Source: a virus. From it: 35,162 nucleotides of DNA. Numbering within the stretch: the first letter of the stretch is position 1; each line of letters begins with the position of its first letter. The stretch spans positions 1-35,162 of IMG/VR virus record IMGVR_UViG_3300049737_000088. One strand, 5' to 3'. The notes beneath the pieces were generated by a model that saw nothing but the letters and a program-made list of their open reading frames with translations, searched no databases and was not told the origin of the DNA. A program made the position numbers and the translations under genes. Below are positions 1-35,162 of the stretch, in pieces.

Positions 1-162
1 ATCAAATGGCTCTTCAGATGCAGCAGCATCTTCCCACACAATTCCGTATTTAGTTTTCCATGCATCATCATAACGCATCCATAATGCGGAGTGTAAGGTT
101 CCGTTATTATCTGTCCAAGCCTTACCCGGCCTTAAAATTCTTCCGCTATATTTCCACGGCAT
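1..162 (-). CDS. Conserved phage protein near tail adhesin, N-terminal part only
   Basis: An open frame of 54 codons runs from an ATG at 162 off the left edge of the window. It begins MPWKYSGRILRPGKAWTDNN. A good Shine-Dalgarno (AGGAGA) sits about 8 nt upstream, just past the stop of the adhesin gene. From memory, short proteins starting MPWKY.GR..R.G..WTD.NG.. are common next to tail-fibre genes of marine phages. The region is rich in Trp and Tyr and ends in an acidic stretch. It may be a tail-fibre accessory or assembly protein, but no function is established. The C-terminus is not in the window. Confidence 0.75.
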   Translation of the reverse strand, partial: MPWKYSGRILRPGKAWTDNNGTLHSALWMRYDDAWKTKYGIVWEDAAASEEPFD

Positions 163-173
163 GTTAGTTTCTC

Positions 174-3100
174 CTATCGTGCATTAGCAAATTTAAATGG
201 GGATTCGGCAAAGGCGAGGTAGATGTAGGTAAAGGCGTGGTTTGTTGTGGTTGCATTTTCTCTTAATTTAAAACCATTAGATAAAAAATCAACCTTGTCT
301 AAACCAACACCTTCTGTATTAGTACCCTCCGCAATCAACCTGTTTTCTACAACATTATCAATATCTCTTTTATTGTCATACATTTGCCAACTTGTACCAT
401 CCGCGGCTGTTCCTGACGTGCTTCCATCTGCATTACTTGATTTTTTAATCATAATCCAAGATGGTCTAAACCCTGTGTAGACAAACGTGCCATCTGCGCT
501 GCCGTTTCCAATGTAGCTGCCAGCTTTTGAGAAGGATTCGGTGCTTGCGAAACAGTAAGCAATGTAATCTTCATTCCCACCCCAGCTAGTAGAATTTCCA
601 TAAACAATGCTAGAAGAAGGATTGGTATTTTGCCAAATGGTTGTGTTTGCTACGGCACCAGCAGTTGAAAAAGATATAGCAACGCTAGCCCCGATTGAAC
701 GATGATAAATAACCCAACTATAGCCATTAGTCTCCCGACCTTTGGCAATAATCATATCGGGCTGGACACCTAAGCCGTGACCAAACGTAAATGCTCCACT
801 TGCTGGAGTTGTCAAACTAACAATACTAAAACCAGACGTTGTGTTAGCCGATACGCTTGACGCTATGCTTGGCACACCGCTACTAATCGAATCAGCGGCG
901 ATTGTTGAGGCGCTGCCGCCAGCCAGCCAGTTCCAAGCAACGTAAGTTTTACCGGATTCGTTATTAATTGCGTAGGGAGCAGCCCCATTAGAACCAGCAG
1001 TTAAAGTATATCCATCTGTTCCAAAAGCACTAATATGACCATAAACATTGTTTCCTGTCGTGTTTTCTGCTTCTGTTGTGTTGGAGTGCAATTGTTTATC
1101 TGCGCCTACACCTCGAACAGTATCGTGAATAGAACCGGTATAGGCAGCATTTCTTGCTTTGTGCCAAACCCAGTCAGGAGAAAATCCTACACCTGTGATG
1201 GCTCTGTTGTTTGTAGAATTACCTGTATATAGTAGAGTAGACATATAGGCACTGCCATCAATGATGTCTACGTCTGGCAAATTCTGCGAACACAAGGCAA
1301 GACCCTGCGGTGGGTAGGCAAAGCTGCCGTGACCGTTGGCATCTGCGTTGGCGTTGGCGGTGGCGTGATTGCCAGCAAAGCTGCTGTCTTGACCAAAGTT
1401 GGCTACGATTGCAGCGGTGGGATAAACGGCGCAACCAAACACAAAAGTACCACTTAAACCAGTGGCGGCGGCAGTACCAGAGTTTTGTATTGTATTGTTT
1501 ATATAAAATTTTACTGTGCCAGCATCAAGGTCTAATGCTACACCAATAATATCACCCAGCCCCCAAGTATTTCCATAGGCACTATTGCTTCCTGATACAT
1601 ATTTAGTACCATTTGAACCATAATAACTGACTGAATTTGTCTCTACACCTATAAAATAACTGCTGGTATCCATAGGGTTACCCGCACCAATATCTAGTAT
1701 CCCTATAGCAGCTACAGAAGCAGGGCTGGCACCAGTAGTTACGAGAAACTCAGCATACCATTTTCCTGAGGATACTCCTATAGTTCCAAGAGTGGTTGCC
1801 CACTGGGGGCTTGCAGTGTAAGTTCTTAAATTTCCTTCGCTTATAGTTGGCGGATAGGAAGGGTTCCAATATGTATGAAGGGGATTTAACGTACAAAAGT
1901 TATTCGTTGGCACATCAGGCACACTATCCCGATAGTCGAGATTCACAGGTGTAAAGTGATTGCCGTTGGTGGTTACATCTTTAAAAAAGGCTGCTTCACG
2001 AGTGTCGGCAAAGGCCATGTAAATGAAGGTTTCACCGTTTGCGTTTGTTCCAGCATCACTGTTGGTAATTTGGAACCCAGTAGAACTAAAGGTTATATTC
2101 TGTGAGCCACCTTCAGCATCATTGTCTGACGCATCCAAAAATAAATCTCTAGGATTAACTGGATTTCTTGTATTGTCTTTGAGAAACCATCCCCTTGAAT
2201 CTGCATCAATTCCTTTGATTATCACAAGTGCAGGTTCAAATCCTAATGTGACACTGGGACCAGTTGTGTTTGCATTACCCTCATAAGAGCCAAACTTACT
2301 GTAGCCAGTAATATCCGTCCAAGCATAAAAAAGTAGTTTTTCACCTGAGTTAAATGCTGACCCGACAGTAAAAACAGTTGAGGTTGGTGCGGTATCTCCC
2401 CAAAAAGTTGAATCATCAGCGGTATCATCTTTACTATTTAATCGTAAATATTCTGTCTCAGGGTTTGCAGTGTTAGCAGAATGATAAACAGCCCAGCTTC
2501 CAGTGCCGCCTGTGTATCGTTTTACTATGAACCAATCGGGGGCTGCCCCAAGCCCATGCGCCACTGTTTCATTACCAGAGCCTTTTGTAAAAATACCAAT
2601 AGAAAAACCTCTAGTAGTATTTGCTGTTAATTTTTCAACAGCTATTGATCCCGCCAACGCAGAACCAAGATTAGACCCATCTATTTTAACAGAACCCGCT
2701 GTTGGGGTAGCCCCTGCACCAGCACTGTTAGTTGCTGTTGGTGTGCCGCCAGCCTCCCAGCACCAAGCAACAATCTGATTACCATTATTATAATTAACAT
2801 CAGGGCCAGCTTCTGTGTTATCTCCTAAAGAAAATCCATCACTATCAAAAGACGTTAAACTATCTGACTGTGTTTGTTCAGCAGCAGTAGTATTAGATTT
2901 TAAAGATTTTCCCGCACCCCTGACTGCATCATACAAACCGTGGTCTGTAACAGCATGTGTATTATCACGGTCTTTAAACCAAACGAAATCTGGTTTCAGT
3001 CCCAACCCGCTAATACTTTGAATCCCAGCATTAGCAAAGTAGGTAACAGTATTGAACCCCTCAGAAATCACATCATCCTTGAAAGTCAGGTGAAAACCAT

Positions 3101-3749
3101 TGGTTCCAAATGTCAGACCCGATGTATTTTTTGGAATCCAGATGCCGTCCTTAGTCTCGCCGAAGCTGGCAGGGGTTAGCTGAGTTCCATCAATAAAGTT
3201 TATTTCAGCTAAGTATCCACTGAAATAACTGGCTGAATATGACCTTTTGCCGATAAAGTGTTCTGCCGCTTTGTTAACTTGTAAATCAGCGTTTTGACTT
3301 GGGTTTGTCTCAGTTCCAAATGAAGTTTCTTCACTACCATTTACATAAACTCTAATTCTGTTACCGGCTGTTCCATTAGTTGTATCAAAAGCAAAAACCA
3401 AATGATACCAAGCTGAAACATCTCTAAAAAGCCTACTGGTTATATATTGTATTTGTGTAGAGCCGCCAGATTTACATTCAATATTAATGTTATCAGCGTT
3501 TTCAAACGCTATTTGAACCCTATTATTTGCATCTGCCCCAGTTGAAAAAAGAAAATTTTGGGAACCTAGCGCAGTCCTTTTTACCCACATACTTAATGTA
3601 AAAGTTCTTTGATTGGTTGCTGAAGCTGGTGTGCGAGACAAATATTGTGCCTCGCTGCTATCAAACTTCAACGACTGGTCAAGCAGATGCTTGTAAAAGC
3701 CTGTGCCAGCCGGATTTCCTGCTCCACCGATTGATAGTAAATTACTCAT
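174..3749 (-). CDS. Large tail adhesin with LamG, SPRY and duplicated beta-rich modules
   Basis: This 1191-aa protein is a predicted receptor-binding or tail-fibre-type virion protein. Residues about 25-230 look like a LamG/concanavalin-type fold (SLKFDSSEAQYLSR, FTLSMWVKR, WYHLVFAFD, IRVYVNGSE). Residues about 610-830 look like a SPRY domain (SGKWYAEF, GDIIGVALDLDAGTVKFYIN). Two related modules flank the SPRY part, at about 245-590 and 855-1190. They share PDFVWFK/PDWVWHK, VRGxGxxxxLxSNTT, VAWxWxAGG, NTTxGFSI and HGLGxxPDxxIxK, and match my memory of DUF7483-like phage repeats. The start is supported by AAGGCGG upstream of the ATG. Base composition is visibly AT-richer than the head genes, consistent with module exchange at the host-recognition end. 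Carbohydrate binding is an inference. Confidence 0.85.
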   Translation of the reverse strand: MSNLLSIGGAGNPAGTGFYKHLLDQSLKFDSSEAQYLSRTPASATNQRTFTLSMWVKRTALGSQNFLFSTGADANNRVQIAFENADNINIECKSGGSTQIQYITSRLFRDVSAWYHLVFAFDTTNGTAGNRIRVYVNGSEETSFGTETNPSQNADLQVNKAAEHFIGKRSYSASYFSGYLAEINFIDGTQLTPASFGETKDGIWIPKNTSGLTFGTNGFHLTFKDDVISEGFNTVTYFANAGIQSISGLGLKPDFVWFKDRDNTHAVTDHGLYDAVRGAGKSLKSNTTAAEQTQSDSLTSFDSDGFSLGDNTEAGPDVNYNNGNQIVAWCWEAGGTPTATNSAGAGATPTAGSVKIDGSNLGSALAGSIAVEKLTANTTRGFSIGIFTKGSGNETVAHGLGAAPDWFIVKRYTGGTGSWAVYHSANTANPETEYLRLNSKDDTADDSTFWGDTAPTSTVFTVGSAFNSGEKLLFYAWTDITGYSKFGSYEGNANTTGPSVTLGFEPALVIIKGIDADSRGWFLKDNTRNPVNPRDLFLDASDNDAEGGSQNITFSSTGFQITNSDAGTNANGETFIYMAFADTREAAFFKDVTTNGNHFTPVNLDYRDSVPDVPTNNFCTLNPLHTYWNPSYPPTISEGNLRTYTASPQWATTLGTIGVSSGKWYAEFLVTTGASPASVAAIGILDIGAGNPMDTSSYFIGVETNSVSYYGSNGTKYVSGSNSAYGNTWGLGDIIGVALDLDAGTVKFYINNTIQNSGTAAATGLSGTFVFGCAVYPTAAIVANFGQDSSFAGNHATANANADANGHGSFAYPPQGLALCSQNLPDVDIIDGSAYMSTLLYTGNSTNNRAITGVGFSPDWVWHKARNAAYTGSIHDTVRGVGADKQLHSNTTEAENTTGNNVYGHISAFGTDGYTLTAGSNGAAPYAINNESGKTYVAWNWLAGGSASTIAADSISSGVPSIASSVSANTTSGFSIVSLTTPASGAFTFGHGLGVQPDMIIAKGRETNGYSWVIYHRSIGASVAISFSTAGAVANTTIWQNTNPSSSIVYGNSTSWGGNEDYIAYCFASTESFSKAGSYIGNGSADGTFVYTGFRPSWIMIKKSSNADGSTSGTAADGTSWQMYDNKRDIDNVVENRLIAEGTNTEGVGLDKVDFLSNGFKLRENATTTNHAFTYIYLAFAESPFKFANAR

Positions 3750-3759
3750 AATACCGCCT

Positions 3760-4398
3760 TTAGCTTACGTTTAGGCTGCGACCAATTTCGTACATATTGG
3801 TGCCGTCACTGTAAAATACCAAAATATCTTTCGCCGCTGCGGTTGTGGTCAGCGTTGGCGCAGTAGCGGCAGAAAACTTAAAGACAGCATTATAGCTCAG
3901 TGTGCGTGAGCCTGTGCCGTCTTGTATTGCCATCAGCGTGTATACGCCGCCGTCAACCATATTAGTAGGCGCGGCCAGTGTGCGGTTGTCTGTCAAGGTA
4001 ACGCTAGTTACCTGATTGACTGAGGCATCCCAGCCAATGCTTGCAGCGTCTGTGAGCGTTGTCGCGTTGAAGTTTTGCGTCTTGGTGAACTCCTGTGCAG
4101 CCTCAAGACCTGCGATAGTAACATCGGCGTCTGGCGCTGTCAGGACGCGGGTATTGCCAGCGGTAATACCAACCGCATCAAGGCGAACCCTCTTAGTGTC
4201 GTCAGCCGGATCAGACAGCGTGAAGGTGTCTTGAATGGCCTGCGTTCCGCCGTTCATATCAGCTAAGTGAGCCATAACTTCGCGCAAGGCGTTGTTAACG
4301 TCACTAGGCACCATCGTGCCTTCACCAAGGTCGATGCTGTCGATGTCCGTGTTCGCGCTTGAGCTTGAATCGTATTCGCTGATTTTGGTTTTGGCCAT
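3760..4398 (-). CDS. Tail fibre or tail structural protein
   Basis: This 212-aa protein begins MAKTKISEYDSSSSANTDID and has an alternating beta-rich pattern through the middle (VRLDAVGITAGNTRVLTAPDADVTIAG). The N-terminal pattern 'KISEYD.S...NTDI.G.....G..PS.VN.ALRE.M..LA..' is typical of phage fibre-tip or fibre-attachment proteins. The C-terminal half (TLTDNRTLAAP, GGVYTLMAIQDGTGSRTLSYN) recalls C-terminal beta domains of fibres. The Shine-Dalgarno GGAGAG precedes the ATG. It lies 10 nt upstream of the adhesin gene and probably works with it at the tail tip. The exact role is inferred from context. Confidence 0.7.
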   Translation of the reverse strand: MAKTKISEYDSSSSANTDIDSIDLGEGTMVPSDVNNALREVMAHLADMNGGTQAIQDTFTLSDPADDTKRVRLDAVGITAGNTRVLTAPDADVTIAGLEAAQEFTKTQNFNATTLTDAASIGWDASVNQVTSVTLTDNRTLAAPTNMVDGGVYTLMAIQDGTGSRTLSYNAVFKFSAATAPTLTTTAAAKDILVFYSDGTNMYEIGRSLNVS

Positions 4399-4438
4399 TA
4401 CTCTCTCCGTTAATCCTTAGATAACTTATAACATATAA

Positions 4439-6001
4439 TCAGCGCACGCGCACCGCACGTCCGTCGGATGTCTTGGCAAACGTGACTGGGTTGCCCTGAC
4501 GATCCGTAACAGTCTCATAGCCGACGATGTTGCCACCAGCCGCCATATCTTCGATTGAGCCAGCTTGGGCAGAGCTGATGGGTGAAGGCACCTGCTGAGA
4601 CAGTAGGCCACCTGCTGCTGGCGCTCCATATCTGAGAGCCGCGCCCGGTGCCTTAATCATACCTCTTGCCAACTTACGACCCGGCGCGTTTCTGTATAAG
4701 CCGCTTAATAATATTGACGCTGGCACGCCAAGTCCGGTGCCTAGTGGATCGCGTATAAGGTCTGACAAAGCCTGCCTTTCCGCTGTTCCACTTGACGGAA
4801 CGCTTGGGCCAATGACCTCACGCGCCTGCCTAGCTGCCGCCTTGATTGGGTCGGTCGGAGCCTTCTTTTTCATTTGCCGCAAAAGCTGTGTCGGCCCAAA
4901 CATGCCCGACTTTGACAGTGCGCTTTCCTTGGCCTTTTCAATTGGGCGCATTTGGCTAAAGGCTTTGTTAATGTTTTGCAAGTCCGGCACGTCTGGGTTT
5001 TGAGCAGATATTTCAGCCCTTAAGGCGTCTCTAAACTCTTTTACAGCTCTGCCAATCCGGCCTTCTCTGCCGCCCTTGTTAGCTGTTGAGAACACTTCAG
5101 ATGTTAAGTCTGTCTCAACATCTTTAAGAGTCCCCTTCGACAGCTTTCCGCCTGACACATTTCTCTGCACCAAGTCCTTTATTATGTCGTTAAACTCTTT
5201 TGCGTCAGCCGGATTAAGCTGCCTTTTCGCGGCTATTTCTGCCGCTTTATTCGATAGACCTGAGGCGTCAATTGAGAGCTTTGGCACAACCTTGCTATAG
5301 GCTTCGCCAACCGCCTCAGAGGCGGCTTCAACCAAGTCTTCGCCCTCTTGGTTTTTTGGGAATTTAGCGCCAATTGGCGCAACGGCAGTTTCAACCATAT
5401 CTCGGTTAAACGCCTTCATTACGTTTCTCTGTTGGCCTTGGATCATTTCCTGAGTAAACGGCAAGGATATTTTTTCTTCAATAGATTTGGTTACGCCGCC
5501 CAAAGCCTGACCGGGTGTTAGGGGGTAGCCCTTGTCCATCAAGGCGCGTGCGCCCTCTGTTATCTTGGGGCTTATCGCCTGACCGGCAGCCGCAGTTGCC
5601 AGTCCAAGCGGTGCGCCTATAGCTCCGCCAACAATTCTTTCCTCTGGGGTTTCTCCGGTCGCGGCTCCGTAAATGCCGCCGCCGATTGTTCCAGCAGCTT
5701 TTGTGCCTAGCTTTGCAGCCGCAGCGCCCGCACCGCCAGTTAGCAAAGAGCCTAATATCTCAAAGCCGTATGCTTTGACTGGGTCTGTCTCTTTGAATCT
5801 AGCCAGTCCTTCGCGTATCTCATTGGCCGCATCTTCGTATGACTTGTCAGACGTAAAGGCTTTATAAGCGCCGTATATCTCGTCTGAGAGGCCAAACGTC
5901 ATGCCCTGAGCAGCCGCACGGCCAATATCAGCCGCAATGTCCATACCAGTTCTGTCGCCGGTTCTGGCCTCAATTTCCGCGTCTGATTTTGGTATAGCCA
6001 T
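4439..6001 (-). CDS. Putative ejection (internal virion) protein, glycine/alanine rich
   Basis: This 520-aa protein begins MAIPKSDAEIEARTGDRTG. Residues about 105-165 are Gly/Ala-rich and membrane-like (GSLLTGGAGAAAAKLGTKAAGTIGGG), followed by a long helical region and another hydrophobic stretch near residues 430-460. This pattern is typical of podovirus DNA-ejection proteins that enter the cell envelope during infection (P22 gp7/gp16/gp20-like, T7 gp14-16-like). No catalytic motif was seen. Its ATG overlaps the stop of the 437-aa gene by one base (TAATG), which suggests coupled translation in a three-gene ejection cassette. The assignment is by composition and position, not by a named domain. 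Confidence 0.65.
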   Translation of the reverse strand: MAIPKSDAEIEARTGDRTGMDIAADIGRAAAQGMTFGLSDEIYGAYKAFTSDKSYEDAANEIREGLARFKETDPVKAYGFEILGSLLTGGAGAAAAKLGTKAAGTIGGGIYGAATGETPEERIVGGAIGAPLGLATAAAGQAISPKITEGARALMDKGYPLTPGQALGGVTKSIEEKISLPFTQEMIQGQQRNVMKAFNRDMVETAVAPIGAKFPKNQEGEDLVEAASEAVGEAYSKVVPKLSIDASGLSNKAAEIAAKRQLNPADAKEFNDIIKDLVQRNVSGGKLSKGTLKDVETDLTSEVFSTANKGGREGRIGRAVKEFRDALRAEISAQNPDVPDLQNINKAFSQMRPIEKAKESALSKSGMFGPTQLLRQMKKKAPTDPIKAAARQAREVIGPSVPSSGTAERQALSDLIRDPLGTGLGVPASILLSGLYRNAPGRKLARGMIKAPGAALRYGAPAAGGLLSQQVPSPISSAQAGSIEDMAAGGNIVGYETVTDRQGNPVTFAKTSDGRAVRVR

Positions 6002-7314
6002 TATTGAACACTCTCTTTTGTCACAAATACAAACTTTTCGCCATTAAAGATGAGGTCGCCTACTTTAATTTCTTTGTCTTCGTATGCTTTTTTGTAGGCT
6101 TCCTCAGCATCTGGATCACCACTTCTGAAGGTCTTAAAAAGTTTTCCTTGCTTCTCATCAGCCCATCTATCAAAACCTCTTAAAGTGCCATTTCCAAGGC
6201 TCTCGTCTGCCATATAGTCATCCATAAGCCTGCGGCGCTCTTTGTTAAACTCAATAACCTGCAACATGCCTCTGGCTATCTTCCTGTTGCCAAGCGTCGT
6301 CCTGCTGAACATAGGCGCGGCTTGAGCAAACATTCTCATTTCATAATCAGACGTTGATCCTGACCCAGCTACACGCATATTGGGAATAATCCTTGATATA
6401 GACCTTTGCAACAATTCCGCTGTGCTTAACTCATTGGCTTCGGCGTCACTTAGCAGATCAAACTCTTTCAATAGCTGCTTCAATGGGATTAAAGCGTTTT
6501 CTATTCTGCCAGTTTCCGCACCGCCGGAAAGCAAACTGTCAATAACCTCAAGTTCGCTTTCAATAGTTCTGACATTTGCTATAGCCTCATCTGTTTTACC
6601 TAGCTTTTTGAAAGCATATTCAGAAGACAGTTTGTCATAAGCAAGCTGACCTTTTTGGTCAAATGAAACCGTCGTGTTGGGCTTGGATAAGTGTTCCATT
6701 AGCAATTTCTGACCCTGCTCACTCTTAGGGTCAATCCCGACAGCGGCCAAGTTTTTCAGAAAACTGGTTGTGTCAGGCCGTATAGCTTTGGCGTACTGAG
6801 CCTCGGCCAATAGGCGATCAATAACTGACTTTTTAGACGCAGCCTTCTGAGCCGCAATGCGATCCTCAGCGGCTGTAAATGCCTTCGTTCCAGCAGTACC
6901 CATACGCCCCAGAACCTGACCAAGCGACACCGGACGGTCTTGGTAGCCTGAAGCCTCAAAGCCAGCGGCGGCAGCGCCTAACATGCCCTGCGTGCGTGGC
7001 CGCATTAGCTTCTGACCAAATGTCATCTCAGGCGCAGGCTGACCAGCCGCTGCGGTTGCGGGGGTAGGCAGACCAACCTGACCAGCTCTTGGCGTCATGC
7101 GAGACGCCTGAGCGCGGCGCACAACTTCCTGCATCAGCGGCGATAGCTGTTGATTTGCCGTCAGTGGCGACTGAGGCGGGGTGGGTCGAGGCAACGCCAT
7201 TGGCGCTGGTACTGGCCCGCGAGCGCCTTGAACTTGATATGGACGCATGATGTTTGCCTGCGGCATAGTCGCTCTGCCCTGAAGCAGTCGGTTGAATCTG
7301 TCGTAAACGCTCAT
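6001..7314 (-). CDS. Putative ejection or internal virion protein, helical
   Basis: This is a 437-aa protein. The first about 120 residues are rich in Pro, Gln and Ala with little predicted order (PQSPLTANQQLSPLMQEVV, FGQKLMRPRTQGMLGAAAAGF). The rest is largely helical and charged, with likely coiled-coil stretches (DEAIANVRTIESELEVIDSLL). It ends with a small beta part (KVGDLIFNGEKFVFV). A purine-rich Shine-Dalgarno (AGGGGTTAGGG) overlaps the end of the preceding gene. Lying between two other Gly/Ala-rich candidates, it fits an ejection-protein set. No enzymatic motif is visible. Confidence 0.6.
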   Translation of the reverse strand: MSVYDRFNRLLQGRATMPQANIMRPYQVQGARGPVPAPMALPRPTPPQSPLTANQQLSPLMQEVVRRAQASRMTPRAGQVGLPTPATAAAGQPAPEMTFGQKLMRPRTQGMLGAAAAGFEASGYQDRPVSLGQVLGRMGTAGTKAFTAAEDRIAAQKAASKKSVIDRLLAEAQYAKAIRPDTTSFLKNLAAVGIDPKSEQGQKLLMEHLSKPNTTVSFDQKGQLAYDKLSSEYAFKKLGKTDEAIANVRTIESELEVIDSLLSGGAETGRIENALIPLKQLLKEFDLLSDAEANELSTAELLQRSISRIIPNMRVAGSGSTSDYEMRMFAQAAPMFSRTTLGNRKIARGMLQVIEFNKERRRLMDDYMADESLGNGTLRGFDRWADEKQGKLFKTFRSGDPDAEEAYKKAYEDKEIKVGDLIFNGEKFVFVTKESVQ

Positions 7315-7324
7315 GCCCTAACCC

Positions 7325-8071
7325 CTAACCAAGTAACCCGCTTAGACCGCCAACAACAGCGCCTGTCATTGGATCAAAGCCAGCCATAGCGCCTAACTCC
7401 GCCCCACCCATCGCGCCGCTGAGTACGTTGCCTGCGGTATTGCGGAAGACAGGCTTAGTTGATTGCCCGCCAACAGTACCACCCTGAACGGCAGCCATAT
7501 AGTTGGCCAAAGCCAATTGATCCTGATTCTGCTCAAAGTTATAGCGATCAATGTCAGCCGATAACTCTGCCTGAGACTGAGCCTCACGCGCACCGCCGAC
7601 ACCGGCAAGGGTGTTAAGATCAGCGAAGCCAAACTCACGCGCTGCCGGGGCTTGCGCTATTGCCTGCTGCTGTGCTTGATATGCCATAGGCGCTAGGGCT
7701 GCTGCAACCGCACCTTGCTCGTAACCTGAGCCATAACGCCCAGCCTTAGAGGCTTGAGCCTGCATCTGTTCTACGACAGGCCGAAACGCTGCTGACTGAA
7801 GCGGGTTAGTTCCCATCAAATTCTGCATCACAACGTCTTGCACGGCTGGGATAAACGGTGATCCGTCAATTGCCATCTGGCGGGTTCCAGCAAGCGCCAT
7901 TTCGCTTTCAGGGCTAAAGCCTACGGTTGTCTGACCGGGGTAGTAAGACGGTCGGTTCTGATAAATATTTTTAGCCTCAGACAAGCCAAATTCCAGAAAC
8001 GGTTTTGCGTATGCTGGTGCGCTGGTCGTCTGCGTGATTTGTCTGGTGTCTCCACCGCCGCCTTTACTCAT
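7325..8071 (-). CDS. Putative ejection or internal virion protein, small member
   Basis: This 248-aa protein starts MSKGGGGDTRQITQTTSAPA. It has a Gln/Ala-rich helical middle (AAALAPMAYQAQQQAIAQAPAAREFGF) and a Gly-rich C-terminus (GAVVGGLSGLLG). The N-terminal motif 'PA..KPFLE.GL..AK..Y....P.YYPG.T.V.FSPE...AL' is one I recall from many marine podovirus and siphovirus structural operons. The start codon overlaps the end of the 131-aa gene by 8 nt. It is most likely a DNA-ejection or tail-interior protein comparable in size and composition to T7 gp14. Confidence 0.6.
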   Translation of the reverse strand: MSKGGGGDTRQITQTTSAPAYAKPFLEFGLSEAKNIYQNRPSYYPGQTTVGFSPESEMALAGTRQMAIDGSPFIPAVQDVVMQNLMGTNPLQSAAFRPVVEQMQAQASKAGRYGSGYEQGAVAAALAPMAYQAQQQAIAQAPAAREFGFADLNTLAGVGGAREAQSQAELSADIDRYNFEQNQDQLALANYMAAVQGGTVGGQSTKPVFRNTAGNVLSGAMGGAELGAMAGFDPMTGAVVGGLSGLLG

Positions 8072-8459
8072 CTCTCAAATCCTTTGTCAAAACCACCGAC
8101 GTTGCGGCGTAATCTTTCAGTTGTCTTTGCCAGCCCTTGCGGCCATTGATCTCCATCGCGTCGCAGCCCTGAGCCTTAGCCCAAACTGCGATAGACTTCT
8201 CAGCCTCGACCAGCTCATCTAAGTCGCCGCCAGCAAGCCAGATGCGGCACACGGTTAGGCTGGGGTAGTCAACAACTTCGGTTATAATACACGACTTTTC
8301 CAACGGATGTAACTGTGCCTCGCCTACCGCGCAGGCTTGGTACACATCTTCGATTGAGTGCGTGCCGCCAGAATATTCCAGCGCATCCGAAATGTATTTG
8401 CGGTTTTTCTCAAACTTTTCCTTCAGCTTGTCTTCAGCCGATAATAAGGTAGGCAACAT
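8064..8459 (-). CDS. GNAT-like small virion-operon protein
   Basis: This 131-aa protein contains ISDALEYSGGTHSIEDV, then CIITEVVDYPSLTVCRIWLAGGDLDEL, then AVWAKAQGCDAMEINGRKGWQRQL. The pattern 'I..W....GC......GR.GW...L' is a known hallmark of small phage proteins with a degenerate GNAT acetyltransferase-like fold, including the T7 gp13 type found next to internal virion proteins. It probably acts in virion assembly rather than as an enzyme, because it lacks a clear acetyl-CoA-binding loop. It overlaps the 107-aa gene by 26 nt. No strong Shine-Dalgarno is visible at this start, so the start is uncertain. Confidence 0.65.
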   Translation of the reverse strand: MLPTLLSAEDKLKEKFEKNRKYISDALEYSGGTHSIEDVYQACAVGEAQLHPLEKSCIITEVVDYPSLTVCRIWLAGGDLDELVEAEKSIAVWAKAQGCDAMEINGRKGWQRQLKDYAATSVVLTKDLRDE

Positions 8460-8757
8460 CTACATCGTGTCCGTGGTTCTTATGCTCAATTATCATAGAC
8501 CCATTTGTGCTTGTGCTTTTTACAAATGGGTGACTGTGTTCTAGCGTCTCGTTATATCCGGTAAAAAAGACGATGCTGTCAACGCCATAACGTGGGTCGC
8601 TCACTGTCGTCGTCGTGGTTCCGCTTGCCAAGACCGCATAGCCAACGCTGTTTAACCCGCCGTTTATTGTGCGGTTCAAAACCTCAGATACCTCTCGCGT
8701 CGTCGCAGTGACAGGGTTTAGCGTCCTAAGATTTAATTTGCGCTTTTCTACTGTCAT
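8434..8757 (-). CDS. Conserved phage structural-operon protein
   Basis: This 107-aa beta-rich protein has TTTTTVSDPRYGVDSIVFFTG in the middle and a hydrophobic 'YLIIG' end. The layout 'ATTTTV.D.R.G..S.I.F.P.........G...I.H.N......Y..IG' is one I recall as common in marine phage tail operons. It has no assigned biochemical function. The ATG overlaps the TGA of the propeller-like gene (ATGA), implying coupling. It is probably a small tail or fibre-base protein. Confidence 0.6.
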   Translation of the reverse strand: MTVEKRKLNLRTLNPVTATTREVSEVLNRTINGGLNSVGYAVLASGTTTTTVSDPRYGVDSIVFFTGYNETLEHSHPFVKSTSTNGSMIIEHKNHGHDVDVAYLIIG

Positions 8758-10214
8758 CGACGGCCAACCTCTCTGGCCTCAACGTCAATGCCGTGGGCGA
8801 AAGACCAATTGCCATTGAGCAGCATCTTGACGCGCTGATATCTATCCGCCGCCCTAAACGGCACAAACCCGCTGGCGTTAGTTGTCCCGCCAACAGAAAA
8901 CGCGACTGTGTCTGTAGGGGTTCCGCGCAGGCCGACAAATAGCTCAACCGACCCATCCTCGTGATAAGGATATACGCGCGTCACAATACTGTGCTTGCCC
9001 ATACTAAGCGTGGCTTCGCCAGTAGTGATTGTCGCCTGAAGTGGATCGCCAGTAAATGTAAACAGTTTTTCACCAACCGCACCACCAAAGAAGAACTCGC
9101 CGCCTCTAAATAGCTGGCTGTCCAAGACAGTGCTTAGGCCGTCTAGCGTGGCTGATAGATTGTCTAAGTCCTCGACCGTGTAACCGGCGCTGAAGAACGG
9201 CGCGATAAAGTCGGCGTCCACGTTGCCAATAGACCAGCGGCCTAAAGCGTAGTTAAAGATCAACAGCCGATCTGGGCGGCCAGTCGTGCTGGCGACGCTA
9301 GTGTAAGACCAGACGGCAATCTGGTTAAGTGGGTCAACCGCCGCAGTCATCTTGTCTTTGTATGTTGAGTTAAAGTCCTTGGCAAAAAACTTATCTATCT
9401 TCTCATTGCCAATAGGTGTGGACTTTTGCCCATCGAACAAGTGGAAACCATTGTCAGAATAGTAAAACACGTTTGAGCCGTAGTTACACACAGAGCCGGG
9501 TATGCTACAGCCGCGCTGGCTTTCGACTTTATCAAACTGCCAGATTAGCGGCGGGCCTGTGTATGTGGCGCGGAATATAGCCTTCTCGCACAAAATTGTG
9601 CAAAATTCTCCGCCCACCATTCCAGTAATAGCGCCAGAATCGGGCAGAATCTGAAAATCGCTCTGGTCAACGCCGTTAGTCCAGCCCTCAATATCATTGA
9701 AGGCAGACCATCTAGCTTTATAGGGGACACGGTTTGACCCCTCGTCAATGTTAGCCGTCCAAATAAAGTCGCGCACAACAGCAAGAAAGTCAGCCTTTGG
9801 TGGTGAGCCGCCAAGATTAGAAAATGCAGTGTCCGTTCCTAACCGCCACTTTTGCAGTTCTTCGCCAATGCCGCCCGACGCAATGACGTACTCGCCAAAT
9901 TGCACAAACTTCCACTTCTCTGCGCCAGACAAATCATATGCCGGTGTTCCAGCCTTACTAACGTCATCAAGATTGTTTGTTGAAGCATTAAACGAATACA
10001 GCTTTGCGTCATCGCCAGCAAACAGCTTGACGTTTCCTGAGTTATCTTTTGCAGCGAAAATGCCTCGTATCGTGCCACTGGCGGCATTGCTAAAACTGAT
10101 AAACTGGTTTAGCGGGCGATAGCCGTTATAGGCCGGTATCACATTCTCTGCCGTGACGACGCCTGCGTTCATAAATGCTGGCTGGTCTGGCAGCCATTCG
10201 CCAAATTTTATCAT
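8754..10214 (-). CDS. Beta-propeller-like tail hub or stabilisation protein
   Basis: This 486-aa protein starts MIKFGEWLPDQPAFMNAG. It contains repeated short beta blades (IRGIFAAKDNSGNVKLFAGDD, WKFVQFGEYVIASGG, RDFIWTANID, NVFYYSDNGFHLFDGQ, LLIFNYALGRWSIGNVD). The pattern resembles phage tail accessory proteins of the P22 gp10 class, which plug the portal and hold the packaged DNA. That link is inferred from fold pattern and position. A longer frame opens at 10322, but the ATG at 10214 forms an ATGA overlap with the upstream stop and gives the usual N-terminus, so it was chosen. Confidence 0.65.
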   Translation of the reverse strand: MIKFGEWLPDQPAFMNAGVVTAENVIPAYNGYRPLNQFISFSNAASGTIRGIFAAKDNSGNVKLFAGDDAKLYSFNASTNNLDDVSKAGTPAYDLSGAEKWKFVQFGEYVIASGGIGEELQKWRLGTDTAFSNLGGSPPKADFLAVVRDFIWTANIDEGSNRVPYKARWSAFNDIEGWTNGVDQSDFQILPDSGAITGMVGGEFCTILCEKAIFRATYTGPPLIWQFDKVESQRGCSIPGSVCNYGSNVFYYSDNGFHLFDGQKSTPIGNEKIDKFFAKDFNSTYKDKMTAAVDPLNQIAVWSYTSVASTTGRPDRLLIFNYALGRWSIGNVDADFIAPFFSAGYTVEDLDNLSATLDGLSTVLDSQLFRGGEFFFGGAVGEKLFTFTGDPLQATITTGEATLSMGKHSIVTRVYPYHEDGSVELFVGLRGTPTDTVAFSVGGTTNASGFVPFRAADRYQRVKMLLNGNWSFAHGIDVEAREVGRR

Positions 10215-10927
10215 TGTCCTAACCAGTTCCCAGTTGCGCCTGTTGGGGCGGGTGACCAAATACTTGGAGCGCCTGCTGCCGCTGCCACCCAAGAAGGTGT
10301 GGTCGGAATAACCGCCGACCATTCCTCGCCGAGTATACTCATTTTTACGTCACCAGTCACCGCCACTTGCTGGTTGCCAGCGCCAGCAAAAATAGCCACC
10401 ACACTTGTCGCCTGCGTCACCGCTATGCTGGCGGTGCCTGCGCCTAGCGTTACAAAGTTTGAACTTGATGTTGCGCTTGCTGAGATGGACGCTGACGCAG
10501 CCATTGGGCGCACGCGATTAAAGCCAGAGGTAGCCGTGCCGACGGCACTCACCAAAGCCTCAAACGGCCTGACGCGGGCAAACGCGCTTGAAGCTGTATT
10601 GACGGCGGTCACGCTTGCTGCGGCTGGTCTTGTTCGCCCGACAGCGCCAGACGCCGTCACGGCGGCAGAAACGGATGCTGCAATGCCCTTCAGCTTTGAC
10701 GCTGACGCGGATGCGGAAGCCGAGGTGGCGGCGCTACCGGCCGCAACCTTTACCTCAAGACTTAGGGCGTCCAGCGTTCCGTAGTTCCAGCTATCCAGAT
10801 TGCCCCAGCCATCCATATGGTCTAGGGCAACAGCAGTCCAAGCGACCCTATCGCCAACCGTGTCAACGGTAAACGACAAGGCGTCTAGGGTGCCGGTAAT
10901 CCTGTCTAGTGGTGCAACGGTTGCCAT
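10211..10927 (-). CDS. Alanine/serine-rich tail protein with 20-residue repeats
   Basis: This is a 238-aa protein. The first about 70 residues are beta-rich (ITGTLDALSFTVDTVGDRVAW). Residues about 70-160 are a low-complexity Ala/Ser/Val block containing a tandem repeat of about 20 residues: GRTRPAAASVTAV, ARVRPFEALVSAV, NRVRPMAASASIS, each centred on R-x-RP. The C-terminus is compact and Trp-containing (EEWSAVIPTTPSWVAA). Repeats of this type occur in extended tail or fibre proteins. The function is inferred only from the neighbours. Confidence 0.6.
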   Translation of the reverse strand: MATVAPLDRITGTLDALSFTVDTVGDRVAWTAVALDHMDGWGNLDSWNYGTLDALSLEVKVAAGSAATSASASASASKLKGIAASVSAAVTASGAVGRTRPAAASVTAVNTASSAFARVRPFEALVSAVGTATSGFNRVRPMAASASISASATSSSNFVTLGAGTASIAVTQATSVVAIFAGAGNQQVAVTGDVKMSILGEEWSAVIPTTPSWVAAAAGAPSIWSPAPTGATGNWLGQ

Positions 10928-10937
10928 CTATCCGCCT

Positions 10938-11324
10938 CTAGGCTGCGGTGATGTCCATATCACCAATTGCGATTTTTAGGATGTCGCCTGTCTCGATGAG
11001 TTTGCTTGCAGTCAGTGCGCCGTGGATTAACAGGTTGCCTGAAGTCAAAGCATCAAAAACGCCAAAGTGGCTAACCGTACCCCAAGATCCGGTTGCAGCG
11101 TTAAACTCAACAGCCGCGTCGTTTGACGCGGTGCCAGAGGTGGCCGCACCGAAACTGATGCTTTCGCGGGCATAGTTACTGCCCGACAACTCAGTGCCGC
11201 TGTTGTCGTCGTTAAACGATCCAGTGGACAAACCAACATAGACAGTGGTCGGCATTGTATATGCGCCGGTTCCAAGGATGTGGTCGAGAATTTCGTTTTC
11301 AAGGTAGTCACTCATTGCAGACAT
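10938..11324 (-). CDS. Small virion protein of the tail/fibre type
   Basis: This 128-aa protein begins MSAMSDYLENEILDHILGTG. The consensus 'S.YLE..ILDH.LG...Y..PT.VYVGLSTG......GTE.SG..YAR' is a pattern I recognise from conserved phage structural proteins. The C-terminus is beta-rich (GNLLIHGALTASKLIETGDIL). A second in-frame ATG lies three codons in. The first start has a GGGGA-like ribosome site overlapping the upstream stop. It sits between the adaptor and the tail genes, so a tail-completion or fibre-base role is likely. Confidence 0.7.
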   Translation of the reverse strand: MSAMSDYLENEILDHILGTGAYTMPTTVYVGLSTGSFNDDNSGTELSGSNYARESISFGAATSGTASNDAAVEFNAATGSWGTVSHFGVFDALTSGNLLIHGALTASKLIETGDILKIAIGDMDITAA

Positions 11325-11327
11325 AAT

Positions 11328-11972
11328 TTAAGTCCCCGCTGCTTGCGATTGGCGTTGATAAATACTACTGATTTGAAGGCTACCAGTTCCGTAATGGGCG
11401 CGTTGATTATCAACCTTGATCTGTGCCAAAGCCTTGTCAAATCGAGCCATATACTGAGACGCCCTAGTCTCATCAAGAAGGTAAGCATAAGCCTCAGCGA
11501 GTGCGCCGTAAAGGTAGGCGTCGGGCGACCGGCTCAGGATTGTGTTTGTGAGGTTTGTCGCAGACAGCGCCTCAATTGAACCAATGTAGATAATTTCTAC
11601 TTGGTAGGTGGCGTCAGGCACCGGACGCAATTTCATCTCGTCGCCCACAATGCTGTAGCCCTTTGGCTTTCCGCCGCCCTCTGATGCGTATTGCTCGTCC
11701 AGCGCGACAGGGCTGTAGTATCTCAACACGGTCAGCGGTGCGGTGTTTAGCTTTATTTCGCGAACCTCACGCAGGTCAGTTGGCAGCGCAAGGTATTCAT
11801 TGCCCGACACAGTGTTTGCAGTTACTCGCTTTTCCTGACTGCGTGTCTCCAGCTCTCGGCTCATAGAGGCTTCAGCCAGAGCAATGAAATCAGGAATTTG
11901 TGCGGTCAGGTCAGAACGCGCCAGAAAATTGGCTATGGATGTCTGCAAATCTGTGTAAGTCGCAATTGCCAT
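11328..11972 (-). CDS. Head-tail adaptor protein (SU10 adaptor-like)
   Basis: This 214-aa protein starts MAIATYTDLQTSIANFLARS, followed by IPDFIALAEASMSRELETR, EYLALPTDLREVREI and YLYGALAEAYAYLLDE. This is the recognised layout of phage adaptor proteins (the P22 gp4/SU10 adaptor group): helical N-terminus, central beta insert, then a helical 'YGALAEAY.YL.DE.RA..Y...F..AL' bundle. Such proteins form the ring below the portal. The start overlaps the upstream stop (TAATG). The position after the capsid gene agrees with the role. Confidence 0.75.
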   Translation of the reverse strand: MAIATYTDLQTSIANFLARSDLTAQIPDFIALAEASMSRELETRSQEKRVTANTVSGNEYLALPTDLREVREIKLNTAPLTVLRYYSPVALDEQYASEGGGKPKGYSIVGDEMKLRPVPDATYQVEIIYIGSIEALSATNLTNTILSRSPDAYLYGALAEAYAYLLDETRASQYMARFDKALAQIKVDNQRAHYGTGSLQISSIYQRQSQAAGT

Positions 11973-12292
11973 TATATGTTACCGCCGCCTGTTCTAAAGT
12001 CTCGGTTCTCGCTATTATTCAGCCAAGCCTTCCACGCCTTTGGATTTTGGGCAGGCGGGCCTAGCGTCTCTAGCAGGTGATTATATACTACATTTGGTAT
12101 TTCCGCCACATGCTGTACATGTCGCTGCGTATTCACTGTTGCGTTGGCGCGGTAGTCGTTGTTCATCTGCTTATTCAGCTTAATTAGTCCGTCGAACCTC
12201 TGGGTCGTCTCAATGATGTCAGTGCCATCAGATTGCTGATTCATAATTACATCTTTGGCGGTGTGAGGGTCTGTGTATAAAACTCGCTTCAT
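11972..12292 (-). CDS. Conserved hypothetical protein between capsid and adaptor
   Basis: This 106-aa protein begins MKRVLYTDPHTAKDVIMNQQ and ends in KAWLNNSENRDFRTGGGNI. It is polar and probably helical, with Asn and Gln enriched and no membrane segment. A clear Shine-Dalgarno (AAGGGA) precedes the ATG. It is the first gene downstream of the capsid terminator-like hairpin. It could be a head-completion or decoration-type protein by position, but I recognise no domain. Confidence 0.6.
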   Translation of the reverse strand: MKRVLYTDPHTAKDVIMNQQSDGTDIIETTQRFDGLIKLNKQMNNDYRANATVNTQRHVQHVAEIPNVVYNHLLETLGPPAQNPKAWKAWLNNSENRDFRTGGGNI

Positions 12293-12311
12293 GATTTTCC
12301 CTTATGAAAGA

Positions 12312-12335
12312 GAGGGGGCAGTTGCCCGCCCCCTC
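12312..12335 (-). terminator. Terminator-like hairpin after the capsid gene
   Basis: A perfect 8-bp GC-rich stem (GAGGGGGC / GCCCCCTC) with an 8-nt loop lies just past the capsid stop codon. On the minus strand it is followed by a weak pyrimidine tract (TCTTTC). The plus side also has TTTT near it. A partial terminator or mRNA 3' stabiliser is common after major capsid genes and would raise capsid mRNA relative to the genes downstream. Confidence 0.7.
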
Positions 12336-12342
12336 AGTTTTA

Positions 12343-13503
12343 CTATGAACCGTTCAAGTCCATAATCATCGCGTGTGCCTTAGGTGCGGTCGGCTTCAAT
12401 GCCCACTCACAAAGCAGATGCGAAGTTTTTGCATCGCCGTCCTGAGACAGTTCCTGCTCAAGGAAGTTACGTCCGTTGAGTGTGCAGATTGACACAAAGT
12501 TTGGATCAATCAAGAACACCCGGTCGTTTCCAAGTAGCCGAGATGGAACAGCTTGCACAGTACCGAAGTCGGTCAGGAAAACACTGGTAGACCCGACGTA
12601 GCTGACTTCCTTGGCGGCAGTCATGTTCACGTCGTTGCTGACCAAGTTGCCAGTGGCACTGAGATCTGAAAAATTGGCACGGTTTGTGGCCGAGGCAACC
12701 ATTAGCTCAGGTGATCCGCCGTCTGTCCAAGCGTCCTGCATCCCATCTTCGATGAGTGCAAGTGTCAACGCCCGGTCGTCTCCGCCAGTGATCGCGTCAG
12801 TTCCGTCGCCTGTGGCGAAGGCACCGGCAGTCGCACCGACTGAGCCGTTTGTGAGCCAGCAAGTCAAAGAGGCTGACTTGCGTGGGTCTGAACCAGAACG
12901 TGCAACGTCTGTGTCACCGATTGCTTTTTCGATGTCTCTACGAAGCTCAAGTGCTTTTAACACCTTCTGATAATTATGTTCACGTTCCCTACCTGCTGAA
13001 TCAACAGCGTCGAGTGTGCCTGATGTTGCAAACACCTTCTTTGAGATTTGGTGGTAGTTACCAATCCGTGAAGTTGGTGTCGCCGCAGCAGTAGCTGTGG
13101 TTGCACCTTCGTTGTGGTAGTTAGTAGCAGACGCGGCGGTCAGCTCCTGAACTTGCCATTCGACGAAAATGCCGTTTGATGTCTCCTTCTTCACATTAGA
13201 GAAGATTGGAGTCTCCGCAGGGTCGCATTCTATCCCAGCCTTTCGGTGGGGGTGGACTATATCATCACTCCGAGTTGAAGTGCCGGACGCTCTAGCCTGT
13301 TATTAAGGGGGCTTTACCCCTCAGGTAGTCTCTGAACCTTCCGTCGGTGTACCGACGGCTTGGATGCTGATTGCCATAGCTTTCGCCTTAGGGTTCCAGC
13401 AGTTCATCCGGTTTAGACCGCACCTACCCTATCTAATGCGGTAAATGATGTCGGCGAGTTGCTCTTTCTCACCGACAGCGTTTGTGGTCGTAAAAACAGC
13501 CAT
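12343..13503 (-). CDS. Major capsid protein (DUF5309/SU10-like), split by a group I intron
   Basis: The gene is two exons on the minus strand: 13503-13436 (68 nt) and 13225-12343 (883 nt). Together they give 316 aa. Exon 1 starts MAVFTTTNAVGEKEQLADII with an AAGGA ribosome site. Exon 2 continues with DPAETPIFSNVKKETSNGIF and EWQVQELTAA. The join regenerates ...YRI-DPAETP..., the order I know from DUF5309-type capsids. Further family features are RIGNYHQISKKV, SGTLDAVDSAGREREHNYQK and a beta-rich C-terminus. Without splicing, translation stops at a TAG after 24 codons. A GTG-initiated 283-aa frame (start 13194) exists but lacks the conserved N-terminus. The upstream neighbour is the scaffold gene and a terminator-like hairpin follows. 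Confidence 0.9.
13226..13435 (-). ncRNA. Group I self-splicing intron in the capsid gene, no ORF
   Basis: The interruption carries the conserved group I core. The R element GGTTCAGAGACTA is at 13338-13326 and the S element GATATAGTCC at 13263-13254; their GACTA/TAGTC segments form P7. A P4-like pair GCTG/CAGC encloses a GAAA-capped P5 region, and a 7-bp hairpin at 13341-13358 fits P6. Exon ACCGCAT (13442-13436) pairs with the internal guide GTGCGGT (13423-13417), ending in the required U-G pair at the 5' splice site. The intron ends in G at 13226. The predicted junction CGCAT|CGACC gives Arg-Ile-Asp in frame. At about 210 nt it is close to the smallest known group I introns. The subgroup looks IA-like but was not folded by software. 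Confidence 0.93.
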
Positions 13504-13520
13504 TGTTTTGTTCCTTCGGG

Positions 13521-14546
13521 TTATCTACCCATTAAGAGTTGTACAGCAGCGTCGACCGTGCCAGCCTTTTCAAACTGTTCACGCGCCTTCCGCTTTGAAC
13601 GATTAGCAACTTCGCGCTTGGTTGCCGGTTGCCCTGCCTTGGCCATCTTCGGTGCTTGGCGAGTGCGCTTTTTGGTTGTGGGTTTCTTTTCCATTAGATT
13701 GTCCCACTTCCACGCTTTGTACAAAAGCTCAATCGCGCGTGCATCGCTCGCGGATGAGATTTCTTCCTCGCTAAACCCGACACGCTTCTGTGCGTACTTA
13801 ATGACTTCTTTCCGTTCAAACTCGCGGGTCTCGTCATTACGCCACTCAGGTATGCGCTCAAGCATTTCGACACGTTGATTAGTGAGGTGCTGCTTCAGGT
13901 GCGCCTCATGCTCTTGTGCCTGCTGTTGGGCAATCTTCTGACGCTCTGCCGCCACTTGCTGGACTTGCTTTTGTTGCTTGTCAAACTCGGTCTTGGCAAA
14001 GAAAATGTCGTCAGTCGAATAGCCCTCATTCTTCAAGGCTGCCCAGTCAGGTTCCTCAGTGAGGTTTGTCTGCTGGAGCTGGGTTTGAAGTAACTCAAGT
14101 TGCTGCGCGTAAGCGTCTCGGAGCTGTTTTGTTTCTGCTGCCTCAGCAGCAAATGCCTTGCGTTGCTCGGCCAGTTCCATAGATCGCTTAGTAAATGCCT
14201 CCTGACGCTGATAACCCTTGAGAGCTTCTTCAAGGTTAACTTCCACTTCCTTGCCATCCACCTTTACGGTGTATAGCGTCTCAGTGGGTTCCTCATCGAC
14301 TTCCTCATCGTCATCATCGTCGTCGTAGGCATCTTCGCCGTCATCAGCCTCATCATCATAATCCTCATCTTCGGGGGCGTCATGCGCCTGATCTTCGGAT
14401 GGGACTTGCGCCTCGGCTTCGGGCTGTTGAGGCTGATCTTCAGCCTCGTTTCGCTCATCTGTAACGGTGTCCTCAGTGGGAGTGTTCAGAAGGCTAATTG
14501 CGTCATTCATTGAAATGTTGTCGGTTCCGTTTGGAGTATCGACCAT
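13521..14546 (-). CDS. Capsid scaffolding protein
   Basis: This is a 341-aa protein. The N-terminal 100 residues are extremely acidic, with runs of Asp and Glu (EDYDDEADDGEDAYDDDDDD). A small domain follows (TLYTVKVDGKEVEVNLEEALKGYQR), then a Gln/Ala/Glu-rich coiled coil (residues about 125-215), and finally a basic C-terminus (KKPTTKKRTRQAPKMAKAG) suited to binding capsid subunits. This is the standard profile of phage scaffolds that guide procapsid assembly and then leave or are cleaved. It lies directly upstream of the capsid gene, 17 nt away. Confidence 0.85.
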   Translation of the reverse strand: MVDTPNGTDNISMNDAISLLNTPTEDTVTDERNEAEDQPQQPEAEAQVPSEDQAHDAPEDEDYDDEADDGEDAYDDDDDDEEVDEEPTETLYTVKVDGKEVEVNLEEALKGYQRQEAFTKRSMELAEQRKAFAAEAAETKQLRDAYAQQLELLQTQLQQTNLTEEPDWAALKNEGYSTDDIFFAKTEFDKQQKQVQQVAAERQKIAQQQAQEHEAHLKQHLTNQRVEMLERIPEWRNDETREFERKEVIKYAQKRVGFSEEEISSASDARAIELLYKAWKWDNLMEKKPTTKKRTRQAPKMAKAGQPATKREVANRSKRKAREQFEKAGTVDAAVQLLMGR

Positions 14547-14558
14547 AATTTTTCTACC

Positions 14559-14843
14559 TTATCTCTTGTTAAAAGTGGAACGCCTCTTGACTTCGTCAAT
14601 TTGCGATTGAGCCATCTTACCATCCGATATCACCGTTTGAAAATACCCCTTTAGGGCTTCAAGGTTCTGGCTCAATTGGTAAATTCGCTCACGGTCTTCG
14701 GCTTCACCTATGCCGCTTGACTTCCACGCTTGTATAAATTGTCGCTCTAAATAATCAAACGCCTCAGTTAATAACTCATTCCTAAGCAGTGCCTCAGCCT
14801 TCTCAGCCCTAAGCACCGCATCCCTCGCCTTGCCTTCGTTCAT
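14559..14843 (-). CDS. Conserved small helical phage protein
   Basis: This is a 94-aa, all-helical, charged protein (KARDAVLRAEKAEALLRNEL, LEALKGYFQTVISDGKMAQS). The pattern of a short coiled coil ending in 'L..LK..F......G..A' matches small phage head-operon proteins I have seen without assigned function. It sits between the scaffold and a Gly-rich protein in the head operon, so a role in assembly is possible. Confidence 0.65.
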   Translation of the reverse strand: MNEGKARDAVLRAEKAEALLRNELLTEAFDYLERQFIQAWKSSGIGEAEDRERIYQLSQNLEALKGYFQTVISDGKMAQSQIDEVKRRSTFNKR

Positions 14844-14850
14844 GTTTTAC

Positions 14851-15924
14851 CTAACTTAGTAACGTGTAACCTGTGGTCGGATATGGCTGGTCAAAATATT
14901 CTGGGCGGTACGCGCCACGCTGTCTGAACGCGAGGTTGGCATCCGCAAACTCTGACGGCGTGCCAAAGCCTGCGCCGTACTGCTGCTGAAACTCAGGCAA
15001 GCCAGTTGGTGCCTGATCCAGCAAACCCATCCGCGCGTATGCGTCACCGGGTTGCGCCATAACTCCGCCGCCGACAGTATCGGCTGCCTGATACCCTGTG
15101 TCTAGGCGGCAAGCCTGCATGTCCTCGTCGAACATATAGCCTGCATCGCATTGGCCGGTTTCTGGGTTTACTGGCTTTATCTCTGGCTCTGGGCCGCCGT
15201 CTCCGCCGCCTACGTTGTATCCTGTTAACTTATTACCTTCAATCGGCATACCTGTGTAAACGTCAAACCCAAACGGCCCCTTAGAAAATACACCTTGGAA
15301 AGCTCTGTCGCCGTAACCAGTATTGCCACCTCTTGGCACAGCCGCATTAAAAGCAGGTATTCCACCAGCCAAAACTTGATTTCTCATTCTGTTAAGTTGG
15401 CTTACACCGATTGCGCCAGCTAAACTCCCAACAAAACCGGGCAGTCCATAACCGGCTTGAGCGTTTGCAAGTCGGTCTGGAAATTGGTCAAAAAACATCT
15501 GGTTCTCAAAACCAGAGCCAGCATACTGGTCGCCCAAAAGCTGACCACCATAGCCGCCTGTTATTTGTGCCGCCAAAGCATCAGAGGCATCGCTACCAAA
15601 ATCAAAACCGCGACCCGACTCAATTTGTTCCTTTGTCGGGTCTGGAGTGCCGTAGTCTTTTTCGGCGGCTTTGCTGCTGGTGTTGTTTCCACCGTCATTG
15701 TCGTCTGTTGATGGGCCGGTGTCATCAGGCCCCATACTAAAATCGCCCGCGCCAGCCTCATCATCATCTGTAAAAAACGCAGGAATACCCATAGGGCCAG
15801 ATTTACCGGCACCGCCGTTGTCCATAAGCATCTGCGCTTCTTCGGGCGTGATGTAGGCCAATAAGTGGTCTTGGCCGCGAATTTTTGTGTTACGCGGCGG
15901 CATGATTTTGTTTAGCTTGGCCAT
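14851..15924 (-). CDS. Glycine/aspartate-rich hypothetical protein after portal
   Basis: This is a 357-aa protein. Residues about 15-45 include HLLAYITPEEAQMLMDNGG. This is followed by an acidic Gly/Asp low-complexity stretch (DDDEAGAGDFSMGPDD) and a hydrophobic helix around 155-185 (LPGFVGSLAGAIGVSQLNRM). Near residues 255-275 there is a two-Cys segment (ETGQCDAGYMFDEDMQACRL). The C-terminus is rich in Tyr, Gln and Pro. It starts 2 nt after the portal stop and uses a ribosome site inside the portal end. It is probably a virion or assembly protein, but the family was not identified. Confidence 0.6.
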   Translation of the reverse strand: MAKLNKIMPPRNTKIRGQDHLLAYITPEEAQMLMDNGGAGKSGPMGIPAFFTDDDEAGAGDFSMGPDDTGPSTDDNDGGNNTSSKAAEKDYGTPDPTKEQIESGRGFDFGSDASDALAAQITGGYGGQLLGDQYAGSGFENQMFFDQFPDRLANAQAGYGLPGFVGSLAGAIGVSQLNRMRNQVLAGGIPAFNAAVPRGGNTGYGDRAFQGVFSKGPFGFDVYTGMPIEGNKLTGYNVGGGDGGPEPEIKPVNPETGQCDAGYMFDEDMQACRLDTGYQAADTVGGGVMAQPGDAYARMGLLDQAPTGLPEFQQQYGAGFGTPSEFADANLAFRQRGAYRPEYFDQPYPTTGYTLLS

Positions 15925-15926
15925 CT

Positions 15927-18011
15927 CTATGCCCTCGGTAGGTTGGTTGATATTTCGGCGTCGGTGACTGCCTTGGCGACACGCAGTTCAGCCTCAGCTT
16001 GCAGCTCCTGCTGGCGCATCTGCATCTCCATTTGCATCTTCTCGCGCTCCATCTGAAGCTCGGCCTGCATCTTCTCGCGCTTCAGCGCAATGTCGGCCTC
16101 AGCCTTTTGCTGCGCGATCTGTATGTCAGCCTGCGCCTTCTGCTGCTCTAGTTGTAACACCTGCTGCATCTGCTGCTGCTCAGGTGTAGGCTGTTGCGGC
16201 TGGTTGGCTGCCTGCTGTTGCTTGGCCGCCATAAACTGCGTGACCTGCTCAGGTGAGTTAAAGAACAGGCTGCTATCCTTGAAGCCGCCAACCTCAGTAA
16301 TTGAGCGCAGGGTGTTAACGTATTGCTGCGCCGTCACAAGCGGGTTGTCCTGACCTAGCTGCATCAGGATTTGCTCTTGCTTTGATGCAATCTGCGTCAG
16401 GAAGGCGATCTTTGTCTCGTCGTCAGTCGTGCCTAAGCCAACCTGCACGACAGTGTCAAACTGGCTAGACCACTCGGCTGGGTTGATCGGCACAAAGTTA
16501 TTACGCAGGCGCACGATCCTTTCCTTGCTGTCGTGCTTTAGCACCAAATGCAGGATGCCCTTAAACAGCGCCTTGACGCCTGTCTCCGCCATTGTTCTGG
16601 CATATGACTCCAACTTAACCTGAGCGCCGCGCACGGTCGCTGAGACTGCGCTGGCGGTGCTTGACTGTAGGCTGTTAGCGTCAAGCCCCTGAGACGCACG
16701 GCTCATGCCGGTGCGCTGCTCTTTTACTGTATCCAGATAATCCATCAGCGGGCGGATTTCGTTGCCTACGGATGCGCCTGTCAGGGCTTGGATCATGCCA
16801 GGCTGCCGTGTACGGATTACGCCGCCGGGTGAGCCATCCAATAAATCATCCAAATTCACCTGTCCCTCGACCGCCGCAATGCGTGGCAGGGTAGATGAGT
16901 AGACGCTGTCGAGGTACTGGCGCATCAGCGTTGACTTAATGACCTGCAAGTCCTCGGTCATGTCAAAGATGCTGCGTCCAATCAAGCGGTGCGGCATCAT
17001 AATAGGCGAGACGCACGCAAATGGCACATGATCGAATGGCTCATTGTGCAGGATGTGTTTGCCCTCAGCGCCAATCGCGCAGATGCGCCGACGCTCGGCA
17101 ATGCCGTCGCCGTCGTAGTCCATTTTAATAATGCACTCATAGTAAGGCACAGACCGCAGTGTCGGGTCTGCCGCATCGACCGGCATTGACGATTCAAGGT
17201 CTTGGAATCTGTTGCTGACCTCGCGGTCGGTGTCCAGCTCATTCTCGCCAGCGTACTGCTCAACCTCATCGCGGTCATAGCCCATAGCCACAAGGTCTGA
17301 GACGGTCATGTTGGTGCGGTGCGCTATGAAGTTGGCGTCGTCAAGCGAAGTCGCGTGGCGAGAAACCAAAAACTCCTCAGGCGGAATGTTGATGATTTTA
17401 ATGTCACCTTCTTCGCGCTTGATGCGTACAGTCAGATCGTACTCTGAGCGCAGGTCTTCGGTCTCGCCGGTCTCGTCGTTATACATGCTCTCAACGACGG
17501 TCTCTGTCTGAGACACAAGCTCGACAGTAGGATCGGCCAGCAGCATTGTCAGTTCTTCTTCTGACAACCCGCTATATTCTTCCTCGTCAACTTCCTCGCG
17601 TGTTTCGTAAAAGAACTTCACTACACCCAAACGGAATAGCAGCGCATCCTTGAAAAACGTGTGCAGGATTTGGTAGCCGGGGTTCTGGGTGTTAAGCACA
17701 TAATTAACGTAATCAGACGCCTGCTCGGCAGATTCCATATCTTCGGCAGTGCGCGGGCTAAAGCGAACATATTTGTCGTTTGTCGTAAACACCCGCATCA
17801 AGTTAGGCATGATGGCCTCGACGGTGTCGGCAACCTCAGTCGCAATCACTGTCGAGCGACCGTCTACCTCGTTTCCAAGCGGCTCGCCCAAGTACATATC
17901 CAAGGCGCGGAGCCGGTCGGTCGTGTACTCGTTGTCGAAGTGATTGAGCGCGTCGGTGATCTCACCCGACACGATGCTGCCCAATTGTTCGTCGTCCATC
18001 TTTTTAGCCAT
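15927..18011 (-). CDS. Portal protein (P22-like)
   Basis: This is a 694-aa portal, the dodecameric ring through which DNA enters and leaves the head. Diagnostic stretches are EITDALNHFDNEYTTDRLRA, GRSTVIATEVADTVEAIMP, RLGVVKFFYE, PFACVSPIMMPHRLIGRS, GMSRASQGLDANSLQ and the wing/stem region after it. Residues about 590-690 are a long Gln/Glu/Met-rich coiled coil, as in the C-terminal barrel of P22-type portals. A longer frame opens at 18083, but the ATG at 18011 has AAGGA at the right distance and overlaps the preceding small gene by 8 nt. Confidence 0.9.
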   Translation of the reverse strand: MAKKMDDEQLGSIVSGEITDALNHFDNEYTTDRLRALDMYLGEPLGNEVDGRSTVIATEVADTVEAIMPNLMRVFTTNDKYVRFSPRTAEDMESAEQASDYVNYVLNTQNPGYQILHTFFKDALLFRLGVVKFFYETREEVDEEEYSGLSEEELTMLLADPTVELVSQTETVVESMYNDETGETEDLRSEYDLTVRIKREEGDIKIINIPPEEFLVSRHATSLDDANFIAHRTNMTVSDLVAMGYDRDEVEQYAGENELDTDREVSNRFQDLESSMPVDAADPTLRSVPYYECIIKMDYDGDGIAERRRICAIGAEGKHILHNEPFDHVPFACVSPIMMPHRLIGRSIFDMTEDLQVIKSTLMRQYLDSVYSSTLPRIAAVEGQVNLDDLLDGSPGGVIRTRQPGMIQALTGASVGNEIRPLMDYLDTVKEQRTGMSRASQGLDANSLQSSTASAVSATVRGAQVKLESYARTMAETGVKALFKGILHLVLKHDSKERIVRLRNNFVPINPAEWSSQFDTVVQVGLGTTDDETKIAFLTQIASKQEQILMQLGQDNPLVTAQQYVNTLRSITEVGGFKDSSLFFNSPEQVTQFMAAKQQQAANQPQQPTPEQQQMQQVLQLEQQKAQADIQIAQQKAEADIALKREKMQAELQMEREKMQMEMQMRQQELQAEAELRVAKAVTDAEISTNLPRA

Positions 18012-18162
18012 TTTTCCTTGCACCTTTTGCCGCGCGTTTTGGCGCACGTTTAACCTTGGACGCCGGTTCTGGCGTGTCCACATTATTGCACATTTCCGCC
18101 TTTGGTTCTAGCGGGGGCTGCGGGCGTCTTATGCGGCCAACAATCGGGCGTCTGATGTTCAA
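18004..18162 (-). CDS. Small basic proline-rich protein, TTG start
   Basis: This is a 52-aa frame starting at a TTG that overlaps the TGA of the previous gene (TTGA). It begins MNIRRPIVGRIRRPQPPLEP and ends in a Lys/Arg/Ala tail. The stop lies 8 nt inside the portal gene. Together the overlaps bridge an otherwise unexplained 150-nt gap in this tightly packed operon, which supports it being real. No family was recognised. Confidence 0.55.
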   Translation of the reverse strand: MNIRRPIVGRIRRPQPPLEPKAEMCNNVDTPEPASKVKRAPKRAAKGARKNG

Positions 18163-18371
18163 TGCATCTTCGCCTTTTTGATGACCTTCTTGACCGCAGT
18201 CTTAATTGGTGCGCCGCGCTTTCCAGCAGTCTCGACTGTGCCTTTGCTGGTCTGCACAAACTTAGACGGAGCTGGCGGCGGCGTCATGTCCGGCACAGGG
18301 TTTTTGCCCTGAATACAACGCTGCCTGATTTCGCAGCGTCCACGATATGGGCAGGGATCACAAACAATCAT
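18159..18371 (-). CDS. Small Cys-rich basic protein
   Basis: This 70-aa protein has four clustered Cys residues at the N-terminus (CDPCPYRGRCEIRQRC), which could bind zinc or an Fe-S cluster. A Pro-rich linker and a lysine-rich tail (KTAVKKVIKKAKMH) follow. The start overlaps the previous stop (ATGA). It may bind nucleic acid. It belongs to a cluster of six tiny genes upstream of the portal. Confidence 0.6.
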   Translation of the reverse strand: MIVCDPCPYRGRCEIRQRCIQGKNPVPDMTPPPAPSKFVQTSKGTVETAGKRGAPIKTAVKKVIKKAKMH

Positions 18372-18529
18372 GCTTTCTTCGCTTTCTTTTTAGGTTTCTT
18401 CGCGGTCTTTGCAGCCGCCTTGAAAGCCGCAGCCGTGGGCGCACCCTTGGCTCCGACTTTCCTCATTTTCTCACCGCTGCCCGCCTTAATGCGTGCGCGT
18501 TTCTTGGCTATGTTGCGATACAAAGACAT
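18368..18529 (-). CDS. Small lysine-rich conserved phage protein
   Basis: This 53-aa protein starts MSLYRNIAKKRARIKAGSGE, continues with KMRKVGAKGAPTAAAF and ends in a Lys/Ala tail. The motif 'I..KR.RI..GSGEKMRK.G.KGAPTA..F..AAKTAKK' is one I recall from many marine phages. It sits upstream of portal or terminase genes there and has no assigned function. It overlaps the next gene by ATGA and the previous gene by one base (TGATG). Confidence 0.65.
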   Translation of the reverse strand: MSLYRNIAKKRARIKAGSGEKMRKVGAKGAPTAAAFKAAAKTAKKPKKKAKKA

Positions 18530-18594
18530 CAGCAGTATTTACCCAAAACTTGCTTTGAGCCTTTTTTGCCGCCTTTTTTCTTACCGTATCCCAT
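18529..18594 (-). CDS. Tiny 21-aa lysine/glycine protein
   Basis: The frame encodes MGYGKKKGGKKGSKQVLGKY plus a C-terminal Cys. Despite its length it has the strongest ribosome site of the cluster (AAGGAGA, 7 nt before the ATG). It is locked to both neighbours by one-base stop/start overlaps (TAATG before, TGATG after). Short Gly/Lys 'MGYG.KK' peptides are known next to similar phage genes. It is likely a real microprotein, possibly binding nucleic acid. Confidence 0.5.
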   Translation of the reverse strand: MGYGKKKGGKKGSKQVLGKYC

Positions 18595-18764
18595 TATTTT
18601 CTCCTTGCCTTCTTTTTGGCTGTTTCAGATAAATCAGAAAAGTGAACGACCTTCTTGCTGGCAGGCGTCATGCGGGCGCCGGTCATAATTGTGCCGTCAT
18701 TGTGCTTGTGGATAGAGCCGCGATACTTGGTGCCATCCCGAAAGTAATGTAAGCCTACTGCCAT
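18594..18764 (-). CDS. Small conserved phage protein
   Basis: This 56-aa protein contains LHYFRDGTKYRGSIHKHNDG, then TIMTGARMTPASKKVVHF and a basic end. The pattern 'HY..DGT.Y.G..HKH.DG..MTG..H...S..L.HF.DL' recurs in small proteins of marine phages and has no known role. Overlap with the 21-aa gene (TAATG) suggests coupled translation. Confidence 0.6.
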   Translation of the reverse strand: MAVGLHYFRDGTKYRGSIHKHNDGTIMTGARMTPASKKVVHFSDLSETAKKKARRK

Positions 18765-18765
18765 T

Positions 18766-19023
18766 TTAACACTTCCATCTGCGTCTTGCTGCCTTGCCGC
18801 GCGGGCCAGTCCAGCTCTTTGATCTAGCGCAAAAACTCTTGCGCCGCTTTGCGTCTGCGCTACCGGCTTTGACTTTGCCGGTCACAGGTGCCTTTAGTTT
18901 TGAGCCTGTGGCTCGGTTGTATTTTGCACGACCCTTCGCAGTAAGTCCACCACCAGCCTTGACCGACTGCTTTTCACCGCGTCCGACTGATAGGCTGACG
19001 CTTTTCTTTTTAGATGGGGGCAT
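18766..19023 (-). CDS. DUF6321-like basic protein
   Basis: This 85-aa protein contains GGGLTAKGRAKYNRATGSKL, KAPVTGKVKAGSADAKRRKS, FCARSKSWTGPRGKAARRRW and a final Cys. This matches my memory of the DUF6321 layout (GGL.A.GR..Y....G..LK.PV.GKVK.GS..AKRRKSFCAR). The protein is very basic and may bind nucleic acid. It opens the six-gene microprotein cluster. An AAAGG ribosome site precedes the ATG. Confidence 0.75.
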   Translation of the reverse strand: MPPSKKKSVSLSVGRGEKQSVKAGGGLTAKGRAKYNRATGSKLKAPVTGKVKAGSADAKRRKSFCARSKSWTGPRGKAARRRWKC

Positions 19024-19033
19024 AGTTTAACCT

Positions 19034-19061
19034 TTGATATTATCCTGATATAGAGTACAAT
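19034..19061 (+). promoter_or_regulatory. Sigma70-type promoter for the lone plus-strand gene
   Basis: TTGATA (19034-19039) and TACAAT (19056-19061) each match the sigma70 consensus at 5 of 6 positions and are 16 bp apart. The predicted start lies near 19068, about 17 nt before the gene's ATG. The site is in the short gap between divergent genes. Confidence 0.7.
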
Positions 19062-19084
19062 TCGTTTTTAAAATGGAGACAAAT

Positions 19085-19297
19085 ATGAACATAGATAAAG
19101 AAACCGCCCTTAATATACACGATGCAATTATGTCAAAGGTTATACGCGCTATAACTTTGGCAGAAATGAACGCCGATAATAATTTCCAAAACGCAGAAGA
19201 AACTGAAGAAAATATTGCCGACATCAGAGACTACCTTTGCCGCGCAATTGGGGTATCTGACAGAGAACTAAACGAACACATAAAAATCAATCCTTAA
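19085..19297 (+). CDS. Moron-like small acidic helical protein
   Basis: This 70-aa protein begins MNIDKETALNIHDAIMSKVI and is helical and acidic (NAEETEENIADIRDYLCRAI). It is the only plus-strand gene inside a roughly 29-kb minus-strand block. It has its own promoter, a GGAGA ribosome site 5 nt before the ATG at 19085, and visibly AT-richer sequence than its neighbours. An in-frame ATG at 19073 overlaps that ribosome site and is less likely. The stop overlaps the stop of the converging gene (shared TTAA). These are the hallmarks of a moron gene. The function is unknown. Confidence 0.7.
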   Translation: MNIDKETALNIHDAIMSKVIRAITLAEMNADNNFQNAEETEENIADIRDYLCRAIGVSDRELNEHIKINP

Positions 19298-20808
19298 TAT
19301 AAAATACCTTGGTTCCGAAGCATTTGTTTTTGCGCCTCGATGAACTCCATCTGCGGGTCTACAACATCGGGGCGCATAAACTGTGTTTTCCTTCCTATAT
19401 CATAGGTTCGGCGAAGACCAGCAGGGTCTTGTCCTGTTTGCAGTGACAAAGCGTAATCGTCAGGGAAGCCTAAGCTGCGGTTAAGGGTCACACCATATCC
19501 GCCCTCATAGCCTAGTGCGTCGCCAACGGTGTCAGGGTATGTTTTATGCAACCCAATGCCACTCGCGTCTCCAGCCCTAGTTCTGGCCGCTAGTTGCCCT
19601 TGTGGAGCTAACAAGCCAATTCCAGCCCCTGTTCGCCCATAAGGCATAAACCTAGTTTCAGGCTCTGATATGGCAGCTCTGACAGAGCCTATATCTGGAA
19701 AACCTTTTTTCTGATTTGTGCCTTTTGCCACCTCTTGGACGAAAAACAAACGTCGGTTCCCCGCGCCTGCTGTGTGGGCGTCTTTAGTCAACCACGCCAG
19801 CGCCTTTTCAGGATTAGCAAGGCCGGGGTAATCAGGATATTTCTTCTTTATAGACGACTCAAACGCTTTTAAATCAGCTCTCTTAATTGGCGAGTTTGGT
19901 ATCATCCGCATAATGGTTTCAGCTGTATCGACAGCAAAATCACCAGAACGCTCCGCCATATTCGTTGTTATTCCATAAATAGGTGCGTCTGGGTCTCCGC
20001 CCAAAAGACCCTTTCGGATAGCCTTTATTTGGTTTTCTATCCCAGACACCGCACCGGGGGCAGACGCCCAGACAGCGCGTAGACTACGCATGTAATCATT
20101 GCCACCCTCAAGGTCGACGCCGTCGCCATAAAGCTCAATATCGTTAACCTTGCTAAGATTGCCAAATCTCGTGCGGTCGCCTGACAGGTTAACCATCCAA
20201 GACCCTTCAAAGTCTTCTGGCCTGACCTCAACCTCAGGAAGCAAAGTTCCAGCGGGGGGCGGCGTGAACTCAGATGTCATGCGGTCATGCGGAACGCCGG
20301 TTAATAATTTGTTTAAAGTTTTTTCCTCAATGTAGGGATTACCACCAGCGTCAATAAGTGTGCGGCTACCATCCGGCAAGACAGCAGTCTTGAACTCAGT
20401 GCCGCGCAACTCATTCGGAACAATAGCTGGAGTCTTGCCAACTACGGCAGGCGGCCTGTTGTGGCCGATTGTAGCGTTAGCAACCCTACCAGCCCTTGGC
20501 AGCTTCATAGCAGCGCCAACAGGGATAAGCGGTGGCACAACCGTACCAGCGGCCATAAAGGCGTCACCGAGCAACCCTAGACTTTGCAGGCCAGCGTCTA
20601 AATACTCGCCGCCGCGTATGTTTTGCATCATGCTAGGCTCGTATTCGCCGGCATTTGTCATGCTTGGCGCATAGCCCGCAGCGTCGGCAAAGCCAGAGCC
20701 GGGGGCAAGCATCAGGCCAGCAGCTAACGGCGCATATGGGTCAAACGACGCCATATCCATAGGGGCGGTCAACAGGCCTTGGTTATATGCGCCGCGATAT
20801 TGATCCAT
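19294..20808 (-). CDS. Large hypothetical protein, possible virion-carried polypeptide
   Basis: This is a 504-aa protein. The N-terminal 130 residues are Gly/Ala/Pro-rich with membrane-like stretches (APLAAGLMLAPGSGF, GTVVPPLIPVGAAMKLP). Residue about 130 has NATIGHNRPPAVV, a motif I have seen in phage virion or polyvalent proteins. The rest is mixed alpha/beta (WMVNLSGDRTRFGNLSKVND, NRRLFFVQEVAKG, RTGAGIGLLAPQG). No catalytic signature was identified. The ATG at 20808 overlaps the previous TGA (TGATG) and has AGGAAAA upstream; a TTG one codon earlier is also possible. It lies between the terminase and the microprotein cluster. Confidence 0.6.
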   Translation of the reverse strand: MDQYRGAYNQGLLTAPMDMASFDPYAPLAAGLMLAPGSGFADAAGYAPSMTNAGEYEPSMMQNIRGGEYLDAGLQSLGLLGDAFMAAGTVVPPLIPVGAAMKLPRAGRVANATIGHNRPPAVVGKTPAIVPNELRGTEFKTAVLPDGSRTLIDAGGNPYIEEKTLNKLLTGVPHDRMTSEFTPPPAGTLLPEVEVRPEDFEGSWMVNLSGDRTRFGNLSKVNDIELYGDGVDLEGGNDYMRSLRAVWASAPGAVSGIENQIKAIRKGLLGGDPDAPIYGITTNMAERSGDFAVDTAETIMRMIPNSPIKRADLKAFESSIKKKYPDYPGLANPEKALAWLTKDAHTAGAGNRRLFFVQEVAKGTNQKKGFPDIGSVRAAISEPETRFMPYGRTGAGIGLLAPQGQLAARTRAGDASGIGLHKTYPDTVGDALGYEGGYGVTLNRSLGFPDDYALSLQTGQDPAGLRRTYDIGRKTQFMRPDVVDPQMEFIEAQKQMLRNQGILY

Positions 20809-21290
20809 CAAATATTTTTCCTACGCATGCCCTCGTTAAGAGCATCATCATAAACGCCCAAGGAGCTACCGAAACCACCGAATTTAGGCAAGTTGTCCGT
20901 AGGAGCTAACGGAACGCCACCCATCATTTCTTGCTTTGACTCATAATCGAAGCCAAACATTCTCTTGTAAAATTCTTCCTCAGACATTTGCAGGGGGTCA
21001 GCAAGCAGGCCGTAACTACCGGCACCTTCCATAAACTCACCAAAATCACCGACCAACGGCTCACCAAAAATCGGGTTATATGGAAGTGCGTATTCTGCGG
21101 AACTTCTGATTTCATCTGCCGTCAAGTCGCCTGACATGACAAGCTCCATAATATGCGAGCGTGCCGCCTTCGGCATTTTCAAAAAAGACGGCCCCAAGAC
21201 ATCATAGGCAACTTTGACCGGAGATTGTGCAAATGCGTCCTCGTCGCTCATGCCCTCAGGCCGGAACCTAGAAGCGGTAACTTTTTCCAT
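20808..21290 (-). CDS. Hypothetical protein following the large terminase
   Basis: This 160-aa acidic protein begins MEKVTASRFRPEGMSDEDAF. It contains AARSHIMELVMSGDLTADEI and a Met/Glu-rich region with GDFGEFMEGAGSYGL. The ATG at 21290 overlaps the terminase stop (TGATG) and was preferred to one four codons upstream. It forms a pair with the 504-aa gene, to which it is coupled by a second TGATG. It may be an assembly or virion protein; the family is unknown. Confidence 0.6.
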   Translation of the reverse strand: MEKVTASRFRPEGMSDEDAFAQSPVKVAYDVLGPSFLKMPKAARSHIMELVMSGDLTADEIRSSAEYALPYNPIFGEPLVGDFGEFMEGAGSYGLLADPLQMSEEEFYKRMFGFDYESKQEMMGGVPLAPTDNLPKFGGFGSSLGVYDDALNEGMRRKNI

Positions 21291-22690
21291 CAGACCACCC
21301 AATTCGTTTTTGGTTTCAAACTGCGATTTGAATTATAACCTCTTGAGTAGCCACCGGCAAGCGCACCCTGACCAGCGAAGGTCAGCACAAATGCGTCGGC
21401 CACGTCGGGTGAACGCTGGCCGCGACGCTTCATCTCGTCCTTGGATTCAACCTTCAGCTTGCCAGTAGATAGGTATTTATAGCGGATGCCCGACAATTCC
21501 GATATCAACGTGTCGTCCTGCGGTATTTTGCAGTCACGCGCCTCAAACCACTCGCGGCAGTGCCAGAAAAGCTCATCCCTGAGCCTGTTAAACTTAGCCT
21601 TCAGGCTGGCAGTCTCAGACACAGATATGCCCACCGCCGGCATGTCCAGCTCCCTCAGCCGGTCAGCCAGTCCTGCGCCAAGGCCAATGGCGTCAATGTA
21701 GATCGCCTGTGGCCGCATCTGATAAGGCACGGCGTCGTATTCCGCCAGCACAATACCGGCCAGCTCCATCAAGTCCTTATTCTGCCACGTCTTGATCGGC
21801 TCGACCAATATATTGCCCTGCCGCTTGGATAGCGCCGACCTATCCGAGCCAAACCGCGCAACGTCCAAACCCCAGACGACCGGCGTGGTCGGGCCTGCCT
21901 CAACGTCGCGCTTCGTCGCATCCTCAATCAGGTGCAAAGGCAAAAGCACGTCGTCCGACTGCTTTGGAAACTCACCCAAGACGCGAACCGCAAATACGTT
22001 GCTCTCCTCGCCGTATTTTTCGCCCATCTCGCGGATAAACTTGGGGTCAACATATTCGCCCTCACTGCACGACACAGTGATGCAGTGCCACTTCTCGCGG
22101 TCGCCGTGGAAGGCGTCATAGAAGTAACCGTCCGACCGTGTGGGGTTCCCGCACATAATGATTTTGGCGCCGGGGGTGGACAGCGCACCGCTGGCCGTCT
22201 CAAAGATTACGTTGGGTACGCCCGACGCTTCTTCCACCACAAACAGCATGTGGGGCGAGTGAAAACCCGCGAGCGACTCAGGGTTTTCGCGGCGGCTCGT
22301 TCTAGCCACTGCGAAGCTGTCGGGGGCGCCCTTGAGGCTAATCTTGTCAGCCTTGAACTCCAGCAGCTCCTTGAACGCGGGCGGCATGTTACGCGCCCAG
22401 CGGTCGATCTCCGTCCACAATACGTCCGATAGCTGGTGGGCGCTGTTCGCGGTCACCGCCACCTTGCACGGATAATGCGTCATAAGCCACCACAGAACTA
22501 CCCAAGACTCAAACGCGGTTTTGCCGACACCGTGACCGGATTTGATGGCGACACGATCGTGTGCGGCGATTGCGTCTAGCGCCTGCGCCTGCCACTTTTG
22601 CGGCGTGGCGCCCAAGACTTCCTCGACAAATAGGATGGGGTCAGCCCTTAATGCGGCTATCGCTTCGACGGTGGCGGGGGTGGTGGTCAT
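21290..22690 (-). CDS. terL: Terminase large subunit (TerL)
   Basis: This is a 466-aa DNA-packaging motor with ATPase and nuclease domains. The Walker A motif is SGHGVGKT (51-58). The Walker B motif is MLFVVEE (148-154) with the catalytic Glu pair. The nuclease acidic residues are in VVWGLDVARFGSD (D276), AIYIDAIGLG (D333) and SPDVADAFVL (D432). The length is typical. A GGAG ribosome site lies just upstream of the ATG. TerS is encoded upstream across a 171-nt non-coding stretch, an unusually large gap for this genome. Confidence 0.95.
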   Translation of the reverse strand: MTTTPATVEAIAALRADPILFVEEVLGATPQKWQAQALDAIAAHDRVAIKSGHGVGKTAFESWVVLWWLMTHYPCKVAVTANSAHQLSDVLWTEIDRWARNMPPAFKELLEFKADKISLKGAPDSFAVARTSRRENPESLAGFHSPHMLFVVEEASGVPNVIFETASGALSTPGAKIIMCGNPTRSDGYFYDAFHGDREKWHCITVSCSEGEYVDPKFIREMGEKYGEESNVFAVRVLGEFPKQSDDVLLPLHLIEDATKRDVEAGPTTPVVWGLDVARFGSDRSALSKRQGNILVEPIKTWQNKDLMELAGIVLAEYDAVPYQMRPQAIYIDAIGLGAGLADRLRELDMPAVGISVSETASLKAKFNRLRDELFWHCREWFEARDCKIPQDDTLISELSGIRYKYLSTGKLKVESKDEMKRRGQRSPDVADAFVLTFAGQGALAGGYSRGYNSNRSLKPKTNWVV

Positions 22691-22861
22691 GCGTTAACTC
22701 CGAAGGGGGTGGGGTGGTAAGGGGTATATATTTTTATCTCCGCCCCCCGCGATATCTTGATGGGGGGGTGTTAACTGATTTTGGGTTAACTTTGTACATA
22801 TTTTGCAGAAATGTCGCATAACGTTAATTATGCGTAAAGCGTATTGTGCAAATACAATGAC
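22691..22861 (-). other. Non-coding gap between TerS and TerL, repeat-bearing
   Basis: No credible gene is present in these 171 nt. They hold a perfect inverted repeat CGCATAA-CGTTAA-TTATGCG (22815-22834), poly-G/C tracts (near 22700-22770), and the heptamer GTTAACT at 22693, 22770 and 22785, with a fourth copy at 22928 inside the TerS gene. Gaps beside terminase genes often carry packaging-initiation sites or regulatory elements. Whether this is a pac/cos site is an inference. Confidence 0.45.
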
Positions 22862-23407
22862 TTAGCTGCCTGTGGATAACTTTTTGCCCTTCTTGCGCTT
22901 GTTTGCCTGCTTTTTAGGCAGATCAGAGTTAACTGAAATGTGGTTGATTTCGCGCGCGCGTAATGCTTCCGCTTGTGTGTTTTCGTTGCCTTCTACCACC
23001 TCAACGTGCTTCAGTTGAGCCGCGCTATTCACTTGCTGTAATAGCTCCAAATACGATCCACCAGCCTCATGCTTAACGTCAACCTGCTGCCTATCGCCAT
23101 AAACCTTAGGCACAAGCTTAGACGACCGCCACTTGATGTTATCGCAGATAGTTCTGTGTGCGCTCTCTGTGATCTGGCCTGACAGAAGCAAGCGATCCAT
23201 CTCATCCAGCTTGTCAGCGTAGATCATGCCACGGCTTTGCATCGCCACACGATAGTTTTCAGCGAACTCTGTGTCCGAACAAACCCGCCGCCAGACGCTA
23301 GACCATCCCGGCATATCTTTATCTTTGCAAACATCACGCCCTGATCTGCCCTCAGTGACACGCTCCAAGAACTCTATCATTACGCTGTCTGGCGTTTTAG
23401 CTGACAT
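22862..23407 (-). CDS. terS: Terminase small subunit (TerS)
   Basis: This 181-aa protein has an N-terminal helix-turn-helix-like region (MIEFLERVTEGRSGRDVCKD, MPGWSSVWRRVCSDTEFAEN). A helical middle (RGMIYADKLDEMDRLL) is followed by the family-typical IKWRSSKLVPKVYGDRQQVD, and the C-terminus is very basic (KKQANKRKKGKK). This matches the Sf6-like TerS group, which recognises the packaging site and recruits TerL. The ATG at 23407 overlaps the zinc-finger gene by 11 nt and has GAGGAT upstream; a start at 23428 is less likely. Confidence 0.8.
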   Translation of the reverse strand: MSAKTPDSVMIEFLERVTEGRSGRDVCKDKDMPGWSSVWRRVCSDTEFAENYRVAMQSRGMIYADKLDEMDRLLLSGQITESAHRTICDNIKWRSSKLVPKVYGDRQQVDVKHEAGGSYLELLQQVNSAAQLKHVEVVEGNENTQAEALRAREINHISVNSDLPKKQANKRKKGKKLSTGS

Positions 23408-23615
23408 CGTCGTGATCCTCATCATCAAAGTCCACGGTCAAAACGTGGCTAGTATTCTCGTCGATTAACAGCAACGCCTCATTGCAATTGCTGCACACTA
23501 TCGACTGCATACTCTCCCAGACCTTACCGCGCGTGTCTTGCAGGCAGTAGTCGCACGTCACTGGCTCCTTGAAGAACCAGACCCAGTGACGCTTGAAATC
23601 TAGTACATCACCCAT
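23397..23615 (-). CDS. Small CxxC zinc-ribbon protein
   Basis: This 72-aa protein starts MGDVLDFKRHWVWFFKEPVT and has two Cys pairs, CDYC and CSNC, 21 residues apart. That spacing suits a rubredoxin-like zinc ribbon. It ends in a strongly acidic tail (DFDDEDHDDVS). The ATG at 23615 overlaps the upstream stop region by 8 nt. It lies just upstream of TerS. It could be a nucleic-acid-binding or transcription-associated factor; the function is unknown. Confidence 0.65.
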   Translation of the reverse strand: MGDVLDFKRHWVWFFKEPVTCDYCLQDTRGKVWESMQSIVCSNCNEALLLIDENTSHVLTVDFDDEDHDDVS

Positions 23616-23883
23616 CTGTGTCCACCAATTCAGCCGCACAAGCCAGATAACCCGCACCGTCAACGTAGTTATCCTGATGATATGGATTGCCCTTCAACCG
23701 CGCTATCTTTAACAACGTCATCATTATGCCAACGTCTATCGGCGTGACTTCATGCGCCAAATGGTTTGACCAATATTTCGCAATCGTTGTGAAGTTGTCT
23801 TCCATATTTCCGTGATCCGCCGCCCGATCTACTGTCACTTTTTGTTTTGCGTCGTCTAAAACTTCAGCCCTTTTCATCTTCAT
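23608..23883 (-). CDS. DUF6378-like conserved phage protein
   Basis: This 91-aa protein contains VTVDRAADHGNMEDNFTTIA, WSNHLAHEVTPIDVGIMMTL, KIARLKGNPYHQDNYVDGAG and YLACAAEL. This is the layout I know as DUF6378 (DRA..YG..EDNF..IA..WS..L...ITP.DV..MM.LLK.AR......D...D.AGY.A..AE). It is a compact helical family common in phages, with conserved His/Asp/Glu that hint at metal or nucleotide binding. ATGs at 23883 and 23877 are both possible. Confidence 0.75.
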   Translation of the reverse strand: MKMKRAEVLDDAKQKVTVDRAADHGNMEDNFTTIAKYWSNHLAHEVTPIDVGIMMTLLKIARLKGNPYHQDNYVDGAGYLACAAELVDTDG

Positions 23884-24034
23884 CTCTCGCTTCGTTTATC
23901 GTTAAGTTACACACCAAGCACTCACGCTTGACCACCATTCTTTCATTTACCAGCTTTGTCATCAGGCTTTTGCACTTCGGGCATCTGTCCTGCTCCAACA
24001 TACGCTGCCAACTACCATCCCCCGCCTGAATCAT
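23864..24034 (-). CDS. Small zinc-ribbon protein
   Basis: This 56-aa protein begins MIQAGDGSWQRMLEQDRCPK and carries CPKC and CLVC pairs 21 residues apart, a classic zinc ribbon. It ends in an acidic tail (EARDEDEKG). The ATG at 24034 has a strong GGGGAAGGAT ribosome site, while the upstream alternative at 24064 has none. It overlaps both neighbours, so it is part of the tightly coupled string of small genes. Confidence 0.65.
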   Translation of the reverse strand: MIQAGDGSWQRMLEQDRCPKCKSLMTKLVNERMVVKRECLVCNLTINEARDEDEKG

Positions 24035-24263
24035 TATCCTTCCCCTCTCTAAACGGAACCTCAACGCTCGCTATCGGCTCGTAGCCCCGCATCAGTTCTC
24101 TTGGCCATATGTCCACCTTAACGCCGTTACCAACCCGCTGCACGTTCACCGTGAGGTTTCTGATGTCAATCCAAGTGGACGTACCGAGCAACATATATTC
24201 GCGATCCTTCAGTACATCGTCACGCTCGTTGTCGATATCTTCCACTGTCCGAACCCCACTCAA
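24012..24263 (-). CDS. Hypothetical protein, TTG start
   Basis: This 83-aa protein contains DREYMLLGTSTWIDIRNLTV and NVQRVGNGVKVDIWPRELMR, which is beta-rich, then a Gly-rich end. The 'T.WI.I.N..V.V......V.V.I.P' pattern resembles small phage proteins with a beta sandwich. The start is a TTG forming a TTGA overlap with the upstream stop. No function was assigned. Confidence 0.6.
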   Translation of the reverse strand: MSGVRTVEDIDNERDDVLKDREYMLLGTSTWIDIRNLTVNVQRVGNGVKVDIWPRELMRGYEPIASVEVPFREGKDNDSGGGW

Positions 24264-24835
24264 AACGGAATCTCGTCGTCTAGGTCATGCTTCACCGGCT
24301 TGACGCTCTGAACCTCAGCTCCGGCAAACGCGTTCTTTATAGCATCAACCACAGGAGCCTCTTTGTTCAACCCCTCAATTATCCGCCCTACCTCGTCAGC
24401 AGAATACACGACCATCTCACGGTTGTCGCGCTTAACCTTGCCCGCCTCATACCCTGTCGCCGTTATCGCTATCACGCGGCCATCCGGCATCCTGCCCTCA
24501 ACGTAATCGCCACTAAGCGGTTTCGCGCCAGCAGCTATCGCGGCAGCCTCTAACGCCGCAACCCCACGCAACGTCACCTCAACCTCATGCTCAATTGACG
24601 GATCGCATTTATCTATCGCCGCATTAAGCTTATCCATCTGCTTCTCAAACCTGTCACGCAGATCACCGCCAACCAACCAAACCAGACGGTCTACACCCCA
24701 TCGCCCCTCAACATCAGACACGACATCATCATACTTGTGCAACGCGTCCTGCATCCGCCGCATTGCTGGCTGAGTAGCTTGATAGTAAACCTTGCTAGGT
24801 TTTGGCCTCGGCCTCGTTGTCTTTTTAGTCGCCAT
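24260..24835 (-). CDS. Conserved hypothetical protein of the replication region
   Basis: This 191-aa protein begins MATKKTTRPRPKPSKVYYQA. It has a helical N-terminal half (RRMQDALHKYDDVVSDVEGR, RDRFEKQMDKLNAAIDKCDP) and a beta-rich middle containing GDYVEGRMPDGRVIAIT. The C-terminal tip is acidic and hydrophobic (DDEIPF), like SSB-type tails. GGAGGG precedes the ATG at 24835, so that start was preferred to 24847. The repeat block lies immediately upstream, suggesting local control of this gene and the string downstream. Confidence 0.6.
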   Translation of the reverse strand: MATKKTTRPRPKPSKVYYQATQPAMRRMQDALHKYDDVVSDVEGRWGVDRLVWLVGGDLRDRFEKQMDKLNAAIDKCDPSIEHEVEVTLRGVAALEAAAIAAGAKPLSGDYVEGRMPDGRVIAITATGYEAGKVKRDNREMVVYSADEVGRIIEGLNKEAPVVDAIKNAFAGAEVQSVKPVKHDLDDEIPF

Positions 24836-24867
24836 TACACCCTCCATTTTTACTTTCCGTTTCCGCT

Positions 24868-24948
24868 TTCCGAATATCCGTCCGGTTCCTAAAGGAAACC
24901 GGATCGGACGGACATTCCGAAGTGATCCGACGGACGTTCCGATCGGAA
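24868..24948. repeat. Iteron-like block of TCCG-rich repeats and palindromes
   Basis: A 19-nt element, GATCGGACGGACATTCCGA at 24902-24920, recurs at 24924-24942 with two mismatches and a 22-nt period. A third copy lies inverted at 24868-24885 (TTCCGAATATCCGTCCGG). The block also has a perfect 12-bp palindrome TTCCGATCGGAA (24937-24948), and CCGGTT/AACCGG arms flank 24890. It lies in the roughly 120-nt gap between the primase-helicase gene and the next operon genes. It could be a replication origin or an operator array. Confidence 0.7.
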
Positions 24949-24957
24949 TCGGATATC

Positions 24958-26814
24958 CTATGTTAACTCTTTGTTTTCGTTAATTAGCCACACTGTCCAC
25001 TTGTCTGCACCTACCAATCCCTTCTTGATTAGTGCCGTCCGGTCATCTCCGCGCCTTTTTGGGTCTTTATCGGGCAATTTTCCGCCGTGTGCATCCGCCC
25101 ATTCACGCGACGGAACGCGGTCTCTGCCGGTGTCTATGATGACATTTCTGAGCGCCTCAAGGGCTATTTTCTGATCCGCATTGAGTGGCTTTGACCGCTT
25201 TATTCTTGCCGCCTCATCGCCATCCAGCCTCGTCAGCACTACCGACGACCCTGATATGGATGCAATCGGCGTCATCTCCAGCGTCAGATCAGCCATAGGC
25301 TCGGCATCCTTTTGCTTCTCAACGCGCATTGTTATGTAGCTCTCGTCCTTCGACACCACCACAGACGTGTCTACCGCGCCAAGAATGGCCGACGAACCCC
25401 TTGCCCCGCGCTCCGCCGCCTTACCGCTGTGATGCACAAACACAACCGCACACTGCACATGATTGCGAATAGCGTCAGCCGCAGATATAACTAGCCCGCT
25501 TTCGGTCGAGCTATTCTCGTCAGCCCCCAGCATTGCCCGCGCCAATGTGTCGATATATACCGCCGTCCACTTCCTATCCAGCCGGTCAATCGACCTGATC
25601 AGCTTCTCGACCTCAGCCTGATCGCGCATGTTCACGGCCAGCGGCAGCATGTGAAAGTGACCGCTTGTGCCGAGGCCGTGCGTTGACTTCCACGCCTTAA
25701 CGCGCTTACCAAGCCCGCCAACGCCCTCACCGGCTATGTAAAGCACGTCACCCTGCTTGGTCTCAATGCCCTGCCAGTCGATGCCGTGCGCCTGACAGAG
25801 CGCCATATCTAGGCTGATGAAGCTCTTGCCGCTTCCCGGCGGCCCATAAATCATGCTCAAGCCGTGCGCCGTAATAAGTCCGTCGTCGCCCTGACCAACC
25901 GCCCACTCGATTGGCGGCATGTTCATCAGGTAGTCCTCGTCAACGAAGTCGAAGTAATCGCCGTCGTTATCGTTGACCACCTCAACCGCTTCCGCCTCAA
26001 CCGCCGGAGCCTCAGCCACAGTAGCAGCAGACTTCACCGCTGCCGTTAAATCTTCCAAGCCCTTACCGCTGTCGAGCCAGTCAACGACATCGCCCTTGGC
26101 CGGTAGGCCGTCCAGCTCCACTCGCTTGACCCGACCGGCGACGCCAAACAGATTGCCGATCACGATATCCGCATGTTCGCGCCCAGCGTCATCGTTATCA
26201 GCAAGCACCACGACATTACGGCCAGCAAAATACTGGTTAAGCACCGGCTGCCACTTCTTTGCCCCGCCGTGCGACGTTGTGGCGACTAGCCCCAGCTTAG
26301 TCAGCCGCTGTGCCGCCTTCTCGCCTTCCACGATAAACACAGGCGCGTCAGGGTTGGTGATTATGTGGTGCAGGTTATACGGTAGCGCCTCGACGCCATC
26401 CATATTAAACAGCCAACCGCCCTTACCATCTGGCCGACACTGCCGAAACGTCTTAGGCTCAAACCGCCTAACCTGATAGCGCACCTCACCCTGATCGTCG
26501 ATGTAGTCATACACCGCTGACATAAACCGCGCTGGCTGCAACGACTGCTGCGCCTGACGCTGTATGCCGAATTTTCGCTCCAATATCTCGGGGATGTTGC
26601 TTGAGATTGTGGCGCCCTCATTCATCCGCACCAAGTCCACGCAGCCACCGCCGGTGTTTGATTCAAAATCAAACCAAGTTCCTTTCGCCAGAGAAATTTC
26701 GCGTGAGCCTCTGTTGCCAAACCGGAGCGTCCGGCCTTTCTGCGACAGCTTCATATTAGGTTCACCCCAATAGTGCCTCGCAATTTGCTCAATGTGAGCC
26801 GATATATTTGTCAT
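24958..26814 (-). CDS. TOPRIM primase-helicase (RepA/AAA_25-like)
   Basis: This is a 618-aa replication protein. Residues about 1-85 resemble a primase N-terminus lacking an obvious Cys-type zinc finger. The TOPRIM domain has FIVEGEKAA (160-168) and VLADNDDAGRE (203-213). The RecA-like helicase has Walker A GPPGSGKS (324-331), Walker B AVYIDTLARA (D422) and CAVVFVHHSGK (455-465), as in RepA/AAA_25 helicases. The C-terminus is basic and wHTH-like. It probably primes and unwinds DNA for phage replication. The start is the ATG at 26814 after AAAGGG. No DNA polymerase is encoded nearby. Confidence 0.85.
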   Translation of the reverse strand: MTNISAHIEQIARHYWGEPNMKLSQKGRTLRFGNRGSREISLAKGTWFDFESNTGGGCVDLVRMNEGATISSNIPEILERKFGIQRQAQQSLQPARFMSAVYDYIDDQGEVRYQVRRFEPKTFRQCRPDGKGGWLFNMDGVEALPYNLHHIITNPDAPVFIVEGEKAAQRLTKLGLVATTSHGGAKKWQPVLNQYFAGRNVVVLADNDDAGREHADIVIGNLFGVAGRVKRVELDGLPAKGDVVDWLDSGKGLEDLTAAVKSAATVAEAPAVEAEAVEVVNDNDGDYFDFVDEDYLMNMPPIEWAVGQGDDGLITAHGLSMIYGPPGSGKSFISLDMALCQAHGIDWQGIETKQGDVLYIAGEGVGGLGKRVKAWKSTHGLGTSGHFHMLPLAVNMRDQAEVEKLIRSIDRLDRKWTAVYIDTLARAMLGADENSSTESGLVISAADAIRNHVQCAVVFVHHSGKAAERGARGSSAILGAVDTSVVVSKDESYITMRVEKQKDAEPMADLTLEMTPIASISGSSVVLTRLDGDEAARIKRSKPLNADQKIALEALRNVIIDTGRDRVPSREWADAHGGKLPDKDPKRRGDDRTALIKKGLVGADKWTVWLINENKELT

Positions 26815-26854
26815 CACTAAACCCTTTCCTCACCCTTTATCCCTTTGTTGAAGC

Positions 26855-26900
26855 GGTAGCGGCGACAGGGGAAAGGGAGGAAACCCCAGCCGCCGCTACC
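26855..26900 (-). promoter_or_regulatory. Long two-part hairpin upstream of primase-helicase
   Basis: A perfect 10-bp inverted repeat GGTAGCGGCG (26855-26864) / CGCCGCTACC (26891-26900) encloses a GGGG/CCCC inner stem. It lies in the 94-nt gap between the putative SSB stop and the primase start. No U-tract follows on the minus strand, so it is more likely an attenuator, processing site or RNA-stability hairpin than a strong terminator. Confidence 0.6.
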
Positions 26901-26908
26901 TACTGCGC

Positions 26909-27547
26909 TTAAAACAGGTCGCTGCCTTCAGGAGCCGCCGAGGTGGCAACGGCTTCCGTCACAGGCGCTGACACTGTCGGCGCAGGTTCTTGCGGTGCAG
27001 CAGCACCGTCTAAGGTTGCCGGACGGTCAACCCAACCGCTGATGACCATCACCGGCTTCTTAAAAGTCAGCTCACCGTTGGGCGTGTTAACCTTGTAACG
27101 CTCCGAGCCGGTAAACTCTACCACCGGCACCTTACCCGCATTGTCAGCCTTTTGAGCCTCATATGCGTTGTGCAAGTCGTTAAAAGGTACGGTCATAGTC
27201 TTTGCGCCGCTGGACAGCTCACGCAGCCCCAGCTCCTTGTTGCAGAGCTTGACCTGAAAGCCTTGATTGTGGTCGGGGCTTGGACGTGCTGGCATTGGCT
27301 CACCAATATTGACCAAATGAAAGTCTGGCGCACCACCAACGAATCCGAGCCAGCCGACTTTGATGTTCTCCAAATCCATTGCGACTTTGACCGGATACTC
27401 AAGCTCGGACTCATCCTTAACCCAAGTGCCGCCCTCATCCTGATGCCGGTCAACCTTAATGATGTAACCACCACGCGTGTCATATTTTAAAATCGGCACG
27501 ATTGTTGAACCGTCACCGCTATTCTCATTCACAAAACCTAAAGCCAT
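26909..27547 (-). CDS. Putative single-stranded DNA-binding protein
   Basis: This 212-aa protein has a beta-rich core (STIVPILKYDTRGGYIIKVD, VKVAMDLENIKVGWLGFVG, VPVVEFTGSERYKVN). A Pro/Ala-rich flexible linker and an acidic-hydrophobic tip (EGSDLF) follow. The tip and linker arrangement is the signature of SSB-type proteins, which use it to recruit partner enzymes. The gene directly precedes the primase-helicase and lies in a nuclease-rich region, consistent with replication or recombination. No OB-fold call was made by alignment, so SSB is an inference. The start has AAAGGAAAAG upstream. Confidence 0.6.
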   Translation of the reverse strand: MALGFVNENSGDGSTIVPILKYDTRGGYIIKVDRHQDEGGTWVKDESELEYPVKVAMDLENIKVGWLGFVGGAPDFHLVNIGEPMPARPSPDHNQGFQVKLCNKELGLRELSSGAKTMTVPFNDLHNAYEAQKADNAGKVPVVEFTGSERYKVNTPNGELTFKKPVMVISGWVDRPATLDGAAAPQEPAPTVSAPVTEAVATSAAPEGSDLF

Positions 27548-27575
27548 TTAACTTTTCCTTTTTCGTTTTCAGCTT

Positions 27576-28004
27576 TTAAAATTGGCTCACAACCGTGAAC
27601 CCACTAATCGGGTAATAGGCACAAACGTCACGATCCGCCGGATCGACTCTGTCTGACCTGCCACCCATTCTCACCGCAAACTCACTGGCAAAATTTATTC
27701 GCACCAATGCGTCGCGGTAGAGAACTATGAAGTACGACGGCAATCCGGTGCAAGCGGAAATGTCATGCGCCCGAATAACCTTGTGCAGGTTAATCATCGC
27801 CGTAGGGTACTTATTCATCTCAAATGTGCGTGCCTTGATCTCGGCAAAAGCCACAATCTTTTCTTCAAAATCGTCGGTGATGGCCACGTCTAGGCCAAAG
27901 CTCATTGGCAGCTTGTCGAGGCTGTAGCCCTTCTCCGCCAGCAAATCAGCGACCCGCTGCTCGTTGTTTCGGTCGGCCTGGGTTTCATAGATTGGCCTAG
28001 CCAT
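27576..28004 (-). CDS. PD-(D/E)XK-type nuclease, small
   Basis: This 142-aa protein has the nuclease-fold signature E15, GLDVAI (D39) and AFAEIKAR (E55-x-K57), followed by a helix (MINLHKVIRAHDISACTGLP) and a strand (YFIVLYRDALVRI). The layout fits small phage resolvase or restriction-like nucleases. It overlaps the cytosine methyltransferase by 8 nt. It could be a recombination nuclease or, less likely, a restriction partner of the methyltransferase. Confidence 0.65.
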   Translation of the reverse strand: MARPIYETQADRNNEQRVADLLAEKGYSLDKLPMSFGLDVAITDDFEEKIVAFAEIKARTFEMNKYPTAMINLHKVIRAHDISACTGLPSYFIVLYRDALVRINFASEFAVRMGGRSDRVDPADRDVCAYYPISGFTVVSQF

Positions 28005-29109
28005 TGTGCGCCTCTTTGATAGCCCACAATATCCGCGCCGCCACTTGAGGCACGATGCTATTCCCTAACTGTCTAAGTCTGTGTATCCGACCGGGTACCC
28101 CATCAACCACTCTACAAATTGCGGGTTCAGGCTCCCAGAAACTCTTTTCCCATCTGGCTTCTCCACTGCGTAATCCAGCCGATCCCTCATCGTCTCGTTT
28201 CTGCCCGACCCCTTGAAGTCGTTGGCTGTCGGCGTTGGGTACATCTTTATCTGATCCGCTAGGTTCGCCCCAAACACTAAATTGGGATTTGTCTTGCTGA
28301 TCCTTTGACCCTTCTCGTTCAGTGTCCTGCCGGATGTCACATCTGATGTTCTCGGCGTAGCCCACATCTTCGGCTCTTGCATTTTCACCGCCAGTGATAG
28401 GGGTGTTCCGCCCTGCGAATATTTCTTTTTTCTCAGCCCTGTGTCGTCTGCTACCGGCGTCGGCCACATCTTCGGCTCCTGCGCCTCCTGCCACTTCCTG
28501 ACCGTCTCTGGGTCTACCTGTTCCCTGAGGTTGCTCGGCAGCGACCTGCCCTTTCGATGACCTTCCGCCATCTTCTTGAGGCTCTCCTCTGACCTCTGCG
28601 GCAGATGATCCATTGAGTTCGGAGTAGCCCACAATCCAGCATCTGTCTCTGCGGTGGTAGGCATCCGCGGCGACAGCCGGAATAACAAAGCACCTTGCTT
28701 GGTATCCTTCGGCTTCCAAGTCAGAAAGCACCTCGTCGAGGCCCATAGAGATGTGTCCAGCAACATTTTCTCCAATAACCCAAGTGGGCCTGACAGCTTG
28801 GATAATTCTAAGCATTTCCGGCCAGAGGTGTCGGTCATCTTTATCGCCTCGTCTGACCCCGGCAAGGCTAAAGGGCTGGCAAGGATATCCGCCGCAAATA
28901 ATGTCAACTGATCCTCTGAATCTTTCTGCGTCATTTGCTAAATCCCTCACATCATCAATTATCTCTGTGTCAGGCCAATGCTTTCGCAATACCTTTTGCG
29001 CGTGTTTATCATATTCGCAAAACGCGACTGTCTCATAGCCACCCACCAGCTTTTCGCCAGCGTAGCTGAAGCCGCCAATGCCACTAAATAGGTCAAGCAT
29101 CCTAAGCAT
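27997..29109 (-). CDS. C5 cytosine DNA methyltransferase
   Basis: This is a 370-aa methyltransferase that adds a methyl group to cytosine C5 in DNA. Motif I is LDLFSGIGGF (5-14). Motif IV is GGYPCQPFS (73-81) with catalytic C77. Motif VI is GENVAG (113-118). Motif VIII is RRDRCWIV (153-160). Motif X is GNSIVP (349-354). Residues about 165-330, where the target-recognition region belongs, are unusually hydrophilic and repetitive (EDVADA, EDVGYA, KDVPNA) and are encoded in the same DNA as a second long frame. It probably protects phage DNA from host restriction. Confidence 0.92.
   Translation of the reverse strand: MLRMLDLFSGIGGFSYAGEKLVGGYETVAFCEYDKHAQKVLRKHWPDTEIIDDVRDLANDAERFRGSVDIICGGYPCQPFSLAGVRRGDKDDRHLWPEMLRIIQAVRPTWVIGENVAGHISMGLDEVLSDLEAEGYQARCFVIPAVAADAYHRRDRCWIVGYSELNGSSAAEVRGEPQEDGGRSSKGQVAAEQPQGTGRPRDGQEVAGGAGAEDVADAGSRRHRAEKKEIFAGRNTPITGGENARAEDVGYAENIRCDIRQDTEREGSKDQQDKSQFSVWGEPSGSDKDVPNADSQRLQGVGQKRDDEGSAGLRSGEARWEKSFWEPEPAICRVVDGVPGRIHRLRQLGNSIVPQVAARILWAIKEAHNG
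28065..28934 (-). CDS. Long nested ORF in another frame of the methyltransferase gene
   Basis: A 289-codon open frame lies wholly inside the methyltransferase gene on the same strand. It has an SD-like GAGGGA 8 nt before its ATG. The product contains GPLGLLEKMLLDTSLWASTR, then four copies of [LM][WY][AP]TP (LWATP, MWPTP, MWATP, MYPTP), and ends in LNPQFVEWLMGYPVGYTDL. From memory, very similar proteins are annotated in many phages, sometimes as 'DNA methyltransferase'. The conservation could be a shadow of the methyltransferase frame, so expression is unproven. The function is unknown. Confidence 0.45.
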   Translation of the reverse strand: MTQKDSEDQLTLFAADILASPLALPGSDEAIKMTDTSGRKCLELSKLSGPLGLLEKMLLDTSLWASTRCFLTWKPKDTKQGALLFRLSPRMPTTAETDAGLWATPNSMDHLPQRSEESLKKMAEGHRKGRSLPSNLREQVDPETVRKWQEAQEPKMWPTPVADDTGLRKKKYSQGGTPLSLAVKMQEPKMWATPRTSDVTSGRTLNEKGQRISKTNPNLVFGANLADQIKMYPTPTANDFKGSGRNETMRDRLDYAVEKPDGKRVSGSLNPQFVEWLMGYPVGYTDLDS

Positions 29110-29112
29110 GTC

Positions 29113-29562
29113 TTATTGCCTCGCCATCAGGTCGCGGCAAACCATAATGAAGTCAGGCCAAGACAGCGTCGCCGTGTAGCGCCAGTCGTATGCCTCAGCC
29201 ACATCCTGAGCCAGTGGCCGCCCTAACCGCGCCAGTGCCTCAATGGGTATCCGCACGCTTATGTCCTGCCGGTCTAGCTTCCAGATCAAGCACGGCAGGC
29301 AGTCGTTAGGATTGCCGTCTGACGTGCGGGCGGCGGTTACTATCTGATCCCACCAAGAAGATGACACGGCATTTTTATAGCGTTTAGCCTCAACCAAAAA
29401 GGGAAACCTTGGGTCAGTAAATGTGAGGTCTGATAGGTTTTTCTTTTGATATTGCTCAAGGTTTCTCTGGCACTTTCCAGCCGAGCCAAGCTCAAGCTCA
29501 AACTCTTTTGCCAAAAATCTTTCAAACGCTGCCCCCTTGGCACGTCCACCACCGGCACGCAT
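29113..29562 (-). CDS. PD-(D/E)XK nuclease, Holliday-junction-resolvase-like
   Basis: This 149-aa protein begins MRAGGGRAKGAAFERFLAKE. The pattern G-x-x-x-E (E14), LSDLTF (D45) and FLVEAKRYK (E58-x-K60), followed by a Trp/Gln helix (SSWWDQIVTAA), matches archaeal-Hjc-like and phage PD-(D/E)XK resolvases. It probably processes branched DNA during replication and recombination. The ATG at 29562 overlaps the stop of the RHH gene (TGATG), so it is cotranscribed with the regulator upstream. Confidence 0.7.
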   Translation of the reverse strand: MRAGGGRAKGAAFERFLAKEFELELGSAGKCQRNLEQYQKKNLSDLTFTDPRFPFLVEAKRYKNAVSSSWWDQIVTAARTSDGNPNDCLPCLIWKLDRQDISVRIPIEALARLGRPLAQDVAEAYDWRYTATLSWPDFIMVCRDLMARQ

Positions 29563-29753
29563 CAACCCCGCCCCGCCTGACGATCCATCTCAAACTGCAT
29601 ATTACGTTGCCGGGCATTTGCCTCAAGCTGTCTGACCAGCAACTCATCGGCAAGCGACGACTGCGACCTATGAGCCGACACGTCCAGCTCGGCCTTTAGC
29701 ATTTCGATGGTCGAGGCTCTGAGCCTCAACAAAACTGGTTTAATTTGTGACAT
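29562..29753 (-). CDS. Ribbon-helix-helix (Arc/CopG-like) regulator
   Basis: This 63-aa protein contains IKPVLLRLRASTIEMLKAEL, a beta strand followed by a helix as in the RHH fold. A second helix (SQSSLADELLVRQLEANARQ) follows and the tail is basic. Its size and position, as the first gene leftward from a divergent control region, fit a transcriptional repressor acting on the adjacent operator. It may autoregulate and control the rightward early operon. The ATG at 29753 has AGGAT upstream. Confidence 0.7.
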   Translation of the reverse strand: MSQIKPVLLRLRASTIEMLKAELDVSAHRSQSSLADELLVRQLEANARQRNMQFEMDRQAGRG

Positions 29754-29775
29754 TTAATATCATCCTAAAAATATG

Positions 29776-29807
29776 TTGCTATCTGTATTGACATATATTG
29801 ATAGCAA
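29776..29807. promoter_or_regulatory. Inverted-repeat operator in the divergent control region
   Basis: TTGCTATC (29776-29783) and GATAGCAA (29800-29807) form a perfect 8-bp inverted repeat with a 16-nt spacer. The -35 box of the rightward promoter lies between the arms. A repressor bound here would block that promoter. The adjacent RHH protein is the obvious candidate ligand. Confidence 0.7.
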
Positions 29808-29816
29808 GCCCATATT
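29788..29816 (+). promoter_or_regulatory. Sigma70-type promoter of the rightward early operon
   Basis: A perfect -35 box TTGACA (29788-29793) is followed after 17 bp by CATATT (29811-29816), which matches the -10 consensus at 4 of 6 positions. The start would fall near 29824, leaving a leader of about 37 nt with a GGGAG ribosome site before the ATG at 29861. Confidence 0.75.
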
Positions 29817-29860
29817 TATAAGGTAAGAGGGATAAATTAGGGAAATCAGGGAGATTACCA

Positions 29861-30595
29861 ATGCACTATATTACTGAACTTCTGAATGACGTTAATTCTG
29901 CAACACAAGACGCTGGCTTTGAGTTTGATGGCGTTTGGGTTACTGACCCAACCGTCAGCCTTTGCGGGCGTTTTGATTACACAAAAGAGGAAAGCCTCAA
30001 TGCTTATGGCATTTCCAGCGAAAAGTATGACGCCTTAATCGCTAAGCTTAAAATCAAATGGACTGACTTTTCTTATGGCAATGACGCTTGCAACAGCATT
30101 GGCTTTGACTTGGATGGGTCAGGCGAAAACTATGTTCAGTTGTTTGCCTTTGCGTCTCAAGAAGATGCCGACATTGAGGGTCTTGAGGTTTACAGCGTTA
30201 CCTACAGTGTGGATGGCGACATCGCTTATGACGAATGGTCAGGCAATGACCGTGATGAGGCTGTCGCTAAGGCTGTTGAATACGCCAACAAAATGATTGG
30301 TGGTCGCAAGGTCAGAGACCTAAGCGCCATCAGCGCATCTATCAGCAACGAAGATGACGTGCGTAAATTTGTTCGCGCCCTTTGTGATGCCGACCTTATG
30401 TATCACTTTGACGATGGCGCACATGATTGCTTGGGCGATCAGGGTCTAACTGACTACCAACTCACTCTCATTGAGCGCCAAGTTGAGCGTCTGTTCGACG
30501 TGTGCGAAGACCCATTTGAAATTGCCTATGACATTTTTTGTGACTTTGACCCGACAGGCAAAAAGTCTGTGGATCAGATTTGCAACCGCGTTTGA
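29861..30595 (+). CDS. Very acidic early protein of unknown function
   Basis: This 244-aa protein carries about 50 Asp/Glu and 20 Lys/Arg by my count, so it is strongly negative. Residues 1-150 are mixed alpha/beta with many aromatic and Asp residues (WTDFSYGNDACNSIGFDLDG, YVQLFAFASQEDADIE). Residues about 165-240 form a helical domain (RKFVRALCDADLMYHFDDGA, LIERQVERLFDVCEDPFEIA). It is the first gene behind the strong operator-controlled promoter. That position and the charge would suit a DNA-mimic or host-takeover protein, but no homology was recognised. Confidence 0.75.
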   Translation: MHYITELLNDVNSATQDAGFEFDGVWVTDPTVSLCGRFDYTKEESLNAYGISSEKYDALIAKLKIKWTDFSYGNDACNSIGFDLDGSGENYVQLFAFASQEDADIEGLEVYSVTYSVDGDIAYDEWSGNDRDEAVAKAVEYANKMIGGRKVRDLSAISASISNEDDVRKFVRALCDADLMYHFDDGAHDCLGDQGLTDYQLTLIERQVERLFDVCEDPFEIAYDIFCDFDPTGKKSVDQICNRV

Positions 30596-30610
30596 TTAAG
30601 GGAGATCAGC

Positions 30611-30901
30611 ATGAAACAGATCAGATCAGATCGCGAAAAACTCTGGTACGTCGTGAGCCATCCGTTCACGCGTCCAGTTGTGACCGGCCCAATCCACGAC
30701 CGATACGACGCAATCGCGTTGGCTTGCAAGCGCACCGATAACAAGAGCCTCATCACGCACATATCGCGTGGTGAATCTTGGGTCGGCGGTGAGGTTGTGT
30801 GTAGCGCGTACCGGCTACACGTCAATGGGTGGACGGCGTTGGCACCCAAGAAGCCTGACGCGCGTTTAAAGAAACCATCAAAATATGGGAGAGTGACATG
30901 A
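30611..30901 (+). CDS. Hypothetical early protein
   Basis: This 96-aa basic protein begins MKQIRSDREKLWYVVSHPFT. Its pattern WYVVSHPFTRPVVTGPIHDR, YDAIALACKR, GGEVVCSAYRLHVNGWTAL suggests a small beta-rich fold with a lysine-rich tail. A GGGAG ribosome site precedes the ATG and the stop overlaps the next start (ATGA). No known family was recognised. Confidence 0.65.
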   Translation: MKQIRSDREKLWYVVSHPFTRPVVTGPIHDRYDAIALACKRTDNKSLITHISRGESWVGGEVVCSAYRLHVNGWTALAPKKPDARLKKPSKYGRVT

Positions 30902-31119
30902 AAGTAACACGGTTAAAGAAAGGCTATCGGATCAACCTGTCTGACGCTGAATGGGCTGTCTTAGAAAGGACAGTGCGAGAGGGGATGGGTGCGCCAGAGT
31001 GGGTTGACGGTGGTTGGCAACGCGATCACATACCGCCAGATGAAAAGCGCATTATGACAGAGGCAGAAGTTGGCAAGCGTCTTTGGATGATAGTCACAGA
31101 CGACAGGAGAGTGACATGA
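30898..31119 (+). CDS. Hypothetical early protein, helix-rich N-terminus
   Basis: This 73-aa protein begins MKVTRLKKGYRINLSDAEWA and has LSDAEWAVLERTVREGM, a helix pattern seen in small DNA-binding proteins. The rest is polar (MTEAEVGKRLWMIVTDDRRV). It is coupled to both neighbours through ATGA overlaps. The function is unknown. Confidence 0.6.
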   Translation: MKVTRLKKGYRINLSDAEWAVLERTVREGMGAPEWVDGGWQRDHIPPDEKRIMTEAEVGKRLWMIVTDDRRVT

Positions 31120-31244
31120 TTAAAGACACAATTTGTATGCTGTTGCTAATGGCATTTGGCTTGGCGTTTTGCACAAACGCAGTGACCACTGAATATAACG
31201 TGTGGGCGCTGATGGTAAAATCATCACAATTTTTTGGAGGGTAA
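31116..31244 (+). CDS. 42-aa single-span membrane microprotein
   Basis: This small gene starts at an ATG overlapping the previous stop (ATGA), with AGGAGA upstream. It encodes 42 aa with one hydrophobic segment (TICMLLLMAFGLAFC) near the N-terminus and a short polar tail ending QFFGG. Its stop directly precedes the start of the exonuclease gene, whose ribosome site overlaps its end. It is likely a small inner-membrane protein. The function is unknown. Confidence 0.55.
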   Translation: MIKDTICMLLLMAFGLAFCTNAVTTEYNVWALMVKSSQFFGG

Positions 31245-31245
31245 A

Positions 31246-32208
31246 ATGGTAGGAAAGAAAACACCCGACGACATCGTCACCGCATCACGCATACCGTTGC
31301 TGATGAACGCGTCGCCATACGGCACGCCAAACGACTTGCTGGCTGAGGCACTAGCCTCAATCGAAGGCAAGCCAAGCCCCAACCCATTCAACGGCAACGA
31401 AGCCTGTGATTGGGGAGATGCCTTAGAGGGTGTCATCCTGACCACCGCCGCTGAACGGCTCAACCTGACTGACCTGAAGCTTGAACACGACGCCATCTTT
31501 CACGACACGCTACCATTTGCCGTGTCGCTTGACGGCACCGCTGACGGCGGGCTGGGGCATGAAGTCACCACAGACCCAGCCAAGGGCATCTACTGCGTTG
31601 ACGGCGCCGTCTGGGTTGACGGCGTGGGCGTGCTAGAGAGCAAGCTGACCAGCAGTAAGCCCGAAGACCGGCCAGCGCCTCACAGGGGGCCGCTACAGTT
31701 GCAGGGGCAATTGATGGCCACCAAGTTAACGTGGGGCGCTGTGTGTGTCTTGTACGGCGGTATAGAGCTACGCGTCTTCTTGTATCAGGCAAACGCTGCC
31801 ACACAGTCGCGCATCACGGATGAGATCGAAGAGTTTGAGCGTCGCAAGTTTGACGTTGATTGGTATCCGATCCAGTCCAGCTCCGACGGCAATACCGCCT
31901 ACCCGCGTGTCGATGACGGCGAGCCGCCAATCACATTAGAGGGCGAAGACAACGACTGGTTGGCTCAGTTGGTCAACGCCAAGGACGCCAAGCGAGCCGC
32001 TGAGGGCGACATTGATGAGGCTGAGGCTATGCTGAAAGAACGTCTGGGTAGCCACGATGAGGCGGTCGGGGTGGTCGGCAATCGCTCTTATTATGTCAAA
32101 TGGCCAATGCGTAATTTTAAGGCACAGCCGGCCAAGACGACGCCGGCCAAGCCCGCACGGATTGTCCGGCAGTCAACGCTAACGATAAAGGAGTCAAAGG
32201 ATGGATGA
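31246..32208 (+). CDS. YqaJ/lambda-exonuclease-like recombination nuclease
   Basis: This is a 320-aa protein. Family features in order are DIVTASRIPLLMNASPYGTP (the 'ASR' motif), CDWGDALEGVI (E61), PFAVSLDGTADG (D96), VLESKLTS (E131-x-K133) and LQLQGQLMAT. These make up the YqaJ exonuclease core that degrades one strand of a DNA end for recombination. The protein probably pairs with a ssDNA-binding or annealing protein. The start at 31246 has a perfect GGAGGG at about 5 nt; a TTG at 31234 is an earlier, less likely alternative. The C-terminus is basic. Confidence 0.85.
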   Translation: MVGKKTPDDIVTASRIPLLMNASPYGTPNDLLAEALASIEGKPSPNPFNGNEACDWGDALEGVILTTAAERLNLTDLKLEHDAIFHDTLPFAVSLDGTADGGLGHEVTTDPAKGIYCVDGAVWVDGVGVLESKLTSSKPEDRPAPHRGPLQLQGQLMATKLTWGAVCVLYGGIELRVFLYQANAATQSRITDEIEEFERRKFDVDWYPIQSSSDGNTAYPRVDDGEPPITLEGEDNDWLAQLVNAKDAKRAAEGDIDEAEAMLKERLGSHDEAVGVVGNRSYYVKWPMRNFKAQPAKTTPAKPARIVRQSTLTIKESKDG

Positions 32209-32443
32209 GTGGGTATCTGTTGAAGATCGTATGCCAGAAAAAGATAAAAGCGTCGAATATAAAGCGACGTTGATGGAAGGGCATAGGGATGAATTTGTTA
32301 TTGAGAGCGTGGGCAAGTTTGTTGGCTACTACGTTGATGAAGATGGCAAAGAGTGGAAGGGTATGCACATTTTTGTGAGCGACCGTAGTGGCGGTTGGCT
32401 TACTGGTGATGTGCAATTTTGGAGAGAGGTGCGTGATGATTGA
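32201..32443 (+). CDS. DUF551-like small protein
   Basis: This 80-aa protein starts MDEWVSVEDRMPEKDKSVEY. The 'W.SVEDRMPE' opening is the known DUF551 hallmark. The rest is beta-rich (KFVGYYVDEDGKEWKGMHIF) and ends in VQFWREV, corresponding to the usual 'V.HWM.L' position. The function of DUF551 is unknown; it is frequent in phage early regions. The gene overlaps the exonuclease gene by 8 nt and the next gene by 8 nt. Confidence 0.75.
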   Translation: MDEWVSVEDRMPEKDKSVEYKATLMEGHRDEFVIESVGKFVGYYVDEDGKEWKGMHIFVSDRSGGWLTGDVQFWREVRDD

Positions 32444-32648
32444 TGTGCCGCTGACAAAGAAGCAGGCGGAAATGCGGATTCTGATTGACCGCATGACCCG
32501 CCGGTATGGCTACACGCCAACCATTAATGAGCTGTCGCAAAAGACCGGCAAGAGCTTCAGCCAAGTCCACCGGCTGATGTCGGGGCTAGTCGAGCGTGGC
32601 GCGGCTGAGAAGGTGGCCGGTCGAGCCAGGGCGTTTAAACTTTTATAG
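32436..32648 (+). CDS. LexA-like winged-helix DNA-binding protein
   Basis: This 70-aa protein has the LexA DNA-binding-domain pattern (LTKKQAEMRILIDRMTRRYG, YTPTINELSQKTGKSFSQVH, RLMSGLVERGAAEKVAGRAR) but no LexA protease domain. It may recognise LexA-type operators or regulate phage early genes. The start at 32436 overlaps the previous gene by 8 nt with GGAGAG upstream; a longer frame at 32388 lacks support. Confidence 0.75.
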   Translation: MIDVPLTKKQAEMRILIDRMTRRYGYTPTINELSQKTGKSFSQVHRLMSGLVERGAAEKVAGRARAFKLL

Positions 32649-32657
32649 GGAAATGAC

Positions 32658-32831
32658 ATGAAAACAGAACACCTAAAACCAAACGACCTAGTCAGCGTGA
32701 CTGGCCCAAGTGGCAGGACGGTCACGGCTATGGTCAGGCGGGTCGAGCGCATTGACGATGAAAGCTATAACGTAGTTTTTGAGGATATGCAGACCGCCGA
32801 TAGATTTGACTATCAGTACCTTTATAGGTAA
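32658..32831 (+). CDS. Small hypothetical protein, last gene of rightward operon
   Basis: This 57-aa protein begins MKTEHLKPNDLVSVTGPSGR, then TVTAMVRRVERIDDESYNVV, a beta-rich SH3-like pattern. It ends YQYLYR and the stop lies 10 nt before the convergent hairpin region. The ribosome site (AGGGAAATGAC) overlaps the end of the previous gene. The function is unknown. Confidence 0.6.
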   Translation: MKTEHLKPNDLVSVTGPSGRTVTAMVRRVERIDDESYNVVFEDMQTADRFDYQYLYR

Positions 32832-32840
32832 AAAGAGTTT

Positions 32841-32938
32841 TGGGGTGGTGAACCCACCTGCGCGAACCCTCTAATGTACGCATGATGGGGGTCAATCCCA
32901 CGGTCTTAGTAGACCACCCCAAATCCCCCTTATTTTTT
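32841..32938. terminator. Convergent structured element, likely bidirectional terminator
   Basis: Perfect outer arms TGGGGTGGT (32841-32849) and ACCACCCCA (32913-32921) enclose smaller hairpins, including GGTG-AACC-CACC, GGTCT-TAGT-AGACC (32902-32915) and a UACG-capped stem near 32873-32882. A T-run (32933-32938) follows on the plus strand and TTTTT (before 32835) on the minus strand. It separates the converging early and lysis operons. The nested structure is more elaborate than a simple terminator. Confidence 0.65.
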
Positions 32939-33298
32939 GGGTCGCTGCTGGATGCTCTCAACTACACCGCCGCCAAAATAAAATCCTAAAATAATCAGCA
33001 TTGCATAATTGATCGTGAACTGATCCATCACCTTGGTCACTGCGTCTGGGTCGCCACGTCCGGTTATAGTCATGCCAAGAACCAGCACATAACTGCCCAG
33101 AAACGTAGCCCCAAACATCAGCGCCAAAAACCGTTGTGCTATTTTGAATGGAGCATAAGCAGTCATGAGGTCGATGCGGGCTTTGCTGCGGGCTACAATG
33201 GCCTCTTCATCAGAGGTGTGCATATCGTCAATCAGCTTCATGCCCTGACTTATAACGTCACCTGAGCCTAGTATTTTTCCAAGTACAGCTAACATCAC
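32930..33298 (-). CDS. Holin with three membrane spans (GTA-type)
   Basis: This 122-aa protein begins MMLAVLGKILGSGDVISQGM and has a helix with ARSKARIDLMTAYAPFKIAQ. Hydrophobic spans follow (RFLALMFGATFLGSYVLVLG; YAMLIILGFYFGGGVV) and it ends in a basic tail. The arrangement is that of the three-span holin family found in gene-transfer agents and alphaproteobacterial phages, which permeabilises the inner membrane at lysis. The first two codons are ATG-ATG, so the start could be 33295. It is followed on the chromosome by the converging terminator. Confidence 0.8.
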   Translation of the reverse strand: MMLAVLGKILGSGDVISQGMKLIDDMHTSDEEAIVARSKARIDLMTAYAPFKIAQRFLALMFGATFLGSYVLVLGMTITGRGDPDAVTKVMDQFTINYAMLIILGFYFGGGVVESIQQRPKK

Positions 33299-33507
33299 TC
33301 AACTCCTAACATTCTGGATAGACCAAAGACTTCCATCAACATAAATGTGAAAAACAAAAGTAGCACACCACCGGCAATAAGTTTGCCGCTAAAATTTGTT
33401 GAGCCTATTTTGATGGCCACAAATTCGTTGCCTAAAATCCTCAGCACAAGCTCAAAACTATTTTCGCCAACCTTTGCCTCAACTGGCTTTTTGTTTTCTT
33501 CAGCCAT
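33295..33507 (-). CDS. Small single-span membrane protein of the lysis module
   Basis: This 70-aa protein has a polar N-terminal half and one hydrophobic segment (KLIAGGVLLLFFTFMLMEVF). It lies between lysozyme and holin and overlaps both genes. The layout fits a second holin, an antiholin or a spanin-like component. No family was recognised. Confidence 0.65.
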   Translation of the reverse strand: MAEENKKPVEAKVGENSFELVLRILGNEFVAIKIGSTNFSGKLIAGGVLLLFFTFMLMEVFGLSRMLGVE

Positions 33508-33949
33508 CAGCTAACGCCCTCATACGTTTGACCAGCCTCTCTGAACGATTTGGCAGTTGACGCGCCCATTTACTGTCAAGCATCTCTAACGCAGCCCCAG
33601 AAAAATCACGCGCATCGACGCAGCGTTTCATGCCCTTAAATTTTTTCATAGTTGGCAAGCCCATATTAAACATCATGTTGGCAATGATGCGCTGCGCTTC
33701 CTCTGGAAGTTCAACAAAATCCTCATAGAGCCGGTGACAATCCTCGCGCACAATAGCTATATCCAAATCAAATAACTGCTTCATTCGGCGCTCAGTAATT
33801 GTAAAGCCCTCTGGCTTTCCGTGTTCTGCGTCGCCCTCAATGATACGGTGACCTACCCCTATAGTGAGGTGGTTTTCTGTGCAGCGGTACACGTCTAGCC
33901 TCATGCCCTCATCAGCGATTAGCTCGTCTCTTAATTTTTCAATATCCAT
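33500..33949 (-). CDS. GH24 (T4-type) lysozyme endolysin
   Basis: This 149-aa muramidase cleaves peptidoglycan at lysis. The catalytic triad layout E-x8-[D/C]-x5-T is visible: E14 in ADEGMRLDVY, C23 in RCTENH in place of the usual Asp, and T29 in TIGVGH. Known phage lysozymes accept Cys at this position. The helical C-terminal part has the family stretches FNMGLPTMKKFKGM and SKWARQLPNRSERLVKRM. There is no N-terminal signal or SAR anchor, so it relies on the holin for export. Confidence 0.9.
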   Translation of the reverse strand: MDIEKLRDELIADEGMRLDVYRCTENHLTIGVGHRIIEGDAEHGKPEGFTITERRMKQLFDLDIAIVREDCHRLYEDFVELPEEAQRIIANMMFNMGLPTMKKFKGMKRCVDARDFSGAALEMLDSKWARQLPNRSERLVKRMRALADG

Positions 33950-34362
33950 TATCGCCTCGTCTCCATAACAATCTCAACCGCTTTATCCCAGCTATCACTT
34001 TCTGCTTCAAGCGTGAAGCGCGACGGCTGCAAGCGCAGAGTGTATTGCCGTACTGACGTAACCGGCATGAACAAGACCCTTCGGGCATCGGGGGAAACAA
34101 GGCAGAGAACATCGTAATCATCCTGTGTCGGTAGTTTTTTTGTTTTACAGCCGTGACCCAATTGGAAATGGTGACGCGGAGATCGACGATCACTATTGCC
34201 CAATAAACTCGCAGTCTTTGCCTGCACTCGAATAAAATCTTGCCCATACCAAGCCACCATATCAACTCTGTCTTGTTGAGCCATTGAGACGCGCCAGCCT
34301 AAGCCCAAGATGGCAGCCGCCGCGATGTATTCGCCAATCAGCCCGGTTGTTGTTTCGTTCAA
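33949..34362 (-). CDS. PD-(D/E)XK nuclease, group I intron-associated endonuclease family-like
   Basis: This 137-aa protein has TTTGLIGEYIAAAAILGLGW (E11), RVDMVAWYGQDFIRVQAKTA (D34 and Q47-x-K49) and YDVLCLVSPDARRVLFMPVT. The pattern G..GE..AA..L...G..V......D.V......F..VQ.KTA is that of the small PD-(D/E)XK family that includes I-Ssp6803I and is often named 'group I intron-associated'. It starts at a TTG in a TTGA overlap with the upstream gene. It could serve the capsid-gene intron or be an unrelated DNA-processing nuclease. Confidence 0.65.
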   Translation of the reverse strand: MNETTTGLIGEYIAAAAILGLGWRVSMAQQDRVDMVAWYGQDFIRVQAKTASLLGNSDRRSPRHHFQLGHGCKTKKLPTQDDYDVLCLVSPDARRVLFMPVTSVRQYTLRLQPSRFTLEAESDSWDKAVEIVMETRR

Positions 34363-34835
34363 TTTTTAGACGCCAACCACATAATCCAAAAGAATATGCC
34401 GAAGGATACAATGCCTAACACGCCAATCGCAATAGCCTCTATGATTTTCTGACGCATCTCCTGCTGCTTATAAATAGCCTCTTGGCGCTCCTTGCGGATT
34501 CGACCCTCAAGGTGGATCAGATCAGCCCAAGCCTGCGGCCCGAAAGTCATTTGCAAATATTGCTTCAGCTCGGCGCGTTGCGCTTCCAGCTTCTTCTTTG
34601 CGGCGTAAACTTGTAGCGCCTCACTCTGGACTGCGTCGGCGCCTTGCAGCTTCTTGAATAGCGGCGGGTTCTTCGCCTGCTTCTCGGCTTGGTCAATGTC
34701 AGACGCGGCCTTCATCCAGCGCGACACGTCGCCTATGCAGCTCTCCAGATCGCGGCCAGCGTTTACCATTTGGCGAATAGTATTAAACGCGGCTGTAGCC
34801 CCACTGACGGCTGCTGTAATGGTAATCGGGTCTAT
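34359..34835 (-). CDS. C-terminally anchored coiled-coil protein, probable AUA start
   Basis: In the longer frame this is a 158-aa protein. Residues 1-30 form a Gly/Ala amphipathic segment (PITITAAVSGATAAF), followed by a coiled coil (QVYAAKKKLEAQRAELKQYL) and a C-terminal membrane span (AIGVLGIVSFGIFFWIMWLA). An ATG exists at 34769 (136 aa) but has no ribosome site and cuts off the N-terminus I recall for this family. AAGGA precedes an ATA at 34835 at the right distance, immediately after the stop of the 65-aa gene. The function is unknown; perhaps lysis or ejection. Confidence 0.6.
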   Translation of the reverse strand: MDPITITAAVSGATAAFNTIRQMVNAGRDLESCIGDVSRWMKAASDIDQAEKQAKNPPLFKKLQGADAVQSEALQVYAAKKKLEAQRAELKQYLQMTFGPQAWADLIHLEGRIRKERQEAIYKQQEMRQKIIEAIAIGVLGIVSFGIFFWIMWLASKN

Positions 34836-34846
34836 GACAGTGTTCC

Positions 34847-35044
34847 TTATGTGAAGGTGGGTAGCATCAGGTCACTATTATAGCATCTAGCTCGCCAGTC
34901 GAGTATATCACCTCTAAGGACTGCCTGCTCGTAAATCTTAGTGGTTCTTTCTGTGTCTGGGCATTGAGCCACAACGCCAGCATCTACTTTCGGCTCTCCG
35001 TTAGGCAGAATAACCACCACAACGAACAGCATCAGCGCGTTCAT
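34847..35044 (-). CDS. Small secreted or membrane-anchored protein of the lysis module
   Basis: This 65-aa protein begins with a hydrophobic signal-like stretch (MNALMLFVVVVILPNGEPKV). A hydrophilic region with two Cys residues (VAQCPDTERTTKIYEQAVLR, DWRARCYN) follows. Periplasmic location is likely. By position it could be a spanin-like or anti-superinfection component, but neither is proved. The ATG overlaps the upstream TGA (ATGA). Confidence 0.55.
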   Translation of the reverse strand: MNALMLFVVVVILPNGEPKVDAGVVAQCPDTERTTKIYEQAVLRGDILDWRARCYNSDLMLPTFT

Positions 35045-35160
35045 TTTTCGTCACGGCCAGTAACACGCTTAATCACAGATTGCACGGTCTTGGTTTCCCA
35101 TATGCGAATCAGTATCCACACGCCAGTAAACAAAGCCACAACGTCCGGCACCATCGCCAT
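35041..35160 (-). CDS. Short membrane-helix protein at window edge, possibly partial
   Basis: The frame gives MAMVPDVVALFTGVWILIRI, then a basic helix ending RVTGRDEK, 39 aa in all. One hydrophobic segment covers residues 7-20. The ATG is 2 nt from the right edge, so an upstream start or ribosome site cannot be checked. It overlaps the next gene by ATGA. Confidence 0.5.
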   Translation of the reverse strand: MAMVPDVVALFTGVWILIRIWETKTVQSVIKRVTGRDEK

Positions 35161-35162
35161 AT

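Follow-up and report, generated by a model that had tools for sequence, protein, structure and literature searches.

Organization of the locus

The window, by which we mean the whole analysed stretch of 35162 bases from an IMG/VR virus record, carries a C5-cytosine methyltransferase gene with a second open reading frame (ORF) lying entirely within it, in the +1 frame (Table 1). We refer to the product of the outer ORF as alpha and to that of the nested ORF, 289 codons plus a stop, as beta. A nested frame of 289 codons inside a gene for a 370-aa methyltransferase had been reported in the initial annotation, and its coordinates, ATG and length were reproduced exactly. Alpha matches PF00145 over residues 3-165 (1.6e-38) and aligns to M.HhaI 12-171, corresponding to motifs I-VIII, and again at motif X; the catalytic motifs I-VIII are present (FSGIGG, PCQPFS, ENV, R.R). 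Beta has no Pfam or NCBIfam match, and a profile search of the PDB with beta gave no match either. It does match (1.8e-36) the phage family phrog_1008, whose label is 'DNA methyltransferase'.

Two differing putative phage PDDEXK endonucleases flank the pair at 27576-28004 and 29113-29565 of the window (minus strand), with PDDEXK_14 downstream and PDDEXK_15 upstream. As these flanking genes are kept in close relatives only, we do not propose a dedicated restriction partner.

Table 1. Features of the overlapping gene pair in the window, with the evidence for each.
Feature	Position	Strand	Evidence
Alpha, outer ORF, 370 aa; predicted C5-cytosine methyltransferase catalytic subunit with motifs I-VIII and X, no motif IX	27997..29109	minus	PF00145; M.HhaI alignment; motif IX profile without match
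Beta, nested +1 ORF, 289 aa; N-terminal part over alpha motifs IV-VIII, four ~40-aa blocks, motif IX	28065..28934	minus	Stops, selection, profile matches
Putative beta translation start region, GTGAGGGATTTAGCAA ahead of ATG 28934	28935..28954	minus	Start-context inspection; Shine-Dalgarno survey
Beta aa 1-100, N-terminal part over alpha motifs IV-VIII, with conserved ST.C.LTWK...LLFRL segment	28635..28934	minus	Conserved columns; dNN/dNS 0.37
Beta block 1, type A, LWATPNSMD..., aa 101-155	28470..28634	minus	Block clustering; AlphaFold2 model best there
Beta block 2, type D, MWPTPVADD..., aa 156-189	28368..28469	minus	Block clustering
Beta block 3, type C, MWATPRTSD..., aa 190-230	28245..28367	minus	Block clustering
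Beta block 4, type I, MYPTPTAND..., aa 231-265	28140..28244	minus	Block clustering; similar block in Escherichia phage K1ind2
Beta aa 266-289 with motif IX (LNPQFVEWLMGYPVGYTDL)	28068..28139	minus	Motif IX profile; in-frame chains align to M.HhaI 272-308
Alpha aa 168-336, outer-frame reading of the block region, inferred passenger linker	28102..28608	minus	pLDDT mostly <50; dNN/dSN ~1
Alpha motif X (RQLGNSIVPQ)	28045..28074	minus	M.HhaI alignment; AlphaFold2

Division of the conserved motifs between the frames

The C-terminus of beta corresponds to motif IX (LNPQFVEWLMGYP). A profile of the nested C-terminus (LNPxWVEWLMGYPxGWTDL) matched 15 of 15 methyltransferases with an in-frame motif IX, at the position expected, and none of 95 outer proteins. 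At this position the 15 chains can be aligned to M.HhaI 272-308, a short stretch that starts from motif IX and runs on into motif X and is a weak match when taken alone. As motif IX is present in the nested and absent from the outer protein, the nested protein supplies a piece that the outer one lacks.

In the AlphaFold2 model of alpha, residues 1-165 are mostly confident and residues 340-370, with motif X, are ordered, while residues 168-336 are disordered, with pLDDT values mostly below 50 and no secondary structure. Alpha thus does not combine motif IX and a target-recognition domain in one chain: motif IX is found in the +1 frame only, and alpha is predicted to be disordered in this region. 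The isolated beta was modelled with medium confidence (pLDDT 63), best in block 1, and a fold search with this model returned meaningless matches only.

Exchangeable blocks in beta

Between the N-terminal part and motif IX, beta is built as a row of one to five blocks (median 40 aa) that each open with [LM][WY][PA]TP. The shared MWPTP anchor linked all blocks, and clustering was done without it for this reason; 125 of 188 blocks then fell into 33 recurring types. The row of the window reads A-D-C-I. In close relatives that share 89-92% identity with the window in the catalytic DNA, it reads P-C-I (L010), A-Q-E (L011) and P-D-?-E (L012), with common blocks nearly identical; for L011 and L012 a flanking gene product is also 91-96% identical to that of the window. 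Escherichia phage K1ind2 carries a block like type I, and one block of Salmonella phage SEN4 resembles type J by eye. The repeats shared by the two frames, which had been noticed in the initial annotation, are the block borders: EDVADA, EDVGYA and KDVPNA of alpha (nt 28473, 28371 and 28248) are read from the same DNA as MWPTP, MWATP and MYPTP of beta, e.g. AAGATGTGGCCGACGCCG.

In one relative (L007, phage C75C1, 1817-3199) the nested frame is open across nearly the entire methyltransferase gene, over 460 codons and about seven blocks by eye.

A row of exchangeable ~40-aa blocks between motif VIII and motif IX is a feature of multispecific enzymes with tandem target-recognition domains, and beta has such a row. 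In the multispecific enzymes of Bacillus phages each target-recognition domain comprises ~40 aa. We infer, with no block as yet linked to a target, that the blocks are target-recognition domains arranged as an exchangeable array. Unlikely, in our judgement, is an enzyme with a single target in which beta is real and needed through motif IX, with blocks that are merely structural repeats or spacers. The interiors of the blocks fall into at least 33 divergent, recurring types that are swapped wholesale, which fits specificity domains better than spacers, and both the length and the position of the blocks match the tandem domains of the Bacillus phage enzymes. Spacers nevertheless keep some support from the common N-terminal signature of the blocks, from their number, which varies from 1 to 5, from the lack of an assigned target and from the weak model of isolated beta.

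Translation start of beta

The start of beta lies at a near-constant place, a median of 169 nt downstream of the alpha start. A Shine-Dalgarno match of at least 5 nt, mostly AAGGAG, is found upstream of 52 of 78 beta starts, compared to 8.1% for a match of the same size at other out-of-frame ATGs of the same genes, and in most relatives AAGGAG stands 7-9 nt upstream of the beta ATG. The start context in the window is TGATGTGAGGGATTTAGCAAATG; the ATG and the Shine-Dalgarno-like GAGGGA previously described for this frame are both present, GAGGGA being weak as a Shine-Dalgarno sequence. A near-constant start codon with a Shine-Dalgarno sequence, and the fact that alpha requires its own 3' end for motif X, make it very improbable that programmed frameshifting joins the frames into an alpha-beta fusion instead of two subunits, even though some genes do have a single-chain layout.

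Single-frame counterparts

A scan for FVEWMMG identified 63 overlap genes and 29 genes with motif IX in the outer frame. Among 24 of the latter that were inspected, outer-frame blocks are missing from 19, most of which retain PTP-type blocks in a nested ORF; in L173, L204, L254, L280 and L285 the blocks are in frame too, along with motif IX. In some actinobacterial-type genes, blocks and motif IX lie in frame between motifs VIII and X. The in-frame blocks of L254 share 51% identity with the nested blocks of L234 (1e-20) and 71% over 38 aa with those of L194. Hence, by homology to the in-frame blocks, the nested blocks correspond to the stretch between motifs VIII and IX in which the target-recognition domain of C5-methyltransferases lies.

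A layout intermediate between the two, with motif IX in the catalytic chain and PTP blocks still nested, was seen in L169, L177, L190, L195, L207 and others.

Overprinted proteins often have accessory roles, and the phage context would suit a beta whose role lies apart from methylation, e.g. as an anti-defence factor. We find this hardly credible, since beta bears exactly the motif missing from alpha, and in some enzymes the catalytic domain is fused, in one frame, to the blocks and motif IX. The evidence instead makes beta the motif IX and target-recognition subunit of a split C5-methyltransferase, where the role in target recognition is inferred and neither expression nor activity data are at hand.

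Stop codons and selection in the two frames

Stop codons were counted in a region bounded by the outer frame alone, from motif IV to motif X, with shuffled synonymous codons as the null, and loci were gathered with the nested protein and, separately, with the outer protein. The window gene has 0 stops in the +1 frame against 4.29 expected, and 18 in the +2 frame against 17.7 expected. For the 37 loci found via the outer protein, 0.46 stops were observed in +1 against 4.9 expected, and 26 loci were free of +1 stops against 0.56 expected; the +2 frame tracks the null (16.9 stops against 17.4). Stop codons common in the second frame of relatives, which the initial annotation had named as grounds for refutation, are nearly absent, and this in the nested frame only.

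A viral sample, picked solely by the catalytic GFPCQPF codons, contained 72 C5-methyltransferase genes in which motif X could be recognised. Of these, 53 have the overlap and carry motif IX in +1, and 10 more resemble them. The other 9 do not, and in most of them the +1 frame is little open; a C5-methyltransferase gene thus does not by itself create such a frame.

Selection was assessed on 33 disjoint pairs with our own OLGenie-like count, in which changes are classed by their effect in each frame; as the loci share descent, the widths of the intervals are only approximate. In the codons before the overlap, which served as a control, dSN/dNS was 5.7 (4.7-7.1), as expected if the outer frame alone counts. 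The ratio was 2.0 in the overlap with motifs IV-VIII, 0.72 (0.58-0.85) in the variable region and 0.82 (0.57-1.09) around motif IX, and in the region of beta aa 1-100 dNN/dNS was 0.37. For homologous blocks grouped by the nested protein, dSN/dNS was 0.23. Because pairing by beta similarity could favour beta, the blocks were re-paired by DNA and by the alpha protein. Grouped and aligned as DNA they gave 0.21 (0.17-0.25), and grouped by the outer protein 0.51 (0.38-0.63), an effect in the same direction but weaker. In the DNA-grouped blocks the identity is 79% for beta and 47% for alpha, with beta higher in 49 of 49 pairs, and in blocks of the same type the outer frame is near neutral (dNN/dSN 1.17, 0.99-1.37). 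By this count, the nested frame is the constrained one in the block region and the outer frame is near neutral there. A check on purifying selection in the second frame had been suggested beforehand; the signal is found in the 3' half of the nested frame.

A shadow ORF, open and conserved merely through the methyltransferase protein and its codon usage, would be in keeping with the strong conservation of the motif IV-VIII part of alpha, from which the nested similarity there is partly inherited, but it is rejected as next to impossible on stop depletion, on the selection pattern of the blocks and on the genes without overlap: the frame closes under synonymous shuffling, C5-methyltransferase genes without an overlap exist, most of them with little open +1 frame, the nested protein is better conserved than the outer one in the block region, and nested-type blocks with motif IX are found in frame in other enzymes. 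The choice between genuine overprinting and a persistent annotation shadow, left undecided in the initial annotation, falls to overprinting on the stops and on purifying selection in the second frame, and as far as sequence analysis can tell the nested frame is real.

Distribution

In bacterial genomes the motif IX pattern identified 89 overlap loci, and further loci that were missed by the motif IV pattern overlap on inspection. The bacterial loci come from Bacillota, Bacteroidota, Pseudomonadota, Planctomycetota and others, and among annotated phages the pair occurs, for example, in Paenibacillus, Lacticaseibacillus, Bacteroides and Escherichia phages; in phage Shelly the nested gene is annotated as 'g55 internal gene'. 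The statement of the initial annotation that similar nested proteins are widespread is thereby borne out, in phage annotations as well as in the viral sample and in bacterial genomes. The pair, occurring in phage contigs and in bacterial genomes of many groups, is usually annotated as a single gene, and the nested protein is commonly annotated as hypothetical or just as 'DNA methyltransferase'.

Some loci depart from the usual layout. A marine phage (L006, KT997847.1, 2228-2500) has motif I in the nested and motif IV in the outer frame, as though a single base had been gained or lost near locus position 2350-2488, and the pieces are annotated as separate methyltransferase genes. In L291 (556-1663, reverse complement) the nested frame continues past motif IX through a second motif X-like segment. 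One chromosome record of Roseovarius sp. (OX638333.1) carries two overlap loci with motif IX (L316 and L337).

To our knowledge, long same-strand overlapping genes with evidence of selection over their full length are few in phages and bacteria. As some homologues have these parts in one frame, the pair offers a clean natural test of selection shared between frames.

A proposed split methyltransferase

We propose that the two frames encode the two subunits of one C5-cytosine DNA methyltransferase, with exchangeable and, by inference, DNA-reading blocks in beta, and assign this reading a probability of about 0.87. The overlap, the selection on beta, the presence of motif IX in beta, the shuffling of the blocks and their in-frame equivalents have their support in sequence analysis. 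The formation of a complex is inferred, in the absence of expression, activity or target data. Alpha would bind AdoMet and bear the catalytic cysteine (motifs I-VIII) together with motif X. Beta, starting at its own ATG within the alpha gene, would supply motif IX and the row of ~40-aa exchangeable blocks; motif IX would complete the fold, and beta is inferred to make up the small, DNA-reading domain of the enzyme, with the blocks as target-recognition domains and possibly several targets per enzyme.

The DNA of the block region would be shaped mainly by beta, and alpha would be an open, nearly unconstrained linker there, leading from motif VIII to motif X. The repeated MWPTP/DVADA DNA at the block borders may allow blocks to be exchanged without breaking either frame, and relatives could thus gain new combinations of targets. 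We lean, with some reserve, towards the nested frame being a combinatorial specificity cassette in the alternative frame of its catalytic partner, with borders that serve recombination in both frames, phages that reassort their targets and an outer frame that is a passenger, kept open to reach motif X. A likely use of the enzyme, and with it any protective role, is likewise inferred: the phage DNA would be guarded from host restriction by orphan methylation. Should the blocks indeed be target-recognition domains, the annotated protein would not reveal the targets of many phage methyltransferases, and specificity would have to be predicted from the other frame.

Comparison with known systems

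M.AquI is a natural two-subunit C5-methyltransferase (PMC3404938). The small subunit of this enzyme (CYCGRG) comprises part of the variable region and motifs IX-X, which is not a nested-frame design of the kind seen in the window. Several tandem target-recognition domains in one enzyme are found in the C5-methyltransferases of the Bacillus phages SPR, SPbeta, phi3T, rho11 and H2 (PMC8936443). These are single polypeptides in a single frame, whereas the block row of the window lies in a nested frame, on a separate subunit.

The same nested layout is present in Escherichia phage K1ind2, where both ORFs are annotated, ORF29 as 'putative C-specific methylase' and ORF28 as 'putative Mte8-like protein'. 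The nested protein of K1ind2 aligns to the beta profile with a probability of 99.4% (E 5.8e-21). It differs from that of the window in having fewer blocks and a motif IX diverged to LNPAHSRWLMGYP.

Lee, Kam and Shaw reportedly found in 1995 that the small gene of M.EcoHK31I lies inside the large gene, in another frame. M.EcoHK31I (YGGCCR) consists of two polypeptides; motifs I-VIII and X belong to the larger, and motif IX occurs in the smaller alone (PMC3404938). The window pair resembles it in layout, with two predicted chains, and shares two features of the M.EcoHK31I type: the smaller ORF lies wholly inside the larger one in another frame, and motif IX is confined to the small chain, motifs I-VIII and X being found in the large one. 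The nested subunit of the window's family differs in its one to five exchangeable blocks. For M.EcoHK31I the predicted target-recognition domain was placed in the larger subunit (PMC3404938), whereas in the window pair the outer variable region is predicted to be disordered and is near neutral, and we infer the domain to lie in the nested subunit. Our inference thus conflicts with the published placement, which rests on prediction alone and is not known to be a defining feature of the type.

The name of phrog_1008, 'DNA methyltransferase', hides the fact that this family includes beta, a nested and non-catalytic ORF. C5-methyltransferases of two polypeptides, one such split enzyme reportedly since 1995, and tandem target-recognition domains were known already. 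What is new, with the identity of the blocks as target-recognition domains being inferred, is a row of blocks of this type in a nested frame and on a separate subunit.
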